In this document: positions 1 through 64,000 of the stretch, piece by piece | Numbering within the stretch: the first letter of the stretch is position 1 | Layout: the number at the start of each line of letters is the position of its first letter | Source: Streptomyces katrae | GTDB taxonomy: Bacteria > Actinomycetota > Actinomycetes > Streptomycetales > Streptomycetaceae | Length of the DNA stretch: 64,000 nucleotides | Direction of reading: 5' to 3' | Assembly: GCF_002028425.1 (NCBI RefSeq) | Contig: NZ_CP020042.1 | Span: 4,377,560-4,441,559, forward strand | Position numbers and translations under genes: made by a program | The notes under the pieces: generated by a model | Told to the model about the DNA's origin: nothing | Database searches by the model: none | What the model saw: only the letters and a program-made list of their open reading frames with translations

Positions 1-969
1 GCCGTTGCCGTCCCCGCGGAGGTGGTGGCCGAACCAGCGCTGGGCGTCCGTCCAGATCCGGTTCGGCAGTCCGGTCAGGCCGGTCGTCTCGGGGCCGCAG
101 TGGTCACCGATGGACAGGTCGATGCGCTTGGGCCCGCCGAGCTCCTGGAACATCCGCAGCACCTGCCCGGCGGGGAAGAGGGTCTCGTGCCAGGCGTGGG
201 CGCAGAAGACCGCCACCTGGCGCCGTCCCAGCTCCTTGAGGTGCGTGAACGGTGAGCGCGGCTCCGCCCACGCCAGGCTCTCGTGGAGGTCCCGGCCCGC
301 GAGGACGTTCTCCAGGGCGCGCTGCGCCGGCCGGCTCAGCCTGGCCCGGGGGGCGGCCGTGAGCAGGGCGTGGACGGCGGCGGTGCGGCGGGTGGAGTGC
401 TCCCGCAGCACCTCGCCGAGGTCGCCCCAGCCGCTGAGCGCCGCCACCGCGTCGACGCGGGCGTCGTGCGCGGCGACGAGCTGGGCGATGCCGGCGCCGT
501 ACGAGACGCCGAGGAAGCCGATCCGGGTGACGGGGCCGGGGGCGCGCTCCAGGAGGTGGTCCAGGGCGTGGCGGCCGTCGGTGACGTCGAGGGGTCCGGC
601 GAAGTCGGCGTGGCCCTCGGAGGCGGCGAACCCGCGCGGGCTGTAGGCGAGGACGTCGTAGCCGCCCACCGCGAACCGGGAGGCCTGGACGGCGTACGCG
701 AGCCAGCCGAGGTCCGTCCAGGGGGCGGGCATCACGACCGCCGGCCGGGGCGCGGACCCGGTGTGCCGCCAGAGCGCGGCTTCGAGGAGGTCACCGTCGG
801 CGCCGGTGACCTTGCCCCGGCTGAAGACGGCGACGGCCCGCACGGCCTCGACGTCGGCGGCGCGCGCGGGCGGCAGTCCGGCGCACTCCCCGCTTTCGAG
901 GGCGGCGGCGAAGGCGCCGAGGGCGGTGGCGTCGAGGTCGGGGTAGAGCGAGTGGGCAGCTGGGTGCAC
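1..969 (-). CDS. alpha/beta hydrolase, peptidase S15/CocE-like, 3' end cut by window edge
   Basis: Minus-strand gene starting with GTG at 969; the C-terminus lies outside the window. A GAGGAT ribosome site precedes the start. The 323 visible residues show a hydrolase fold: a strand-turn pair (APWTDLGWL), the nucleophile elbow GVSYGA with Ser at about residue 156, and a late SIGDHCGP segment that could carry the catalytic His. The family (X-Pro dipeptidyl-peptidase S15/CocE) cleaves peptide or ester bonds, usually in the cytosol. The substrate cannot be told. The gene is divergent from the acyl-CoA operon, so the intergenic operator at 1240-1251 could serve both. Confidence 0.8.
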   Translation of the reverse strand, partial: MHPAAHSLYPDLDATALGAFAAALESGECAGLPPARAADVEAVRAVAVFSRGKVTGADGDLLEAALWRHTGSAPRPAVVMPAPWTDLGWLAYAVQASRFAVGGYDVLAYSPRGFAASEGHADFAGPLDVTDGRHALDHLLERAPGPVTRIGFLGVSYGAGIAQLVAAHDARVDAVAALSGWGDLGEVLREHSTRRTAAVHALLTAAPRARLSRPAQRALENVLAGRDLHESLAWAEPRSPFTHLKELGRRQVAVFCAHAWHETLFPAGQVLRMFQELGGPKRIDLSIGDHCGPETTGLTGLPNRIWTDAQRWFGHHLRGDGNG

Positions 970-1305
970 GTCGGATCATCCTCGTCGTCGAGCGGCATGG
1001 ACGTATTCGGATGCGGGGGGGGGCTGCTTCTGCTCCGGCGGCGTGAGCGGGAGCACTCAGTATCGGCGGGGTGCGCGGGGCGTGTTCGGGGGCTTGTGGG
1101 CGTACGGCCGGAATCGCGCGTGCGGGTGCGGGGTGCCCGGCGCCCGGGCCTCGGGGAAGGGGATGGTGGGGTCAAGTCCCCTGTGTTGCCGACTGGTTGG
1201 CGGGTGGCGGGAATCGGACGCGTTCGGATGGAAATCATGCAAGCGTGCTTGATTGTTTCTCGGGGTGCTGCCAGGCTTCCCCTCACGCCGAGAGGGGAGC
1301 ACGCC
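970..1305. other. divergent promoter region with a short palindrome
   Basis: These 336 bases separate two divergent genes. They hold a G-rich run near 1011-1024 and a less GC-rich stretch at 1226-1262 containing the palindrome listed separately. I see no credible ORF; the reading frames across it have poor codon structure. Confidence 0.6.
1240..1251. promoter_or_regulatory. candidate TetR-type operator CAAGC-GT-GCTTG
   Basis: A perfect 12-bp palindrome, CAAGCGTGCTTG, sits in the locally AT-richer part of the divergent promoter region, 54 bases before the GTG of the first operon gene. Palindromes of this size and place are typical of TetR-family repressors of fatty-acid and acyl-CoA genes. 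The TetR gene at 9733 is the obvious candidate ligand-sensing partner. Binding is inferred only. Confidence 0.4.
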
Positions 1306-2106
1306 GTGCCCGAGCCGTCCGTCGTCGCCGTCTTCGCCGATCTCCGCGAGGAGGGCCGTGAACTCGACTCCCTCGTAGGGGGGTTGGCCGCGTCCGAGTG
1401 GGCGCGGCCGACGCCCGCCGAGGGGTGGAGCGTCGCCCATCAGATCGCGCACCTGCACTGGACCGACCGGGCCGCGCTGCTCGCGCTCACCGACGCCGAG
1501 GGGTTCGCACGGGAGGTGGAGGCGGCCCTCAAGGCGCCGGAGTCCTTCGTGGACGAGGGGGCGGAGGAAGGGGCGCGGCTGGCGCCCGCCGAGCTGCTGG
1601 CGCGGTGGCGGGCCGGGCGGGAGGCGCTGGACCGGGCCCTGGCCGCCGCTTCGCCCGACGCCCGTTTCCCCTGGTACGGGCCCCCGATGAAGGCCGCCTC
1701 CATGGCGAGCGCCCGGCTGATGGAGACCTGGGCGCACGGCCAGGACGTCGCCGACGCGCTCGGCGCGCGGCGGGCCCCGACCGCCCGGCTGCGGCACGTC
1801 GCGCGGATCGGGGTGCGGGCGCGGGACTACGCGTACGCCGTGCGCGGACTCGCGGTGCCGGAGGGGGAGTTCCGGGTGGAGCTCACCGCCCCGGACGGGG
1901 CCGGGGTGTGGGCGTACGGGCCCGAGGACGCCGGGCAGCGGGTCACCGGGCCCGCGCTGGACTTCTGCCTGCTGGTCACCCAGCGCGCCCACCGCGCCGA
2001 CCTCGCCCTCACCGCCGAGGGCCCCGACACCGACCGCTGGCTGGACATCGCCCAGGCCTTCGCCGGCCCGGCGGGTCCGGGCCGCGAACCCCGGGGGACG
2101 CGGTGA
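1306..2106 (+). CDS. TIGR03084-type protein, mycothiol-dependent maleylpyruvate isomerase-like metal-binding fold
   Basis: This 266-aa protein starts with GTG behind GAGGGGAG. It begins with a DinB/MDMPI four-helix domain: the GWSVAHQIAHLHWTDRAAL segment and the later METWAHGQDVADALG carry the His/Asp/Glu residues expected to bind metal. The C-terminal half matches the small MDMPI C-terminal domain (VTGPALDFCLLVTQRAH). The family includes mycothiol-dependent isomerases and many proteins of unknown reaction. Its TGA overlaps the GTG of the AtuA-like gene (GTGA), so the two are translationally coupled and probably act in the same acyl-CoA pathway. Confidence 0.85.
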   Translation: MPEPSVVAVFADLREEGRELDSLVGGLAASEWARPTPAEGWSVAHQIAHLHWTDRAALLALTDAEGFAREVEAALKAPESFVDEGAEEGARLAPAELLARWRAGREALDRALAAASPDARFPWYGPPMKAASMASARLMETWAHGQDVADALGARRAPTARLRHVARIGVRARDYAYAVRGLAVPEGEFRVELTAPDGAGVWAYGPEDAGQRVTGPALDFCLLVTQRAHRADLALTAEGPDTDRWLDIAQAFAGPAGPGREPRGTR

Positions 2107-3956
2107 CCGCCCGGCGCCCCCTGCGCATCGGCAACGCCTCGGGCTTCTACGGCGACCGGTTCGACGCGGTGCGCGAGATGCTGACGGGTGGCCCGCTGGA
2201 CGTCCTGACCGGCGACTACCTCGCCGAGCTGACCATGCTGATCCTCGGCCGCGACCGGCTGAAGAACCCGGACCTCGGGTACGCCAGGACCTTCCTGCGG
2301 CAGCTGGAGGAGGGGCTCGGGCTCGCGCACGAGCGGGGCGTGAAGATCGTCACCAACGCGGGCGGGCTGAACCCGGCCGGGCTGGCGGAGGCGGTGCGCG
2401 CGCTGGCGGACGAGGTGGGGGTGCCGGTACGCGTCGCGCACGTCGAGGGCGACGACCTGATGCGGTCCGGCGCGGGGGCGGGGGCGGGGGCGGGGGCGGG
2501 GGCGTTGGAGGGGGCGCTGACCGCCAATGCCTACCTCGGCGGCGCCGGGATCACGGCCTGCCTGCGGGCGGGCGCGGACGTGGTGGTGACCGGCCGGGTC
2601 ACGGACGCGGCGCTGGTGAGCGGGCCGGCCGCGTGGTGGTTCGACTGGGGGCCGCAGGAGTACGACCGGCTGGCGGGCGCGGTGGTCGCCGGGCACGTCC
2701 TGGAATGCGGCACGCAGGCCACCGGCGGCAACTACGCCTTCTTCACCGCGCACGACGTGCGCCGGCCCGGCTTCCCGCTGGCGGAGGTCTGCGAGGACGG
2801 CTCGGCCGTCGTCACCAAACACCCCGGCACGGGCGGGCTCGTCTCCCCGGGCACGGTCACCGCGCAGCTGCTGTACGAGACCCAGGGCGCCCGGTACCTG
2901 GGCCCCGACGTCACGGCCCGCCTGGACACGGTGCGCCTGACCCCGGACGGCGAGGACCGGGTCCGGATCAGCGGGACGGTGGGGGAGCCGCCGCCGGACA
3001 CCCTGAAGGTGGGGGTCACCCGGGTCGGGGGCTGGCGCAACGAGGTGGTCTTCGTCCTGACGGGCCTGGACGTCGAGGCGAAGGCGGCCCTGGTGCGCGA
3101 GCAGCTGGCGGACGCGCTGGCCGGGGTGGCGGGGGTGTCGTGGACCCTGGCCCGTACCGACCACGCGGACGCGGACACGCAGGAGGCGGCGAGCGCCCTG
3201 CTGCGGCTGGTGGTCCGCGACCCGTCACCGGACCGGGTGGGGCGGGAGCTGACCGGGGCGGCGATCGAACTGGCCCTGGCGAGCTACCCGGGCTTCCACG
3301 TCACCTCCCCGCCGGGGCCGGCCCAGCCGTACGGCGTCTTCACGTCGGTGACGATCCCGGCGTCCGGGGTCCCCCACACGGCGGTCCTGCCGGACGGCAC
3401 CCGGATACCGGCCGCCGCCGCCCGCGTGGCTCCCCCCACCCCACCCCTCCCCAAAACCCGGGGCCCAGCCCCGGCCCCGGCCCCAGCCCCGGCCCCGGCC
3501 TCGTCGGCCCCGGCCTCGCCGGGCCCGGTCGGCGGGGGCGCCGGCGGGGGGTCCGGGGCGCGGCCCCCGGATTCGGCGAGGGGCGCGGCGGGGGAGAGCC
3601 CCGCCGGGCCCGGGCCGCACGGCGGTCCCACCACCCGGGCTCCCCTCGGGGTGCTGGCCGGGGCCCGCTCCGGGGACAAGGGCGGTGACGCCAACATCGG
3701 GGTCTGGGTCGAGACCGACGCGGCCTGGGACTGGCTCCGCGACACCCTCACCGTCAAGCTCCTCCAGAGCCTGCTCCCCGAGACCTCGCCCCTCGCCGTC
3801 GCCCGCCACGAGCTGCCCAACCTGCGGGCGCTGAACTTCACCGTCGCCGGGATCCTCGGCGACGGGGTCGCCTCCGGCCACCGGTTCGACCCGCAGGCCA
3901 AGGCCCTCGGCGAATGGCTCCGCGCCCGCCACGTCGACATCCCGACCCACCTACTG
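2103..3956 (+). CDS. AtuA-like (DUF1446) acyclic terpene/acyl-CoA catabolism protein; no in-frame stop found
   Basis: GTG start overlaps the previous stop. Residues 1 to about 440 form the DUF1446/AtuA domain (RIGNASGFYGDRFDA; NAGGLNPAGLAEAV; CGTQATGGNYAFF). Residues about 442-510 are a Pro/Ala/Gly linker of low complexity, and about 512-616 form the C-terminal ferredoxin-fold AtuA-like domain (GARSGDKGGDANIGVW). The fold ends near RHVDIPTHLL at 3956. The frame has no stop there: it stays open through the next gene and becomes the frame of the biotin carboxylase, ending only at 7619. Other frames stop at 4056 and at 4108, the latter overlapping the next ATG. A small indel near 3956-4050, or a long tail, is likely. 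AtuA proteins occur in acyclic terpene and related acyl-CoA clusters, but their reaction is not settled. The end given is where the domain ends, not a stop codon. Confidence 0.7.
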
Positions 3957-4104
3957 CCCCCGACTCCGGCCGACGGGCCCCGTCCTCCCGCCCCGCCCGC
4001 GCGGCGTGCGTGCCGGATCCCGACCGGGCGGCGGCGCCGGTGTCGTCCGGGCCTGACGTCGGGGCGACGTCCCAGATGCCACCCACCCCGGAGGGGATCC
4101 GTCC

Positions 4105-5703
4105 ATGACCCGTCTCGGTACCACCGTCGACCCCCTCGCCCCCGAGTACGCGCAGGCTCGTTCCGCCGCCCTGGAGCGGCTCGGTGCGCTGGACGCCGAG
4201 CACGCCAAGGCGCTCGCGGGCGGCGGGGAGAAGTACACCGCCCGGCACCGGGGCCGCGGCAAGCTGCTGCCCCGCGAGCGCGTCGAGCTGCTGCTCGACC
4301 CCGATACCCCGTTCCTCGAACTGTCCCCGCTCGCCGCCTGGGGGAGCGACCACCCCGTCGGCGCCTCGATGGTGACCGGCATCGGCACCGTCGAGGGCGT
4401 CGAGTGCCTGATCACGGCCAACGACCCCACCGTGCGCGGCGGTGCCAGCAACCCCTGGACCCTGAAGAAGGCCCTGCGGGCCAACGAGATCGCCCTGCAG
4501 AACCGGCTCCCCTGCATCAGCCTCGTCGAGTCCGGCGGCGCCGACCTGCCCTCCCAGAAGGAGATCTTCATCCCCGGCGGGGCGGTCTTCCGCGACCTCA
4601 CCCGCCTCTCCGCCGCCGGGATCCCCACCGTCGCCGTCGTCTTCGGCAACTCCACCGCCGGCGGCGCGTACATCCCCGGGATGTCCGACCACACCGTCAT
4701 GATCAAGGACCGTTCCAAGGTGTTCCTGGGCGGTCCGCCCCTCGTGAAGATGGCCACCGGCGAGGAGAGCGACGACGAATCCCTCGGCGGAGCCGACATG
4801 CACGCCCGCGTCTCCGGCCTCGCCGACCACTACGCCCTCGACGAGTACGACGCCATCCGCCAGGCCCGCCGCATCGTGGCCCGGCTGAACCACCGCAAGC
4901 CCCACCCCGAACCGCCGCGCGCCGAGGAGCCGCTGTACGACGCGGAGGAGCTCCTCGGGATCGTCCCGCCGGACCTGAAGACCCCCTTCGACCCCCGCGA
5001 GGTCATCGCCCGCATCGTCGACGGCTCCGACTTCGACGAGTTCAAGCCCCTCTACGGCCCCAGCCTCGTCACCGGCTGGGCCACCCTCCACGGCTACCCG
5101 GTCGGCATCCTCGCCAACGCCCAGGGCGTGCTGTTCAGCGCCGAGTCGCAGAAGGCCGCCCAGTTCATCCAGCTCGCCAACCAGCGCGACATCCCGCTCC
5201 TGTTCCTCCACAACACCACCGGCTACATGGTCGGCAAGGAGTACGAGCAGGGCGGCATCGTCAAACACGGCTCGATGATGATCAACGCGGTCTCCAACTC
5301 CCGGGTCCCGCACCTGTCCGTCCTCATCGGCGCCAGCTACGGTGCCGGCCACTACGGCATGTGCGGCCGCGCCTACGAGCCCCGGTTCCTCTTCGCCTGG
5401 CCCAGCGCCAAGTCCGCCGTCATGGGCCCCCAGCAGCTCGCCGGCGTGCTCTCGATCGTGGCCCGGCAGTCCGCCGCCGCCAAGGGACAGCCCTACGACG
5501 AGGAGGCCGACGCCGGGATGCGGGCCTTCGTGGAGGCGCAGATCGAGTCCGAGTCCCTTCCCCTGTTCCTGTCCGGGCGGCTCTACGACGACGGAGTCAT
5601 CGACCCGCGCGACACCCGTACCGTCCTCGGCCTGTGCCTGTCGGCCGTCCACAACGCCCCCGTCGAGGGCGCCCGTGGCGGCTTCGGCGTCTTCCGGATG
5701 TGA
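4105..5703 (+). CDS. acyl-CoA carboxylase beta (carboxyltransferase) subunit
   Basis: 532 aa, ATG behind a strong GGAGGGG site. It has the two crotonase-like halves of the carboxyltransferase family: the N-half with GGASNPWTLKKALRANEIA and GGAYIPGMSDHTVMI, the C-half with GWATLHGYPVGILANAQGVL, GYMVGKEYEQGGIVKHG and GASYGAGHYGMCGRAY. The C-half motifs are closest to methylcrotonyl- and geranyl-CoA carboxylase beta chains, whose members carry the substituted-crotonyl pocket. It should transfer CO2 from biotin on the alpha subunit to an enoyl-CoA. It pairs with the gene 8 bases downstream. Substrate (3-methylcrotonyl-, geranyl- or another enoyl-CoA) is not fixed by sequence; the AtuA-like neighbour favours a branched or terpenoid acyl-CoA. 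Confidence 0.93.
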   Translation: MTRLGTTVDPLAPEYAQARSAALERLGALDAEHAKALAGGGEKYTARHRGRGKLLPRERVELLLDPDTPFLELSPLAAWGSDHPVGASMVTGIGTVEGVECLITANDPTVRGGASNPWTLKKALRANEIALQNRLPCISLVESGGADLPSQKEIFIPGGAVFRDLTRLSAAGIPTVAVVFGNSTAGGAYIPGMSDHTVMIKDRSKVFLGGPPLVKMATGEESDDESLGGADMHARVSGLADHYALDEYDAIRQARRIVARLNHRKPHPEPPRAEEPLYDAEELLGIVPPDLKTPFDPREVIARIVDGSDFDEFKPLYGPSLVTGWATLHGYPVGILANAQGVLFSAESQKAAQFIQLANQRDIPLLFLHNTTGYMVGKEYEQGGIVKHGSMMINAVSNSRVPHLSVLIGASYGAGHYGMCGRAYEPRFLFAWPSAKSAVMGPQQLAGVLSIVARQSAAAKGQPYDEEADAGMRAFVEAQIESESLPLFLSGRLYDDGVIDPRDTRTVLGLCLSAVHNAPVEGARGGFGVFRM

Positions 5704-5711
5704 GCCCGCCC

Positions 5712-7619
5712 ATGACGAACCCGATCACCTCCCTCCTCGTCGCCAACCGGGGCGAGATCGCCGTACGGATCTTCCGCACGGCCCGCGCCCTGGGCCTGGC
5801 CACGGTCGCCGTCCACTCCGACCCCGACGCCGACGCCCTGCACGTCCGCTCCGCCGACACGGCCGTCCGGCTGCCCGGGGCCGCCCCCGCCGACACCTAC
5901 CTGCGCGCCGACCTGCTGATCGAGGCGGCCCGCGCGGCCGGCGCCGACGCCGTGCACCCCGGGTACGGCTTCCTCTCCGAGAACGCCGACTTCGCCCGGC
6001 GGGTCGAGGCCGCCGGCCTGGTCTGGGTCGGCCCGCCGCCCGGGGCCATCGAGGCCATGGCCTCCAAGACCCGGGCCAAGGACCTCATGCGTGCCGCCGG
6101 GGTGCCGCTGCTGGAGCCCGTCGACCTGGCCACGGCCACCGCCGCGGACCTGCCGCTGCTACTGAAGGCCGCCGCGGGCGGCGGCGGGCGCGGGATGCGC
6201 GTCGTACGGGACCTCGACTCCCTCAAGGAATCCCTGGACGCGGCCGCCGCCGAGGCCCTGTCCGCCTTCGGCGACGGGGAGGTCTTCGCCGAGCCCTACG
6301 TGGAACGCGGCCGGCACGTCGAGGTGCAGGTCCTCGCCGACGCCCACGGCACCGTCTGGGCGCTGGGCACCCGCGACTGCTCCCTCCAGCGCCGCCACCA
6401 GAAGGTCATCGAGGAGGCCCCGGCCCCCGCCCTCCCCCAGGACCTCCGCGCCCGCCTCCACGCGGCCGCCGTGGCCGCCGCCCGGGCGGTCTCCTACCAG
6501 GGCGCGGGCACCGTCGAATTCCTCGTCGGCGCCGACGGCCGCCCGTACTTCCTGGAGATGAACACCCGACTCCAGGTGGAACACCCCGTCACCGAGGCCG
6601 TCTTCGGCCTGGACCTCGTCGCCCTCCAACTGCGCATCGCCGAGGGGGAGCACCTGGCGCCCACTGCGCCCGAGCCCTCCGGCCACGCCGTCGAGGCACG
6701 CCTCTACGCGGAGGACCCCGCCCACGACTGGCGCCCGCAGACGGGAGTCCTGCACACCCTCTCCCTCCCGGAGCACGTCCGCGTGGACACCGGGTTCACC
6801 GACGGGGACACCGTCTCCGTCCACTACGACGCCATGCTCGCCAAGGTCATCGCGCACGCCCCCACCCGCGCCGAAGCCGTCCGCGTCCTCGCCGACGCCC
6901 TCGCCCGGGCCCGGATCCACGGCCCGGCCACCAACCGCGAGCTCCTCGTACGCTCCCTGCGCCACCCCGAGTTCACCGCCGCCCGCCTCGACACCGGCTT
7001 CTACGACCGCCACCTCGCCACCCTCACCGACGGCGCCCCCGATCCCGCCCTCGCCTGCCTGGCCGCCGCCCTCGCCGAAGCCGCCCCGGACCCCGGCGCC
7101 CCGCTCGCCGCCCGCCTCGGAGGCTGGCGCAACCTCCGCTCCCAGCCGCAGACCCGCCGCTACACCGTGTCCGGCACCGAGCACGAGATCCAGTACCAGC
7201 CCGTCGAGCACCCCGGCGTGCGCGTGCTGGCCGCCACGCCCGCCCTCGTCACCCTCGAAGTCGACGGCGTACGGCGCATGTTCCACGTGAAACACAAATC
7301 GAACACCGTCTACGTGGACTCCACCCTCGGCTCACACACCCTGACCCGCTTCCCCCGGTTCCCCGATCCCCAGGACCGCGCCGCACCGGGCTCACTGCTC
7401 GCGCCCATGCCCGGCACCGTCGTCCGCGTCGCCGCGGGCCTTGCCCCCGGCTCGGCCGTCACCGCCGGGCAGCCACTGCTCTGGCTGGAGGCCATGAAGA
7501 TGGAGCACCGCATCCTCGCCCCCGCCTCCGGCACGCTCACCGCGCTCCACGCCGCCACCGGCCAACAGGTCGAGTTCGGCGCCCTGCTCGCCGTAGTCCA
7601 GGAGGAAACGCCGTCATGA
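5712..7619 (+). CDS. acyl-CoA carboxylase alpha subunit: biotin carboxylase plus biotin carrier domain
   Basis: 635 aa. The biotin carboxylase N-domain (SLLVANRGEIAVRIFRTAR), ATP-grasp with the glycine loop AAAGGGGRGMRVV, the active-site EMNTRLQVEHPVTE and C-domain (HAVEARLYAEDP) are all intact. The carrier domain ends the protein with LEAMKMEH, so Lys596 is the biotinylated residue. It carboxylates its own biotin with ATP and bicarbonate and feeds the beta subunit. Its TGA overlaps the ATG of the acyl-CoA dehydrogenase (ATGA at 7616). It shares its reading frame with the AtuA-like gene, with no stop between them. Confidence 0.95.
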   Translation: MTNPITSLLVANRGEIAVRIFRTARALGLATVAVHSDPDADALHVRSADTAVRLPGAAPADTYLRADLLIEAARAAGADAVHPGYGFLSENADFARRVEAAGLVWVGPPPGAIEAMASKTRAKDLMRAAGVPLLEPVDLATATAADLPLLLKAAAGGGGRGMRVVRDLDSLKESLDAAAAEALSAFGDGEVFAEPYVERGRHVEVQVLADAHGTVWALGTRDCSLQRRHQKVIEEAPAPALPQDLRARLHAAAVAAARAVSYQGAGTVEFLVGADGRPYFLEMNTRLQVEHPVTEAVFGLDLVALQLRIAEGEHLAPTAPEPSGHAVEARLYAEDPAHDWRPQTGVLHTLSLPEHVRVDTGFTDGDTVSVHYDAMLAKVIAHAPTRAEAVRVLADALARARIHGPATNRELLVRSLRHPEFTAARLDTGFYDRHLATLTDGAPDPALACLAAALAEAAPDPGAPLAARLGGWRNLRSQPQTRRYTVSGTEHEIQYQPVEHPGVRVLAATPALVTLEVDGVRRMFHVKHKSNTVYVDSTLGSHTLTRFPRFPDPQDRAAPGSLLAPMPGTVVRVAAGLAPGSAVTAGQPLLWLEAMKMEHRILAPASGTLTALHAATGQQVEFGALLAVVQEETPS

Positions 7620-8779
7620 GCCCCGCCACCACCGAAACCGAAGAACACCAGGCCCTGCGCGCCGCCGTCGCCGCCCTCGGCCGGCGCTACGGCCGCGACT
7701 ACCTCGCCCGCCTCGCCCGCGAGGGCGGCCACCCGGACGAACTGTGGGCCGACGCCGCCAAGCTCGGCTACCTCGGGGTCAACCTGCCCGAGGAGTACGG
7801 GGGCGGGGGCGGCGGAATCGCCGAACTCTCCATCGTCCTGGAGGAACTGGGCGCGGCCGGCTGCCCGCTGCTGATGATGGTGGTCTCCCCGGCCATCTGC
7901 GGCAGCGTCATCGCCCGCTTCGGCACCGAGGCCCAGAAACGCGCCTGGCTCCCCGGCCTCGCGGACGGCAGCCGCACCATGGCCTTCGGCATCACCGAAC
8001 CCGACGCGGGCTCCAACTCCCACCGCATCACCACCACCGCCCGGCGCGACGGCGACGCATGGGTCCTCACGGGCCGCAAGGTCTTCATCTCCGGCGTGGA
8101 CATCGCCGACGCCACCCTGATCGTCGGCCGCACCGAGGACGCCCGCACGGGCCGGCTGAAGCCCTGCCTGTTCATCGTCCCCCGCGAGACCCCCGGCTTC
8201 ACCCGCTCGGTGATCGACATGGAACTCCAGGCGGCGGAGAAGCAGTTCGAACTGGTCCTGGACGAGGTGCGGCTCCCCGCCGGGGCGCTGGTCGGCGACG
8301 AGGACGCGGGGCTGCTCCAGCTGTTCGCGGGGCTCAACCCCGAACGGATCATGACGGCGGCCTTCGCCATCGGGATGGGCCGCTACGCGCTGGGCCGGGC
8401 GGTGGACTACGCCCGCACCCGCCAGGTCTGGAAGGAGCCGATCGGCGCCCACCAGGCCGTGGCGCATCCGCTGGCGGCGGCACACATCGAGCTGGAGCTC
8501 GCCCGGCTGATGATGCAGAAGGCCGCGCGGCTGTACGACGCGGGCGACGACACGGGGGCCGGGGAGGCGGCGAACATGGCGAAGTACGCGGCGGGGGAGG
8601 CGTGCGTGCGGGCGGTGGACCAGGCCGTGCACACGCTCGGGGGGAACGGGCTCACCCGGGAGTACGGGCTGGGGTCCCTGATCACGGCGGCCCGGGTCGC
8701 CCGGATCGCTCCGGTCAGCCGGGAGATGATCCTGAACTTCGTCTCCCACCAGACCCTGGGCCTCCCCAAGTCCTACTGA
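7616..8779 (+). CDS. acyl-CoA dehydrogenase
   Basis: 387 aa, full length for the family. The N-terminal helical domain includes LGVNLPEEYGG. The middle beta domain carries the FAD/substrate signature FGITEPDAGSNSHRI and the strand-turn WVLTGRKVFISG. The C-terminal helical domain shows HTLGGNGLTREYG. It should oxidise an acyl-CoA to the 2-enoyl-CoA that the neighbouring carboxylase or hydratase takes up. It is translationally coupled to the carboxylase alpha gene. Chain-length or branch specificity cannot be read from the sequence. Confidence 0.92.
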   Translation: MSPATTETEEHQALRAAVAALGRRYGRDYLARLAREGGHPDELWADAAKLGYLGVNLPEEYGGGGGGIAELSIVLEELGAAGCPLLMMVVSPAICGSVIARFGTEAQKRAWLPGLADGSRTMAFGITEPDAGSNSHRITTTARRDGDAWVLTGRKVFISGVDIADATLIVGRTEDARTGRLKPCLFIVPRETPGFTRSVIDMELQAAEKQFELVLDEVRLPAGALVGDEDAGLLQLFAGLNPERIMTAAFAIGMGRYALGRAVDYARTRQVWKEPIGAHQAVAHPLAAAHIELELARLMMQKAARLYDAGDDTGAGEAANMAKYAAGEACVRAVDQAVHTLGGNGLTREYGLGSLITAARVARIAPVSREMILNFVSHQTLGLPKSY

Positions 8780-9004
8780 CCCCGCCGCGCGACCGCAGAC
8801 CCCGTCACCCCGACCCCGCACCCGCCCGGCCCCGCCCAGCCTCCGCAACCCCCTCGACCGGGTGAACGGCGCCCCGGGCGAGGCCCCGTCGGCCGGGGCG
8901 GGGGCGGATCGGGGAGCGGAGGGGAGGGGTCGTGCCGCGTACCCTCCCCCGAGGGGGCCGGTCGGGAGGATGGCACCCCGTCAACAGACCCCTCCGGAGG
9001 AGAC

Positions 9005-9745
9005 ATGGCCCCACTCGTGCACGCCGCCCGGGCGACCGGCATCACCACCCTCACCCTCGACTCCCCGGCCAACCGCAACGCGCTCTCCGCACAGCTCGTC
9101 GGCGAGCTGCGGGCCGCGCTCGCCGCGGCCGGCGAGGACGCCGACACCCGCGCGGTGCTCCTCACCCACACCGGCAACACCTTCTGCGCCGGCGCCGACC
9201 TCAAGTCCCCCTGCGACCCCGCGGACTTCCTCGCCCTGCTGCGCGAGCTCACCACGATGCCCAAGCCGGTCGTCGCCCGCGTCACCGGACACGTCCGCGC
9301 CGGCGGCCTCGGCCTCCTCGGCGCCTGCGACATCGCCGCGGCCGGGCCGCAGTCCTCGTACGCCTTCACCGAGACCCACCTCGGCCTGGCCCCGGCCGTG
9401 ATCTCGATGACCCTGCTACCCCGCCTCGACCCCCGCGCGGCCTCCCGCTACTTCCTGACCGCCGAACCCTTCGACGCCGCCGAAGCCACCCGCATAGGGC
9501 TGCTCACCCTCCACACGGACGGAGACCCCGACACCGCCCTCGCGCCCGTCCTCGACGGGCTGCGCAAGGCCTCCCCGCAGGCCCTCGCGGAGACCAAGGC
9601 GATGGTGGCCGCCGGTGTGCGCGAGGCCCTGGACCGGGACGGGGACCGCCTGACGGAACTCTCCGCGCGGCTCTTCGCCTCCGCCGAGGCCCGCGAGGGC
9701 ATCACCGCCCGCTTCGAGCGCAGGGACCCGTCATGGGTACGCTGA
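9005..9745 (+). CDS. enoyl-CoA hydratase/isomerase family protein
   Basis: 246 aa, ATG after CCGGAGGAGAC. Crotonase fold: [14 protein letters not shown], then the oxyanion segment [12 protein letters not shown], and [19 protein letters not shown] in place of the usual first-Glu region. The catalytic Glu positions are not clearly both present (the GG-LGLL-ACD motif lacks the Glu seen in many hydratases), so activity may be isomerase-, lyase- or hydrolase-like. It is separated by 225 bases from the dehydrogenase and overlaps the TetR gene by 13 bases. Together they complete a beta-oxidation-like operon. Confidence 0.88.
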
Positions 9746-10398
9746 CCGACCCCGAAAACGGCGCCACCCGCACCGGCACCGGCGCCACCCGCACCGGCGA
9801 GCCCCGCGCCACCCCCACCCGTGGCCTCCCCAAGCAGGCCCGCAGCCGGGTCACCCGGCGGCACCTCCTGGAGGCGGCCGTCTCCTGCCTCGCCGAGCAC
9901 GGCTGGGCCGGGTCCACCGTCGCCGTCGTCGCCGAGCGGGCCGGGGTGTCGCGCGGTGCGGCCCAGCACCACTTCCCCACCCGGGAAGCCCTCTTCACCG
10001 CCGCCGTCGAGTACGTCTCCGAGGAGCGCTCCACCGCCCTGCGGGAGCTGTTCCAGGCCGCCCCGGCCCCCAGGCCGGCGGTGGTGGAGGCGCTGGTCGA
10101 CCTCTACACCGGGGCCCTGTTCCGGGCCGCGCTCCAGCTCTGGGTGGCCGCTTCCAACGAGGAGCAGCTGCGGCCCCAGGTGACCGAGCTGGAGGCCAGG
10201 GTCGGCCGGGAGACCCACCGCATCGCCGTCGAGCTGCTGGGCGCGGACGAGTCGGTGCCCGGCGTGCGGGAGACCGTGCAGGGCTTCCTCGACATGGCCC
10301 GGGGCCTGGGCCTGGCGAACGTGCTGACCGACGACACGGCCCGCCGGGAGCGGGTCGTCGCCCAGTGGTCGCGGATCATCGACGCCGCGCTGGGGTGA
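9733..10398 (+). CDS. TetR/AcrR family regulator of the acyl-CoA operon
   Basis: 221 aa, ATG inside the end of the enoyl-CoA hydratase gene. After a basic, Thr-rich N-terminal extension comes the HTH ([14 protein letters not shown] then [22 protein letters not shown]). The C-terminal half is an all-helical ligand domain. Being the last gene of a catabolic operon, it is probably an acyl-CoA-responsive repressor; the palindrome at 1240-1251 is the best operator seen. A terminator follows at 10413-10450. Confidence 0.88.
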
Positions 10399-10412
10399 CC
10401 GGCGCGGCCGAA

Positions 10413-10450
10413 GGGCGCCGCACCCCGCCCGGCGCGGGGGTGCGGCGCCC
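10413..10450. terminator. bidirectional hairpin between convergent genes
   Basis: GGGCGCCGCACCCC (10413-10426) pairs perfectly with GGGGTGCGGCGCCC (10437-10450) across a 10-nt loop. It lies between the convergent TetR and citrate synthase genes, and no U-run follows, as is common in Streptomyces. Confidence 0.7.
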
Positions 10451-10478
10451 GACGCGGCGGACCGGGCTCAGGCCGGGC

Positions 10479-11594
10479 TCAGGCCGTGGACGCGATGTCC
10501 GTGATGGTGGAGTACCCCTCGATGTCGCGCGGGTCGCGCCGGCCCGGGCCGATGTAGCGGGCCGAGGGACGCACCAGGCGGCCCGTGCGCTTCTGCTCCA
10601 GGATGTGCGCGGACCAGCCGGCCGTGCGGGCGCAGCTGAACATGGAGGTGAACATGTGCGCCGGGACCTCCGCGAAGTCCAGCATGATCGCGGCCCAGAA
10701 CTCCACGTTGGTCGCGAGCACCCGGTCGGGGCGGCGGGCGTGCAGTTCCTCCAGCGCCGCCTTCTCCAGTGCGGCGGCCACCTCGTAGCGCGGGGCGTCC
10801 AGCTCCTTGGCGGTGCGCCGCAGGACGCGGGCGCGGGGGTCCTCGGCGCGGTAGACGCGGTGGCCGAAGCCCATGAGGCGCTCGCCCTTGTCGAGGGCCT
10901 TCTTCACGTACGCCTCGGCGTCGCCGGTGCGCTCGATCTCCTCGATCATGCCGAGGACGCGCGAGGGCGCGCCGCCGTGCAGCGGGCCGGACATGGCGCC
11001 GACGGCACCCGACAGGGCGGCGGCGACGTCGGCGCCGGTGGAGGCGATGACGCGCGCGGTGAAGGTGGAGGCGTTCATGCCGTGCTCGGCGGCCGAGGTC
11101 CAGTAGGCGTCGACGGCCTTGACGTGCTTGGGGTCGGGCTCGCCGCGCCAGCGGATCATGAACCGTTCGACCACGGACTCGGCCTTGTCGATCTCCCGCT
11201 GGGGCACCATCGGCAGGCCCTGGCCGCGGGCGGACTGGGCGACGTACGAGAGGGCCATGACGGCGGCGCGGGCCAGGTCGTCGCGGGCGGTCCGGACGTC
11301 GATGTCGAGGAGCGGTTTCAGGCCCCACACGGGAGCGAGCATGGCGAGCGCGGACTGCACGTCGACGCGGATGTCACCGGAGTGGACCGGGATCGGGAAG
11401 GGCTCGGCGGCCGGCAGGCCGGGGTTGAAGGCACCGTCGACCAGCAGGCCCCAGACGTTCCCGAAGGAGACGTGACCCACGAGGTCTTCGATGTCCACGC
11501 CCCGGTAGCGGAGCGATCCGCCTTCCTTGTCGGGCTCGGCGATCTCCGTCTCGAACGCGACGACCCCTTCGAGTCCGGGTACGAAGTCGGACAT
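10479..11594 (-). CDS. citrate synthase (citrate synthase 2-like)
   Basis: 371 aa, ATG at 11594. The active-site triad positions are visible: the first His in GPLHGGAPS, the second His in MGFGHRVYR, and Asp in the segment [16 protein letters not shown]. The protein is of the short, dimeric Gram-positive type and lacks the N-terminal extension of hexameric enzymes. It condenses acetyl-CoA and oxaloacetate in the cytosol. A methylcitrate synthase role cannot be excluded from sequence alone, given the nearby acyl-CoA carboxylase operon. It is divergent from pdxH. Confidence 0.93.
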
Positions 11595-11804
11595 GCGGCG
11601 GCTCCCTCAGATAGTGCGAACACGCGCGGTTCCCGGCGTGATTCGCGGTCCGGCGCGGTCATCACCGTTGATGCCCGGCACGGCCGATGGTCATCCGTGC
11701 GGGGACCCTCGGACCGGCCCCAAGATTTTGTCCGTTCCGCCGGGCCTTCGGGAAGCGTGACATACGGCACACCCGCTGTCGGGTTACTGGGGCAGGATGG
11801 CGTC

Positions 11805-12458
11805 GTGACCGATCAGGACATTGACCCCGCAGCCATGCGCAAGCAGTACCGTTCCGAGATCGTCGAGGAGTCGGGTCTCGCCGAGGACCCCATGACGCAG
11901 TTCGCTTGGTGGTTCCAGCAGGCCGCCGACTCGGACCTCTTCGAGCCGAACGCGATGGTCGTCTCGACCGCCACCTCCGATGGCCGGCCCAGCTCCCGCA
12001 CCGTCCTGCTGAAGCAGTTCGACACGCGGGGCTTTGTGTTCTTCACCAACTACGGCTCCCGCAAGGCGCGCGAGATCGAGGAGAACCCGTACGTCTCGCT
12101 GCTCTTCCCCTGGCACCCGATCGCCCGCCAGGTGATCGTGACGGGCCGGGCGGCCCGGGTCGGCCGTGACGAGACGGCCGCCTACTTCCGCTCCCGGCCG
12201 CACGGCTCCCAGCTAGGGGCGTGGGCGAGCGAGCAGTCCCGGGTGATCGGCTCGCGCGCGGAGCTGGACCGCCGTTACGCGGAGCTGGCGGAGCGCTACC
12301 CGGAGGGCGAGCAGGTACCGGTGCCGCCGGAGTGGGGCGGGCTGCGGGTGAAGCCCGATGCGCTGGAGTTCTGGCAGGGGCACGAGAACCGGATGCACGA
12401 CCGGCTGCGGTACGTCCTTGACGGGGAGAAGTGGCGGATCGAGCGGCTCTGCCCGTAG
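11805..12458 (+). CDS. pdxH: pyridoxamine 5'-phosphate oxidase
   Basis: 217 aa from a GTG at 11805. FMN and substrate motifs are intact: [26 protein letters not shown], the [16 protein letters not shown] segment, and the C-terminal [16 protein letters not shown] with WRIERLCP. It oxidises pyridoxine or pyridoxamine 5'-phosphate to pyridoxal 5'-phosphate in the cytosol. It is divergently arranged with citrate synthase, as in other Streptomyces as far as I recall. Confidence 0.96.
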
Positions 12459-12500
12459 GGGCCCCGCAGGCGGGGGTGCAGACAGGGGCGCAGACGCAGG

Positions 12501-12572
12501 CGACCCGCGGGCTCGGGTTCCTCTCCTGCAGTGAGAGGAGCCGGCCGGACGTGCCGGCGAGCCCGCGGGTCG
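12501..12572. other. large branched hairpin, structured RNA or terminator
   Basis: Outer arms CGACCCGCGGGCTCG (12501-12515) and CGAGCCCGCGGGTCG (12558-12572) form a perfect 15-bp stem. Inside are a CCTCTC/GAGAGG stem (12520-12538) and a CCGG-rich second stem. It starts 43 bases after the pdxH stop, so it may simply be its terminator. Its branched shape and link to the minus-strand unit upstream suggest it could also be the 3' part of a minus-strand RNA antisense to nothing annotated. Confidence 0.5.
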
Positions 12573-12645
12573 GGTGACTGCTTGGGATTGGCGCCGGGCG
12601 GTCTCCGCCGGGCACCGCACTGGGTGCGCTGCTGACGACGGGCCC

Positions 12646-12684
12646 TTAGCCCGCAGCCACCTCACGCGTCCGGTTTCCGTACAT
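12646..12684 (-). CDS. 12-aa leader-type peptide ORF with a sequestered ribosome site
   Basis: On the minus strand an almost ideal Shine-Dalgarno sequence, GGGAGGTGG, is followed eight bases later by ATG and twelve codons reading MYGNRTREVAAG, ending in TAA. The seven-base arms CCGTACA (12677-12683) and TGTACGG (12708-12714) fold the ribosome site and start codon into one hairpin. No minus-strand gene follows (pdxH is on the other strand), so this is either a free-standing small protein/RNA gene or a leader whose target has been lost. The ORF is far too short for gene callers. Confidence 0.45.
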   Translation of the reverse strand: MYGNRTREVAAG

Positions 12685-12723
12685 TTCGGGAACCACCTCC
12701 CTTCTCGTGTACGGCAGAGCCTA

Positions 12724-12742
12724 GGCCCCCTCCCGGGGGGCC
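12724..12742. other. short GC hairpin at the 5' side of the leader ORF
   Basis: GGCCCCC (12724-12730) pairs with GGGGGCC (12736-12742). It lies between the AT-richer promoter-like stretch 12745-12790 and the ribosome site of the minus-strand 12-aa ORF, and so would be near the 5' end of that transcript. Confidence 0.4.
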
Positions 12743-12869
12743 TCAACTTATTTACCGGGTTCCCTATCGGACATTCCGGGATGATTCCGAGAAGCGCATG
12801 TGGTCTGGGTCACGTTCCAGTTCAATGATCTGACGTGCCGCACACGCGAACACCTGCAGGGGGTGCCAG

Positions 12870-14180
12870 GTGAGTGCTTCCGGACGTGGTGAGACCACCG
12901 ACGATCTGCTCGCAGCGCTGCTCGACGGGATGGACGCCGCCCTGTGCGCGTTCGACGCCGACGGCGTGATCACGCACTGGAACCGCGAGGCCGAGCGGAT
13001 CCTCGGCTGGAGCGCCGCCGAGGCGGTGGGCCGGCGCGGGTTCGCGGGCTGGGCGGTGCGGGCCGCCGACGCGGACGACGTGCAGGACCGGCTGATGGCG
13101 GCGCAGGACGCGCCGGGCCGCCAGGTGCACGAGTTCGCCCTGCTCACCAAGGAGGGCGGGCGGATCCTGGTGCGGACCCAGTCCGCCGGGGTGCCGGGCG
13201 CCGACGGGAAACCGGCCGGGGTCTACTGCGCCTTCAGCGAGGTCCACGCCCAGATCGACCTGGAGCGCTCCATCGCCCTCAGCGAGGCGCTGATGGAAGA
13301 CGCCTCCTGGGGGGTCGTCCTGGTGGACGTGGACCTGCGCCCGGCGGTGGTCAACGCGCACGCCGCCCGCGCCTTCGGGGCCGGGCGCACGACGCTGCTC
13401 GGGCGGCCGCTCGGCGAGCTGCTGTCCCAGGGCGTCGAGGAGCTGGAGGGGGCGCTCCAGCACGTGCTGGCCGAGGGGGCGCCGCCCGGGCCGGTGGAGC
13501 TGTGGGTGACGGTGCGGACCCCGGAGGGGGAGCGGCGGCGCTGCTGGCGGTGCGGGTTCCTGCGGCTGGCCTCGCCGCTCGCGGAGGAGCCCGTGCCGCT
13601 GGGCGTGGGGTGGCTGTTCCAGGACGTCACCGAGGCCCGGCAGGCCGAGCTGGACGCGGGGCAGGTGCGGTTCCGGTCCAGCCAGCTGTACCGGGCGGGG
13701 CGGGCCGCCGCCGAGTGCGCGGACCCGGCGGAGGCGGCGGCCGTACGGCTGGACTTCGCGCTGGCCGGGTTCGCGGAGCACGCGCTGGTCGACGTGCTCG
13801 TGGGGGACGGGCGGCGGCTGGTGCGGGCGGCGGCGTCCCCGTCGGGGCTGGCCCTCGTCCTCCCCGGCCCGGGCGCGATCCCGGTCCGGTACGAGGCCGC
13901 CCACCCGGCGCTCCAGGCGCTGGACCGGATCGGCCCGGTCCGCGCCGGCGCGCCGGGGGAGCCGGGCAGCGAGGCGGCGGAGGGGTGGGCCCGGGCCCGC
14001 CAGTGGCCCCCGGGGGCGGCACACGCCCTGTGCACGGTCCTGCGCAGCCGGGGCCGCACGCTGGGCGTCCTGACCTTCGTCCGCGGCCCGTCGCGTCCCG
14101 CGTTCGGCCGGGCGGACGCGGTGTACGCGGAGGAGGTCGCGGCCCGGGTGGCGTCCGACCTGGACCTGCTCGGCGCCTGA
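12870..14180 (+). CDS. PAS-PAS-GAF domain sensor protein without an output domain
   Basis: 436 aa, GTG start after AGGGGG. Residues about 10-125 form a PAS domain (MDAALCAFDADGVITHWNREAERILGW), about 126-250 a second PAS-like domain (WGVVLVDVDLRPAVVNAHAARAFG), and about 260-430 a GAF-like domain (LYRAGRAAAECADPAEAAA to EEVAARVASDLDLL). There is no kinase, PP2C or cyclase module, although proteins of this kind in Streptomyces often carry a SpoIIE phosphatase. It may act by protein-protein contact or be a shortened relative. Ligand unknown. Confidence 0.8.
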   Translation: MSASGRGETTDDLLAALLDGMDAALCAFDADGVITHWNREAERILGWSAAEAVGRRGFAGWAVRAADADDVQDRLMAAQDAPGRQVHEFALLTKEGGRILVRTQSAGVPGADGKPAGVYCAFSEVHAQIDLERSIALSEALMEDASWGVVLVDVDLRPAVVNAHAARAFGAGRTTLLGRPLGELLSQGVEELEGALQHVLAEGAPPGPVELWVTVRTPEGERRRCWRCGFLRLASPLAEEPVPLGVGWLFQDVTEARQAELDAGQVRFRSSQLYRAGRAAAECADPAEAAAVRLDFALAGFAEHALVDVLVGDGRRLVRAAASPSGLALVLPGPGAIPVRYEAAHPALQALDRIGPVRAGAPGEPGSEAAEGWARARQWPPGAAHALCTVLRSRGRTLGVLTFVRGPSRPAFGRADAVYAEEVAARVASDLDLLGA

Positions 14181-14212
14181 GCCCCGCCCCGTCCCGCGGG
14201 GGCGCGGCGGCG

Positions 14213-14968
14213 TCAGTGCCGGAAGAAGATCCGGTCCCCGTACTCCCGCATCACCCGCCCGTTCCACTCGTGCCCGCCGTCGACGTTCCCCGAGCGCAGC
14301 AACGGCGGCTCCACCCCCCGGGCGGCCAGCTCCCCGGCCGCCGCCGCCATCACCGCCTGCATGATCGCGCTCGTCACCACCGTCGACGCGGGGGCGAACG
14401 GCGCCTCGATGCCGTCCGCCGTCAGCTCCGCGTCGCCGACCGCGATCTTGCTGTCGAGGACGATGTCGCAGTGGTCCTTCAGGTAGGTCCCCGACACGTG
14501 CCGTGACTTCGTCTCCGTCGCGTACGCCACCGACGTCACGCCGATCACCTTCAGCCCCAGCGCCCGCGCGTTCATCGCCATCTCGACCGGCAGTGCATTG
14601 CGTCCGGAGAGCGAGATGACGACCAGCACATCCCCGTCGGAGGCCGGGCTGCTGTCCAGGACCGCCCCGGCGAGCCCGTCGACCCGCTCCAGCGCGCTGC
14701 CCAGCGTGGCCGGCATGACGTCCACGCCGGCCGTGCCCGGCACCGCGAGGAAGTTCATCAGGGCCAGCCCGCCGGCCCGGTACACCACGTCCTGCGCGGG
14801 CAGCGAGGAGTGCCCGGCACCGAAGGCGAACAGCCGGTTCCCCGCGGCCACGGCCTCGGCGATCACGGTCCCGGCCTCGGCGATCCGTGCGCCCTCCTCG
14901 TCGCGGACCCGCTCCAGCAGGCCGATGGCGGCGTCGAAGAACTGCCCGGCCAGCTTGCTCTCGCTCAT
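14213..14968 (-). CDS. SIS (sugar isomerase) domain protein
   Basis: 251 aa, ATG at 14968. A single SIS domain covers most of the protein. Phosphosugar-binding motifs are visible: FAFGAGHSSLPAQDVVYRAGG in the first loop and the Ser-rich DVLVVISLSGRNALPVEMA in the second. Relatives bind or isomerise N-acetylated hexosamine phosphates, for example MurNAc-6-P etherase-like or GlmS-like isomerase domains. It is divergent from the DtxR-type regulator. The exact substrate is not determined. Confidence 0.88.
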   Translation of the reverse strand: MSESKLAGQFFDAAIGLLERVRDEEGARIAEAGTVIAEAVAAGNRLFAFGAGHSSLPAQDVVYRAGGLALMNFLAVPGTAGVDVMPATLGSALERVDGLAGAVLDSSPASDGDVLVVISLSGRNALPVEMAMNARALGLKVIGVTSVAYATETKSRHVSGTYLKDHCDIVLDSKIAVGDAELTADGIEAPFAPASTVVTSAIMQAVMAAAAGELAARGVEPPLLRSGNVDGGHEWNGRVMREYGDRIFFRH

Positions 14969-15228
14969 TCGACGAAGGCCCTTCCAGGGTGGGGTGCGGT
15001 GGATGCGTCGTCGGTGGTCCGCCGCTCACCGTGCGGTCTGGACCAAGGACGTGTCAATACGGGCGTCAATCCCGGGACCAAAGCCCTGCGCACCGGGTGT
15101 CCGGGGCGCCCGGGCCGGCGTCCCGGGGAGATGTCCCGTACCTGCCTTGACGTCAGGCGCGGGACGGTTGTCGGCCCGATGCGTCAGAATTGGGGACAGG
15201 GCCAGCGCACGCAATCCGAGGGGCACGA

Positions 15229-15921
15229 ATGTCCGGACTGATCGATACCACGGAGATGTATCTCCGCACCATCCTCGAGCTGGAAGAGGAAGGCGTGGTC
15301 CCCATGCGCGCCCGGATCGCCGAGCGGCTGGACCAGAGCGGGCCCACGGTGAGCCAGACGGTCGCGCGCATGGAGCGCGACGGCCTGGTGGCGGTCGCCA
15401 GCGACCGGCATCTGGAGCTGACCGACGAGGGCCGCAAGCTCGCGACGCGCGTGATGCGCAAGCACCGCCTCGCGGAGTGCCTGCTCGTCGACGTCATCGG
15501 CCTGGAGTGGGAGCAGGTGCACGCCGAGGCCTGCCGCTGGGAGCACGTGATGAGCGAGGCGGTGGAGCGGCGCGTCCTGGAGCTGCTGCGCCACCCCACC
15601 GAGTCCCCGTACGGGAACCCGATCCCGGGTCTGGAGGAGCTCGGTGAGAAGGCCGAGGCCGACCCGTTCATCGAGGACGGCATGGTCAGCCTGTCGGACC
15701 TGGACCCGGGCAGCGAGGGCAAGACGGTGGTCGTCCGGCGGATCGGCGAGCCGATCCAGACGGACGCCCAGCTGATGTACACGCTGCGGCGCGCGGGCGT
15801 GCAGCCCGGCTCCGTGGTGAGCGTGACGGAGTCCCCGGGCGGGGTGCTGGTCGGCAGCGGCGGCGAGGCCGCCGAGCTGGACGCGGACATCGCCTCGCAC
15901 GTGTTCGTCGCCAAGCGCTGA
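15229..15921 (+). CDS. DtxR/IdeR-family metal-dependent transcriptional regulator
   Basis: 230 aa. I choose ATG 15229 because the protein then begins MSGLIDTTEMYLRTI as DtxR proteins do; an upstream in-frame ATG at 15190 has no ribosome site. Domain 1 is a winged HTH (RIAERLDQSGPTVSQTVARMERDGLV). Domain 2 carries metal ligands around KHRLAECLLVDVIGLEW, HAEACRWEHVMS and HPTESPYGNPIPG. A C-terminal SH3-like domain follows from about residue 145. It should bind Fe(II) or Mn(II) and repress iron-uptake genes. I see no iron box in this window. Confidence 0.93.
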   Translation: MSGLIDTTEMYLRTILELEEEGVVPMRARIAERLDQSGPTVSQTVARMERDGLVAVASDRHLELTDEGRKLATRVMRKHRLAECLLVDVIGLEWEQVHAEACRWEHVMSEAVERRVLELLRHPTESPYGNPIPGLEELGEKAEADPFIEDGMVSLSDLDPGSEGKTVVVRRIGEPIQTDAQLMYTLRRAGVQPGSVVSVTESPGGVLVGSGGEAAELDADIASHVFVAKR

Positions 15922-15926
15922 CGCGG

Positions 15927-15951
15927 GCCGTGGCCGCAGGGCGGCCACGGC
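15927..15951 (+). terminator. hairpin terminator after the DtxR-type gene
   Basis: GCCGTGGCCGC (15927-15937) pairs with GCGGCCACGGC (15941-15951) across a 3-nt loop, starting five bases after the stop codon. Confidence 0.7.
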
Positions 15952-16000
15952 GCGCACACCCGGATCAGGTCACATCTGTCGCAGTTCCCTGAAGACGAGT

Positions 16001-16028
16001 GGTCCCGGCGCCTCGCGGCGCCGGGACC
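16001..16028. other. second strong hairpin upstream of the hydrolase
   Basis: GGTCCCGGCGCC (16001-16012) pairs perfectly with GGCGCCGGGACC (16017-16028) with loop TCGC. Two tandem hairpins in one 225-bp gap suggest either a double terminator or a structured 5' leader for the hydrolase gene. Confidence 0.55.
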
Positions 16029-16145
16029 GTCCTCCCCTGGCTGACCTGGAGCCCCGAGCTCTCAAGGTCATCCCCTTCGGACCGTCTTCCCCGAGCGGCC
16101 CGCCTCCCTGTTGAAAGGATCTCCATCGGCAGCGGCGGCCAATCC

Positions 16146-17264
16146 TTGAGCAAGGTCACTCGAAAGAGCGGTGTTGTCGGCGAGACGCCCGTTTTCGAAT
16201 GCGGGTTCGATAGTCTGGCCGGGAGCGAAGGGGGTGCATCCTCGGTGGTTCAGCGCATCGATGTCACTGCAGCCGACGGCGTCCGACTGGCCGCCTGGGA
16301 GTTCCGTGATCCGCCGGCCGAGCCCCGGCAACCGGCGGTCCTGTTACTGCACGGCCTGATGGGCCGGGCCTTCCACTGGGCAGGCACCGCGAGCTGGCTG
16401 GGCGAGCACCGCCGCGTGGTGGCCCTGGACCAGCGCGGGCACGGCCAGAGCGAGCACCCGGCGATGAACGGCCCGGGCATCCAGGGCGGTCCGGGCGGCC
16501 TGGGCAGACCCGGCGGACCGGCCGGGCCGGGCCGGCAGGGCGGGCCCGGCGGGCGGGGTGGGCTGCGGGGCCTGAGCGGCCCGACCGGCTTCGGCGCCCC
16601 GCCGCCCCTCCCCGCCACCCCGCCGCACTCCCTCGGCCGCGAGGCCTTCGTCGCCGACGCCGAGGCGGCCGTCGAGCAGCTCGGCCTCGGCCCGGTCGTC
16701 CTCATCGGCCACTCCATGGGCGCCCTCACCGGCTGGCAGCTCGCCGCCCGCCGCCCCGACCTCGTCCAGGCCCTGGTGATCTGCGACATGCGGGCCTCCG
16801 CGCTCGGCGAGGCCTCCCAGCAGGAGTGGGAGGAATGGTTCCGCCGCTGGCCGCTCCCCTTCCCCACGCAGGACGCCGCCCGCCGCTGGTTCGGCGAGGA
16901 CGACCCCCGGGTGGAGCGCCCCGACCCCGGCCGCGGAGCCTTCTTCGCCGAGGTGATGCACCAGGCCCCGGACGGCTGGCGGCCCCTGTTCTCCCGCCGC
17001 CAGATGCTGACGGCCCGTGAGACCTGGGTGCACGACGCCCACTGGGAGGAGCTCGCCCAGGTCCGCTGCCCCACCCTCGTCGTCCGCGGCCTGGACGGCG
17101 AACTGGGCCGTGCGGAGGCGCAGGAGATGGTCCGCGTCCTCCCGGCCGGCCAGTACGCCGAGATCCCCGACGCCGGTCACTACGTCCACTACGACCAGCC
17201 GGCCGCCCTGCGCGCGGCGCTGGAACCGTTCCTGGAAGGGGTCTCCGGCATGGCCTCCAGATGA
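16146..17264 (+). CDS. alpha/beta hydrolase with a Gly/Pro-rich insert
   Basis: 372 aa from a TTG at 16146 (start uncertain; in-frame starts exist back to 15999, and a GAAAGGAT site lies at 16115). Core fold: VLLLHGLMGRAFHW oxyanion strand, VALDQRGHGQSEHP, nucleophile elbow LIGHSMGALTG, acid near VVRGLDGELG, and His in PDAGHYVHYDQP. Between the second and third motifs sits an insert of about 50 residues rich in GPGG/GRPGGPAG, collagen-like and probably flexible. Likely a cytosolic esterase, lipase or C-C hydrolase; no substrate can be assigned. Confidence 0.85.
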   Translation: MSKVTRKSGVVGETPVFECGFDSLAGSEGGASSVVQRIDVTAADGVRLAAWEFRDPPAEPRQPAVLLLHGLMGRAFHWAGTASWLGEHRRVVALDQRGHGQSEHPAMNGPGIQGGPGGLGRPGGPAGPGRQGGPGGRGGLRGLSGPTGFGAPPPLPATPPHSLGREAFVADAEAAVEQLGLGPVVLIGHSMGALTGWQLAARRPDLVQALVICDMRASALGEASQQEWEEWFRRWPLPFPTQDAARRWFGEDDPRVERPDPGRGAFFAEVMHQAPDGWRPLFSRRQMLTARETWVHDAHWEELAQVRCPTLVVRGLDGELGRAEAQEMVRVLPAGQYAEIPDAGHYVHYDQPAALRAALEPFLEGVSGMASR

Positions 17265-17452
17265 CCCGAGAGGCCCCCCTTCCGGTCCACCTTCGGTTCG
17301 CCGCTCACCCGATGGGGTGGATCGCGGCCCTTCATTGAGCTGCGCGCGGCCCGCCGTACGTGCCAGGCCGCGGCGGCCCCAACAGGCTGTGGCCCGTCCC
17401 GTGGGAGCCGCCGGGCCACTGCACGCCGGCGGCGAGCAGACGAAGGGTCTCC

Positions 17453-19561
17453 ATGTTCACGTCCCGCTCCAGGTCCGCGTTCCCCCTCACCTCCTCCGCC
17501 ACCTCCGCCACCTCCGCCGTCTCCATCGCCGCCTCCACGTACCAGTCCCCTTCCGGCGGCAGGAGAGCCCGGCGCCGCAACGCCGTCGCGGTCGCCGCCG
17601 CCGGTCTGGCGCTCGTCCTGACCCTGCCCGCCACCGCCCTCGGCGCACCGGGCGACCTCGATCCGGCCTTCGACGGAGACGGCAAAGTCGTCACCGACTT
17701 CGGGGGCGGCGGCTACGACGAGAGCCGCGGCATGGTGATCCAGGCGGACGGCAAGATCGTCACCGTCGGCACCACCGTCCCCGCGGCCGGTGGCGCCTCC
17801 GACTTCGCGCTGGCCCGCTACAACCCCGACGGCAGCCTCGACCCCACCTTCAACGGCGACGGCGACAACGACGGCAAGATCCAGACCGATCTGCGCGGCG
17901 GCGACGACGTGGCCGACGCGGTGGCGGTCCAGCCGGACGGAAAGCTCGTCGTGGCCGGTTACAGCGCGGATCCCGACGTCACCGGGTCGTTCACCGTCGC
18001 CCGTTTCAACCCCGACGGCAGCCTCGACACGAGCTTCGACGGCGACGGCTTCACCTTCACCGACTTCGGCACCACGGGCCCCCAGGAGGCCTTCGGGATC
18101 GCGATCCAGCCCGGCGGCGCCATCGTGGCCGCGGGCGAGAGCGGCACCGACGTCGCCCTGGCCCGCTACAACCCCGCCGACGGCAGCCTGGACACCACCT
18201 TCGACGGCGACGGCAAGGTGACCACCGGCTTCGCCGGCGGCTCCGCGAGCGCGTACGACGTGACGCTCCAGTCCGACAACAAGATCGTCATCGCGGGCCG
18301 CTCAGGCTACAACTACCCCTCCAACGACTCCGACTTCGCCCTCGCCCGCTACAACCCGGACGGCAGCCTGGACACCGCCTTCGACGGAGACGGCAGGGTC
18401 ACCACCGGCTTCACCGGCCCCGACGTCGCGAGCGGGGTCAAGGTCCAGCCCGACGGCAAGATCGTCACGGCGGGCCGCGCCGCCTTCGACTTCGCGCTCG
18501 CCCGGTACAACCCGGACGGCAGCCTGGACACGGCCTTCGACGGCGACGGCAAGGTCACCACCGACTTCGGCGCCAACACCCTGGACGGAGCCGCCGACCT
18601 GGCCCTCCAGTCCGACGGCAAGATCGTCGCCGCCGGCATCAGCCAGGCCGACTTCGGCGTGGCCCGCTACACCACCAACGGCTCCCTCGACACCGGATTC
18701 GGTACCGGCGGCAAGGTCCACACCGACGTCTCCTCCGGCTACTTCGACACCGCCAACGCGGTGGCCCTGCAGTCCGACGGGAAGATCGTCGTCTCAGGCA
18801 ACACCGGCGACGACCGGGGCCTCGTCCGCTACCAGGTGACCACTCCGCCGCCCCCGCCCGGCGTGGATCTCGCCGTCACCAAGACCGGCCCCGCCTCCGT
18901 CAGCATCGGCGACCAGGCCACGTACACCGTGACGGTGACCAACACGAGCACGACCACCACGGCCACCGGCGTCACCCTGGCCGACACCCTCACCGGCCCC
19001 GGATCGCTCGTGTCCGCCACCCCCGCCCAGGGCACCTGCACCCTCGCCGCCACCACCGCCAACTGCACCGTCGGCACCCTTTCCCCCGGCGCCCGGACCA
19101 CGGTCACGTTCGTCGCCGAACCCCGCGCCACCGGCACCCTCTCGGACAAGGCCACCGCCTCCGCCACGCAGACCGACCCAGCGACCGCCAACAACACGGC
19201 GACGGCCACCAGCACCGTCAACAACGCCCACGGCTGCACGATCATTGGCACCAGCGGCGCCGACACCCTCACCGGCGGCTTCGGCAACGACGTCATCTGC
19301 GCCCTCAGCGGCAACGACACCGTCCGGGCCGGCTACGGCAACGACACCGTCTACGCCGGCCCCGGCAACGACAACGTCGACGGCGGCTTCGGCAACGACG
19401 TGCTCTTCGGCGGTACCGGCAACGACACCCTGACCGGGTACTACGGCGACGACCGCCTCGACACCGTCGACGGCGTCTTCGGCAACGACTCCGCCGACGG
19501 CGGCTTCAACACCGACACCTGCACCACCGACCCGGGCGACACCCGCATCAGCTGCCCCTGA
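17453..19561 (+). CDS. secreted delta-60 repeat / DUF11 / RTX-like calcium-binding protein
   Basis: 702 aa from ATG 17453 behind AAGGG. A Sec-type signal lies at about residues 41-66 (RRRNAVAV then a hydrophobic run ending ATALGA). Residues about 68-460 hold some seven delta-60 repeats with cores like RYNPDGSLDTTFDGDGKV, predicted to form a beta-propeller. About 465-590 is a DUF11 domain (VDLAVTKTGPASVSIGDQA). The end (about 595-700) has RTX-like nonapeptides (GGFGNDV, GYGNDTV, GPGNDNV) that normally bind calcium. No anchor is visible, so it is probably released or wall-attached. Function unknown; adhesion is possible. Confidence 0.85.
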   Translation: MFTSRSRSAFPLTSSATSATSAVSIAASTYQSPSGGRRARRRNAVAVAAAGLALVLTLPATALGAPGDLDPAFDGDGKVVTDFGGGGYDESRGMVIQADGKIVTVGTTVPAAGGASDFALARYNPDGSLDPTFNGDGDNDGKIQTDLRGGDDVADAVAVQPDGKLVVAGYSADPDVTGSFTVARFNPDGSLDTSFDGDGFTFTDFGTTGPQEAFGIAIQPGGAIVAAGESGTDVALARYNPADGSLDTTFDGDGKVTTGFAGGSASAYDVTLQSDNKIVIAGRSGYNYPSNDSDFALARYNPDGSLDTAFDGDGRVTTGFTGPDVASGVKVQPDGKIVTAGRAAFDFALARYNPDGSLDTAFDGDGKVTTDFGANTLDGAADLALQSDGKIVAAGISQADFGVARYTTNGSLDTGFGTGGKVHTDVSSGYFDTANAVALQSDGKIVVSGNTGDDRGLVRYQVTTPPPPPGVDLAVTKTGPASVSIGDQATYTVTVTNTSTTTTATGVTLADTLTGPGSLVSATPAQGTCTLAATTANCTVGTLSPGARTTVTFVAEPRATGTLSDKATASATQTDPATANNTATATSTVNNAHGCTIIGTSGADTLTGGFGNDVICALSGNDTVRAGYGNDTVYAGPGNDNVDGGFGNDVLFGGTGNDTLTGYYGDDRLDTVDGVFGNDSADGGFNTDTCTTDPGDTRISCP

Positions 19562-19625
19562 CACCCGCGACGCCCTGACACCCGCGACGCCCTGACACCC
19601 GCGACGCCGCTGACATCCGCGACGC
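19557..19625. repeat. 17-bp tandem repeats spanning the stop codon
   Basis: Three perfect copies of CCTGACACCCGCGACGC (19557-19573, 19574-19590, 19591-19607) are followed by an imperfect fourth copy to 19625. The first includes the TGA of the delta-60 gene. It is a minisatellite, likely grown by slippage. Confidence 0.85.
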
Positions 19626-19634
19626 CCCTGACAC

Positions 19635-19672
19635 CGACGCCCCCGGCGGCACCGACGCCGCCGGGGGCGTCG
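19635..19672. terminator. bidirectional terminator hairpin
   Basis: CGACGCCCCCGGCGGC (19635-19650) pairs perfectly with GCCGCCGGGGGCGTCG (19657-19672) over a six-base loop, between convergent genes ending at 19561 and 19680. Confidence 0.85.
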
Positions 19673-19679
19673 CGTTCGC

Positions 19680-20612
19680 TCATCCGGAGACGGACAGCAC
19701 GATCTTCCCGGTCGTCCGCCCGCTGTCACTCAACTCATGTGCCTTCCCGGCCAGTTCCAGCGGCAGCACGGTGTCGATCTCGGGCCGCAGCAGCCCGGCC
19801 TGCGCCAGCGAGGCGATCTCGCGCATCCCCGCCTGGTCCGCCTCCACCGCCATGAACGCCGCCCGCACCCCCAGCGGCCGCGCCGCCTCCGCCAGCCGGG
19901 CCTCGGCCGGAGAAGCGAGGGAGACCACGATCCCGCCGTGCCGCAGGGCCCGCAGCGAGCGCGGCCCGTACTCCCCGCCGATGGCGTCGAGCACGACGTC
20001 CACCGGTTCGACGGCGCTCTCGAAGGCGACCGCGGTGTAGTCGACCACCTCGTCCGCGCCCAGCCCGCGCAGGAACGCGTGCTTGGCGGCCCGGGCGGTG
20101 CCGACGACGTACGCGCCGCGCGCCTTGGCGATCTGCACGGCGAGGTGTCCGACCCCGCCCGCGGCCGCGTGGACCAGCACCCGCTGCCCCGGGCGCAGCC
20201 CGGCGGTGTCCACCAGGGCCTGCCAGGCGGTGAGCGCGGCCAGCGGCAGTGCGGCGGCCTGTACGTGGCTCAGCGCGGCGGGCTTGCGGACGAGGTGCCG
20301 GGCGGGGGAGGTGACGTACTCCGCGTACGTGCCCGCCGGGACGGGGTGGCGTGGCATCCCGAACACCTCGTCGCCGGGGGCCAGGGTGGTGACGCCGAGG
20401 CCGACCGCCTCGACCACGCCCGACACGTCCCAGCCGAGCCGGACCACCTCGCCGGCCAGGCCGCCGGTGGCCCGGTGCCAGGAGTCCGTCGGGTTCACCC
20501 CGGCCGCGTGCACCCGTACCAGCACCTCGGCCGGCCCGGGCTCGGGCCGCTCCACCTCGGCGACCTCCAGCACCTCGGGCCCGCCGAACCCGTCCTGAAC
20601 CACTGCGCGCAT
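19680..20612 (-). CDS. NADP-dependent oxidoreductase, quinone oxidoreductase-like MDR family
   Basis: 310 aa, ATG at 20612 with GAGGAC upstream. N-terminal GroES-like fold (MRAVVQDGFGGPEVLEV, VRVHAAGVNPTDSW) and Rossmann domain with VLVHAAAGGVGHLAVQIAKA. There are no structural or catalytic zinc cysteines, which places it with quinone reductase/zeta-crystallin enzymes. It probably reduces quinones or enones with NADPH. It is divergent from the GlxA-type regulator, and the palindrome in between suggests that regulator controls it. Confidence 0.9.
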   Translation of the reverse strand: MRAVVQDGFGGPEVLEVAEVERPEPGPAEVLVRVHAAGVNPTDSWHRATGGLAGEVVRLGWDVSGVVEAVGLGVTTLAPGDEVFGMPRHPVPAGTYAEYVTSPARHLVRKPAALSHVQAAALPLAALTAWQALVDTAGLRPGQRVLVHAAAGGVGHLAVQIAKARGAYVVGTARAAKHAFLRGLGADEVVDYTAVAFESAVEPVDVVLDAIGGEYGPRSLRALRHGGIVVSLASPAEARLAEAARPLGVRAAFMAVEADQAGMREIASLAQAGLLRPEIDTVLPLELAGKAHELSDSGRTTGKIVLSVSG

Positions 20613-20690
20613 GTCCTCACCCCGTTGTCCGCGGGGCCCCGGCGGCCCCGTCCGGAACCAAGGTTTTCGCAGGCCGCTCACCGGAACGAG

Positions 20691-20725
20691 TGGCAAGAAT
20701 GCCAGCATCTGCAAAGATCTTGCCA
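20691..20725. promoter_or_regulatory. inverted repeat TGGCAAGA-n19-TCTTGCCA overlapping a start codon
   Basis: TGGCAAGA (20691-20698) and TCTTGCCA (20718-20725) are perfect inverted repeats. The second ends on the A of the GlxA-type gene's ATG. In a divergent promoter of an AraC-family gene this is a natural autoregulatory operator. A GCAAAGATC half-site lies between the arms. Confidence 0.5.
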
Positions 20726-21744
20726 TGCCGCCGCAGCTCCCTCCCGTCGCCTCCGCCCCTCCCCACCGCGTGGTCGTCCTGGCCCTGGAGGGCGTCTACC
20801 CCTTCGAACTGAGCATCCCGGTCCGCATCTTCGGCACCGCCCAGGACGCCACGGGCGCGCCCCTGTACGAGGTGATCACCTGCGGCCTGGACAGTGCCGG
20901 CGGCCAGGTGACGACGAGCGCCGACTTCGCCATCGCCGTCTCCCACGGCACCGAGGCCCTCCGCACGGCCGACACCCTGGTCATCCCGCCGTTCACCTGC
21001 GGCCCGGACGGCCCCGGCGGCGGAGCGTGGCTGCCCGCCGAACTGGCCGACGCCCTCGCCCTGCTCCCGGCGCACGCCCGCATCGTCTCGATCTGCACGG
21101 CCTCCTACGTCCTCGCGGCCGCGGGCCTGCTCGACGGGCGCCGCGCCACCACGCACTGGAACGAGGCGGAGCACTTCCAGCGGGCCTTCCCCCGGATCCA
21201 GGTCGACGAGAACGTCCTCTTCGTCGACGACGGCCGGATCCTGACGGCTGCCGGGGTGGCCGCGGGAGTGGACCTGTGCCTGCACCTGCTGCGCCGCGAC
21301 CACGGCAGCGAGGTGGCCAACCGGGTGGCCCGGCTGTGCGTGGTCCCGCCGTGGCGGGAGGGCGGGCAGGCCCAGTACATCGAACGCCCGATGCCGGAGC
21401 CGGAGGCGGCGACGACCGCCGCCACCAGGTCCTGGGCCCTGCAACACCTCCACCGGCCCCTCCCCCTCAAGGAGTTGGCGGAGCACGCCCGGATGAGCGT
21501 ACGGACCTTCTGCCGCCGCTTCGTGGAGGAGGTCGGCATGCCGCCGGGCCAGTGGCTGGCACAGCGGCGCGTCGACCACGCCCGCCGCCTGCTGGAGACG
21601 ACGGACCTCCCGGTCGACCGCGTGGCGGCCCAGTCGGGCTTCGGCACGCCGTCCGCCTTCCGCCACCACCTGACCACCACCCTCGGCATCTCCCCGACGG
21701 CGTACCGCCGGGCCTTCAGATCCGGCACGAGGGAAGCGGCCTGA
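20725..21744 (+). CDS. GlxA-type AraC family regulator with DJ-1/PfpI domain
   Basis: 339 aa. Residues about 14-190 are the DJ-1/PfpI amidotransferase-like sensor domain (VVVLALEGVYPFELSIPVRIF; SICTASYVLAAAGLLDGRRATTHW, where Cys sits at the nucleophile elbow). Residues about 235-330 hold two HTH motifs of AraC type (LKELAEHARMSVRTFCRRF and RVAAQSGFGTPSAFRHHL). It likely regulates the divergent oxidoreductase and itself in response to a small molecule. No ligand can be named. Confidence 0.9.
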   Translation: MPPQLPPVASAPPHRVVVLALEGVYPFELSIPVRIFGTAQDATGAPLYEVITCGLDSAGGQVTTSADFAIAVSHGTEALRTADTLVIPPFTCGPDGPGGGAWLPAELADALALLPAHARIVSICTASYVLAAAGLLDGRRATTHWNEAEHFQRAFPRIQVDENVLFVDDGRILTAAGVAAGVDLCLHLLRRDHGSEVANRVARLCVVPPWREGGQAQYIERPMPEPEAATTAATRSWALQHLHRPLPLKELAEHARMSVRTFCRRFVEEVGMPPGQWLAQRRVDHARRLLETTDLPVDRVAAQSGFGTPSAFRHHLTTTLGISPTAYRRAFRSGTREAA

Positions 21745-21755
21745 CCCTCGGCCCC

Positions 21756-22820
21756 TCAGCCGGCGGCTGCCTCACCCCAGCGGTTGAGGGTCTCCGTCCC
21801 GGTGTCATAGGTCAGCCAGGTGCCGTCGCCGAGGGGCCGCACGTACCCGGCCACGGGGCCGTCGGGGTAGGCGACCCGTCCGCGTATCCCCAGGGTGTGG
21901 GCGTCGAGCAGCCAGTGCCCCGCCCGCTCGGCGTCCTCCTCGTCGCCGTCCTCGCCCGCCGCGGCGATGACGGTGCCGGCGTCCACGAATCCGCAGCCGT
22001 AGTCCCAGAACCCAGGCTCCTCGTCCTCCGCGCCGGACTCCGGCTCCGCCGTCGCGAGGGTGTCGCCGTCCAGGGCGTGCAGGCGCAGGTCCGAGCCGTA
22101 GTGCTCGATGGTGAGGAAGCCGCGGTGGCCGGGGTGGACGTCGGCCAGGATCCGGTCCATGGTCTCGTTCAGGTCCCAGGCGGTCAGCTTCTCGCCGTCC
22201 CACCGCGCCCAGTACAGCAGGATGCCGTCCTGGCCCATGCCGATGGACAGGCCCATGTGGATCCCGTCCGGGTGGGAGACGTGGTTCGAGCCGGCCGCCG
22301 CGCTGTCCTCCAGCGGCAGCCGGGCCAGTTCCCGCCCGTCGGCGGCGTCCAGGACGACCCAGTACTCCCGCTCCTCGTGCACGACGTGCGCCCAGACGAA
22401 CCGGCCGTCGTCCGAGACCCGGCACGACCCGTGCTCCAGCCCCCGGCACACCTCCTGCTCGTCCCCGCTGTGCGCGTGACCCACCTCGGGCCCCCAGCAC
22501 CCGTGCCGGTACTCCCAGAGCACGTCCCCGCCCACCCCGACGGCCCGCACGGCCCGCTGCCCGGAGAATACGGCGAACCCCCCGTCGGGACTCACGGAGT
22601 CGACCCCCCGGTCCCACCCCGGCCAAGGCGCCGGAAAGACGGCGACCGGCGCCAACTCCCCGCCCAACAGCTCGTCAAGGTCGTAGACCTCCACCTCCTC
22701 CCCGTTCCGCATCAAGGCCCGCCGAGCCCCACCACCCCGCCCCTCGAACCCGAACCCATCAACAAGCCCGCCCCCACCCACCAGCCCGACCGAGCCCCGC
22801 AACACCGCATTGATCGCCAT
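21756..22820 (-). CDS. hypothetical protein, beta-propeller-like
   Basis: 354 aa, ATG at 22820. It has no domain I can name. Repeated pattern of short strands ending in aromatic-acidic turns (DSVSPDGGFAVFSG, CRVSDDGRFVWAHVV, VVLDAADGRELARLPL, LHALDGDTLATAEP, LLDAHTLGIRGRVAYP) suggests a WD40/PQQ-like propeller. No signal peptide. It lies downstream of the Rhs toxin and putative immunity genes on the same strand (51-bp gap), so it could belong to that unit, perhaps as an accessory or second immunity protein. This link is inference. Confidence 0.75.
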   Translation of the reverse strand: MAINAVLRGSVGLVGGGGLVDGFGFEGRGGGARRALMRNGEEVEVYDLDELLGGELAPVAVFPAPWPGWDRGVDSVSPDGGFAVFSGQRAVRAVGVGGDVLWEYRHGCWGPEVGHAHSGDEQEVCRGLEHGSCRVSDDGRFVWAHVVHEEREYWVVLDAADGRELARLPLEDSAAAGSNHVSHPDGIHMGLSIGMGQDGILLYWARWDGEKLTAWDLNETMDRILADVHPGHRGFLTIEHYGSDLRLHALDGDTLATAEPESGAEDEEPGFWDYGCGFVDAGTVIAAAGEDGDEEDAERAGHWLLDAHTLGIRGRVAYPDGPVAGYVRPLGDGTWLTYDTGTETLNRWGEAAAG

Positions 22821-22871
22821 ACCCCGACGCTAACGGCCCCCTCTGACACCCCCCGTCCGGGCCGCAGGGTC

Positions 22872-23216
22872 TCAGCAGATCAGGGTCCGCTCCGAGACGG
22901 ACACGTACGGGAAGACCTGGACCTCAAGGCTCCCTGTGGTGTCCTCCGTACTGAACTCCACAACGAGCTTGGAGGATTCGGCACTGTCCGCGATACGGAG
23001 GACCGTCGCCCCCTCGCGGAAGGTGCTGAAAACCCCCTTTCCGGGAACTGGGCACCAGGAGACCGCCACGGATCGACCGATGACGTCGTAGGAGACTCCC
23101 AGCTCGCCGTCGACGACTTCGGAGAAGTCGAGCCTGTACTGGTACTCCCCGACGAGCATCGTCTCGATTCCGAAGGTATTGACGAACTCCTGGCTCTCTG
23201 GGGTGACGAAAGGCAT
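22872..23216 (-). CDS. small orphan protein, candidate immunity to the Rhs toxin
   Basis: 114 aa, ATG at 23216, 52 bases after the Rhs stop on the same strand. It is acidic (FSEVVDGELG, ADSAESSKLVVEFSTEDTT) with no signal or membrane segment. Position right behind the C-terminal toxin tip, small size, acidity and codon use that is less GC-biased than its neighbours all fit a cytosolic immunity protein. No family is recognised. Confidence 0.7.
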   Translation of the reverse strand: MPFVTPESQEFVNTFGIETMLVGEYQYRLDFSEVVDGELGVSYDVIGRSVAVSWCPVPGKGVFSTFREGATVLRIADSAESSKLVVEFSTEDTTGSLEVQVFPYVSVSERTLIC

Positions 23217-23268
23217 GTGAACTCCGGTGTGACCAGTGGGGAGACTCGAGCAAATCGGGCGATTGGCT

Positions 23269-26200
23269 CTAATTAATCACGTTCCACCATTTCCCTCCCT
23301 TGAATATCACCGTGGTGAGCCGTTTGCTTCCGTCCGGCAGCAGTTGCCACATCGCGTCGGCCTCCCGCATGCCCCATCGGCCTGTGATGACGGAGTGTGT
23401 TCTGCCGAAAGTGCCCCACTGATCCGTGTAGACGTCTTCGAACCCGTTCTTGGTCGCGTCTTGAAGGTGCTGGCGGACGTATTCGCGAGAGGCTGGAGTG
23501 TCTTCGAAACCGATGCTTCGCAACTGTGCCGCGTTCTGCTTGGCTCGTGCCGTGTTGTGTGGATCGGCCTTGATGTCTTTGTCGAAAAGATAGTCGAGCT
23601 TTCCGTCGGACACTTCGGGACAACCCTCGGGCGCCAGACCGAGCGGGTCGGACCAGGTGTGGGGGTTGGTGACGTAGGCGCTGGGAATGGGCGCCGGGGC
23701 CAGGCCCAATGGGTCCGGGGAGAGGTAGCGGGCTGTTTCGGGGTCGTAGGTGCGGAAGTAGTTGTGGTGGAGGCCGGATTCCGGGTCGTAGTACTGGCCC
23801 GGGAAGCGGAGTGGGGTGTAGGCCGTCGCCGTGCGGTTCCAGGTTGTGGTGCCCCACAGGGTGGTGCGGGTGTGCCACGCCGTGGTGCCGTCCTCGGCCA
23901 CCAGGTGGGTGGGGGTGCCGATCAGGTCGGTGACGATCGAGAAGAAGCGGTCGTCGATCTCCGGCTGGTCGATGCGTTCCGTCTGGGTGACGGGGTGCAG
24001 GCCCTGGTGGGTCCAGGTCAGGGTGACCTGGCCGGTGGTCTCCTCGCAGAGGGTCGTGCCGTCCCAGGTGAAGAGGGTTTCCTCCGCGACCTCGCCGGAG
24101 GAGGCAAGGCGTTGTTTGGACGTGCGGCGGCCCAGGGGGTCGTAGGTGTAGCGCCAGCGGGTGCCGTCGGGAGTGATGACGGCCGTCAGCCGGTCCTCCG
24201 CGTTCCACTCGTAGCGCCAGGTGTCCGGCTTGCGGGAGAGGCGGGTCTTCTGGCGGAGGGTGATGCGGCCCAGTGCGTCGTGTTCGTAGCGGACCGAGCC
24301 GGCGTGGGTGATGCGGGTGCCGGTGTAGGAGCGGTCGCCCTGGGCTTCCGTGCCGGGGTGGTGGGCCGGCCAGGAGGCGCTGGTCTGGTTGCCCGCCTCG
24401 TCGTACGCGTAGCGCTCCGACCAGTTCGCGGCCTCCACGGCCGTGACGCGGGCCGCCGCGTCCAGGGTGAAGGTGCGGGGGCCGGTGAGGGAGTCGTCGA
24501 TGCCGGTCAGGTAGCCGTCGGCGCGGTAGCTGTAGCCGCGCCGCTGGAGGGTCCGGCCGTCCTCGCCGATGACGGACTGGGCGGTGCGGCGGCCCGTCAC
24601 GTCGTACTCGTGGGTGAGGGAGAGGGACCGGCCCAGTGTGCGGGTCAGCTCCTGGCCCGCCGCGTCGCGCTCGAAGGTGAGGGTGCGGCCCGCCGTGGTG
24701 AGGGAGGCGCGGCGGCCCGCGGCGTCGTATGTCCAATGGGACGTGGAGCCGGCCGGGGTCGTGCGGGTGGTGCGGCGGCCAAGGGCGTCGTGGCCGTACG
24801 TGAGGGTGCGGCCGTTCACCGTCTCCGACAGGAGGCGGCCCGTGGTGGCGTCGCGGAGCCAGGTGGCGGTGGACTCGGGTGAGGTGGCCGCCGCCAGGGC
24901 GTCGAAGGCGTCGTACGCGTACGTGGTGACCAGGCCCGCCGCGTTCTTGAGGATCGGCTGGCCGAGTGCGTTGTGGGCGTAGGTGGTCGTCTCACCGAGG
25001 GCGTTGGTGCGGCAGGTCAGGCGGCCCGACGCGTCGTACGCGTACGTGAGCGTGCGGGCGTCGAAGTCCGTTTCCGAGGCGAGTCGGCCGGCCGGGTCGT
25101 AGGTGTAGTGCCATGTGAGGCCCTGGGGGTTGGTGACACTGGTGAGGCGGAGCTGGGTGTCGTGGGTGAAGGTGTGGCGGGTGCCGTCGGGGCCCGTGCG
25201 GGCCGTGAGGAGGTCGAAGTCGCCGTATTCGGAGACCGTGACGCCGCCGATCTCGTCCGTGTGGGTCAGGCAGTTGCCCTCGCCGTCGTAGGTCCAGGAC
25301 TCCTGCGTGCCGTCGGGGTGCGCACGGCGCAGGAGGCGGCCCTCGACGCTCCAGGTGAGACGGGTGGTGCGGCCCAGGGGGTCGGTGACGCGGACCGGGC
25401 GGCCGAACGCGTCGCGCTCGTAGCTGGTCGTGCCGCCCAGAGGGTCGGTGACCGAGAGGGGCAGGCCGGCCGCGTCGCAGCGGACGGTGGTCGTGTGGCC
25501 GAGGGCGTCCGTGATCGATGACGGATGGTTGCGGGCGTCGTAGGTGAAGCGGGTGACCGTGCCGTCCGGGGCGGTCGTCGAGGTGCGGTTGCCGGCGGCG
25601 TCGTACGTGGTGAGGAAGGTGAGCCCGTCCGGCCGGGTCACCTTCACAGGCAGTCCCAGGGCGTTGTACTCCGCCCGCGTCTCGCGACCGTCCGGCCGGA
25701 CGACGCCGGTCCGCCGGCCGTCCTCGTCGTAGGTGAAACGGGTCGTGTGCCCGAGGGGGTCCGTGCGGGTCAGGAGGCGGTTGTGGCCGTCGTACGTGAA
25801 CTGCGTCGTCGCGCCGGTGGGGTCGGTCTCCGCCGTGATCCGGGCCCGGTCGTCGACCAGGAAGCGGGTGGTGTGGCCGAGGGAGTCGGTGAGGGTGGTG
25901 CGGCCCGGCTCGTACGCGAACCGGACGTCGAGGTGGCCGTTGGTGCCCGACTGGGCGACGCAGCGGTGCTGCTTGTCGTAGACGTACGTGAAGTGCCGGT
26001 CGTTGGTGTCGGTCCAGGAGGTGATCCGGCCGAGGTCGTCGTAGCCGAAACGCAGGGGGCGGCCGGAGGAGTTGGTGACCGAGGTGAGGTGGCCGTCGGT
26101 GTAGCCGTACCGGAGGACCTCCGTGCCGTCGCCGAGGGACAGGGAGGTGATCCGGCCCCCGGAGGAGCTCAGGCGCAGCTCGTACCCGCCGCTGTGCGTG

Positions 26201-27855
26201 AGGGCGGCGGGGGCGCCGGAGTCGTCGTAGGTGAACGTGATCCAGGCGCCGGAGCGGTCCTCGAGCTGGAGGAGGGCGCCGTCGCCGTCGAAGTGGCGGG
26301 CCTGGCCGGACTCGGGGTCCGTGACGGTGTAGCCGCCGTCCGCGTCGAGGGTCAGCGGCCAGCGCTGGCCGAGGGCGGGCAGTACCGGGATGCCTGGCTC
26401 GGGGTGCGGGTAGGCGAGCAGGCTGCCGTCCTCGCGGACGAGGACCAGGCCTTCGTCGTCGCGCTCCAGCCGCTGGTCGATCGTGGACGCCCACGTGGGG
26501 CCGAACCAGTGGCCCGCCCGGTACGAGGACTCGAAGGTCCGGGTGAAGACGAGGGGCAGCGCGCCCGGGAGGACGAGGTCGGTCTGGGGGAGGACCATGC
26601 GGCCCGTGGCCATGTCGACCGGGTCCTCGCGGCACACCTTCTCGCCCTCGGAACGGGCCGAGGCTTCCGGCTCCGCCTGCTGGGCGGCCCGGGCTTCTTT
26701 GGAGGCGGCCTTGCCGGCGGACTCCTCCGCCACCCGGGCACCGGCGCGTGCGCCCGCCCTCGCCGCTCCGCCGAAGCCCTCCGTGCCGAGGAGTTCGGGC
26801 AGGAGGCGGCCGGTTCCTTCGGCGAGGTCCTCGCGGAAGGGTTCGACGACGGCGGCGGCGACGCGGTCCGGGTGGGCGGGGGCGGCGACCAGCCCTGCCA
26901 GCGTCATGCTGGCGTTCTGCTGGTACTCCGCGGGGTGGGTGAGGTTGTAGGTGTCGAACGGCGTGATCCCGCGCAGGAAGTTGACCACCCCGGCGGTGCC
27001 CTTGACGACCCCTCCGCTGAGGTGGGTCATCTCCGTGTTGCCGATGGCGGCCGCGTCGAGGGCCAGGGCCATGGCCTGCTCGTGGGACGCCGGCTTGGCC
27101 GGCGCGTGCTCCAGCGCCGCCGTCAGGGCCTGCCCCGCGTCGGCGGCGGCGTCGTCGCGCTGGCGGCGGGCCTCCGTGAGGAGCTCCTGGGCCCGCTTGG
27201 CCTCGGCGGCGCCCGCGTTGTCGGGCTTGGTGGGCACCGGCCCGGGGTTCTTTCCGGCGAGGGCGGTGGCGTTGTAGGTGTCGACGGCCTTGGCGTACGC
27301 GTTGGCGGCGTCCTGGTGGACCTTGAGCGCCGTCTTGTGGAGCGCGATCGCCTGCAGGGCCTGCTTCTGCGCCCACTCGACCGTGTCGGCGTACCGGGTC
27401 AGCGCGGCACCCGCCTTCTGGCAGGCGTCGGCCGCGTGCAGCCACTGCGCCGGGTGCATGGCGAAGGCCTTACGGAACGCGTCGGCCGCCGCGCCCTTCC
27501 AACTGCCGGCGTCCAGTGCCTTCATGCCCTGGCCGACCCGGTCGAAGGCGGCCTGGAAGTCCTTCATGTGCGCCGCGCAGGCGCGGATGTCGGCCGGAGA
27601 GCCGTGGACCAGCTCGTCGGCCTGCTCGGTCTGACCCAGCTGCTGTTCCGCGACGGACGCGCCGAGGTGGGAGGCGAGGCTGTCGCCGGCGTCCTCGATG
27701 CCGTCGGCCCAGCGGTCCTGGCCGACCTTGTGGAGGATGCCGCCGATTTCGTCGGTGGCCTTGTCTATGCCCTCGCCGGCCTTCTTCTTCGCGGCGGTCC
27801 AGGTGTGTTCCAGCTTGTCCAGGCCCTTGTCGGCCAGCGCTCCCCAGTCCGTCAC
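23269..27855 (-). CDS. Rhs polymorphic toxin with ESX/T7SS-type N-terminus and variable C-terminal toxin tip
   Basis: 1528 aa, GTG at 27855 overlapping the upstream stop (GTGA). Residues about 1-185 form a helical T7SS-secreted-protein/WXG-like domain (WADGIEDAGDSLASHLGA; GSWKGAAADAFRKAF). About 405-470 is DUF6531 (DPVDMATGRMVLPQTDLVL). About 480-1330 consists of YD repeats (RFGYDDLGRITSWTD style) that form the Rhs shell. The core ends with YDPESGLHHNYFRTYDPE and PDPLGL, followed by a second DPLGLAP before the 119-residue tip. The tip (from EGCPEVSDGKLDYLF) has the pattern LDYLF..K, HNTARAKQNAAQL, TPASREYVRQHL, WQLLPDGSKRLTTVI; its activity is unknown. Likely exported for killing neighbouring bacteria. 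Confidence 0.92.
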   Translation of the reverse strand: MTDWGALADKGLDKLEHTWTAAKKKAGEGIDKATDEIGGILHKVGQDRWADGIEDAGDSLASHLGASVAEQQLGQTEQADELVHGSPADIRACAAHMKDFQAAFDRVGQGMKALDAGSWKGAAADAFRKAFAMHPAQWLHAADACQKAGAALTRYADTVEWAQKQALQAIALHKTALKVHQDAANAYAKAVDTYNATALAGKNPGPVPTKPDNAGAAEAKRAQELLTEARRQRDDAAADAGQALTAALEHAPAKPASHEQAMALALDAAAIGNTEMTHLSGGVVKGTAGVVNFLRGITPFDTYNLTHPAEYQQNASMTLAGLVAAPAHPDRVAAAVVEPFREDLAEGTGRLLPELLGTEGFGGAARAGARAGARVAEESAGKAASKEARAAQQAEPEASARSEGEKVCREDPVDMATGRMVLPQTDLVLPGALPLVFTRTFESSYRAGHWFGPTWASTIDQRLERDDEGLVLVREDGSLLAYPHPEPGIPVLPALGQRWPLTLDADGGYTVTDPESGQARHFDGDGALLQLEDRSGAWITFTYDDSGAPAALTHSGGYELRLSSSGGRITSLSLGDGTEVLRYGYTDGHLTSVTNSSGRPLRFGYDDLGRITSWTDTNDRHFTYVYDKQHRCVAQSGTNGHLDVRFAYEPGRTTLTDSLGHTTRFLVDDRARITAETDPTGATTQFTYDGHNRLLTRTDPLGHTTRFTYDEDGRRTGVVRPDGRETRAEYNALGLPVKVTRPDGLTFLTTYDAAGNRTSTTAPDGTVTRFTYDARNHPSSITDALGHTTTVRCDAAGLPLSVTDPLGGTTSYERDAFGRPVRVTDPLGRTTRLTWSVEGRLLRRAHPDGTQESWTYDGEGNCLTHTDEIGGVTVSEYGDFDLLTARTGPDGTRHTFTHDTQLRLTSVTNPQGLTWHYTYDPAGRLASETDFDARTLTYAYDASGRLTCRTNALGETTTYAHNALGQPILKNAAGLVTTYAYDAFDALAAATSPESTATWLRDATTGRLLSETVNGRTLTYGHDALGRRTTRTTPAGSTSHWTYDAAGRRASLTTAGRTLTFERDAAGQELTRTLGRSLSLTHEYDVTGRRTAQSVIGEDGRTLQRRGYSYRADGYLTGIDDSLTGPRTFTLDAAARVTAVEAANWSERYAYDEAGNQTSASWPAHHPGTEAQGDRSYTGTRITHAGSVRYEHDALGRITLRQKTRLSRKPDTWRYEWNAEDRLTAVITPDGTRWRYTYDPLGRRTSKQRLASSGEVAEETLFTWDGTTLCEETTGQVTLTWTHQGLHPVTQTERIDQPEIDDRFFSIVTDLIGTPTHLVAEDGTTAWHTRTTLWGTTTWNRTATAYTPLRFPGQYYDPESGLHHNYFRTYDPETARYLSPDPLGLAPAPIPSAYVTNPHTWSDPLGLAPEGCPEVSDGKLDYLFDKDIKADPHNTARAKQNAAQLRSIGFEDTPASREYVRQHLQDATKNGFEDVYTDQWGTFGRTHSVITGRWGMREADAMWQLLPDGSKRLTTVIFKGGKWWNVIN

Positions 27856-28436
27856 CGGTGTTCACCGCCGTCGGCCTGGTCCTGGTCGTGGTTGAGGTCG
27901 ACGAGCTTTCCGTGGACGTTGTGGTTGAGGTCGTCCCAGGTCTGCTGCCACGCCTGGTCGGTGTTCCGCGCGGACTCGAGGGCGGATTCCGCGCTGTAGT
28001 CGGCGTCCCGGAGGTTCGTGTACGGGTTGGTGGCCAGGATCTGGCCCCAGTCCTTGTCCATGACCTCCTGCTCGGTCGCGTACGGGCTGCCCCCGAGGAC
28101 GGAGTTGGCCAGCACCTTGAAACCGCCCTGGACGTACTGGTCCTGCTCGTGCACCATTCCGGCCGACAGGCCCACGCCCGCCGCGAACCCGTTCGCCTCC
28201 TGGACGAGTGAGCGCACGCCCCAGCCCCACCGTTCGCAGAAGGTGGCCAGCTGTGAGGTCAGGCCGTCGTTTCCGGTCTGCAGGCCGGTCAGTTTCAGCT
28301 GGGTGAAACCGCCGCCCGTGTTCCCCAGTCCGGCCGGGCCGAGCTCCCGCAGCTCCGCCAGCGTGTCGGTGATGCCCTTGGCGATCTGCGCGAGCGCCGT
28401 CTGTGACACGTCGAGGTCACCGGGTTCGCCGCTCAT
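27852..28436 (-). CDS. ESX/WXG100-like partner protein of the Rhs toxin
   Basis: 194 aa from ATG 28436 (MSGEPGDLDVSQTAL); longer upstream reading is Gly/Arg noise. Predicted all-helical, with a central helix ending in FCERWGWGVRSLVQEAN and a C-terminal tail with DQAWQQTWDDLNHNVHG. Size, helical content and location immediately upstream of a toxin with an ESX-like N-terminus make it a likely secretion partner or adaptor. Its start overlaps the stop of the SseB-like gene (ATGA) and its stop overlaps the Rhs start, so the three are one operon. Confidence 0.8.
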   Translation of the reverse strand: MSGEPGDLDVSQTALAQIAKGITDTLAELRELGPAGLGNTGGGFTQLKLTGLQTGNDGLTSQLATFCERWGWGVRSLVQEANGFAAGVGLSAGMVHEQDQYVQGGFKVLANSVLGGSPYATEQEVMDKDWGQILATNPYTNLRDADYSAESALESARNTDQAWQQTWDDLNHNVHGKLVDLNHDQDQADGGEHR

Positions 28437-28879
28437 GCCGCCACCCCGCTGTGGACCGCCGCGGAGTCCGGCACGATGCCGCGGACCGGCGGGAACAGGA
28501 CGCCGTCCGGGCCCGCCGCGTCCAGCGCGACCCCGCACGCGAAGTCCAGCTCCGGTATCACGTCGTCCAGCAGGCGCGCGCCGAGCACCCGGTGGTACTC
28601 CCAGACGCGCTCCGTCTCACCCCTGACCTGTGCGAACCGGGCCAGCGCCTCGTCGTCCGAGAACGCGCAGATCCAGTCCACGCCGCCGAATTGCGAAGTC
28701 CAGAGCCCGCCCCGCTCGTCGAAAGGCACCAGCACGACCCGGCGCCGGAACCCGGCCAGCCGGCTGGGGAACTCGGCTACCAGGTTCCGTTCCGGCGCCT
28801 CCGGCGCGGTGGCCGGCTCCGCGTCGATCCGCGCGGCCGCCTCGGCGCGATGCCGGCGCCATTCCTCGTCGAAACCCAC
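28433..28879 (-). CDS. SseB-like hypothetical protein, first gene of the Rhs operon
   Basis: 148 aa from GTG 28879, chosen because GGGGGGAT stands at the right distance; an ATG at 28963 would add an Arg-rich stretch. N-terminal amphipathic helix (FDEEWRRHRAEAAARI), then a compact fold with VVLVPFDERGGLWTS, VDWICAFSDDEALARFA and GVALDAAGPDGVLFPPV, resembling SseB N-terminal domains common beside ESX-like genes in Streptomyces. A chaperone or adaptor role is inferred. Confidence 0.7.
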   Translation of the reverse strand: MGFDEEWRRHRAEAAARIDAEPATAPEAPERNLVAEFPSRLAGFRRRVVLVPFDERGGLWTSQFGGVDWICAFSDDEALARFAQVRGETERVWEYHRVLGARLLDDVIPELDFACGVALDAAGPDGVLFPPVRGIVPDSAAVHSGVAA

Positions 28880-28991
28880 CGCGAAATCCCCCCAACCCCT
28901 CTGAATCGAACGCACTTTTGCACGGAGGGACGACAGAGGCAAACGCCGTCCGCGTGGCAGCACGCGGATCTGGCCACCAGGGGGAGGCCCG

Positions 28992-29314
28992 TCACCGCCC
29001 GCGCCGGGCGCGGGTCCGGGCTGTTTCGAACTCGGGGGCGGTGGTGGGCTCCGCGTGGAACTCCTCCTGGGCGTTGACCTCCGTCAGGTCCGGGACCGGG
29101 ACCTTGCCCAGGCCGATGGACTCCTGTGAGGTCTCCCCGCAGCGGGAAGGTCGCCTCGGGTTCCACGCCGAAGCCCGCCACGGCACGCCAGGCCGCCTCG
29201 ACGGACGGGCCCGGTTCGTTGCCGTGGACCGCCTCCACCTGGAGGTCGGTGTTTCCGATGACCTCGAGGAGGTCGTGCTCGCCGGTTTGTACGCCGTGTC
29301 CTTCGTCGAAGACG
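28992..29314 (-). pseudogene. truncated, frameshifted remnant of an unknown gene
   Basis: On the minus strand a coding-like stretch begins right after the 42-bp palindrome (GVFDEGHGVQTGEHDLLEVIG) and continues to about 29130 (EPEATFPLRG). It then shifts by one base and goes on as ETSQESIGLGKVPVPDLTEV to a TGA at 28992. Both halves have good codon structure, but no start codon or promoter remains. It looks like the 3' half of a gene cut by a past rearrangement. Family not recognised. Confidence 0.5.
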
Positions 29315-29356
29315 CCGCAGGGGGTGGGCGGCCCGCGGGCCGCCCACCCCCTGCGG
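29315..29356. terminator. 42-bp perfect palindrome, bidirectional terminator
   Basis: The 21-base arm beginning CCGCAGGGGGTGGGCGG at 29315 is matched exactly by the arm ending CCGCCCACCCCCTGCGG at 29356, with no unpaired centre. It lies 14 bases beyond the ABC permease stop and is the likely terminator of that operon. Perfect palindromes of this length are uncommon and can slow replication. Confidence 0.85.
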
Positions 29357-29369
29357 GTGCCGGGCGGGG

Positions 29370-30977
29370 TCAGCCCTTGCTGACCGCCGTCAGGATTTCC
29401 GGGAGCTTGCGCGAGACCGTTGGGGCGGCCAGGCGCAGGCCCGTCCAGGCGGCCAGGGTGCCCCAGGCGATGCCCGCCGGGAGGGCGAGCCAGGCCAGGG
29501 TGGCGGGGTCGTCGGAGAAGAAGCTGATGTAGACCGCGAGGACGATCACGGGGGCGCTGATCAGCGCCGAGGCGATCATGCCGCCGAAGATGCCCATCCA
29601 GGCCAGGCCCGCCTGGCCCGGGACGACGTTCTTGAAGGCGCCCTCCGTCGGGATGGAGTACGGGAAGTGCGCCGAGGCCAGTGCGCCCGTGCACAGCATC
29701 GCGCCCAGCAGGCCCAGCCCCAGCCCGAGGGCCGCCGGGAACTGCGCCCAGTCGCCGACCAGCGCGGCCGTGACGACGGTGACGAGGACGGTGTACGGGA
29801 CGGTGACCAGGGCCAGCGCCCCGGCGCGGGCGCGGAGTTCCACGTACGCGTCGCGCGGCGAGGAGATGGTCTGGGCGACCATCCAGAACGCGGAGGTGTC
29901 CTGCCCGAACTGGTTGTACATCTGGACGCCGAGCATCCCCGCGCCGAAGCAGGCCAGGTAGACGGAACCGCTGCCCTGGACGGCGTTGAAAATGGGGATG
30001 ATCATGCCGACGGCCAGCGCCGACACCCACGCCGACTTCGTCTTCGGGTCGCGGACCACGTAGCGCAGGGTGCGCTGCATCGCCGCGCCCGTGCGCCCGT
30101 CGGGGAGGAAGGACCGGGCACGGCCCGAACCGCGTTCCTTCTCCGGCTTGGCCGCCGCGAGGGTGGAGCCGTCCGGGGTGACCATCAGCCTGGTCAGGCT
30201 CCGCTCCCAGAACCGGAGGAGCAGTCCGAGGGCGGCCAGGGTGATCGCGAGCTGGGCGGCGGCCTGCGCGTAGGCGCCCTTGCTCGCCGAGTCGACCATG
30301 CCGACCGCCGTCGCCGGCGGCAGCCAGCGCAGGACCGCCTCGACCGGCTCCAGCGCCGAGAGCCCGCCCTGCTGGACCAGGCGCTGGCTGGCGAAGTTGA
30401 CCAGCTGGGCGCCGACCGCGATCAGCAGGCCGCTGAGGAGGGCCAGGTCACGGCCCTTGCGGCTGGTCAGCAGCCGTACGTTCGCGGTGGCCACGGCCCG
30501 GGCCAGCGCCACGCAGCCGAGCAGGAGGAGCGGTGCGCCGAGCACGGCCGCCACGACGCCCGCCGCGCCGTGCGCCACCGCCGCCACCGAGCCGACTGCC
30601 AGGCAGAGCGTGAACAGCGGTCCGATGCCGACCAGCGAGGAGGCCAGCAGGGCCCGGACGAGCGGACGCGGGCGCAGCGGCAGCATCACCAGCCGGCTCG
30701 GGTCGAGGGTCTCGTCGCCGGCGGGGAAGAACAGCGGCATCACGGTCCAGGCCAGCGCGAGGATCGCGCCCCCGAGGACGACGACGGTGCCGGCGTGGGT
30801 GTGGCCGTGCAGCAGGGACAGGCCCAGGGTGGCGAGCGCGGAGAAGGCCAGGGAGATCACCAGGCTGGTGATCCAGACGGCCTTGCGCTTCGAGGAACCC
30901 TTCAGCCCGTTGCGCATCAGCGAGAGCTTGAGGCGGACGAACAGGGGGGTGAGGGAGGCCTCGGCCGTGGCGCTCAT
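29370..30977 (-). CDS. ABC transporter permease (exporter type)
   Basis: 535 aa, ATG at 30977. About twelve hydrophobic segments, for example AVWITSLVISLAFSALATL, VVVLGGAILALAWTVMPLFF and LALVTVPYTVLVTVVTAALV. A soluble loop at about 265-300 is rich in Lys/Glu/Arg. No substrate-binding or fused ATPase domain. It overlaps the ATPase gene by 4 bases, giving a two-gene exporter. Substrate unknown; such pairs often act in drug, lipid or peptide export. Confidence 0.88.
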   Translation of the reverse strand: MSATAEASLTPLFVRLKLSLMRNGLKGSSKRKAVWITSLVISLAFSALATLGLSLLHGHTHAGTVVVLGGAILALAWTVMPLFFPAGDETLDPSRLVMLPLRPRPLVRALLASSLVGIGPLFTLCLAVGSVAAVAHGAAGVVAAVLGAPLLLLGCVALARAVATANVRLLTSRKGRDLALLSGLLIAVGAQLVNFASQRLVQQGGLSALEPVEAVLRWLPPATAVGMVDSASKGAYAQAAAQLAITLAALGLLLRFWERSLTRLMVTPDGSTLAAAKPEKERGSGRARSFLPDGRTGAAMQRTLRYVVRDPKTKSAWVSALAVGMIIPIFNAVQGSGSVYLACFGAGMLGVQMYNQFGQDTSAFWMVAQTISSPRDAYVELRARAGALALVTVPYTVLVTVVTAALVGDWAQFPAALGLGLGLLGAMLCTGALASAHFPYSIPTEGAFKNVVPGQAGLAWMGIFGGMIASALISAPVIVLAVYISFFSDDPATLAWLALPAGIAWGTLAAWTGLRLAAPTVSRKLPEILTAVSKG

Positions 30978-31810
30978 CGGGCGCCGCCGAGCCAGTCGAG
31001 GGAGTCGCCGGCGGCGTGGTCGCGGGCGCCGACGAGTTCGAGGAAGGCGCTCTGCAGGGAGGGCGCGGAGCCCCGTACGTCGGCCAGCGGGCCCGCGGCG
31101 CGGATCTGGCCGGCCGCCATGACGGCCACCCAGTCGCAGAGCGATTCGACGAGCTCCATCACGTGGGAGGAGAACACGACGGTGGCACCGGACGCGGTGT
31201 AACGTTCCAGCACCCCGCGGATGGTCTGCGCCGACACCGGGTCGACGCCCTCGAACGGCTCGTCCAGGAAGAGGACTTCGGGGTTGTGCAGCAGGGCGGC
31301 GGCCAGGCCGATCTTCTTGCGCATGCCCGTCGAGTAGTCGACGACGAGCTTGTGCTGCGAGCCCGCGAGGTCGAGGACGTCCAGCAGCTGCGTGGCCCGC
31401 TTGTCGGTCTCCTCGCCCGGCAGTCCGCGCATCCGGCCCATGTAGCCGAGGAGTTCACGGCCCGAGAGGCGCTCGAACATGCGCAGGCCCTCGGGCAGCA
31501 CCCCGATGCGCTTCTTCACCTCGACCGGGTCGGACCAGACGTCGTGCCCGGCGACCGTCACCCGGCCCATGTCCGGGCGCAGCAGCCCCATCACCATCGA
31601 CAGCGTGGTGGTCTTGCCGGCGCCGTTCGGGCCGACGAGGCCGATGAAGCGGCCGGCCGGCAGCTCCAGGTCGATCCCGCCGACGGCCACCTGCTCGCCG
31701 AAGCGCTTCCACAGTCCTTCTATCCGTACGGCGGCACCGGCCGACGCGGGTCGCGCGCCGTCCGATCCGCCCGCACCGCTACCGCCTGCCGCATAACCCT
31801 GGTCCGGCAT
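30974..31810 (-). CDS. ABC transporter ATP-binding protein
   Basis: 278 aa from ATG 31810, preferred over 31831 because GAGAGGCAGG lies just upstream. Walker A GPNGAGKTTT, Q/lid region, signature YSTGMRKKIGLAAAL, Walker B VLFLDEP and the switch His in VVFSSHVME are all intact. It belongs to the CcmA/DrrA-like exporter group. The N-terminus has a Gly/Ala-rich lead of about 25 residues. It powers the permease that follows. Confidence 0.93.
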   Translation of the reverse strand: MPDQGYAAGGSGAGGSDGARPASAGAAVRIEGLWKRFGEQVAVGGIDLELPAGRFIGLVGPNGAGKTTTLSMVMGLLRPDMGRVTVAGHDVWSDPVEVKKRIGVLPEGLRMFERLSGRELLGYMGRMRGLPGEETDKRATQLLDVLDLAGSQHKLVVDYSTGMRKKIGLAAALLHNPEVLFLDEPFEGVDPVSAQTIRGVLERYTASGATVVFSSHVMELVESLCDWVAVMAAGQIRAAGPLADVRGSAPSLQSAFLELVGARDHAAGDSLDWLGGAR

Positions 31811-31922
31811 GCGCCTGCCTCTCGTTCTCATCCCCGTGGTCGTACTTTTCCCACGATAGGAGGAGGGGAAGAGGGCTCGGCAGTTACGAATGTCATGAAG
31901 TCGCGGACGTCGGCGAGGTCGG

Positions 31923-32603
31923 CTACGCCTGGCGGCGGCCCCGGGCCGCGGCCGCCTCGCTGCCGCACGCGTACGCGAGGGCGTCGATCAGCTCCTCGGT
32001 GTCCGGCAGCCAGCGGTTCGCCGGAGTGGGCTTGCGGGCCCACTGCACCGGCCCCTTGCCGCCGTAGCGGGTCGGCGGAGCCGCCACGTACTCGCCCTCA
32101 CCGCGCGCGGTCAGGTCGATGGCGTGCGGCAGCCAGCCCAGCTTGCGCACCAGGTCAGGCACCTTCGCCCCGGCGCCCGGCAGCACGAAGAACAGCATGC
32201 GGTGGTCCGGGGTGAGGGTGACCGGGCCGAGGGTGCGCTGCATGCGCTCCAGCCGCGCCAGCGCGAGGAAGCCCGCGGAGTCCGGGACGTCCAGGGCGTC
32301 GAAGGTGCGGCCCGTCGGCAGCAGGATGGACGCGCCCGGGTGCTTTCCCCAGATCCGCCGCACCCCCACGGCACTGCCCGAGGCCAGCGAGCGCCAGTCC
32401 TTCACCGCCGGGTGCGCGCCGGGCGCCGGGCAGTCGGCGACCCCGCAGGAGCACAGCTCCCGGCCGTCGCCGGGCTCCAGCCAGGTACCGGCGAAGACGT
32501 CCCAGTGCCGCTCCTCCACGTACCGCACGGCATGGTCGAGCAGCAGCTCGCCGCGCTGCTGGGGGATGGGTGCGGTCGCCGTGACTCCGATGGTGTCTTC
32601 CAC
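31923..32603 (-). CDS. bifunctional primase/polymerase N-terminal domain protein
   Basis: 226 aa from GTG 32603 (VEDTIGVTATAPIPQQRGE); the ATG at 32627 lacks a ribosome site. The prim-pol AEP-like fold is recognisable: HAVRYVEERHWDVFAGTWLE, the Cys-rich CSCGVADCPAPGAHPAVKDW, and SILLPTGRTFDALDVP. It covers only the primase-polymerase N domain and has no helicase part; such short proteins are common in Streptomyces chromosomes, and their role is unclear. It is divergent from the NsdA-like regulator. Confidence 0.85.
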   Translation of the reverse strand: MEDTIGVTATAPIPQQRGELLLDHAVRYVEERHWDVFAGTWLEPGDGRELCSCGVADCPAPGAHPAVKDWRSLASGSAVGVRRIWGKHPGASILLPTGRTFDALDVPDSAGFLALARLERMQRTLGPVTLTPDHRMLFFVLPGAGAKVPDLVRKLGWLPHAIDLTARGEGEYVAAPPTRYGGKGPVQWARKPTPANRWLPDTEELIDALAYACGSEAAAARGRRQA

Positions 32604-32781
32604 GCCCAGCACAACTCCCGGGGTCACCGGGGGTTACGGGGATAAACGCCCCGGGCGGCGGTGCATCGATCCTGCACGCGGGGCGCACGGGTGCACGAGC
32701 GGGGGCGCGTAGGAGCCCAGCGCGCGGCCGATGGGTAACGACACGTCGCAGAGAGGAAGATTCTCCGCACTTCAGGCGGGA

Positions 32782-32803
32782 AGTGATCATTCCAGCGATC
32801 ACC
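32782..32803. promoter_or_regulatory. BldD-box-like inverted repeat before the NsdA-like gene
   Basis: AGTGA (32782-32786) and TCACC (32799-32803) are separated by 12 bases. Within this, GTGATC (32783-32788) and GATCAC (32797-32802) form a perfect inverted repeat. It matches the known BldD half-site pattern AGTGA-n-TCACC and lies 19 bases before the ATG. BldD control of a development regulator would make sense, but it is inferred only. Confidence 0.45.
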
Positions 32804-32822
32804 CGCGTCTCAGGGGGTTTTC

Positions 32823-34205
32823 ATGGCAGCCAGGCCTCTCGTCGCCCGCCAGCCGAACGAACGGCTGCAGGCGCTCATCCAGGAAGCCGGGTGCTCCAAT
32901 GCCGGGCTCGCCCGGCGCGTCAACATGTGCGGGGCCGAGCACGGCCTCGATCTCCGCTACGACAAGACCTCCGTGGCCCGCTGGCTGCGCGGCCAGCAGC
33001 CGCGCGGCCGGGCCCCCGGCATCATCGCCGAGGCGCTGGGGCGCAAACTCGGCCGGACCGTCACCATCGACGAGATCGGCATGGCCAACGGCAAGAACCT
33101 CGCCTCCGGGGTCGGCCTGCAGTTCTCCCCGACCGTCGTCGGCGCCATCGAGCAGGTCTGCGAGCTGTGGCGCAGCGACGTCGGGCGCCGCGACTTCCTC
33201 TCCGGGTCGAGCGTGGCCGCCTCCGCGCTCGTCGAGCCCAGCCGCGACTGGCTGATCACCGGGGCCGATCCGCAGGTGGCGCGCAACGGCGGCTCGCGCG
33301 TCGGGATGTCCGACGTGGAGGCCGTCCGGGCCACCACCCAGGCACTGACCGACCTCGACCACCGCTTCGGCAGCGGGCACGTGCGGCCCGTGGTCGTGCA
33401 CTACCTCAACTCCGTGGTCTCCGGGCTGATCGGCGGCTCCTACCGGGAGCCGGTGGGGCGGGCGCTGTTCGCGGCGGTGGCCCGGCTCACCGAACTCGCC
33501 GGGTACATGGCGGTGGACACGGGCCAGCCGGGCCTCGCCCAGCGCTACTACATCCAGGCGCTCAGGCTCGCCCAGGCGGCGGGCGACCGCGCGTACGGGG
33601 GCTACGTGCTGGCCGCGTCGATGAGCCACCTCGCGGCCGAGCTGGGCAACCCGAGAGAGATCGCGCAGCTGGCGCGGGCCGCGCAGGAGGGCACGCGCGG
33701 GCAGGTCACCCCGAGAGTGGAGGCGATGTTCTACGCGGCGGAGGCGCGCGGGCACGCACTGCTCGGCGACGGCCGTTCCACGGCGGTGCTGTCGGGCCGG
33801 GCGGTCACGGCGCTGGAGCGGGCCGAGCCGGAGTCGGGCGACGACCCGGTGTGGATCCGCCACTTCGACCAGGCCTACCTGGCGGACGAGCTCGCGCACT
33901 GCCACCGCGACCTCGGCCAGGCCGACGCGGCGGGCAAACGCGCGGAGGAGGCGCTGCGGGGGCTGCCCGTGACGAAGGCCCGCCGACGGGCCATCGGCCT
34001 GCTGCTGCTGGCCGCGGCGCAGGTCCAGCAGCGGGAGGTGGAGCAGGCCTGCCAGACGGCGACGAAGGCCGCCGAACTGCTGGGGACGCTGCGCTCGCGG
34101 CGGGGTGCGGAGTACCTGGACGACTTCCGGGCGCGGCTGGAGCCGTACCGGGAGGAACCGGCGGTGCGGGAGTTCGGGGCGAGGCTGGAGGTTCAGGTGG
34201 CCTGA
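32823..34205 (+). CDS. NsdA-like transcriptional regulator with TPR-type helices
   Basis: 460 aa, ATG behind CAGGGGG. The N-terminus (PNERLQALIQEAGCSNAGLA; RRVNMCGAEHGLDLRYDKTS; VARWLRGQQPRG) is an HTH-like DNA-binding domain shared with the NsdA/NsdB antibiotic repressors of Streptomyces. The remainder from about residue 150 is helical repeats (RALFAAVARLTELAGYMAVD; AQRYYIQALRLAQAAGDRAY) like TPRs. NsdA homologues restrain antibiotic production and sporulation. This is a family member, not necessarily NsdA itself. Confidence 0.85.
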   Translation: MAARPLVARQPNERLQALIQEAGCSNAGLARRVNMCGAEHGLDLRYDKTSVARWLRGQQPRGRAPGIIAEALGRKLGRTVTIDEIGMANGKNLASGVGLQFSPTVVGAIEQVCELWRSDVGRRDFLSGSSVAASALVEPSRDWLITGADPQVARNGGSRVGMSDVEAVRATTQALTDLDHRFGSGHVRPVVVHYLNSVVSGLIGGSYREPVGRALFAAVARLTELAGYMAVDTGQPGLAQRYYIQALRLAQAAGDRAYGGYVLAASMSHLAAELGNPREIAQLARAAQEGTRGQVTPRVEAMFYAAEARGHALLGDGRSTAVLSGRAVTALERAEPESGDDPVWIRHFDQAYLADELAHCHRDLGQADAAGKRAEEALRGLPVTKARRRAIGLLLLAAAQVQQREVEQACQTATKAAELLGTLRSRRGAEYLDDFRARLEPYREEPAVREFGARLEVQVA

Positions 34206-34296
34206 CGTCGACACGCCGTGACCGGGTAGCGTGACCCGACGGCTGCGCGGATCCTCCACGGAGCGCGGACGTCGGAGAAGGCGAGAAGGAGTCCCG

Positions 34297-36291
34297 GTGA
34301 CGGAGAACGGACAAGGGGGCGTCCCCCAGCCCGGGGCGCCGCAGGCCGGGCAGCCGTGGGCGGCGCCGGGGTACGGGTTCCCGCCCGCGCAGGACCCGTA
34401 CGGCACGCCGCAGCCGCAGGGGCACGAGCAGGCCCCGGGGTACGAGCAGCCCCAGGGGTACGAGCAGCAGGGCGGGTACGAGCAGCAGGGCGGGCCGGTC
34501 CAGGCCGCCTACGTCCCGCCGCCGGAGCCCGGCGCCCCGGCGTACGGCTACCCCCAGACCGGCCACGCCCCCGCCCCCGAGGCCCCGGGCGCGCCGGGCT
34601 ACGGCTACCCGCCGGTGGCGGACGCGGCCACGCAGTACCTGCCGCCGGTCGCGGACGCCCCGACGCAGTACGTCCCGCCGGTGCAGGCGGGGCCGGCCGC
34701 GCACCTGTCGCACGCCGCCACGCAGTACGTGCCCCAGGTGGGCGCCGCCGCACCCGGCACCCCGCACGCCCGGCCCGCGGGCCCGGGAGCGCCGGGGGCC
34801 ATGCTGGCGGGGGCCGAGACCCAGGCCGTGCCGGCGGTGCCGGGAACCCCGGCCGGGGGCCCGCCCCCGTACGACCTGCCGCACGTGGGCGGGGGCGGGC
34901 CCGCGACCCAGTACGTTCCGCCGGTCCCGGCGGGCGGCGTGGCGGATGCCGCCACCCAGTACCTACCGCCGGTCCCGGCGGGCGGTGTGGCCGAGGCCGC
35001 GACGCAGTTCGTTCCCCCCGTCCCGGCGGGTCCGGCGGGTGGCGTGGCGGATGCCGCTACCCAGTACGTTCCGCCCGTCCCGGCGGGTGGCGTGGCGGAT
35101 GCCGCCACCCAGTACATCCCTCCCGTTCCGGCGGGCGGCGCGGCAGAGGGCGCGCATCAGTACCTCCCGCCGGGGCCGGGGGGTGGTGTCGCCGAGGCGG
35201 CGACGCAGTACCTTCCGCCGGTCCCGGCGGGCGGTGTGGCAGACGCTGCGACGCAGTACCTTCCGCCGGTCCCGGCGGACGGTGGGGCGGATGCCGCTAC
35301 CCAGTACCTTCCGCCGGTTCCGGCCGGCGGTGCGGCCGACGCCGCCACCCAGCTCGTTCCCCCCGTCCCGGCCGGTCCGGGGAGTGGTGCGGGTGAGGAC
35401 GCCACGCAGTACATCCCGCCCGTCCCCGCCGACCCCGGCAGGGGGAGTGCCGCTGGGGGTGAGGGGTTCGAGGGGCTGTTCCGGGACGGTGGTGGTGAGG
35501 GGGCCGTCGACGGGCGTGCGCAGCAGGGGCCGCCCGTCGCCGAGCCGGCGGCTCGGCGGACGCCGCCGCCCGCGGCGCCGCAGCGGCGCCGGCCGCAGCC
35601 GCCGCAGCCGCAGCAGTTCCAGGCTCCCGCCCCGCCCCCGGCGGCCCCCGCGCGCCGGGTTCCGCCCGCGGTGATCGCGGCCGCGGTGTTCGGGCTGGTC
35701 GTGGCAGGGCTCGGGGTGGGGGCGCTGCTCAGCGACGGCAAGGCGCAGAACAACGACCCCGTGGCGACGTCCCCGGGGTCCGGGGGAGCCGGCGCCGGCG
35801 CCGACGCGCCGGGCGGTTCCGCGCCGGTGGACCCGGCGCGCCCGCAGGCCGTCCAGCTGGACAAGCTGCTCGCGGACGCCAACGACAGCCGGACCGCGGT
35901 GATCAAGGCCGTGGACGACATCAAGGACTGCAAGAACCTGGGCCAGGCCGCCCAGGACCTGCGGGACGCGGCCCGGCAGCGCGACGAGCTGGTCACCCGT
36001 CTCTCGGACCTGAAGATGGACCTGCTGCCGAACCACGCCCGGCTCTCGGCGGCGCTGACCAAGGCCTGGAACGCCTCGGCCGACGCCGACAACAGCTACG
36101 CGGACTGGGCGGACGACGCCGGCCACGACAAGGGCGGCTGCAAGGACGGCAAGGCGAAGCAGACCGACGGCGCGGCCGACGGCAACAAGTCCAGTGCCGA
36201 GGCCACCAAGGCGAAGGAAACGGCGGCGACCATGTGGAACACGATCGCCGCCAAGTACGGGCTGACCCAGCGCGACAAGACCCAGCTGTAG
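34297..36291 (+). CDS. repeat-rich single-pass membrane protein
   Basis: 664 aa from GTG 34297 behind AGAAGGAG. Residues 1-110 are Pro/Gly/Gln/Tyr-rich (QPQGHEQAPGYEQPQGYEQQ). Residues about 110-380 hold around fifteen degenerate repeats of the type VADAATQYLPPVPAGG. After a Pro-rich linker comes one membrane helix at about 465-490 (VIAAAVFGLVVAGLGVGALL). The C-terminal region, about 530-664, is helical and extracellular (LDKLLADANDSRTAVIKAVD; four Cys in DCKN and GGCKD contexts). This is an N-in, C-out arrangement with a long, flexible cytosolic arm, as in many Streptomyces proteins of unknown role. Confidence 0.85.
   Translation: MTENGQGGVPQPGAPQAGQPWAAPGYGFPPAQDPYGTPQPQGHEQAPGYEQPQGYEQQGGYEQQGGPVQAAYVPPPEPGAPAYGYPQTGHAPAPEAPGAPGYGYPPVADAATQYLPPVADAPTQYVPPVQAGPAAHLSHAATQYVPQVGAAAPGTPHARPAGPGAPGAMLAGAETQAVPAVPGTPAGGPPPYDLPHVGGGGPATQYVPPVPAGGVADAATQYLPPVPAGGVAEAATQFVPPVPAGPAGGVADAATQYVPPVPAGGVADAATQYIPPVPAGGAAEGAHQYLPPGPGGGVAEAATQYLPPVPAGGVADAATQYLPPVPADGGADAATQYLPPVPAGGAADAATQLVPPVPAGPGSGAGEDATQYIPPVPADPGRGSAAGGEGFEGLFRDGGGEGAVDGRAQQGPPVAEPAARRTPPPAAPQRRRPQPPQPQQFQAPAPPPAAPARRVPPAVIAAAVFGLVVAGLGVGALLSDGKAQNNDPVATSPGSGGAGAGADAPGGSAPVDPARPQAVQLDKLLADANDSRTAVIKAVDDIKDCKNLGQAAQDLRDAARQRDELVTRLSDLKMDLLPNHARLSAALTKAWNASADADNSYADWADDAGHDKGGCKDGKAKQTDGAADGNKSSAEATKAKETAATMWNTIAAKYGLTQRDKTQL
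34615..35430 (+). repeat. tandem coding repeats of an ATQY-PPVPAGG unit
   Basis: The DNA repeats a unit of about 54 bases containing GCGACGCAGTACCTTCCGCC and GTCCCGGCGGGCGG, with 1-2 base differences between copies. Copy-number change by slippage between strains is expected. It also makes assembly here error-prone. Confidence 0.8.
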
Positions 36292-36303
36292 CGGGCAGCG
36301 GCA

Positions 36304-37746
36304 TCAGGCCGAGCGGGGGGCCGACTCCAGTACCGGGGTCATGTCCTGGTCCGCCTCGCCGGGCTGGGCGACGAGCCGGCCCTGCTGGACGACCTGGAAG
36401 CTGACCCGGCCGTTCACTAGCCGGGGGAAGCCGGCCACCGCCCGCATGTCCTGGTAGCGCCAGCTCAGCTCCGGGGTGAGGTTGCCGGTGGAGATGCCGG
36501 AGGACTCGTTGAGCATCCGGGCCATCTTGCGGGCCGTGATCTCCTCGCCCTCCTTGAACTTCTGGATGACCTGGTTGAAGACCGTGTAGGCGATCCAGGT
36601 GGTCTGGGCCCCGCTGTCGTCGGACTCGACGGTGTCGTCGCCGAAGGCCTGGTCGCTGATCACCTTCCGCATCGGCGCCCACAGGGGGTCGGTCGACACC
36701 GGGTACCAGCTGGTGACGAGCGCGCCCTCGAAGGGGCTCTCCTTGCCGCCGGTGCGGTCGACCAGGGCCTGGCTGACGCTGCCGAGGACGGAGGAGATCT
36801 GCGGGTTGCGGTGGGTGGAGTCGGCGCGGCGGAAGGCGTCGAAGAAGGTCTCGGTCCGCTCGCCGAGCACGGCCGTGACACAGCTCTTGGACGACGAGGG
36901 GCTTCCCTTGGCGGCCGTGGAGGCCGACGGGGAGCCGGCCGACGCCGGCCCGGAGGGGCCCGGGGACGGCGTCGTCTTGGACGAGGGCGTTCCCGTGTCC
37001 CTCGTGCCGGTGCCACCTCCGCCCGAGCCGCCGCCCGAGCCGCCCGAGCCGCCGCCCGAGCCGCCCGGAGTGGCCTCGGACAGGGCCTCGCGGGCCTGCG
37101 GCATCAGGTCCGCGGCGTCCTCGGCCGCCCGGATGTCGGAGGCCTCCGGGCTGTTGTTGGCCCTCAGCCCCGCGTTCAGCAGCACCGGCATGGTGTCCCC
37201 GGCGAGGGTGTCGGGGCGGACCAGGGAGACCTGGGCGCAGGCCTTGCCGAGCTGGTGGCCGGCGCCGGCGAGCAGGGCGGGCTGGCCGCCGTTGACCGGG
37301 TAGGACAGGGTGCTCTGGAACTCCTCCGCGGAGACCCCGTAGCCGCCGATGAAGGGGATCCCCTCGGCCTCCAGCGGGGCCATGAAGGCGCGCCCGTACT
37401 GGCTGTAGGAGCCGACGACGGCCACCGCCTTCTTCGTGATGGCCTCGCGGGCGCAGTCGGCGGCGCCGGTCGCGGTGTTCTTCTCGTTGCAGGTCAGGAC
37501 GCGCAGCTTGCGGCCCTTGATGCCACCGTTGGCGTTGATCCAGCGTTCGTACGCCTTGGCCATTCCGGGCATGCCGGGCATGTTGGTGGCCTTGGTTCCC
37601 ATCGGAGCGAACGTCATGACCGTGAGGGTGTCCCCGGAGTTCCCCGGGCTGCCGGGGAGCACCCCGCACGCTGTGGTGAGACACGCACCTGTCGCTGCGG
37701 CAAGTAGCAGGCGGGACAAGGCGGTTGCGCGTCGGCATTTGGTCAT
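36304..37746 (-). CDS. extracellular ligand-binding lipoprotein (ABC-type amino acid binding fold)
   Basis: 480 aa from ATG 37746 (MTKCRRATALSRLLLAAATG); an earlier ATG at 37800 would only lengthen the signal. A lipoprotein signal ends in CLTTACG. The type I periplasmic-binding fold is visible (TVMTFAPMGTKATNMPGMPG; AYERWINANGGIKGRKLRV; KKAVAVVGSYSQYGRAF). It is split at about residues 227-285 by a Gly/Ser linker and a Thr/Pro/Ser-rich stretch. No ABC transporter genes flank it, so it may serve sensing or a distant transporter. Confidence 0.85.
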   Translation of the reverse strand: MTKCRRATALSRLLLAAATGACLTTACGVLPGSPGNSGDTLTVMTFAPMGTKATNMPGMPGMAKAYERWINANGGIKGRKLRVLTCNEKNTATGAADCAREAITKKAVAVVGSYSQYGRAFMAPLEAEGIPFIGGYGVSAEEFQSTLSYPVNGGQPALLAGAGHQLGKACAQVSLVRPDTLAGDTMPVLLNAGLRANNSPEASDIRAAEDAADLMPQAREALSEATPGGSGGGSGGSGGGSGGGGTGTRDTGTPSSKTTPSPGPSGPASAGSPSASTAAKGSPSSSKSCVTAVLGERTETFFDAFRRADSTHRNPQISSVLGSVSQALVDRTGGKESPFEGALVTSWYPVSTDPLWAPMRKVISDQAFGDDTVESDDSGAQTTWIAYTVFNQVIQKFKEGEEITARKMARMLNESSGISTGNLTPELSWRYQDMRAVAGFPRLVNGRVSFQVVQQGRLVAQPGEADQDMTPVLESAPRSA

Positions 37747-37885
37747 GTCCCACGACCATTCCGCCACAGGGGTAACTGGATGCTGAGGTGTACACAACAT
37801 CCGGTGACGCCCGGGTGAACGGCCGGGGGCGGGGTGTGGATAGGTGCGTCAAGATCGCATTTGTGGGGAACGTACGATCGAAAGC

Positions 37886-38389
37886 GTGACATTCGCCCAA
37901 GGTTCGAAGAACTCTTCCCGCCGCGGCGGCCGCTCCTCCACCATGGGCGGCATGCCCCTCAACGACATGCCGTGGTGGCGCTGGCGCAGCAACGTGCGCT
38001 CGGCGCTGCACATGCTCTCCGACCCCGCGTTCCAGCAGGAGGTCTGGCTCGCCGGCGCCGAAGGGTACGGGGACGTCACCGACGCCGTGTACCGGCTCGT
38101 CGAGGACACCTGGCTCGACAGCTGGTCCGCCGACAAGTACATCGGCACGATCTTCCGCGACGCCCAGGAGGCGGCCCTGGTCGACCTCGCCGTGCTGCGC
38201 GTTCTGCGGATCCTGCACCAGGTCGGCCCGGACGCGCCCGTGAGCGCCTACCTGGAGAACCCCGCCTGGCCCGACGCGGTACGGGCGGCCCGCGAGGCGC
38301 ACGTGCGGATGTCCGCCGCGGACGGGGAGGACCCGGACGAGCGGCCGAGCTCCGTGGAAGTGCTGAGGATGCTCACGCGCACGGTGTGA
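37886..38389 (+). CDS. conserved hypothetical protein
   Basis: 167 aa from GTG 37886. The first 25 residues are Ser/Arg-rich; then comes a helical, Trp-rich segment (MPLNDMPWWRWRSNVRSALHMLSD) and helices with EVWLAGAEGYGDVTDAVYRL and IFRDAQEAALVDLAVLRVLR. I recall close relatives in other Streptomyces at the same position next to purU, but no function. The real start could be an internal ATG at about residue 18. Confidence 0.75.
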   Translation: MTFAQGSKNSSRRGGRSSTMGGMPLNDMPWWRWRSNVRSALHMLSDPAFQQEVWLAGAEGYGDVTDAVYRLVEDTWLDSWSADKYIGTIFRDAQEAALVDLAVLRVLRILHQVGPDAPVSAYLENPAWPDAVRAAREAHVRMSAADGEDPDERPSSVEVLRMLTRTV

Positions 38390-38403
38390 AAGGCTATGGG
38401 GTC

Positions 38404-39282
38404 ATGAGCGACCCGCAGCCCGGGGCCCGGCCCCTGCCCCAGTACGTCCTGACCGTGTCCTGCCCCGACAAGCAGGGCATCGTGCACGCCGTGTCCAGTT
38501 ACCTGTTCATGACCGGCTGCAACATCGTGGACAGCCAGCAGTTCGGAGACCGGGAGACCGGCCTCTTCTTCATGCGGGTGCACTTCGAGGCCGAGCCGGA
38601 GGTCACGCTGGAGAAGCTGCGCGCCAGCTTCGCCGCCATCGGCGACAGCTTCCGGATGGACTGGCAGATCCACCGCTCGGACGAGCGCATGCGGATCGTG
38701 CTGATGGTGTCGAAGTTCGGCCACTGCCTGAACGACCTGCTGTTCCGCACGAGCATCGGCGCCCTGCCGGTGGAGATCGCGGCCGTGGTCTCCAACCACA
38801 CCGACTTCGCCGAGCTGGTCGGCTCCTACGACATCCCCTTCGTGCACATCCCGGTGACGAAGGACACCAAGGCGGCGGCCGAGGCGCAGCTGCTGGAGCT
38901 GGTGCGGGCGGAGAAGGTCGAGCTCGTGGTGCTGGCCCGCTACATGCAGGTGCTGTCGGACACCCTGTGCAAGGAGCTCAGCGGGCGGATCATCAACATC
39001 CACCACTCCTTCCTCCCGAGCTTCAAGGGCGCGAAGCCGTACCACCAGGCGCACGCGCGCGGTGTGAAGCTGATCGGGGCGACCGCGCACTACGTGACGG
39101 CCGACCTCGACGAGGGGCCGATCATCGAGCAGGAGGTCGAACGGGTCGGCCATGAGGTCACGCCGGACCAGCTGGTCGCCGTCGGGCGGGACGTCGAGTG
39201 CCAGGCGCTGGCGCGGGCCGTGAAGTGGCACAGCGAGCACCGGGTGCTGCTGAACGGGTCCCGGACGGTCGTCTTCGCGTAG
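38404..39282 (+). CDS. purU: formyltetrahydrofolate deformylase
   Basis: 292 aa. An N-terminal ACT domain (YVLTVSCPDKQGIVHAVSSY) is followed by the formyltransferase-like hydrolase domain with RIVLMVSKFGHCLNDLLFR, the active-site INIHHSFLPSFKGAKPYHQA and the acid in TADLDEGPIIEQ. The HSFLP and D residues correspond to the catalytic Asn/His/Asp triad region of the family. It hydrolyses 10-formyl-THF to formate and THF, balancing one-carbon units. The start ATG is 14 bases after the previous gene. Confidence 0.95.
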   Translation: MSDPQPGARPLPQYVLTVSCPDKQGIVHAVSSYLFMTGCNIVDSQQFGDRETGLFFMRVHFEAEPEVTLEKLRASFAAIGDSFRMDWQIHRSDERMRIVLMVSKFGHCLNDLLFRTSIGALPVEIAAVVSNHTDFAELVGSYDIPFVHIPVTKDTKAAAEAQLLELVRAEKVELVVLARYMQVLSDTLCKELSGRIINIHHSFLPSFKGAKPYHQAHARGVKLIGATAHYVTADLDEGPIIEQEVERVGHEVTPDQLVAVGRDVECQALARAVKWHSEHRVLLNGSRTVVFA

Positions 39283-39298
39283 TCCCCGCGTAGTCCCC

Positions 39299-39333
39299 GC
39301 GGGGGTCCGGGGGCGCTGCCCCCCGACCCCCGC
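39299..39333. terminator. hairpin terminator after purU
   Basis: GCGGGGGTCCGGGGGC (39299-39314) pairs with GCCCCCCGACCCCCGC (39318-39333) with one mismatch and a 3-nt loop. Just before it, CGTAGTCCCCG occurs twice in tandem. It separates convergent purU and the EF-hand gene. Confidence 0.75.
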
Positions 39334-39342
39334 CGGCCGGTG

Positions 39343-39855
39343 TCACGCGTCCGGGTCGACGCCGCAGTACGAGGCGAAGGCCGTCAGGATGGCCTCCTGC
39401 GAGATGCGGCCGTCCGGGCCCGCCAGGGCCGTGGCCACCTGGGCGGCCAGGGGCGGGGCCGTGCCCAGGACCCGCAGGACCCGGGTCGCCGCCGCCGGGG
39501 TGGCGCCCGTGCCGTCCTCGTCCGCCACCGCGACCACCGCCGCCAGGAACGGGCGGGCGATCTCGGCGAACCGCTCGGGGTTGTCCCGCAGCCGCTTCGC
39601 CGCCCCGGTGACGAACTCCTCGCGGGACACGCGCTGGTCCCCGTCCACGTCGGCGATGCCGGCCATGCCCTGCCAGAACGCCTCCGCCCCGGCGAAGACG
39701 GCCTGGCCCTTGTCCGAGCGGGCGGTGACACCGAATTCGGCCAGTACCGCGCGGGCGGCCGTACTGAAGTCCTCGCGGTCGATGTAACCCGACCCGTCCT
39801 GGTCGAAGGTGGCGAATCGGGAGGCGATCTTGCGCTCGTACTCTGCGCTGTCCAT
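39343..39855 (-). CDS. EF-hand calcium-binding protein, calerythrin-like
   Basis: 170 aa, ATG at 39855. Four EF-hand positions: loop 1 at about residue 18 (DQDGSGYIDRED, canonical), loop 2 at about 69 (DVDGDQRVSREE, canonical), loop 3 at about 112 (DEDGTGATPAAA, lacking the final Glu), loop 4 near 146 (GPDGRISQEA, degenerate). Size and order match calerythrin/Cab proteins of actinomycetes, which buffer or sense cytosolic calcium. At most two, possibly three, sites look functional. Confidence 0.9.
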   Translation of the reverse strand: MDSAEYERKIASRFATFDQDGSGYIDREDFSTAARAVLAEFGVTARSDKGQAVFAGAEAFWQGMAGIADVDGDQRVSREEFVTGAAKRLRDNPERFAEIARPFLAAVVAVADEDGTGATPAAATRVLRVLGTAPPLAAQVATALAGPDGRISQEAILTAFASYCGVDPDA

Positions 39856-40145
39856 ATGCGGCGTTCCGCCTTCACATGTGCGTTGGGGGTGCACTTGAGG
39901 TGCAGATCAAGACAGGCAGGAGCGTAAGCCCTCGATGGCCTGCGCGTTAAGCGGAGCGGTCGACGGGGTGGCCGCATCGAACCCGCGCACGGGGAGCGCG
40001 CCGGGGCGCGTACGCATGTGCGGCCGCGCCGCGGGAGGCTGCGGCTAGCACGGGGGTCGCGCTTACGGGGGAGGTTCCCCCAAAACAGGCGCGGTCCGGC
40101 CGGTGGCGACTACATTTGACGGGTCGACACACGGCTGGAGGCACC

Positions 40146-40724
40146 ATGGCGAAGGACGTTCCACCGCGCTGGGACCGCCGCATGCAGCAGCGTCTCGCCC
40201 GCGGTGAGGCCGCCGCCCTCGGGGAGCTCTACGACCGCTTCGCCTCGCTCGTGCACAGCCTCGCCCACCGGGTGCTCGGTGACGAGAAGGCGGCGGACCG
40301 CATCACCCGCGAGGTCTTCGGCTACATCTGGGAGAACCCCGACGCCTACGACCCCAAACAGGGCTCCATGCGTTCCTGGGTCGCCCGGATCACCCAGGGC
40401 CAGGCCGTCGCCCGGCTGCGCCAGGCCGAACTGGGCCGGGGCTCGCGCGAGGAACTCGAACAGAAGGTGCGCAGCGCCAACGCCGCCGCCCGCGCCGACT
40501 ACATCGTCACCTCCATGCCCGCACCCCTGCGGGCCGCCCTGGAACTCGCGTACTTCAAGCGCCGCGACTACCGGCAGGCCGCCGCCGACCTGCAGATCAG
40601 CGAGGACGAGGCGCGGCGCCGGCTGCGGCTCGGGCTCCAGCTGCTGTCGACCGCCAACGTCCTCCCGAGGGAGGACCCCGCCCCGCCCGGATACGGCCCA
40701 CGCGGATACGGAACCACCCGATGA
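40146..40724 (+). CDS. ECF-type RNA polymerase sigma factor
   Basis: 192 aa, ATG at 40146 after CTGGAGG. Region 2 (LGELYDRFASLVHSLAHRVL, then REVFGYIWENPDAYDP) and region 4 (MPAPLRAALELAYFKRRDYR, QAAADLQISEDEARRRLRLG) are present without regions 1 or 3, as in ECF sigmas. The gene overlaps the anti-sigma gene by 4 bases (ATGA). It should direct transcription of its own small regulon when the anti-sigma releases it. The signal is unknown. Confidence 0.9.
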   Translation: MAKDVPPRWDRRMQQRLARGEAAALGELYDRFASLVHSLAHRVLGDEKAADRITREVFGYIWENPDAYDPKQGSMRSWVARITQGQAVARLRQAELGRGSREELEQKVRSANAAARADYIVTSMPAPLRAALELAYFKRRDYRQAAADLQISEDEARRRLRLGLQLLSTANVLPREDPAPPGYGPRGYGTTR

Positions 40725-41947
40725 CCGGACCCACCGATGACACCCCCGACGACGCGTACGAGCCCCCGGCGGGCGGACCGGCGCTGATACCGGGTCCGCG
40801 CGCGGCCGGCGACGACCTCCAGGCGCCCGAGGTCCTGCCGCCCGCACCGCCCTCGCACGCCGTACTGAAGTCCCTGCTCGGAGCCTGGGCGCTGGCCGCC
40901 TGCTCCGCCGAGGAGACCCAGGCCGTCGAGGACCACCTCACCGAGTGCGCGCCCTGCGCCGAGGAGGCCCTGCGGCTGCGCGACGCGGTCGGGCTGCTGC
41001 ACCCCGAGGAAAGCCTCGACCTCAAGCCGCTGCTGCGCTCGCGGGTGCTGGAGGACTGCCTGGGCAAGCGCCCGGCCCGGATCCCGGTACCCGTGTGGGC
41101 GAACCCGTACGACACCGAGACCGCACGGCTGGACGCCCTGCTGCGGGACTTCGGGGAGTCGGAGTGGGACACCCCGGTGCGGCTGAAATGGTTCGAGGGG
41201 GAGCGCAGGCGCAGCCACCGCACCACCGTGGCGGGGGTGATCGGACACCTGCTGACGGTCGACGGGCTGGTCGCGACCGCGCTGGGACTGGACGATCCGC
41301 TCGGCCCGCAGGCACCGCCGGGCGGTCCCACCGGCCGCACCCGGCACTACTGGAACTCGGCCGGCGACCAGTCCACCCGCAAGGTCCGCGAACCCTGGCG
41401 GGAGCAGGGGCACACCCTGGTCCGTACGGTCTCCTTCGCGGGCCGGGGCGTGGCCGAACTGTCCGTGGACTACGGGGCCTTCGCGCTGCCGCTGGGCGAC
41501 GCCTTCCTGGAGCGGGCCTTCGAGTGCTGGGTGCACGCCTGGGACATCGCGGAGGCGGTGGACTACCCGTACGAGCCGCCGTCCGGTCCGCACCTGCACG
41601 GCATGATCGACCTCGCGGCCCGGCTGCTGCCCCGCGCCCTGGCCGGACGCCGCCGCTCGGGCCTGGCGGCCCCGGCGCGCGGGCTGGTCGCGGCGGGGGC
41701 TCCGGGGCGGACCCTGCACCTGGAGATCGAGGGCGCGGGCGGGGGCGGCTGGGACATCGCCCTGGACTCCCCGGCGGCGAAGCCCTCGCGGGAGCACACG
41801 GTGGCGGAGGTCGCGCTGGACGGGCTGGAGTTCTGCCAGCTGGCCGCCGGGCACATCTCCCCGGAGGAGGCCGCGGTCGGCCAGACCGGCGACCGGGAGG
41901 CGATCCGCGACGTCCTGTTCGCGGCGGCGTCGCTGAGCCGGCTGTAG
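40721..41947 (+). CDS. zinc-finger anti-sigma factor fused to an MDMPI-like domain
   Basis: 408 aa. Residues about 45-90 form a zf-HC2/ZAS motif (EDHLTECAPCAEEAL, with His72, Cys76 and Cys79). From about 125 the protein continues as a maleylpyruvate-isomerase/DinB-like fold (ARLDALLRDFGESEWDTPV; VAGVIGHLLTVDGLVATALG; ERAFECWVHAWDIAEAV). There is no membrane helix, so the anti-sigma is cytosolic. The fused metal-binding, possibly mycothiol-linked, domain could sense thiol or metal state. It is coupled to the sigma gene by a 4-base overlap. Confidence 0.85.
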   Translation: MTGPTDDTPDDAYEPPAGGPALIPGPRAAGDDLQAPEVLPPAPPSHAVLKSLLGAWALAACSAEETQAVEDHLTECAPCAEEALRLRDAVGLLHPEESLDLKPLLRSRVLEDCLGKRPARIPVPVWANPYDTETARLDALLRDFGESEWDTPVRLKWFEGERRRSHRTTVAGVIGHLLTVDGLVATALGLDDPLGPQAPPGGPTGRTRHYWNSAGDQSTRKVREPWREQGHTLVRTVSFAGRGVAELSVDYGAFALPLGDAFLERAFECWVHAWDIAEAVDYPYEPPSGPHLHGMIDLAARLLPRALAGRRRSGLAAPARGLVAAGAPGRTLHLEIEGAGGGGWDIALDSPAAKPSREHTVAEVALDGLEFCQLAAGHISPEEAAVGQTGDREAIRDVLFAAASLSRL

Positions 41948-41957
41948 CGGAACGCAC

Positions 41958-41989
41958 GTACGCGGCTCCGGGGATCCGGAGCCGCGTAC
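41958..41989. terminator. bidirectional terminator hairpin
   Basis: GTACGCGGCTCCGG (41958-41971) pairs perfectly with CCGGAGCCGCGTAC (41976-41989) over loop GGAT, between convergent genes. Confidence 0.85.
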
Positions 41990-42480
41990 GGTGGCGAAGG
42001 GCCGGGGTCAGACGGTCGGCAGGGCGGCGATGAGGGCGGCCGGGACGCTGACGACGTTGGCGAAGTCGGCCTTGCCGGGGCCGAACTCGGCTTCGGTCAT
42101 GGCGCGCTTCTTGCCGCCGGTGACCAGCCAGACGGTGGGGTCGCCCTGGGCGAGGAGCATCGTGCCGTCGGCGGGGACCGCCTTGGCGGCGGCGGAGGCC
42201 AGCCACTCACCCGGGATGACCTCCAGGGGGCGCTTGTCGTAGCCGAGGCCGGTGAAGTCGGCGTAGGTCAGGGCGACGGCCTTGCCGCCGGCCATCACGT
42301 AGACGGTGGGGTTGGCGGCGTCCTTGACGACGGTGCCGTTGACCAGCTGCTTGGCGGTCGCGGCGGCGAGCCAGCTGGTCGGGACGCCCATCAGCGAGCG
42401 CTGGTCGTATCCGTTGGCGCTCCACTCGGCGGCGGAGATGTGCACGGCGGTGCCGTTGACCATCACGTAGCGGGCCGGGT
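41990..42480. repeat. direct repeat copy A, shared 3' module with 43411-43907
   Basis: This segment matches 43411-43907 almost base for base, from GGTGGCGAAGGGCCGGGG past the stop codon and well into the coding region. Differences are single bases plus one divergent patch at about 42358-42392 (against 43779-43813). It covers the last 150 or so codons of the Rpf gene and even its stop-flanking non-coding bases, which argues for recent duplication or gene conversion. Confidence 0.85.
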
Positions 42481-43258
42481 CGGAGCCCGTCTGGTCCATG
42501 ACGACCCGGCCGTTCGACACGGTGCGCTGTACCGCGGCCTGGAGCCAGGCGGTCGGGACGCCCATGTCCGGGCGGGTGTTGTAGCCGTCGGCGGTCCAGT
42601 CCTGGCCGCCGATCTTCAGGGCGGCACCGTCGATGACCACGTACCGGTCCGCGCCGCCCGCCTGGTCGTGGACGACCGTGCCGGCCGGCGGGGCGCTCGG
42701 CAGACCGTTGAACGCCGAGTCCTCGACCAGCACGATCTTGCCGAGGTCGTAGTGGTCGGGAGTGACGTCGGAGCCGGCGACCGGGACACCGGCACCCTTG
42801 ATCATGACCTTCACGGCCGGGCCGTTCGGGGACTTCACGAGCGTGCCGTCGGCGAGCGAGGCCGGGCTCGGGTAGGTGGGGCCCGACGGGTACGGGTCGG
42901 CGTGATCGGCGCCCAGGCCCGCGGCGGGGCCGCAAGACGGCCAGGCGCCCTGGCCCTGGCCGGCCAGGATCTTCTCACCGGTGAGGATCTGCTGCTGCTT
43001 GGTGGCGAGGTCGGGGCGGGAGGCGTAGTCGGTGCCGCCGAAGGCGCGCCACGTCGACATCGATATCTGGAGGCCGCCGTAGTAGCCGTTGCCGGTGTTG
43101 ATCGACCAGTTCCCGCTGGCCTCGCACTGGGCGACCTTGTCCCAGGTCGAGACGGACGCCGCCGAGGCGGTGGTGCCGGCGGCGAGCGGGGCGGCGATGG
43201 CGAGGAGGGCGGTGGCGGTGGCGAGGAGTGCGGACTTCTTGCGGGCGGCGGAGCGCAT
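42008..43258 (-). CDS. secreted Rpf-domain protein with tandem wall-binding-like repeats
   Basis: 416 aa, ATG at 43258. Signal peptide at 1-34 (ALLATATALLAIAAPLAAG, cleavage near ASA). Residues about 36-112 form a resuscitation-promoting-factor/transglycosylase domain (WDKVAQCEASGNWSINTGNG), with the catalytic Glu in CEASGNW. The rest is five or six repeats of about 46 residues (pattern GTVV.D..GADRYVVIDGAA and GYDQRSLMGVP..WLAAA). They resemble a repeated carbohydrate- or wall-binding fold. It probably cleaves peptidoglycan during spore germination or growth. I see no ydaO-type riboswitch in the short 5' region. Confidence 0.9.
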   Translation of the reverse strand: MRSAARKKSALLATATALLAIAAPLAAGTTASAASVSTWDKVAQCEASGNWSINTGNGYYGGLQISMSTWRAFGGTDYASRPDLATKQQQILTGEKILAGQGQGAWPSCGPAAGLGADHADPYPSGPTYPSPASLADGTLVKSPNGPAVKVMIKGAGVPVAGSDVTPDHYDLGKIVLVEDSAFNGLPSAPPAGTVVHDQAGGADRYVVIDGAALKIGGQDWTADGYNTRPDMGVPTAWLQAAVQRTVSNGRVVMDQTGSDPARYVMVNGTAVHISAAEWSANGYDQRSLMGVPTSWLAAATAKQLVNGTVVKDAANPTVYVMAGGKAVALTYADFTGLGYDKRPLEVIPGEWLASAAAKAVPADGTMLLAQGDPTVWLVTGGKKRAMTEAEFGPGKADFANVVSVPAALIAALPTV

Positions 43259-43410
43259 GACGGTGTCCCTCGGGGTGTCTGTGGCTGCGGGGCGGGGCTG
43301 CGGGGCGGCGGCCCGGCGGGGGGCCGGGCCGCCCGGCCGGTGGGGGCTGGGCGGCCCGGGGTGTTGCTCAGGAGGCGTTGCTCGGGCGGTGGTGCCGAGC
43401 CGCCGTCAGG

Positions 43411-43907
43411 CGGTGGCGAAGGGCCGGGGTCAGACGGTCGGCAGGGCGGCGATGAGGGCGGTCGGGACGCTGACGACGTTGGCGAAGTCGGCCTTGCCGG
43501 GGCCGAACTCGGCTTCGGTCATGGCGCGCTTCTTGCCGCCGGTGACCAGCCAGACGGTGGGGTCGCCCTGGGCGAGGAGCATCGTGCCGTCGGCGGGGAC
43601 CGCCTTGGCGGCGGCGGAGGCCAGCCACTCACCCGGGATGACCTCCAGGGGGCGCTTGTCGTAGCCGAGGCCGGTGAAGTCGGCGTAGGTCAGGGCGACG
43701 GCCTTGCCGCCGGCCATCACGTAGACGGTGGGGTTGGCGGCGTCCTTGACGACGGTGCCGTTGACCAGCTGCTTGGCGGTCGCACCGGCCAGCCACTCGC
43801 CGGGGACGCCCATCAGCGAGCGCTGGTCGTACCCGTTGGCGCTCCACTCGGCGGCGGAGATGTGCACGGCGGTGCCGTTGACCATCACGTAGCGGGCCGG
43901 GTCGGAG
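43411..43907. repeat. direct repeat copy B of 41990-42480
   Basis: Second copy of the shared 3' module, covering the C-terminal repeats and stop codon of the CHAP-domain gene. The two genes lie head to tail, so recombination between the copies would delete the Rpf gene start and fuse the two. Confidence 0.85.
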
Positions 43908-45052
43908 CCCGACTGGTTCATGACCACGGTGCCGTTGGCCGGGGCCTTGGCGGCGGCGGCCTTCAGCCACTCGCCGGGGACGCCCATGAGCGTCTGCTCG
44001 TTGTACCCGTCGGCGGTCCACTCCGACGCCGAGATGTGCAGGGCGCCGCCCTCGACCATCACGTAGCGGGCCGGGTCCTTGCCCGTCTGGTCCATGACGA
44101 CCAGGCCGGTGGCGATCTGGCGCTGAGCGGCGGCCTTCAGCCAGGCGGACGGGACGCCCATGTCCGGGCGGGTGTTGTAGCCGGCGGCCGTCCAGTCCTC
44201 GCCGCCGATCTTCAGGGCGGCACCGTCGATGACCACGTACCGGTCCACGCCGCCCGCCTGGTCGTGGACGACCGTGCCGGCCGGCGGGGCGCTCGCCAGG
44301 GAGCGGAAGGCGGAGTCGTCCACCAGGACGATCTTGCTGAGGTCGTACTTGTCCGGCGTGACGTCGGAGCCCGCCACGGGGACGCCGGCGCCCTTGATCA
44401 TGACCTTCACGTCGGGCCCGTTCGGCGACTTGACGAGGGTGCCGTCCGCGAGGGAGGACGGGGCCGGGTAGGAGGGCTTGTTCGTGCCGGCCGGGGAGAT
44501 GTAGCCGCTGATCCGCTGACCCCAGGGGGAGGAGCCGACCTGCCACTCGTCGGTGCTGTGGGTGCTGACGTGGCCCGGGTAGCCGCCCTGGTTGCCGCCG
44601 GTGATGGTGACCCAGTTGCCGGAGATGGCGGTGACGAGGGCCACGTGGTCGTCGGAGTAGCTGCCGCCGTGGTTGTAGACGACGGCGTCGCCGACGTGGG
44701 GCGTGCTGGAGAGGGTGCCGTACTTGACGCCGTAGTCGTAGAAGCTGTCCGCCATGTCGCTCAGGGTCGACAGGCCGGTGACCCCGTTGCGGGCCCAGAC
44801 CCAGCCGGCGAAGTCGGCGCACCAGGCGTGGGTTCTCTGGCCGTTGTAGCAGCTGCTGCTCTGCTCCGATCCGCCCACGTAACCGCCGTGGGCGCAGGCG
44901 CCGTTGCCCTCCTCGGCGCGGGCCGTCGCGGCGATGCCGTCGGTGAGTGCCGAGGCGCTGGCCGGCGAGGCGAAGATCATGGTGGCGGCTGTCGCGGCGA
45001 GGGCCGAGGTGGAGGCGACGCGGATGGCGGTGGCCTTGAGGTTCTTGGGCAT
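43430..45052 (-). CDS. secreted CHAP-domain peptidoglycan hydrolase with tandem repeats
   Basis: 540 aa from ATG 45052 behind AGGAGCT. Signal peptide at 1-35 (ALAATAATMIFASPASASA). CHAP amidase/peptidase domain at about 40-185: catalytic Cys in THAWCADFAGWVWARNG, His in DHVALVTAISGNWVTI, and GGNQGGYPGHVSTH. From about 200 it carries the same kind of 46-residue repeats as the Rpf protein next to it, and the last three are nearly identical in DNA. A wall amidase or endopeptidase that works with the Rpf protein is likely. Confidence 0.9.
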   Translation of the reverse strand: MPKNLKATAIRVASTSALAATAATMIFASPASASALTDGIAATARAEEGNGACAHGGYVGGSEQSSSCYNGQRTHAWCADFAGWVWARNGVTGLSTLSDMADSFYDYGVKYGTLSSTPHVGDAVVYNHGGSYSDDHVALVTAISGNWVTITGGNQGGYPGHVSTHSTDEWQVGSSPWGQRISGYISPAGTNKPSYPAPSSLADGTLVKSPNGPDVKVMIKGAGVPVAGSDVTPDKYDLSKIVLVDDSAFRSLASAPPAGTVVHDQAGGVDRYVVIDGAALKIGGEDWTAAGYNTRPDMGVPSAWLKAAAQRQIATGLVVMDQTGKDPARYVMVEGGALHISASEWTADGYNEQTLMGVPGEWLKAAAAKAPANGTVVMNQSGSDPARYVMVNGTAVHISAAEWSANGYDQRSLMGVPGEWLAGATAKQLVNGTVVKDAANPTVYVMAGGKAVALTYADFTGLGYDKRPLEVIPGEWLASAAAKAVPADGTMLLAQGDPTVWLVTGGKKRAMTEAEFGPGKADFANVVSVPTALIAALPTV

Positions 45053-45227
45053 GGCTGAGCTCCTGTGGGCGTGAAGAGACGTGTGGTGGCGCCGCGGGAT
45101 GCCGCGGGGCGGGGCCTGGTCGAGGCCGGAAGGGGTGGGGCTGCGCACCGTGGTGCCGGTGGGACGGCTGCCCTGCAGGAACAGCGGTCGGCGGACCGGG
45201 TGGTGGCGGACGGGGTGGTGCGGTGGG

Positions 45228-45506
45228 TCAGATGGTGAGCTGCGAACTCAGGCGGTAGGCGCGGCCCGCTCCGGTGCCGAGGACGGCCGTGAGGAGGCTG
45301 GACGCCTTCCGGTGGGCCTGGTCGTCGTTCTCGGCGCGGACGAAGAGGGCCACGTTCAGGCCCGTGGGCAGCGGGCGCACCCGTACGTGTTCGAGGGCGT
45401 GCTGCGGGCCCGCGTGGGCCCAGAGGGCGTCGTGCAGGAGGCTCGCCCCGCTCTCGGTACCCGGTGCCCCGGTGTGGCTGAGGAGGGGCAGTCGGACGAG
45501 GAGCAT
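45228..45506 (-). CDS. small hypothetical protein behind a 26-aa peptide gene
   Basis: 92 aa, ATG at 45506, five bases after the stop of the upstream mini-ORF, with no ribosome site of its own, so its translation probably depends on coupling. It has a ferredoxin-like alternation (MLLVRLPLLSHTG; ALEHVRVRPLPTGLNVALFV; AHRKASSLLTAVLG). No signal or membrane segment. Family not recognised. Confidence 0.65.
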   Translation of the reverse strand: MLLVRLPLLSHTGAPGTESGASLLHDALWAHAGPQHALEHVRVRPLPTGLNVALFVRAENDDQAHRKASSLLTAVLGTGAGRAYRLSSQLTI

Positions 45507-45511
45507 GCCGG

Positions 45512-45592
45512 TCAGTCCCAGCTGATGACGTCAGCGCAGGGGGTGTGGGCGGCGCAGGTGCGGATGCGGTGGAGCGGAGCGGTTTTCGGCAT
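45512..45592 (-). CDS. 26-aa peptide with two Cys, candidate signalling or modified peptide
   Basis: MPKTAPLHRIRTCAAHTPCA is followed by DVISWD and TGA. A CAGGGGGC ribosome site precedes it. It is co-directional and coupled to the 92-aa gene. The conserved-looking C-terminus CADVISWD and the paired Cys make it worth considering as a small precursor peptide, but no modifying enzyme is adjacent. A simple leader ORF for the 92-aa protein is the alternative. Confidence 0.5.
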   Translation of the reverse strand: MPKTAPLHRIRTCAAHTPCADVISWD

Positions 45593-45757
45593 GGCGGTGC
45601 CCCCTGACGGCTGGTGCTGGTGGACCCGGAAGGCGGATGTCCGGGCGTCGGGGGCGAGTCCCGCCCCTGCGGCCCCGGCTTCGGGTTTCGTTCCCGCCGC
45701 CGTTCCGGTGAGCACCATCCTGCTGCCCGCGGAAGGTGCGCGGAAGGGGATCGGGCG

Positions 45758-45786
45758 GGCACCAAGGGGACTGTCACCTTGGTGCC
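45758..45786 (-). terminator. hairpin after the CoA ligase gene
   Basis: GGCACCAAGG (45758-45767) pairs with CCTTGGTGCC (45777-45786), 17 bases beyond the stop on the minus strand. Confidence 0.75.
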
Positions 45787-45803
45787 AGGGGGTGGGTGCG
45801 CGG

Positions 45804-47459
45804 TCAGGAATAGCGCTCGCGCAGGCGGTACTTGAGGACCTTGCGCAGGGCGTCGTTGCGGGGCAGGGCGTCGACGAGTTCCAGCTGTTCGGGGAGCTTG
45901 TACGGGGACAGGCCCTGCGAGCGGAGGTAGGCGGTGATCTGGGGGAGGGTCAGCGGGGCCGCGCCGGGGGGCTGCTCGACCACGGCGCAGACGCGTTCGC
46001 CGCGCTCCTCGTCGGGGAGGCCGATGACGGCCACGTCGCCGATCCCGGGGAGCTGGTGGAGGAGGTCCTCGATCTCCTTCGCCGAGATGTTCTCGCCCTT
46101 GCGGATGATGACGTCCTTGCTGCGGCCGGTGAGCACCAGGTGGCCGGAGGGGGTGAGGTGGCCGAGGTCGCCGGTGATCAGGTAGCCGTCGGCGTCGAAG
46201 ACGTCCGGGGTGTCCTTGGCGTCCTTCTGCCCGAGGTAGCCCCGGCAGACTGCCTCGCCGCGCAGCCGGACCTCGCCGTCGGTGCCGGCGGGCAGGGGGG
46301 TGCCGTCGGGGGTGGTGATGCGGATGGACATGCCCTCCGGGGGGCGGCCCTCGGTGGTGGCCAGGTTCTCGGGGGTGTCGTCCGGGGAGCCCATGGTGAT
46401 CATCGGGACCTCGGTCATGCCGTAGCCGTGGGTGAGCTGGCAGCCCAGCTCGCGCACCACCGCGTGGTAGATCTCCGGCGGCTTGGGGGCGCCGCCGCCC
46501 GCGAGCAGGCGCAGGCTCGGGAGGAGGGGCGTGCCGGGGTCCTTGCGCTGCTCGGCGAGGAACATGGAGTAGAAGGCGGTGGAGCCGCCGGCGATGGTGA
46601 CCCCGTGGCGGCGGTAGCCGTCCAGTGCGTCCGGCATCGCGAACCGCTCGAAGAGGACCGCCGGAAACCCGTAGAGCAGCAGCATCACCGTGTAGTCGGG
46701 GCCGGCTATGTGCGCGTACGGGAAGGCCATCGAGCCCACGTCGGAGGGGGTCAGGCGCAGGGCGTGGGCGAGGCAGGAGCCGCCCGCGATCAGGGAGCGG
46801 TCGGTGTGCAGGACGCCCTTGGGGTCGGAGGTGGTGCCCGACGTCCAGTAGATCCATCGGACGGACGTCCCGTCGGCGGGCGGCGGGGGCAGCACGGCCG
46901 GCTCGCCGTCGGGCAGGTCCGCGTAGGCCTCGAAGACCCCGCGGGCGCCGAGCCGGGCGGCCATGGCGGTGTGGTCGAAGCCGCGCCAGGTGCCGGGGAC
47001 GGCGAAGAACTCGGCCTCCGAGGAGCGCAGGGCGAAGGCCACCTCGCGGTCGCGGTAGAACGGGATCACGGGTGACTGGACGGCTCCGAGGCGGGCGAGG
47101 GCCGCGGACAGCAGGACCGTCTCGATGCGGGTCGGGAGCTGCCAGGCGACGACGGTGCCGGGACGCACGCCCATGCCGTGCAGGCCGGCGGCGACGCGTT
47201 CGGCGCGGTCGCGCAGGGCGCCGAAGGTGAGGGTGCGGTCGTCGGCGGGGTCGTCGGCGGCCTCGATGAGGACCGGGGCGTCGGGGGTGAGGGCGGCGCG
47301 GCGGGAGATCAGCTCCCAGAGGGTGCGGGAGCGGCCCAGTCCGGTGGCGACGGCCCTCGCGGCGTCGTCGGTCCTCGCGCTGTCCCGCCGGGCGCTGTCC
47401 GTCGTCGCCCCGTCCGCCCTCGCCGCGTCGTCGGTCCTCGCGCTGTCCGTCGTCGTCAT
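45804..47459 (-). CDS. acyl-CoA synthetase (AMP-binding), cyclohexanecarboxylate/FadD3-type
   Basis: 551 aa, ATG at 47459. AMP-binding motifs: WIYWTSGTTSDPKGVLHTD, GYGMTEVPM, YLITGDLGHLTPSGHLVLTG, and the C-terminal KVLKYRLRERY with the catalytic Lys. The first 35 residues are a repetitive Ala/Asp/Ser/Thr stretch (TTDSARTDDAARADGATTDS) encoded by short DNA repeats and probably disordered. It activates a carboxylic acid to its CoA ester. It is divergent from an amidohydrolase and two acyl-CoA dehydrogenases, which form a logical catabolic set. Confidence 0.9.
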   Translation of the reverse strand: MTTTDSARTDDAARADGATTDSARRDSARTDDAARAVATGLGRSRTLWELISRRAALTPDAPVLIEAADDPADDRTLTFGALRDRAERVAAGLHGMGVRPGTVVAWQLPTRIETVLLSAALARLGAVQSPVIPFYRDREVAFALRSSEAEFFAVPGTWRGFDHTAMAARLGARGVFEAYADLPDGEPAVLPPPPADGTSVRWIYWTSGTTSDPKGVLHTDRSLIAGGSCLAHALRLTPSDVGSMAFPYAHIAGPDYTVMLLLYGFPAVLFERFAMPDALDGYRRHGVTIAGGSTAFYSMFLAEQRKDPGTPLLPSLRLLAGGGAPKPPEIYHAVVRELGCQLTHGYGMTEVPMITMGSPDDTPENLATTEGRPPEGMSIRITTPDGTPLPAGTDGEVRLRGEAVCRGYLGQKDAKDTPDVFDADGYLITGDLGHLTPSGHLVLTGRSKDVIIRKGENISAKEIEDLLHQLPGIGDVAVIGLPDEERGERVCAVVEQPPGAAPLTLPQITAYLRSQGLSPYKLPEQLELVDALPRNDALRKVLKYRLRERYS

Positions 47460-47497
47460 CGCGGGCCTCTCCCCTGGGCGTGCCGGCCTGCCGCCAG

Positions 47498-47591
47498 CTG
47501 ACGGTCAGTCAGATCAAGGGCAGAGCGTAGGCCTCCGGAGCTTGTCGGTCCAGGGGTGGCGGGGCTAGCTTGTTTCTGACGATCCATCAGA
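47498..47591. promoter_or_regulatory. two TCAG-type palindromes in the divergent promoter
   Basis: CTGAC-G-GTCAG (47498-47508) is followed by another TCAG, and TCTGA-n7-TCAGA (47575-47591) lies just before the ribosome site of the amidohydrolase gene. Both are TetR-like operator forms and flank the divergent start points. No regulator gene is adjacent. Confidence 0.4.
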
Positions 47592-47604
47592 TTGGGGAGC
47601 CCGC

Positions 47605-48798
47605 ATGGCACTGGAACTGCCTCGGATCATCAGCGTCGACGATCACGTGATCGAGCCCGCCCACCTCTTCGACGTGTGGCTGCCCGCGAAGTACCGCGAC
47701 CGCGGCCCCAAGCCCCTCACCGCCGGCATCGGCGAGCTGGAGTACACCGGCGGCAAGTACGTGATCTCCATGGACCCCGACGGGCCGCCGACCGACTGGT
47801 GGATCTACGAGGACCTGAAGTTCCCGTACAAGCGCAACATCGCCGCCGTCGGCTTCGACCGCGACGACATGACCCTGGAGGGCATCACCCGCGAGGAGAT
47901 GCGCCGCGGCTGCTGGGACCCCAAGGCGCGGCTCCTCGACATGGACCTCAACCACGTCGAGGCCTCCCTCTGCTTCCCCACCTTCCCCCGCTTCTGCGGC
48001 CAGACCTTCGCCGAAGCGCACGACAAGGAGGTCGCCCTCGCCTGCGTGCGCGCCTACAACGACTGGATGGTGGAGGAGTGGTGCGGCGACAGCGGTGGCC
48101 GGCTGATCCCGCTGTGCATCATCCCGCTGTGGGACATCGACCTGGCCGTCGCCGAGATCCGCCGCAACGCCGCCCGCGGGGTCCGCGCCGTGACCTTCTC
48201 CGAGATCCCCACCCACCTCGGGCTGCCGTCCATCCACTCCGGCTACTGGGACCCCTTCTTCGCCGTCTGCCAGGAGACCGGCACGGTCGTGAACATGCAC
48301 ATCGGGTCCTCCTCCCAGATGCCCGCCGCCTCCCCCGACGCCCCGCCCGCCGTCCAGGCCTCGCTCAGCTTCAACAACGCCATGGCCTCGATGATGGACT
48401 TCCTCTTCAGCGGGGTCCTGGTGAAGTTCCCGACGCTGAAACTCGCCTACAGCGAGGGCCAGATGGGCTGGATCCCGTACGCCCTGGAGCGCGCGGACGA
48501 CGTCTGGCAGGAGCACCGCGCCTGGGGCGGGGTCCGCGGCCTGATCCCCGAGCCGCCGTCCACGTACTACTACCGGCAGATCTTCTGCTGCTTCTTCCGC
48601 GACAAGCACGGCATCGCCTCGCTGGACGTCGTCGGCCGCGACAACGCCACCTTCGAGACCGACTACCCGCACGTGGACTCGACCTTCCCGCACACCAAGG
48701 AGGTCGCCCTCGACCACGTGAAGGGACTGGACGACGAGACGATCCACAAGCTGATGCGCGGCAACGCCATCCGCATGCTCGGACTGGACCTGGTCTGA
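47605..48798 (+). CDS. amidohydrolase family protein (metal-dependent TIM-barrel hydrolase/decarboxylase)
   Basis: 397 aa, ATG at 47605. It begins with the amidohydrolase-2 signature IISVDDHVIEPAHLF (Asp-x-His metal ligands), followed by SEIPTHLGLPSIHSGYWDPFF and VVNMHIGSSS (His ligand), and the late FETDYPHVDSTFPHTKE with the catalytic Asp. The family includes ACMSD-like decarboxylases and ring-cleavage hydrolases. It stands 1 base before an acyl-CoA dehydrogenase, which suggests opening or processing of a cyclic acyl-CoA. The exact step is not known. Confidence 0.88.
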   Translation: MALELPRIISVDDHVIEPAHLFDVWLPAKYRDRGPKPLTAGIGELEYTGGKYVISMDPDGPPTDWWIYEDLKFPYKRNIAAVGFDRDDMTLEGITREEMRRGCWDPKARLLDMDLNHVEASLCFPTFPRFCGQTFAEAHDKEVALACVRAYNDWMVEEWCGDSGGRLIPLCIIPLWDIDLAVAEIRRNAARGVRAVTFSEIPTHLGLPSIHSGYWDPFFAVCQETGTVVNMHIGSSSQMPAASPDAPPAVQASLSFNNAMASMMDFLFSGVLVKFPTLKLAYSEGQMGWIPYALERADDVWQEHRAWGGVRGLIPEPPSTYYYRQIFCCFFRDKHGIASLDVVGRDNATFETDYPHVDSTFPHTKEVALDHVKGLDDETIHKLMRGNAIRMLGLDLV

Positions 48799-48799
48799 C

Positions 48800-49954
48800 A
48801 TGGACCTCTCCCACACCGAGGAGGAGCAGGACTTCCGGGCCCGGCTGCGCGCCTGGCTCGCCAAGGTGCTGCCCGAGCTGCCCGCCAAGCCGTCGCCCGA
48901 CGACTGGCCCGGCCGGCGCGCCTACGACCTCGGCTGGCAGCGCCGGCTCTACGACGCCGGCTACGCGGGCCTGCACTGGCCCCTCGACGCCGGGGGCCGC
49001 GGCGCCACCCCGACCCAGCACCTGATCTTCCTGGAGGAGACCGAGCGCGCCGGCGCCCCGTACGTCGGCGCCAACTTCGTCGGTCTGCTGCACGCCGGCC
49101 CCACCATCGCCGCCGAGGGGACCGCCGGGCAGCGGGCCCGCTGGCTGCCGCCGGTGCTGCGCGGGGAGGAGGTGTGGTGCCAGGGGTTCAGCGAGCCGGG
49201 CGCCGGCTCCGACCTGGCCGCGCTGCGCACCCGGGCGGTGCGCGACGGGGACGCCTACGTGGTCACCGGCTCCAAGATCTGGACCTCGCACGCCGAGGTC
49301 GCCGACTGGTGCGAGCTGCTGGTGCGCACCGACCCGGCCGCGCCCAAGCACAAGGGGATCTCCTGGCTGGCCATGCCGATGGACGCGCCCGGGGTCACGG
49401 TACGGCCGCTGCGCACCCTCGCGGGGTCTGCCGAGTTCGCGGAGGTGTTCCTGGACGAGGTCCGGGTGCCGGTCGCCAACCGGGTCGGCGCCGAGAACGA
49501 CGGCTGGCGGGTCACGATGGTCACCCTGTCCTTCGAGCGCGGCACCGCCTTCGTCGGGGAGGTCGTCGCCTGCCGGCGCACCCTGGGTGCGCTGGCGCGG
49601 GCGGCCAGGGCCAACGGCCGCTGGGACGACCCCGTACTGCGGCGCAGGCTGGGCCGGCTGTACGGGGAGTTCGGCGCGCTGTGGCGGCTCACGCAGTGGA
49701 ACGTCAGCGAGGCGCAGGGCTCGGGCGGGGTCCCCGGCATCGGGGGCAGCGTGTTCAAGCTGGCCTACTCGCACGCGCGGCAGGAGCTGTACGACGCGGC
49801 GGCGGAGGTGCTGGGGGCGGGGGCGCTGTCCCTGGAGGAGGAGTGGACGGCGGAGCGGCTGTCGTCGCTGTCCTACACGATCGCGGCGGGGACCTCGCAG
49901 ATCCAGCGGAACATCGTCGCCGAGCGGATCCTCGGCCTGCCGAAGGGGCGGTGA
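48800..49954 (+). CDS. acyl-CoA dehydrogenase, large subunit-type
   Basis: 384 aa. N-helical domain, then CQGFSEPGAGSDLAALRTRA (FAD/substrate motif), VTGSKIWTSHAEVADWCELL and the C-terminal helix with YTIAAGTSQIQRNIVAERIL. The TSQIQRN motif is typical. Together with the next gene it resembles the FadE-type heteromeric pairs of actinomycetes that dehydrogenate steroid or cyclic acyl-CoA intermediates, where one partner has the complete FAD site. Confidence 0.9.
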   Translation: MDLSHTEEEQDFRARLRAWLAKVLPELPAKPSPDDWPGRRAYDLGWQRRLYDAGYAGLHWPLDAGGRGATPTQHLIFLEETERAGAPYVGANFVGLLHAGPTIAAEGTAGQRARWLPPVLRGEEVWCQGFSEPGAGSDLAALRTRAVRDGDAYVVTGSKIWTSHAEVADWCELLVRTDPAAPKHKGISWLAMPMDAPGVTVRPLRTLAGSAEFAEVFLDEVRVPVANRVGAENDGWRVTMVTLSFERGTAFVGEVVACRRTLGALARAARANGRWDDPVLRRRLGRLYGEFGALWRLTQWNVSEAQGSGGVPGIGGSVFKLAYSHARQELYDAAAEVLGAGALSLEEEWTAERLSSLSYTIAAGTSQIQRNIVAERILGLPKGR

Positions 49955-49959
49955 GGGTC

Positions 49960-50910
49960 GTGGACTTCCGGCTGACGGAGGACCAGCGGGACCTGCGGGC
50001 GGGCGTCCGCGAGCTGCTCGCGGGGCGGTACGGGCGCGAGGCGCTGCGGGAGTCGGTGGCGTCCGGGGCGGCGGTGGACCGGCGGCTGTGGCGGGAGCTG
50101 GGCGAGGCGGGGTTCTTCTCCCTGCGGCTGCCGGAGTCCGAGGGCGGGGTCGGGCTGGGCCTGCCGGAGGCGGTGCTGGTCTTCGAGGAGGCCGGGCGGG
50201 CGCTGCTGCCGGGGCCGCTGGTGGCGACGCACCTGGCGGCCGGGGTGGTCCCGGGTGCGGCGACGGGCTCGGCGGTCGTGACGGCCTTCGACCTGGGCGG
50301 GCCGCTGGTGGCGCACCTGGGGGAGGCGGACGCGGTGCTGGGGGCGGAGGGGATGCCGCCCGGCGAGCCGGTCCGCTCGGTGGACCCGCTGACCCCGCTG
50401 TGGCGGTCCTCGGGGGTGCTCCCGCCGGAGCACCGGGAGGCGGGGGCGCTGCTGACGGCGGCGCTCCAGCTGGGCAGTGCGCTGCGGACGGTGGAGCTGG
50501 CGGTGCGCTACGCCGGGGAGCGCGAGCAGTTCGGGCAGCCGATCGGGGGCTTCCAGGCGGTCAAGCACCTGTGCGCGCGGATGCTGGTCCGCGCCGAGGT
50601 GGCCCGTACGGCGGTGTACGCGGCGGCGGTGACGGGTGACGCCGCCGAGATCGCGGCGGCCAAGCTCCTCGCGGACGAGGCGGCGGTGCGCGGGGCCCGG
50701 GACTGCCTCCAGGTGCACGGCGGGATGGGCTTCACGTGGGAGGCGGACGTGCACCTGCACCTGAAACGGGCGTGGGTGCGGGCGGAGCAGTGGCACACGG
50801 CGCGGGAGGCGGAGGAACTCCTGGCGGCCCGCCTCGGCACGGAAGCGGAGGCGGAAGCGGGCGCGGACGCCGAGCCCGACGCGGAGTCGGAGGTGGCGGT
50901 GATGGGGTAG
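49960..50910 (+). CDS. acyl-CoA dehydrogenase, partner subunit-type
   Basis: 316 aa from GTG 49960 (VDFRLTEDQRDLRAGVREL); GTG 49951, overlapping the previous stop, is possible too. It is shorter than normal (about 380), lacking a clear central FAD motif of the EPGAGSD kind. It keeps the C-terminal RYAGEREQFGQPIGGFQAVK, LLADEAAVRGARDCLQVHGG and MGFTWEADVHLHLKRAW. This matches the degenerate partner in heterotetrameric acyl-CoA dehydrogenases. The tail is Ala/Glu/Asp-rich. Confidence 0.85.
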   Translation: MDFRLTEDQRDLRAGVRELLAGRYGREALRESVASGAAVDRRLWRELGEAGFFSLRLPESEGGVGLGLPEAVLVFEEAGRALLPGPLVATHLAAGVVPGAATGSAVVTAFDLGGPLVAHLGEADAVLGAEGMPPGEPVRSVDPLTPLWRSSGVLPPEHREAGALLTAALQLGSALRTVELAVRYAGEREQFGQPIGGFQAVKHLCARMLVRAEVARTAVYAAAVTGDAAEIAAAKLLADEAAVRGARDCLQVHGGMGFTWEADVHLHLKRAWVRAEQWHTAREAEELLAARLGTEAEAEAGADAEPDAESEVAVMG

Positions 50911-51230
50911 CAGCCTGTGACGCAGGGGCACGGGAGGGACGGTGCGGGACTCATGTCCGATTACGGAGAGTTGATATCGGTTTGTGTCCTTCGCCCGCCC
51001 CGATCCGGCCCGGAGGCGGGGGTGTGCTCCGGTACGCTCCCACGATGCGAGTGGTTGAGCGGCGCGAGCGCCGCACAGTATGCACCACGCCTACTCCTTC
51101 GCGCTGGAATATGCCCGAAGCGCTTGTTGTGGTGACTGTACGTCAACCATGCTGCTCGGCAAGGGGACCACACTCGGTGATCCCGTCCTGTCGCGAGGCG
51201 AAGTGTCCGCCGGTTCGGATGGTGTGAGCG
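50911..51230. other. intergenic region, promoter-like, with a 7-bp hairpin
   Basis: 320 bases without a convincing gene. An AT-richer stretch at 50953-50990 (ATGTCCGATTACGG and GTTGATATCGG) may hold a promoter. A tight hairpin GCGGCGC-GA-GCGCCGC lies at 51059-51074. Several ORFs cross it but have poor codon bias. Confidence 0.4.
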
Positions 51231-51692
51231 GTGCAGGTGCTTCAGGTACAGCTGGAGGTAGGACCCGACCCCGCCGAGGTCGGGCGGGCGCGCCGGTGGG
51301 CGCGGTCCCGGCTGGCGGGGTCCGGCATAGGGGACGACGAACCGCTCGCCGAGACGCTGATCCTGCTGATCTCCGAGCTGGTCACCAACGCGGTCGTGCA
51401 CACGGGCTGTCCGGCCGTGCTGCGGATGCTCCTCGGGGGCCCGGGCGTACGGGTGGAGGTCGCCGACGCGAGCGACCGCGCCCCGGCCCGCCGGCAGGCC
51501 GCCGGGGACGACACGGGCGGGCGCGGGCTGGAGCTCGTGGACGGGCTCGCGGACCGGTGGGGCTGGCAGCGCGAGGGTGCGGGCAAGCGCATCTGGTGCG
51601 AGATCGACCGGGCGGGCGCGGAGCCGGCGCCGGTGCAGCCGGTGCCCCTGAAAAAAGTACTGCTGAAGCGGGAACCGCGCGTGTACCTCTAA
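51231..51692 (+). CDS. ATP-binding protein, RsbW/SpoIIAB-like histidine-kinase-type ATPase
   Basis: 153 aa from GTG 51231. HATPase_c_2 fold: RRWARSRLAGSG, the N-box LLISELVTNAVVHTGCPAVL, the ADASDRAPARRQ region, GGRGLELVDGLADRWGW and IWCEIDRA. Such short proteins are abundant in Streptomyces; some are anti-sigma kinases, most are orphan. It lies 477 bases upstream of the RiPP precursor on the same strand, and the two are probably not co-transcribed. Confidence 0.85.
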   Translation: MQVLQVQLEVGPDPAEVGRARRWARSRLAGSGIGDDEPLAETLILLISELVTNAVVHTGCPAVLRMLLGGPGVRVEVADASDRAPARRQAAGDDTGGRGLELVDGLADRWGWQREGAGKRIWCEIDRAGAEPAPVQPVPLKKVLLKREPRVYL

Positions 51693-52168
51693 TGAGGTGT
51701 TGACGGTTCGTCACCTGTTGATCACCCTGGTGTTGAGCGATTCGTCGCGAGGGGACGCCAAGGGTCCTGTGCCTTGACGAGTGCGGGTCGTGGGGTGGCG
51801 GCTGCCGTGCCGCGCTCGGGGCGTGCATGCCGCACGCCGCCACCCGCAGGTCCTTCGCCCGCGCGCGATACGCCTGCCCGCGCGCGATGCGCCTGCACGC
51901 GATGCCCGCGCGCGCGTCCTACGCGATGGGGAGGTCCCCCCGGGGTCGTTCCGGTGCGATACGGCGGGAACAAAGCCATGGCTGGCCGGAATTCGCGGGC
52001 CGGATTGGTAGGAGCGTACATAAAGACGTGGGGCCCGTTGTCTCCTGGGAAGACGGCTGCCTACGGTGGCGGCGCATTCTCCAGCGGGGCGCCGCCGGTG
52101 TACCTCCGGCAGTGTTCCGTGACCCTTAATTACGGCCACAAGCCATCCATGGGAGAGGGGGTACGGCG
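51693..52168. other. 476-bp upstream region of the RiPP precursor
   Basis: No credible gene. It contains GTTGA three times at 51711-51740, a cluster of CGCGCGAT(A/G)CGCCTGC near-repeats at 51862-51905, and a locally AT-rich TACATAAAGACG at 52017-52028 that could be a -10 region. The 140 bases before the precursor ATG would be its 5' leader. Confidence 0.4.
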
Positions 52169-52249
52169 ATGAAGATGCTTTTCGCCATCCGTAATGCCGT
52201 TTCCGGTCAGAAGAGCCTCAAGAAGAGCGCCTGGTACTTCTGGTACTAG
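52169..52249 (+). CDS. atropopeptide (tryptorubin-type) RiPP precursor peptide
   Basis: 26-aa ORF with a GAGAGGGGG ribosome site 7 bases before ATG. The leader is MKMLFAIRNAVSGQKSL and the end is KKSAWYFWY, then TAG. The C-terminal hexapeptide AWYFWY matches the core of tryptorubin A, AWYIWY, with Phe for Ile. Tryptorubin is a P450-bridged ribosomal peptide in which aromatic side chains are crosslinked into a noncanonical atropisomer. Lys/Ser before Ala suits proteolytic trimming to the core. Two P450 genes follow directly. I see this from reading the DNA; the ORF is too short for routine calling. Confidence 0.88.
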   Translation: MKMLFAIRNAVSGQKSLKKSAWYFWY

Positions 52250-52260
52250 ACCGGCAGAGC

Positions 52261-52287
52261 CGCCCCGGCCGCTCGTCGGCCGGGGCG
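52261..52287 (+). terminator. hairpin between precursor and P450 genes, attenuator candidate
   Basis: CGCCCCGGCCG (52261-52271) pairs perfectly with CGGCCGGGGCG (52277-52287) over loop CTCGT, 11 bases after the precursor stop. Partial termination here would make much more precursor than enzyme, a common design in RiPP operons. Confidence 0.7.
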
Positions 52288-52313
52288 ACACCGACGGCCC
52301 ATCGGAGCCCCGT

Positions 52314-53375
52314 ATGCCCCTCTCCTCCCTCCCGGCCACGCGGACCACGCTGTTCGCGCCCCGGCTCGCCGCCCTGCTGCGCGAGCACACCGGCAAGGAC
52401 GCCTTCCGTCTGGAACCCGACACCATGGGCGTCGCCGGCCACGCCCTGGCCGACCGGATCCTCGCCGCCCGCCGGGCCACCGAGACGGAGCGGCCCACCT
52501 TCAAACCGCTGCACGGCCGGTCGATCGGCCGCACCGAGGCGGCCTCCGTGATGCGGGTCATCGGGCGGGACGTCAGGGAAGCCCTGGAAGGCCCCGTGCC
52601 GAAGGACGTGGACCTCACCGGCCCGTGGCCGCTCACCGGGCACCTTTTCCTGAGGGACCTCATTCTCGGCGGCGATCCGCGCCGGCTGCGCATTCTGATG
52701 AGCCGGAACCTCGAGCTGACCCCGAAACTCACCTGGTCGGTGATAGCCGCGGGTGCGGCCTTTCCCTGGCGGAAAAGGCCCGGGGCGATATCGAGCGGAA
52801 TTGCCGGACTGCTGGCGGAAGCGGACGGCTACCACGACCGGCGCCACGCGATGGGCATCTACCGGAGGGCGGCCGCGCCCGTCTGCTTCACCGTCTCCAC
52901 CCTCGTCGCGAACGCCCTCTGGCTGGGCTCGCCCTTCGACGGCGACACCTCCAACCGGAACATCCTCCACGAGGCCGCCCGGCTGCTGCCCCCGTCCTGG
53001 AACATCCTGCGCTACGCCTCGCCCGAGTACGGGGCCCTCGACGCGCGCATCGGTGCCGGTGACGACGTACTCGTCCTGCCCCTGCTGTCCCACCGCGACC
53101 CCGCGCTGTGGGAGGACCCCGACGTGTTCCTGCCCGGACGGTGGGACCACCTCGACCCCGAGACCGCCCCGGGCTACCTGCCCTTCGGGCACTCCTCCGA
53201 GCGGTGCTGGGGGCGGCACATGGTCATGCCGCTCGCCGAACTGCTGCTGGACCTGATCCGCGGCGCCGGGCTGGAGGTCGACCCCGCCCAGCGGAAGGCG
53301 AAGGTGCCGCTGGTCGGGCTGCTCGGGGTGGAGGACGTACGGGTGGTCAGGGCGGGGGCACGGCATGGCCACTGA
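52314..53375 (+). CDS. cytochrome P450, putative atropopeptide crosslinking enzyme
   Basis: 353 aa from ATG 52314, clearly shorter than the usual 400 or so. The K-helix ExxR is Glu220-Arg223 in LHEAARLLPPSWNI. The heme-ligand loop is FGHSSERCWG with Cys298. The usual I-helix A/G-G-x-D/E-T/S is not obvious; the corresponding part reads FTVSTLVANALWLG, without the acid-alcohol pair. The N-terminal half is divergent (LEPDTMGVAGHALADRIL). Divergent, short and beside the precursor, this fits the family of single P450s that build the aryl-aryl and C-N bonds of atropopeptides. Confidence 0.88.
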   Translation: MPLSSLPATRTTLFAPRLAALLREHTGKDAFRLEPDTMGVAGHALADRILAARRATETERPTFKPLHGRSIGRTEAASVMRVIGRDVREALEGPVPKDVDLTGPWPLTGHLFLRDLILGGDPRRLRILMSRNLELTPKLTWSVIAAGAAFPWRKRPGAISSGIAGLLAEADGYHDRRHAMGIYRRAAAPVCFTVSTLVANALWLGSPFDGDTSNRNILHEAARLLPPSWNILRYASPEYGALDARIGAGDDVLVLPLLSHRDPALWEDPDVFLPGRWDHLDPETAPGYLPFGHSSERCWGRHMVMPLAELLLDLIRGAGLEVDPAQRKAKVPLVGLLGVEDVRVVRAGARHGH

Positions 53376-54618
53376 GGAGGTGCCCGTCTCCTTCTTCGAC
53401 GACCCCCACCCCGCCTGCCGGCGCTGGCGGGAGCTGGAGGGCGGGGCGCACCGGGTGCGGATCCTCGGCGAGGCCCCGCTGGAAGGCTGGGTGGTCACCG
53501 GGCACGCCGCATGCCGGGCAGCCCTCGCCGACCCCCGGCTGAGCAAGAACGCCGCGACCGAGGCCTTCGACCGCCGCGACGGCTCCGAGGAGGGTCCGGG
53601 CCCGGGCCGGGCGCTGACCGCGCACATGCTCAACTCCGACCCGCCCGCCCACACCCGGCTGCGCAGACTGGTCCAGCAGGCCTTCACGGCGCGCCGGGTG
53701 GCGGCCCTGCGTCCGGTGATCGAAGGCCACGTGAACCGCCTGCTGGACGCCCTGGAAGTCCCGGCGTCCCGCGCCGGGGCCCCCGTCGCCACCCGCGCGC
53801 CCGTCATCGACCTGGTCCGGGACTTCACCGTCCCGCTGCCCCTCGCCGTCGTCTTCGACCTGCTCGGCGCCTCCGAGGGGGCCGGGCACATCCTCAAGGC
53901 CTGGGCCGCCACCCTCAACGGCGAGGAGGGCGACGGCGAGGTCTCCGTCACCACCGCCGAGGCCCTGGTGGGCCACATCCGCTCCCTCATCGCCCACAAA
54001 CGCGCCCGCCCCGGCGACGACCTCCTGACCGCCCTGATCGCGGCCCGCGACGCGGGCGACCGGCTCGGCGAGCAGGAGATCACCTCCATGGGCTTCCTCC
54101 TGGTGGCGGCCGGCCACCAGACCACCGCCAACCTGATCTCCAACGGCGTCCACGCCCTCCTCACCCACCCCCGCGAAATGGCCGCACTCCGCGCCGACCC
54201 CTCGCGCACGGGCGCCTTCATCGAGGAAGTCCTGCGCCACGAAAGCCCGTTCTCCATCGCGACGATGCGCTACGCCACCGAGCCGGTGACCATAGGCGGC
54301 ACGGTGATCCCCGCCGGGGACTTCGTGCAGATCGCCCTGCTGTCCGCCAACCGCGACCCCGCCGCCTTCCCCGACCCGGACCGCTTCGACCCGGACCGCT
54401 TCGACCCGTCGCGCCCGGCGACGGGCCATCTGGCCTTCGGCCACGGCATCCACCACTGCCTCGGCGCCCCCCTGGCCCGCCTCCAGGCCGAAATCGCCTT
54501 CACCGCCCTCCTCACCCGCCACCCGAACCTGCGCCTGGCCACCCCGGCCGCCCGCCCCCTGTGGTGGCGCAACCCCCGCCACCGGGGCCTGCGGACCCTG
54601 CCGGTGCTGCTGGGCTGA
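53365..54618 (+). CDS. cytochrome P450, second enzyme of the RiPP cluster
   Basis: 417 aa, ATG inside the end of the first P450 (11-base overlap). A normal bacterial class I P450: I-helix FLLVAAGHQTTANLI, ExxR in EEVLRHESPFS, and heme loop FGHGIHHCLGAPLARL with Cys365. It is close to CYP107-like tailoring enzymes. It may add further oxidation to the crosslinked peptide, or a second set of bridges. A redox partner is not encoded here and must come from elsewhere. Confidence 0.9.
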   Translation: MATEEVPVSFFDDPHPACRRWRELEGGAHRVRILGEAPLEGWVVTGHAACRAALADPRLSKNAATEAFDRRDGSEEGPGPGRALTAHMLNSDPPAHTRLRRLVQQAFTARRVAALRPVIEGHVNRLLDALEVPASRAGAPVATRAPVIDLVRDFTVPLPLAVVFDLLGASEGAGHILKAWAATLNGEEGDGEVSVTTAEALVGHIRSLIAHKRARPGDDLLTALIAARDAGDRLGEQEITSMGFLLVAAGHQTTANLISNGVHALLTHPREMAALRADPSRTGAFIEEVLRHESPFSIATMRYATEPVTIGGTVIPAGDFVQIALLSANRDPAAFPDPDRFDPDRFDPSRPATGHLAFGHGIHHCLGAPLARLQAEIAFTALLTRHPNLRLATPAARPLWWRNPRHRGLRTLPVLLG

Positions 54619-54704
54619 CTTCAGGGGGCACTTCCGCCAGTACCGGGGTGTCCAACGTCAGGGCCAGGACGGTCGCGAGTGCCTTGGGGGTGGGGGGTGT
54701 CCGT

Positions 54705-55352
54705 TCACCGCCCGTACCGGCTCGCGATGCCCGCCACGACCAGGGCCAGGCCCTCCTCGAAGCCCTCGTCGTAGTTCTGGAAGAGGTCCGCCCCGGCTTC
54801 GGCGGCGAGGGGGAACTCGGCCAGCCGGGCGGCGCGTTCGGTGACGTCGAAGCCTGCGCGGCGTTCGCCGGGGAGGGGTTCGACGCCCTGCTCTTCCGTG
54901 ACGAAGCCGAGGGTGAAGAAGTACGCCGTGGTGGTGGCGCGGACGGCCTGGGGGAGGGAGAAGCCGGCTTCGGTGAGGGCGCGGAGGCTGTCCTCCATCC
55001 CGGCCGCGTGCTCGGTGCCGGTGAAGCGGGAGCCGCTGAACACCTTCGCGCCGTCGCGGTAGCGGAGCAGGGCGGCGCGCAGGCCGTGGTGGGCAGTCAG
55101 GAGGCGGTCCTGCCAGGAGAGGCCGGGGGAGGGCGGGGCGTCCGCTGCCATCCGGCGGTACATCTCCGTGGCCATCTCGTCCAGGAGTTCCTGCTTGTTC
55201 TTGAAGTGCCAGTAGAGGGCCGGCGCCTGGACGTCGAGCTCCTTGGCGATCGCGCGGAGGCTGAGGCCGTCGAGGCCGACCTCGTTGAGGAGCCGGAGGG
55301 AGGCCTCGACGGCCTGCTTCTTGTCCAGCTTCGGGGAGTTGCGAGGGGACAC
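54705..55352 (-). CDS. TetR family repressor (TetR_C class)
   Basis: 215 aa from GTG 55352. HTH: LLNEVGLDGLSLRAIAKELD then VQAPALYWHFKNKQELLDEM. The C-terminal domain has RFTGTEHAAGMEDSLRALTE and AYFFTLGFVTEEQG, as in tetracycline-repressor-like regulators of resistance genes. It is divergent from a FAD-dependent monooxygenase and separated by two copies of a near-perfect palindrome, the likely operators. Confidence 0.9.
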   Translation of the reverse strand: MSPRNSPKLDKKQAVEASLRLLNEVGLDGLSLRAIAKELDVQAPALYWHFKNKQELLDEMATEMYRRMAADAPPSPGLSWQDRLLTAHHGLRAALLRYRDGAKVFSGSRFTGTEHAAGMEDSLRALTEAGFSLPQAVRATTTAYFFTLGFVTEEQGVEPLPGERRAGFDVTERAARLAEFPLAAEAGADLFQNYDEGFEEGLALVVAGIASRYGR

Positions 55353-55361
55353 GCTTGACAG

Positions 55362-55413
55362 CTTAACACCGTTAAGGGCAGGCTCGGGGGTGTCGAACTT
55401 AACGCCGTTAAGG
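55362..55413. promoter_or_regulatory. paired TetR operators CTTAACRCCGTTAAGG
   Basis: Two near-identical palindromes, CTTAACACCGTTAAGG (55362-55377) and CTTAACGCCGTTAAGG (55398-55413), lie 36 bases apart centre to centre in the gap between divergent TetR and monooxygenase genes. Copy number and placing mimic tetO pairs. Confidence 0.8.
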
Positions 55414-55431
55414 AAAGTGCGGGTGGGTGTG

Positions 55432-56883
55432 ATGGGCATGGACGTACATCGGGACGTGGACGTGGACGTGGACGTGCTGGTCGTCGGGGCCGGTGCCGCA
55501 GGGCTCGCGCTCGGGGTCGACCTCGCGCGGCGGGGCGTACGGGCCCTCGTGGTCGAGCGAGACCGGCGGCTGTTCCCCGGCTCGCGCGGCAAGGGGATCC
55601 AGCCGCGGACGATGGAGGTCTTCGACGACCTCGGGGTCGGCGCCGCCGTCCGGGCGGCGGGCGGCCCGTACCCGGCCAGGATGATCTGGCGGGACGGCGA
55701 GCGGCTCGGCGAGCAGGCGATGTGGGACCCGACGGAGCCGGAGGAGGGCTCGCCGTACCACGAGCCCTGGATGGTGCCGCAGTGGCGCACCCAGGAAGTC
55801 CTCTTCACCCGCCTCGGCGAGCTGGGCGGACGGGTCGCCTTCGGCCGGGAGCTGGTCGGGATCACACAGGACGCGGAGGGGGTGACGGCCCGGTTCGCCG
55901 ACGGCGCCCCCGTGCGGGCCCGGTACGCGGTCGCCGCCGACGGCGGGCGGTCCACGGTGCGGCGGCTGCTCGGGATCGGGATGACCGGCGAGACGGTCGA
56001 CCCGAACCCGGTCCTGGTGGCCGACGTGCGCATCAGCGGACTCGACCGCGACCACTGGCACGTCTTCCCGCCCGCGGACGGCGAGGGCTTCCTCGCCGTG
56101 TGCCCGCTCGCCGGGACGGAGGACTTCCAGGTCACCGCCCAGATGCCGGCGGGCGGCCCGGCGGTCGACCTCTCCCTGGAGGGGCTGCGCGCGGTCGTGG
56201 CCGCGCGCTCGCACCTGGATCCGGGCGATGTGACGGAGGTCCGCTGGGCCTCCGACTTCCGGCCGCGGGCGGCGATGGCCGACCGGTTCCGGGAGGGGCG
56301 GGTCTTCCTCGTCGGGGACGCCGCGCACGTGCACTCGCCGGCGGGCGGGCAGGGGCTCAACACCAGCGTGCAGGACGCGTACAACCTGGGCTGGAAGCTG
56401 GCCGCCGTGTTGAGCGGCGCGGCGCCGGAGGTGCTGCTCGGCACGTACGAGGAGGAGCGGCTGCCCGTCGCCGCCGACATGCTCGGCCTGTCGACCCGGA
56501 TCCACCGCGGCGAGGCCCGCCGCGGCGCGGCCACGCAGCAGCTCGGCCTCGGCTACCGGGGCTCCTCCCTGGCGGTGGAGACCCGCACGGCCCTGCCCGC
56601 CGAAGCCCTGCGGGCCGGTGACCGGGCCCCGGACGGGGTACGGGGCGGCCTCCGCCTCTTCGACGCGTACCGGGGTCCGCACTGGACCCTGCTGCTGGTC
56701 GGGGCCCAGGCCCCGGCGGAGCTGCCGGGCGCGCGGACGGTACGGATCCCGTCGTACGGGGCCTACGGCGACGGGGTGTTCCTGATCCGCCCGGACGGCT
56801 ACGTGGGCTGGGCGGGGGAGCCGGGAGAGCCGGGAGAGCCGGGGAAGGGCCTGGCGGCGTACGCGGCCCGCGTCGGCCTCTAG
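55432..56883 (+). CDS. FAD-dependent monooxygenase (phenol hydroxylase/Rox-like)
   Basis: 483 aa from ATG 55432. GxGxxG motif VLVVGAGAAGLALGVDLARRG (about residue 15), the GIQPRTMEVFDDLG segment, DG motif in AADGGRSTVRRLLGIG, and GD motif VFLVGDAAHVHSPAGGQGLN. It has a thioredoxin-like C-terminal tail region (LLVGAQAPAEL). The class hydroxylates aromatic antibiotics or phenols with NAD(P)H; with a TetR partner it may be a resistance/detoxification enzyme. N-terminal DVDVDVDV comes from a GTGGAC microsatellite. Confidence 0.9.
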   Translation: MGMDVHRDVDVDVDVLVVGAGAAGLALGVDLARRGVRALVVERDRRLFPGSRGKGIQPRTMEVFDDLGVGAAVRAAGGPYPARMIWRDGERLGEQAMWDPTEPEEGSPYHEPWMVPQWRTQEVLFTRLGELGGRVAFGRELVGITQDAEGVTARFADGAPVRARYAVAADGGRSTVRRLLGIGMTGETVDPNPVLVADVRISGLDRDHWHVFPPADGEGFLAVCPLAGTEDFQVTAQMPAGGPAVDLSLEGLRAVVAARSHLDPGDVTEVRWASDFRPRAAMADRFREGRVFLVGDAAHVHSPAGGQGLNTSVQDAYNLGWKLAAVLSGAAPEVLLGTYEEERLPVAADMLGLSTRIHRGEARRGAATQQLGLGYRGSSLAVETRTALPAEALRAGDRAPDGVRGGLRLFDAYRGPHWTLLLVGAQAPAELPGARTVRIPSYGAYGDGVFLIRPDGYVGWAGEPGEPGEPGKGLAAYAARVGL

Positions 56884-56899
56884 GGAGTTGTCCGGCGGA

Positions 56900-57075
56900 T
56901 CAGGGCCGGACCGGGACCCGGCGGGCCGGGGGCGTGCCGTCGGCGGGCACGCCAAGGCTGATGACGAGGGCCTCTCCTGTGTCGGCGAACGGTGCGGTGA
57001 CCGTGCCGGTCCGCCGGTCCGGTCGCCGGCGGTCACGTACAGTGCGGTCGGCAGGGCGCCCAGGTCGTTCGTCAC
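56900..57075 (-). pseudogene. possible remnant of an IS982-like transposase start
   Basis: On the minus strand ATG 57075 reads MTNDLGALPTALYVTAGDR, closely like the start of IS982-type transposases (x-N-L-x-ALLTALYV). A frame change follows at once, and the next stretch (TVTAPFADTGEALVIS) ends at about 56904. No catalytic residues or terminal repeats remain. It suggests a past insertion and decay here. Confidence 0.35.
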
Positions 57076-57172
57076 ACAACGATCTCGGACGCCTTGTCTG
57101 CGTTCCCCCGCACACCATCAGCATGCGGATTGCCTCGACAAGTCCAAGCAACCACGACAGGGCGGCTGAACG

Positions 57173-57727
57173 ATGACGAACCGCGGGCACTCATCCGATC
57201 CCCACCCCACACCGTGGTCGGACACCGTCCCGGCCCACCGGGATCTCGTTGCGGCGAGAGCACTCGTCTACGACCCCTGCGGGTTCACCTGCACGCAGCC
57301 CACCCCCGAAGCCGAGGGTGCCGCTTACGCCGCCCACGAGTTCACTCTCGACGGCCTCTCCATCCGGTTCCGCGCAGCCAAGACGACCCCCACCAAGGTG
57401 GGCCAGTTCGTCACCGTCTGGAAGAGGTCCCCGGCCGGGCCCATCCAGCCCTTCGACGCCGCGGACCCCGTCGACCTCTTTGTCATCAGCACCCGCGAGC
57501 ATCACCACCTCGGCCAGTTCGTGTTTCCCATGGACGCCCTCCGCCGGCACGGGGTCGTATCAGCGGGCGGCCGTGGCGGGAAGCGGGCCTTCCGCGTCTA
57601 CCCGCCCTGGGTGACCACCGCCAACCGCCAGGCCGGCAGTGCGCAGGCCTGGCAGCTGGACTACTTCCTGCACCTGCACCAGGACGGTCCTGTCGACCTG
57701 GCCCGCGCCAAGGAGCTCTACCGCTGA
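57173..57727 (+). CDS. MepB-family protein
   Basis: 184 aa, ATG at 57173. The family signature is seen in GAAYAAHEFTLDGLSIRFRA, PTKVGQFVTVWKR, DAADPVDLFVISTREHHHLG and KRAFRVYPPWVTTANRQA. MepB is named from the staphylococcal mepRAB operon; its biochemical role is unknown. It is not accompanied by a MepA-type efflux pump here. Confidence 0.85.
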   Translation: MTNRGHSSDPHPTPWSDTVPAHRDLVAARALVYDPCGFTCTQPTPEAEGAAYAAHEFTLDGLSIRFRAAKTTPTKVGQFVTVWKRSPAGPIQPFDAADPVDLFVISTREHHHLGQFVFPMDALRRHGVVSAGGRGGKRAFRVYPPWVTTANRQAGSAQAWQLDYFLHLHQDGPVDLARAKELYR

Positions 57728-57745
57728 GCAAGCGGAACGACTCGT

Positions 57746-58405
57746 CTAGCGGCGCCAGAACAGGTGGTGGGTCACCCCGCTCGGGCTGTGGACCACGTCC
57801 ATGTGGAAGCGGTCGAGGAGGTCGTCCGGGGAATCCCACAGGCGCAGGCCGGGGCCGCCGAGTTCCACCGGCGACACCGCCACGTGGAGCGTGTCGACCA
57901 GGTCGGCTTCGAGGAACTCGCGGACCGTGGTCACCCCGCCGCCCAGACGGACGTCCTTGCCCTGGGCCGCCTCGCGCGCCCGGGCCAGGGCGGTGGCCGG
58001 GTCGGCGTCGATGAAGTGGAATGTGGTGTCGGAGAGGGTGAGGGACGGGCGGGGGTGGTGGGTCATGACGAACACCGGGGTGTGGAAGGGGGGTTCGTCG
58101 CCCCACCAGCCCTGCCAGTCCGCGTGGTCCTCCCAGGGGCCCCGGTAGGGGCTGAACTTGTTGCGGCCCATGATCTCGGCGCCGATGTTGTTCTTGAAGT
58201 CCCGGGTGAAGTAGTCGTCCAGGCCGCGGCTGCCGCCGGGGTCGGTGCGGGTCGGCCAGCTCGCGGTGGCGCCGGCCCAGGAGAACAGCTCGGCCGGGTT
58301 CATGCCGTCGCCGAAGGGCTGTTCCAGGCGCTGGTTGTGGCCTGCGCCGTAGCCGTCGCGGGTGACGTTGAAGTTCTGGACCCGGAGGAGTTGCTGAGTG
58401 GGCAT
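57746..58405 (-). CDS. RibD C-terminal/dihydrofolate reductase-like protein
   Basis: 219 aa from ATG 58405. NADPH-binding reductase fold: LLRVQNFNVTRDGYGAGHNQ, GAEIMGRNKFSPYRGPWEDH, FVMTHHPRPSLTL, and DVRLGGGVTTVREFLEADLV. Typical of the RibD_C/YyaP superfamily. Substrates of these stand-alone proteins are mostly unknown; a role in folate or flavin metabolism is not proven. It converges on MepB with an 18-bp gap. Confidence 0.85.
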   Translation of the reverse strand: MPTQQLLRVQNFNVTRDGYGAGHNQRLEQPFGDGMNPAELFSWAGATASWPTRTDPGGSRGLDDYFTRDFKNNIGAEIMGRNKFSPYRGPWEDHADWQGWWGDEPPFHTPVFVMTHHPRPSLTLSDTTFHFIDADPATALARAREAAQGKDVRLGGGVTTVREFLEADLVDTLHVAVSPVELGGPGLRLWDSPDDLLDRFHMDVVHSPSGVTHHLFWRR

Positions 58406-58705
58406 GGGGGTTGGGGCCTTTCCGGTCGTGGTGGCAGTGGCAGTGGCAGTGGTGGTCGTGGTGGTGCTGAGGGTGAGACTGCCGGGGCGGGCGGAACTCA
58501 TCGGTGCGGGCCCGGACCGACGCGCGGACATGCCGCCTTCGGAGTAATGGCGGGGGCGGGGGCCGACTCCCGGCCGTACCGGCGGGTGTCCGAGGTGGTC
58601 GGCCTCGCCCCCCGGGGGGTGGCGCCTGAGCCGGGATCGGGTCCGGGTGCGCCAGGATGCTGCGCGGGGGGCCGTGCCAGTCCGCCACCCGGAGAGCGAG
58701 CGCCC
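58406..58705. other. intergenic region with a TGGCAG microsatellite
   Basis: Plus-strand TGGCAG/TGGTGG hexamers repeat at about 58430-58475, upstream of the minus-strand reductase start. The rest is high-GC sequence with no clear gene. An FkbM ribosome site GGAGA closes the stretch. Confidence 0.4.
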
Positions 58706-59575
58706 ATGACCGCCGACGCCACCACCCCGGCCCGCGCCGCTTCACCCCTGCTCGGTCTCCTCCCGCCCACCCGGCCGACCCACGTCCTCGACGTCGGCGC
58801 CAACCCGGTCGACGGGGACCCGCCCTACCGGGCGATGCTGGAGGCGGGCCTGTGCCGGGTGACGGGGTTCGAGCCCCAGCCGGAGGCACTGGCGGAGCTG
58901 CTGGCCCGCAAGGGTCCGTACGAGACGTACCTGCCCGACGCCCTCGGTGACGGCGCCGCGCACACCCTCTTCATCGCCGCGGCCTCCGGGATGACCAGCC
59001 TCTTCCGCCCCGATCCGCGGCGGCTCGGGCTGTTCAACGGGTTCGAGGAGTGGGGGCGGGTCGTGGCGGAGGTACCGGTGGTGACGCGGCGGCTGGACGA
59101 GGTCGACGGCGTCGAGCCCTTCGACCTGCTGAAGATCGACGTCCAGGGTGCGGAGCTGATGGTCTTCCAGGGCGGCAGGCGCAAGCTGGCGGAGGCCGTT
59201 GCCGTGCACACGGAGGTGTCCTTCGTCCCGCTGTACGAGGGGCAGCCGGTCTTCGGTGACGTGGACCGGGAACTGCGCGGCCAGGGCTTCGTCCCCCACG
59301 CCTTCGCCGCCGTCAAGCGGTGGCCGATCGCGCCCGTCGTCTTCGGCGGCGACTTCCGCCTGGCCCGCCACCAGCTGCTGGAGGCCGATGTCGTGTATGT
59401 GCGCGACTTCGGCCGCCCCGAGGAGATGACCGACGGCCAGCTGAGCCGGCTGGCCCTGCTCGCACACCACGTCTACGACTCCACCGACCTGGCCTACCAC
59501 TGCCTGCGGCAGCTGACCGCGCGCGGCGTGGCCCGCCCCGGCGCGGCGAACGCGTACCTGGCGGCGCTGGGGTAG
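58706..59575 (+). CDS. FkbM family methyltransferase
   Basis: 289 aa, ATG at 58706. SAM-binding motif I reads THVLDVGANPVDGDPPYRAM, followed by VTGFEPQPEALAEL (acidic loop) and FDLLKIDVQGAELMVFQGG (FkbM motif with D/E). FkbM enzymes O-methylate sugars, polyketides or other small molecules. No biosynthetic cluster is adjacent. The RiPP at 52.2 kb is 4 kb away and on the same strand, so a link is possible but unsupported. Confidence 0.87.
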   Translation: MTADATTPARAASPLLGLLPPTRPTHVLDVGANPVDGDPPYRAMLEAGLCRVTGFEPQPEALAELLARKGPYETYLPDALGDGAAHTLFIAAASGMTSLFRPDPRRLGLFNGFEEWGRVVAEVPVVTRRLDEVDGVEPFDLLKIDVQGAELMVFQGGRRKLAEAVAVHTEVSFVPLYEGQPVFGDVDRELRGQGFVPHAFAAVKRWPIAPVVFGGDFRLARHQLLEADVVYVRDFGRPEEMTDGQLSRLALLAHHVYDSTDLAYHCLRQLTARGVARPGAANAYLAALG

Positions 59576-59865
59576 AGGGGGCGGGGCGGGCCGGGGCCCG
59601 CGGCTGGCATCGCCGCCCGCACCTCCACCGGCGCCCCAGTCATCGAACGCCGCGGAAGACCACCTTGATCGTTCTCGCGACGTGCACGAGGCTTGGAGGC
59701 GTGGAATCCGACCGGCGTGACCGACACGGCCCAGCCCCTCGCTCCACTGCCCGACGCCTCGCACGCCTGCTCGCAGCACAGTCCGACGGGAGCACCCGCC
59801 ACCGCTTACCGGCGCGTCGGGGCCCTTCGCCCACTCCACCACCCGCCTCCCAGAACGGATGCTTC

Positions 59866-60492
59866 ATGCGCAAGCTCACCTACTACGTGGCCACCACCCT
59901 CGACGGCTTCATAGCGGGACCGGACGGCGCGGACCCGACCGGCCCGCAGGGCTTCTGGCCCATCACGGAGGACTACGTACAGCACCTCGTGGCCGAGTAC
60001 CCGGAGACCCTTCCCGTCCAGGCCCGGCAGGCACTGTCCGTCACGGCGGAGGGAACGCACTTCGACACCGTGCTGGAGGGGCGGCGCAGCTACGAGATCG
60101 GCCTGGCGGCCGGCATCACCGACGCCTACCCCCACCTGCGTCACGTGGTGTTCTCCCGGACCATGACCGAAAGCCCGGACCCGGCCGTCGAACTGGTCGC
60201 CGACGACCCGGTGGCGACCGTGCGCGAACTCAAGCAGCAGGACGGCAAGGGCATCTGGCTGGTCGGCGGCGCGGAGCTCGCGGGCGCCCTGTACTCCGAG
60301 ATCGACACGCTGATCCTCAAGGTCGGCCCGCTGACCATCGGCGAGGGAATCCCGCTGTTCTCCCGGAAGGCCGTCTTCGACCCGTGCACCTGGACACTCG
60401 CGGACCACACGGTCCTCAAGAGCGGCGCGGTCTTCCTCACCTACACACGTGCCCCGGCCGTGAATAGAAAATGGATCTCGAGCGCTGAATGA
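59866..60492 (+). CDS. dihydrofolate reductase-family (RibD C-like) protein
   Basis: 208 aa, ATG at 59866. Pattern MRKLTYYVATTLDGFIAGPD, GTHFDTVLEGRRSYEIGLAA, RHVVFSRTMTESPDPAVELV, GKGIWLVGGAELAGALYSE and the late ILKVGPLTIGEGIPLFSR. It belongs to the same superfamily as the gene at 57746 but is a distinct subgroup. NADPH-dependent reduction of a pteridine- or nitro-type substrate is likely; nothing more can be said. Confidence 0.88.
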   Translation: MRKLTYYVATTLDGFIAGPDGADPTGPQGFWPITEDYVQHLVAEYPETLPVQARQALSVTAEGTHFDTVLEGRRSYEIGLAAGITDAYPHLRHVVFSRTMTESPDPAVELVADDPVATVRELKQQDGKGIWLVGGAELAGALYSEIDTLILKVGPLTIGEGIPLFSRKAVFDPCTWTLADHTVLKSGAVFLTYTRAPAVNRKWISSAE

Positions 60493-60582
60493 TCGTGTCC
60501 GCGGGACGGGGAGACCTCACGGACGAACAGGGGGCGGTGCTTGAGCCGTGATCCCCCTCACGAGTCCGCCTGCGGTCTTGTA

Positions 60583-60610
60583 CCGGTTCCCCCCCGAGCG
60601 GGGGAACCGG
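60583..60610. terminator. hairpin terminator
   Basis: CCGGTTCCCCC (60583-60593) pairs with GGGGGAACCGG (60600-60610) over a six-base loop, 91 bases after the reductase stop. Confidence 0.65.
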
Positions 60611-60693
60611 GTGGAGGTCGGCCTCGCAGAGCCCGCCGACCTCGGCGGCAGCGCAACGAGTGGCCGTCGGATCGCCGATGGCAAGATCGGGCC

Positions 60694-61341
60694 ATGGGAT
60701 TGAACATGGTGGTCGGGGTCCTCGCCGGCGCCGAGGACGACGACTACACCGAGATGGTTCACGCTGACTTCGTCGCGATCGGCGAGCTACTGGAGCGTGC
60801 GGGAGCGCGACAGTGGACTGAGCCCGACCTCGATGAGGAGCAGGGCGCGGAGTTCGAGGCGTGGGGTTACTCGGGCCTGCACACCCTTCGCCGTCTCGCT
60901 GTCCACCTTGCAGCGGACGGGCGCCTGCCCGAGCCGTTGGACGGCAGCCGGCGGGCGACTGACGACCCGCTCCTGGGCAAGGTGTACGAGGCCCTCCCGA
61001 GTGGCCCTCCTGGACCGTTCGACCATCTGGTCCATCATTCGGACTGCGAGGGCTACTACGTCCCCGTCGACTTCGCCCAGGTCATCGTGGACAAAAAGGC
61101 GCGGGGAGGCTACCTGGGGTCATCGGTGCGTCTGCTGGAGGAAGCCCGTCGACTCGCTGAAGCGCTCGGTCTTCCGGAAGACCTCGATCCGCACTCCGAA
61201 GAGGTCTTCGAGGCCGCCGATGCCGAGGAACCGGCCACCGAGGGGTGGCGACGCTACGGCGTCGAGTCCTATGTATGCCTGCAACTCCTCCACGCTGCGA
61301 AACTCTCGATCTCAACCGGAGCGGCTATTGCCTTCACCTGA
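60694..61341 (+). CDS. hypothetical protein, DUF7691-like
   Basis: 215 aa, ATG at 60694. Acidic, no signal or membrane helix. Features are ADFVAIGELLERAGARQWTE, SGLHTLRRLAVHLAADGRLP, FDHLVHHSDCEGYYVPVDFA and GSSVRLLEEARRLAEALGLP. The H-H-SDCEGYY-PVDF motif recurs in many Streptomyces small proteins of unknown role, often near polymorphic-toxin loci, where they may act as immunity proteins. That is inference here. Codon use is a little less GC-extreme than in the core genes. Confidence 0.7.
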   Translation: MGLNMVVGVLAGAEDDDYTEMVHADFVAIGELLERAGARQWTEPDLDEEQGAEFEAWGYSGLHTLRRLAVHLAADGRLPEPLDGSRRATDDPLLGKVYEALPSGPPGPFDHLVHHSDCEGYYVPVDFAQVIVDKKARGGYLGSSVRLLEEARRLAEALGLPEDLDPHSEEVFEAADAEEPATEGWRRYGVESYVCLQLLHAAKLSISTGAAIAFT

Positions 61342-61440
61342 GAAGGCGTCGTCAAACGAACGAATGACGACAGGCCTGGGAGCTGGTGGAGAAGGTCCCC
61401 GTCGAAGGCGGAAGAGAAGCAGCCCTTGCCCGGGCCGGGA

Positions 61441-61668
61441 ATGAGTCGGGCCTACACGTGGGGTGTTGCCCGAGAGAAGTCCGGCCGTCTCGTGTTCCGT
61501 ACGTCCCCCACGAGCTGGCTCGTCGAGCAGACCAGGTCGCGCTGGTACGAGAAGGCCAGTCGTCCCACCACGCTCTCCGCTCACATGCGCATCTGCGTTG
61601 CCGAGCTGGTGATGCCGCGGGAGGCGGTCCCGGCCGATTTCCCCAAGGAGGGCTGGCTGCGCCGGTGA
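61441..61668 (+). CDS. small hypothetical ORF, uncertain
   Basis: 75 aa from ATG 61441. Good third-position GC and the peptide SRAYTWGVAREKSGRLVFRT with a C-terminal VPADFPKEGWLRR suggest a real gene or the 3' end of one. There is no ribosome site at a proper distance and no known family. It may be a decayed fragment. Confidence 0.35.
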   Translation: MSRAYTWGVAREKSGRLVFRTSPTSWLVEQTRSRWYEKASRPTTLSAHMRICVAELVMPREAVPADFPKEGWLRR

Positions 61669-61772
61669 CCGACACGGCCTGATCCGGAGAAAGACCTCCT
61701 CCGCGGCCTCATCGATCTGGATCGACGTGGCAGCCGTGACTTCGAGAACGACCACTGGTCACATCGTTGCGG

Positions 61773-61970
61773 TCAGGAGATGAGGTGGTCGAACTCGCCT
61801 GCCTTGACGCCCTCGATGAAGGCGGCGAGTTTGGCGGGGGTGGTGGTGACGATCTGCATCGGGTCGTCGCTTTCGCGGATCAGGATCTGGCCGTGGTGGG
61901 CGGCGGCTTCCAGGCAGTCGCCCGTGTCGGCGGACTTGGAGGACTTCTGCCAGGGGATGCGCGTGTCCAT
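61773..61970 (-). CDS. DUF397 domain protein
   Basis: 65 aa from ATG 61970 with AGGAGA upstream. IPWQKSSKSADTGDCLEAAA, then LIRESDDPMQIVTTTPAKLA and FIEGVKAGEFDHL give the standard DUF397 pattern (WxKSSxS...C.E). Such proteins usually sit next to an XRE/DUF5753 regulator and often work with anti-sigma-like genes, as in Streptomyces bldB-like systems. Here the XRE partner is missing. Confidence 0.9.
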   Translation of the reverse strand: MDTRIPWQKSSKSADTGDCLEAAAHHGQILIRESDDPMQIVTTTPAKLAAFIEGVKAGEFDHLIS

Positions 61971-62345
61971 TCGGTGTCTCCTGTCATCCGCATCCGGCGG
62001 CGAGGCCTGACAGTTAGCGTGACGGCTGCGGCGGAGGTGGTGTGAGGCCGCCCCGGGGCTGGAGGGGCTGCGGGCGCCGTACGGAGAGCTCGCGGGGCGG
62101 GAGCCGGGGCAGTGGATCGCCGGGTTCAAGGAGTTCGCGGAGCTGGTGAGGGGCTGGGCCGAGGTGGTCCGGGAGGCGGATCGGCGGCGGTGGGGGGTGA
62201 TCGGCCTGCCGGTCTGGTCACCCTGCGGCCTGTGAGGGCCGCCCCCGATGTGAGGGGAGCCCACCGGGCGACGCTGGTGGGCTCCCCTCATGGCCGCGTC
62301 CCGGGCCTGGCCGAGCGGGCGGTACGGCGGCCCGGCGGGTGGGCC
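61971..62345. other. intergenic, with a possible plus-strand gene remnant
   Basis: A plus-strand coding-like piece at about 62048-62233 reads GLEGLRAPYGELAGREPGQW and FKEFAELVRGWAEVVREADR, then stops, but has no start. It may be the 3' remnant of a lost gene. The DUF397 promoter should lie at its left end (TTAGCGTGACG on the plus strand). Confidence 0.3.
62251..62290. terminator. strong terminator hairpin
   Basis: TGAGGGGAGCCCACC (62251-62265) pairs perfectly with GGTGGGCTCCCCTCA (62276-62290) over a 10-nt loop. It stands between the plus-strand remnant and the minus-strand DUF4279-like gene and would end the latter. Confidence 0.8.
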
Positions 62346-62786
62346 CTACTGGCCTCCGAGATCCGTAGCGTCGCCGCATTCGTGGTAGATGTACTGATCG
62401 ATGTCGAGAGAGGCGCGGGCCGCGCCGACCCACGCCATCAGGTCGGGACCGAGGAAGATGCCCTTCTGCTGGGGGTCTTCAAGGTCACGGATCTCCTGGA
62501 CCAGGACCAGCGAGACGGCGGCCTCCCCGGAATCGACCAGCCGGCCCAGGCTGGCGGCAAGGTCCGGCCCCCACCCGAGCACCACGGGCTCCAAGTGCTC
62601 CGGCCTGGCCCCCGCCTCCGTCGAAGCGTGCCGGATCCAGGTCGACTGGGACCGCGGAGGCGACTGAGGACGCCGACGGCTTCCGATCGAGGTCGCCTCG
62701 TCGGGCTCCACCCCCAGCCTCTCCGAGACCTCCGCCGGCTGGAGGGACTCGCTGACCACCCTGAGATACATCCGGAACCCGCTCAC
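62346..62786 (-). CDS. DUF4279-like protein, candidate immunity to the Hint toxin
   Basis: 146 aa, GTG 62786 overlapping the toxin's stop (GTGA). The N-terminus FRMYLRVVSESLQPAEVSER followed by LGVEPDEATSIGSRRR matches DUF4279, and DLAASLGRLVDSGEAAVSLV follows the helix of the family. DUF4279 proteins are frequent immunity candidates behind polymorphic toxins. Coupled translation behind this toxin supports that here. Confidence 0.75.
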   Translation of the reverse strand: MSGFRMYLRVVSESLQPAEVSERLGVEPDEATSIGSRRRPQSPPRSQSTWIRHASTEAGARPEHLEPVVLGWGPDLAASLGRLVDSGEAAVSLVLVQEIRDLEDPQQKGIFLGPDLMAWVGAARASLDIDQYIYHECGDATDLGGQ

Positions 62787-64000
62787 GGCCGGAACCTGTA
62801 ATTCGTCGGAACGAGGATCTTCCCGTCCTTGCTCATGAGCACGATCCTGCCATCCCCGTCGCGCACGGCGTCGAACCGCGACACGTTGTTCTTCCCGACC
62901 CAGTCGGCCTTGAAGCCGTGCGGATCCTCACCGAGCCCCTCAAGAGCATTCTCGAGTTGCTTCTCCCTGAGCTTGACCAACGATCCGCGGTCGATGGCCG
63001 ACGCATCCGGGATGTCCCCGGGGATGAAGTCACACGACGCGTTGTGGACCAGCACGGGCGTGCTGCCCGCCAGCACGTAGTAGGTGTGGAGGTCATTGAC
63101 GGTCAGGTTGTAGGCAGGTTGTAGGCCCTTCCAGCGTGTGACCGTGGCGATCTCGACAGTGCTGCCATCGGCAGTGCGGAGGGTGTCGCCGACGTTGAGG
63201 TCGCCCGCATCGGTCCACTGCTTGGATTTCGTCGACCAGAAGGGGTGGTGAGCGGTGGCGGTCAGCGATCCTCGCCCTGCCCCAGGGCCGAGAGTGATGC
63301 GGGTGAAGTCCCGGTCGTCGGGAGTGTAGATGGTGGAGTCGACGCGGCGCGGTCCGGTCGCACCTGTCGCGGGATCGGTGGCGAGGACGGCGTCACCGAT
63401 CTTGATCTGCTGGATGGGGGCAGCCGTGCCGTCACCCCTCAGCACGAGGGTCCCGGCGGGGAAGCTGTTCGTCTTGCACGGGACCTTGCGCCCCCGACGG
63501 GCCGCGCGGATGTCCTCGGGGACGAGCTTGCCGCCGTACTTGAGCCACTTCAGCACCACGGTCGCGCCGAGGGCGCGGTCTACGGGACTCAGGTGTTCAC
63601 CAGTCACCATGTCCTTGCCGGTGAGAGCGTCGATGACCCCCTTGCCGTCGCTGATGCCGGGGAGGAGATCGAGGAGCATCCCCATCCTGCGGTCCTGCTC
63701 GTCCTGTGCAGCGGCCTGCTCGGGCGTCTTCGCGGCCCCGATGCTCTCACCCACGTGAGAGAAGTCGAAGTCGAACTTGAGGTCTGGCACGAGGATGCTG
63801 TCCGCAGCCTTGTTGAAGTCGGCTACGGAGGTGTTGACCTGCCCCAGGCCCTCGTTCATCTGGCCCACGCCCGCGTTGAGCTGGTCCATACCCCGATTGG
63901 CCTGATCCAGCCCCTTGTTGATGCCGTCGATGCTCTCGTTGACGACGACCATGGTGTCGTTCATCTCGTCGAGCGCCTCGTTCATCTGAGCGAGGCCGGC
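62783..64000 (-). CDS. Hint-domain polymorphic toxin, 5' end beyond the window
   Basis: The reading frame is open to the right edge (ATG 63985 is internal). From the N side: a coiled coil of heptads (GLDQANRGMDQLNAGVGQMN), a linker to about residue 160 from ATG 63985, a pretoxin-HINT domain (CKTNSFPAGTLVLRGDGTAA; GSLTATAHHPFWSTKSKQWT; LHTYYVLAGSTPVLVHN) with Cys and terminal His-Asn as in inteins, and a tip of about 85 residues (ASCDFIPGDIPDASAIDRGS to PTNYRFRP). Hint is expected to cleave and free the tip. Tip activity unknown. Confidence 0.88.
   Translation of the reverse strand, partial: AGLAQMNEALDEMNDTMVVVNESIDGINKGLDQANRGMDQLNAGVGQMNEGLGQVNTSVADFNKAADSILVPDLKFDFDFSHVGESIGAAKTPEQAAAQDEQDRRMGMLLDLLPGISDGKGVIDALTGKDMVTGEHLSPVDRALGATVVLKWLKYGGKLVPEDIRAARRGRKVPCKTNSFPAGTLVLRGDGTAAPIQQIKIGDAVLATDPATGATGPRRVDSTIYTPDDRDFTRITLGPGAGRGSLTATAHHPFWSTKSKQWTDAGDLNVGDTLRTADGSTVEIATVTRWKGLQPAYNLTVNDLHTYYVLAGSTPVLVHNASCDFIPGDIPDASAIDRGSLVKLREKQLENALEGLGEDPHGFKADWVGKNNVSRFDAVRDGDGRIVLMSKDGKILVPTNYRFRP

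Follow-up and report, generated by a model that had tools for sequence, protein, structure and literature searches.

Tryptorubin A is built on the core AWYIWY, with Ile at position 4. Atropopeptide cores are defined by the pattern xWxxxx with a conserved Trp2, the bitryptide subset by xWxxWx, and the precursors analysed in the same work carry the leader motif KSLK, or one close to it, directly ahead of the core, at residues 17 to 20 (PMC11450843). In the tryptorubin A (try/trp) cluster, a KSLK leader precedes a hexapeptide core, as in the locus described here, and a single P450 gene accounts for three bonds, whereas the present locus has two P450 genes (PMC11450843). The lau cluster of Streptomyces laurentii (Biermann et al. 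2024, PMC11450843) likewise encodes two P450s behind a precursor with a WYxWY core. Coexpression of lauA and lauB1 yielded tryptorubin B, with three bonds, while the full lau cluster yielded laurentirubin B, in which LauB2 adds a Trp-Tyr aryl ether (PMC11450843). LauB2 is published as acting on an Ile4 core. The authors were led to the lau cluster by the extra P450 of Streptomyces sp. MMG1121, a strain held in no collection, and used S. laurentii instead; the sections of PMC11450843 covered here give no product for MMG1121. They also mention two exceptions from Liu et al. 2024 that were characterized with an additional P450.

The window analyzed here, a stretch of 64,000 nucleotides from Streptomyces katrae (contig NZ_CP020042.1), contains three genes in the same order as in lau: a short precursor ORF and two P450 genes, P450-1 and P450-2 (Table 1). 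These genes very probably constitute a laurentirubin-type two-P450 atropopeptide cluster with the core AWYFWY, acting by the pathway proposed below. The lau core has Ile at position 4 (WYIWY) and the S. katrae core has Phe; the lau product and its bonds have been solved (PMC11450843), whereas those of S. katrae are predicted from the genes.

Table 1. Features of the S. katrae locus, numbered from the first base of the window
Feature	Position	Strand	Remarks
Ribosome-binding site of the precursor gene, purine-rich	52151-52161	+	GGGAGAGGGGG; read directly from the sequence
Precursor ORF, 26 codons	52169-52249	+	encodes MKMLFAIRNAVSGQKSLKKSAWYFWY
Leader peptide	52169-52228	+	MKMLFAIRNAVSGQKSLKKS; NCBIfam NF038372 match
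KSLK motif in the leader	52211-52222	+	published leader motif
Core AWYFWY and stop codon	52229-52249	+	xWxxWx pattern; leader/core border assigned by analogy with tryptorubin
Hairpin between precursor and P450-1, 11-bp stem, 5-nt loop	52261-52287	+	arms 52261-52271/52277-52287
P450-1, atropopeptide-defining P450 (LauB1 type), 353 aa	52314-53375	+	
P450-2, LauB2-type tailoring P450, 417 aa	53365-54618	+	start overlaps P450-1 by 11 bases

The original prediction, made from the letters of the window, described a 26-codon ORF with a ribosome site and the C terminus KKSAWYFWY, and all three were found exactly where they had been placed. The precursor scored 52.2 bits with NCBIfam NF038372 (tryptorubin_fam; curated cut-off, 33). 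The precursor was the single NF038372 match in the whole S. katrae genome, and none of 14 control genomes had a match. Both marks of the family are present, a KSLK leader motif (residues 15 to 18) and an xWxxWx core with Trp2 and Trp5. Membership in the biarylitides, a different RiPP family with P450-made bridges whose precursor has five residues (PMC13417212), was rejected for this peptide of 26. The precursor gene of one other locus (L166) encodes an identical peptide through three codon differences, all synonymous; that of S. katrae NRRL ISP-5550 differs by one codon, a replacement of Met3 by Ile. In all but one of the 125 nonredundant loci (124 of 125), a purine stretch resembling a ribosome site lies within 20 nucleotides 5′ of the precursor.

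P450-1, the P450 that defines the family, adjoins the precursor and was placed in a tree of 125 precursor-linked P450s. It shares 74% identity with the presumed LauB1 of S. laurentii (P0101) and 72% with a S. jumonjinensis homologue; P0101 and the presumed LauB2 (P0136) were equated with LauB1 and LauB2 on the species name, not on accession. The published work included expression of the atropopeptide clusters of S. laurentii and S. jumonjinensis (PMC11450843). P450-1 had been called short and divergent. Its match to the generic Pfam p450 model is modest (47.4 bits), and a PDB sequence search returned distant P450s only, but its length is typical of the family: the 120 homologues listed span 336 to 390 residues and are mostly near 350, so that 353 residues is the family norm and not a truncation. 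A full predicted fold likewise argues against truncation.

The second P450 was described as following in the same operon, and P450-2 indeed begins within the end of P450-1. Its identity to the presumed LauB2 is 65% over 413 columns. In a 37-row tree, built from the 25 full P450-2s of the loci and 12 other proteins, P450-2 fell with the presumed LauB2 in a clade of 29 rows with an SH-aLRT support of 99, a quick measure used without bootstrap. This clade holds all 25 full P450-2s, both S. laurentii proteins, a Nonomuraea protein (P0199), and a Catenulispora protein (P0208) at zero distance from the P450-2 of locus L196. The next four P450 genes of the S. katrae genome reach only 44 to 49% identity to P450-2, which has no close paralogue there; by sequence, the closest solved structures in a PDB search are PikC and TamI. 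A LauB2-related P450 directly downstream of P450-1 is the gene that marks the two-P450 subgroup. Co-occurrence and the clade shared with the presumed LauB2 argue against P450-2 being an unrelated neighbor. A position of the enzymes away from atropopeptide P450s, which the original prediction had named as part of what would refute it, was seen in neither the P450-1 nor the P450-2 tree.

A precursor followed by P450-1 in the same order was found at 167 loci, the window included, and 125 remained after near-identical loci were removed. The loci were collected either by likeness to P450-1 of the window (best 80 of 87) or through matches to the precursor model among the genomes sampled, and distant members are therefore undersampled. 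One locus (L075) was dropped because it has no precursor, and 12 loci with precursors outside the first KSLK-type pattern were read by a looser one. NF038372 matched in 43 of 392 sampled genomes of the same genus (41 above the cut-off), in 49 of 394 of the family sample, and in 31 of 391 of the order sample; the three samples overlap and include the genome of the window. A further search, covering 70 genomes from the genus of G447, yielded no additional loci. The core AWYFWY is present at 22 of the 125 nonredundant loci, the window included, and these comprise 18 with a full P450-2, two with fragments (residues 307 to 416 in L006 and 9 to 133 in L121), and two with none (L036 and L193). The fragments and absences indicate that P450-2 is dispensable with AWYFWY. 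Each of the 25 nonredundant clusters that have a full P450-2, counting the window, keeps Trp2, Trp5, and Tyr6, while the Trp5-Tyr6 end is missing in 19 of the 95 loci without it.

The limits of the conserved unit were read from pairwise homology. With L010 and the MMG1121 locus (L078), homology starts at position 52153 of the window and covers just the precursor-P450-1-P450-2 unit; with S. katrae NRRL ISP-5550, it ends at 54619, just after the P450-2 stop, and in all three comparisons it stops at about the end of P450-2. A wider cluster was rejected, as the downstream TetR and FAD genes and the upstream HATPase and acyl-CoA dehydrogenase genes are not kept across loci. Among the loci compared, NRRL ISP-5550 and L179 alone share the HATPase and acyl-CoA dehydrogenase genes, and TetR recurs only in L166, partly, where the available sequence ends; many loci in this comparison span only 2 to 3 kb on each side. 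No T-run terminator pattern was found in positions 51700 to 52400.

Observed here are the three genes with their family membership and co-occurrence and the kinship of P450-2 to the presumed LauB2; the pathway that can be proposed from them takes its bonds, order, and peptidase steps from the published relatives. The 26-residue precursor would be translated and its leader, anchored by KSLK, would dock on P450-1. In the published work, LauB1 modified a foreign precursor only poorly (PMC11450843). P450-1 would then link the aromatic side chains of AWYFWY into a tryptorubin-type cage, with Trp2-Trp5 C-C, Trp2-Tyr3 C-N, and Trp5-to-backbone C-N bonds, for a net loss of four hydrogens. P450-2 would add a fourth bond, most likely a Trp5-Tyr6 aryl ether, bringing the net loss to six hydrogens, and host peptidases would cut off the leader and often Ala1. 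The computed [M+H]+ values are 929.3617 (hexapeptide) and 858.3246 (pentapeptide) with both P450s acting and 931.3774 and 860.3402, respectively, without P450-2. Applied to laurentirubin, the six-hydrogen rule gives the published formulas C49H51N8O9+ and C46H46N7O8+, and varsorubin B1, whose three bonds are those of the proposed cage, corresponds to a loss of four hydrogens (PMC11450843). The claim of a tryptorubin-type RiPP cluster with the core AWYFWY is thus supported by the NF038372 match and by the likeness of P450-1 to the presumed LauB1, and the suggestion that the product is perhaps doubly oxidized can be raised to a probable second oxidation by the likeness of P450-2 to the presumed LauB2.

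Alternatively, the locus could be an accidental ORF ending in WYFWY next to ordinary catabolic P450s. A 26-codon ORF by itself is weak evidence, and the generic Pfam score of P450-1 is modest. However, chance leaves the family match, its absence from the control genomes, and the nearly universal ribosome-site-like stretch without explanation, and it is already refuted by the 125 nonredundant precursor-P450 pairs in conserved order; we assign it practically no probability. It is also quite unlikely that the product is simpler, with one or two bonds as in a monocyclic Trp-Trp peptide, or that the strain leaves the cluster silent. The family does include one-bond monocyclic products, scabrirubin and varsorubin B2a (PMC11450843), and no consensus sigma-70 promoter was found in positions 51700 to 52400, so that the cluster may be silent. 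Against these readings stand the likeness of P450-1 to the presumed LauB1, a maker of the full cage, and the retained WYxWY; in addition, the promoter scan covered the sigma-70 consensus only, all three reading frames are open, and the L166 precursor gene differs from that of S. katrae only synonymously.

A further alternative keeps the atropopeptide cluster but gives P450-2 a different chemistry, either on Phe4 (hydroxylation or a new cross-link) or as another bond at Trp5/Tyr6, in which case the product would be more than a Phe analogue of laurentirubin. The identity of 65% to the presumed LauB2 does not in itself fix which bond P450-2 makes. Among 120 scorable nonredundant loci (two loci with fragments and three at contig ends were set aside), a full P450-2 was present at 18 of the 20 loci with Phe4 and at 7 of the 100 others, six with Ile and one with Val at this position (Fisher P = 7e-14, with kinship ignored). 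The P450-1 tree requires a minimum of nine changes of Phe4 and of seven changes of P450-2, with gain and loss indistinguishable. Phylogenetically independent pairs on well-supported branches were few: in five pairs differing in Phe4, P450-2 changed concordantly in 2.1 on average and never in the opposite direction, and in four pairs differing in P450-2, Phe4 was concordant in 2.3 on average and opposite in a few of 200 pairings. Neither test was significant (median P, 0.5), as fewer than six informative pairs cannot reach significance. Proof of coupling was therefore set aside, since the Fisher test ignores kinship and the independent pairs are too few, and we treat the link between Phe4 and P450-2 as a lead.

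Individual loci bear on the same question. Two SWYIWY loci without P450-2 (L030 and L035) lie in a clade of 10 rows in which the other eight have AWYFWY with P450-2, six full and two fragments, which counts in favor of a different chemistry. Locus L193 has Phe4 inside an AWYLWY group and lacks P450-2, which counts against a tight link. In favor of the laurentirubin-type reading, the site of ScaA equivalent to position 4 is tolerant of change: ScaB processed 9 of 10 residues tested there, Tyr included and Arg excepted, with Phe not among the ten. A special chemistry is opposed by the presumed LauB2, which serves an Ile4 core and yet is nested among the P450-2s of AWYFWY clusters in the 37-row tree, by the full P450-2s at the Ile4 and Val4 loci, and by the independent pairs and the undirected tree. 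We consider a different P450-2 chemistry unlikely. That Phe4 is the favored partner of P450-2 rather than a neutral substitution, with P450-2 of the AWYFWY lineages using or needing it to make a bond or hydroxylation unlike that of laurentirubin and the core reverting to Ile (SWYIWY) after loss of P450-2, seems rather improbable. A laurentirubin-type pathway, with an aryl ether as the fourth bond, is the preferred reading.

In other short RiPP operons, hairpins set the ratio of precursor to enzyme. The hairpin noted in the original prediction is present after the precursor, with the stem and loop given in Table 1. Taken alone, it is unremarkable for such a GC-rich stretch (z of -1.47 over 64 nucleotides; -2.34 over 60 nucleotides with 60 shuffles), and it is notable because it recurs in relatives rather than for its own stability. 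Over the 125 loci, the mean z relative to dinucleotide shuffles was -1.80 for the 60 nucleotides after the precursor stop; three control regions, lying upstream of the precursor, within the P450-1 coding sequence, and after P450-1, gave -0.58, -0.25, and -0.44, respectively. Perfect stems of at least 8 bp followed the precursor stop in 32 of 125 loci; the same control regions gave 1 of 125, 1 of 125, and 13 of 124, respectively. When one mismatch and G-U pairs were allowed in the first 80 nucleotides, a count made without a shuffle control, 62 of 125 loci reached a stem score of 10. These 62 loci have 56 different 5′ arms, indicating a hairpin that recurs with varying sequence. Over the first 60 nucleotides, the hairpin is weak in the seven SEPSLK-type loci listed (z of -0.03 to -1.77) and absent in L010 (z of +1.91); L043, of the SEPSLK type, has a long stem within 80 nucleotides. 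The enrichment is not specific to clusters with P450-2 (mean z of -2.19 with and -1.69 without it). By analogy with the other operons, the hairpin may govern how much precursor is made relative to enzyme. PMC11450843 has no mention of a hairpin or of position 4 in its main text.

Relatives with this gene order and these enzymes have been described before, and the layout is not new. Among the best 80 of 87 matches, the nearest relative is S. katrae NRRL ISP-5550 (L001), with P450-1 at 93% and P450-2 at 88% identity; it has the same upstream neighbors, and its downstream genes differ, since homology stops just after P450-2. Streptomyces sp. MMG1121 also has AWYFWY in the same gene order, with P450-1 at 79% and P450-2 at 65% identity to S. 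katrae and five differing residues in the leader. The novelty implied by the original prediction does not hold for the core, which recurs at the 22 loci counted above and stands with both P450s in MMG1121. In the literature searched, mainly the main texts of open-access papers, AWYFWY was not found; the string WYFWY occurs in seven papers, none of which concerns RiPPs by its title, and is absent from the main texts of PMC11450843 and PMC12352619. A review passage names tsukirubins A to C and olivorubins A and B as products of Liu et al. 2024 (Angew. Chem. e202314046), and that work may already contain an AWYFWY-like product.

Three atropopeptides that were tested have been reported to be antiviral, and one non-natural atropopeptide to be anti-inflammatory (PMC12352619). 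To this family of rigid, cage-like peptides, S. katrae would add a complete two-P450 cluster with a Phe core. Further, the comparison frames two points that can be checked: whether P450-2 and core position 4 have evolved together and whether the recurrent hairpin after the precursor gene controls the precursor-to-enzyme ratio.

Because of its conservation pattern among the compared loci, many of which span only 2-3 kb on either side and so limit comparison of neighbors, the divergent TetR/FAD_binding_3 pair is judged not to be part of the atropopeptide cluster. Among the same loci, the acyl-CoA dehydrogenase and HATPase_c_2 gene kinds were found again only in L001 (S. katrae NRRL ISP-5550) and L179.

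Features in the window and in two other loci
Feature	Position	Strand	Remarks
Amidohydrolase and acyl-CoA dehydrogenase genes, then HATPase_c_2 gene	47605-51692		
P450-1 I helix	52830-52928		residues 173-205; assigned by eye
TetR regulator and FAD_binding_3 monooxygenase-type gene	54705-56883	-/+	divergent
MepB-like protein	57173-57727	+	faces RibD gene
RibD C-terminal domain protein	57746-58531	-	
P450-2 fragment	L006:6346-6660		residues 307-416
Precursor-like genes, Xanthomonas	L076:4484-4746		two genes in tandem; types SWPHWY and AWEGYISY

An acid missing before the conserved I-helix Thr is unusual in an O2-activating P450. In the P450-1 family, Phe192 (98% conserved) directly precedes conserved Thr193, and the I helix, as placed by eye, seems to lack this acid.

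Two AWYFWY clusters retain only remnants of P450-2: the fragment in L006 and, in L121, residues 9-133, located 3′ of P450-1. The tailoring step thus appears to have been lost in both. P450-2 was present in all eight loci with a distinct leader ending in SEPSLKQ or SQPSLKQ (L033, L037, L039, L041, L042, L043, L051, and L054), whose cores are AWYFWY, AWYVWY, or AWYIWY.

Twelve loci encode clear atropopeptide-type precursors with the variant leader motifs QSLK, KSMK, KNLK, RSFK, or TSLK (L179, L196, and L197, each with full P450-2, and L177, L178, L058, L132, L050, L066, L069, L002, and L187). CoreFinder demands a motif from a list, and these five are absent from that list as given in PMC11450843. 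CoreFinder would therefore overlook such loci.
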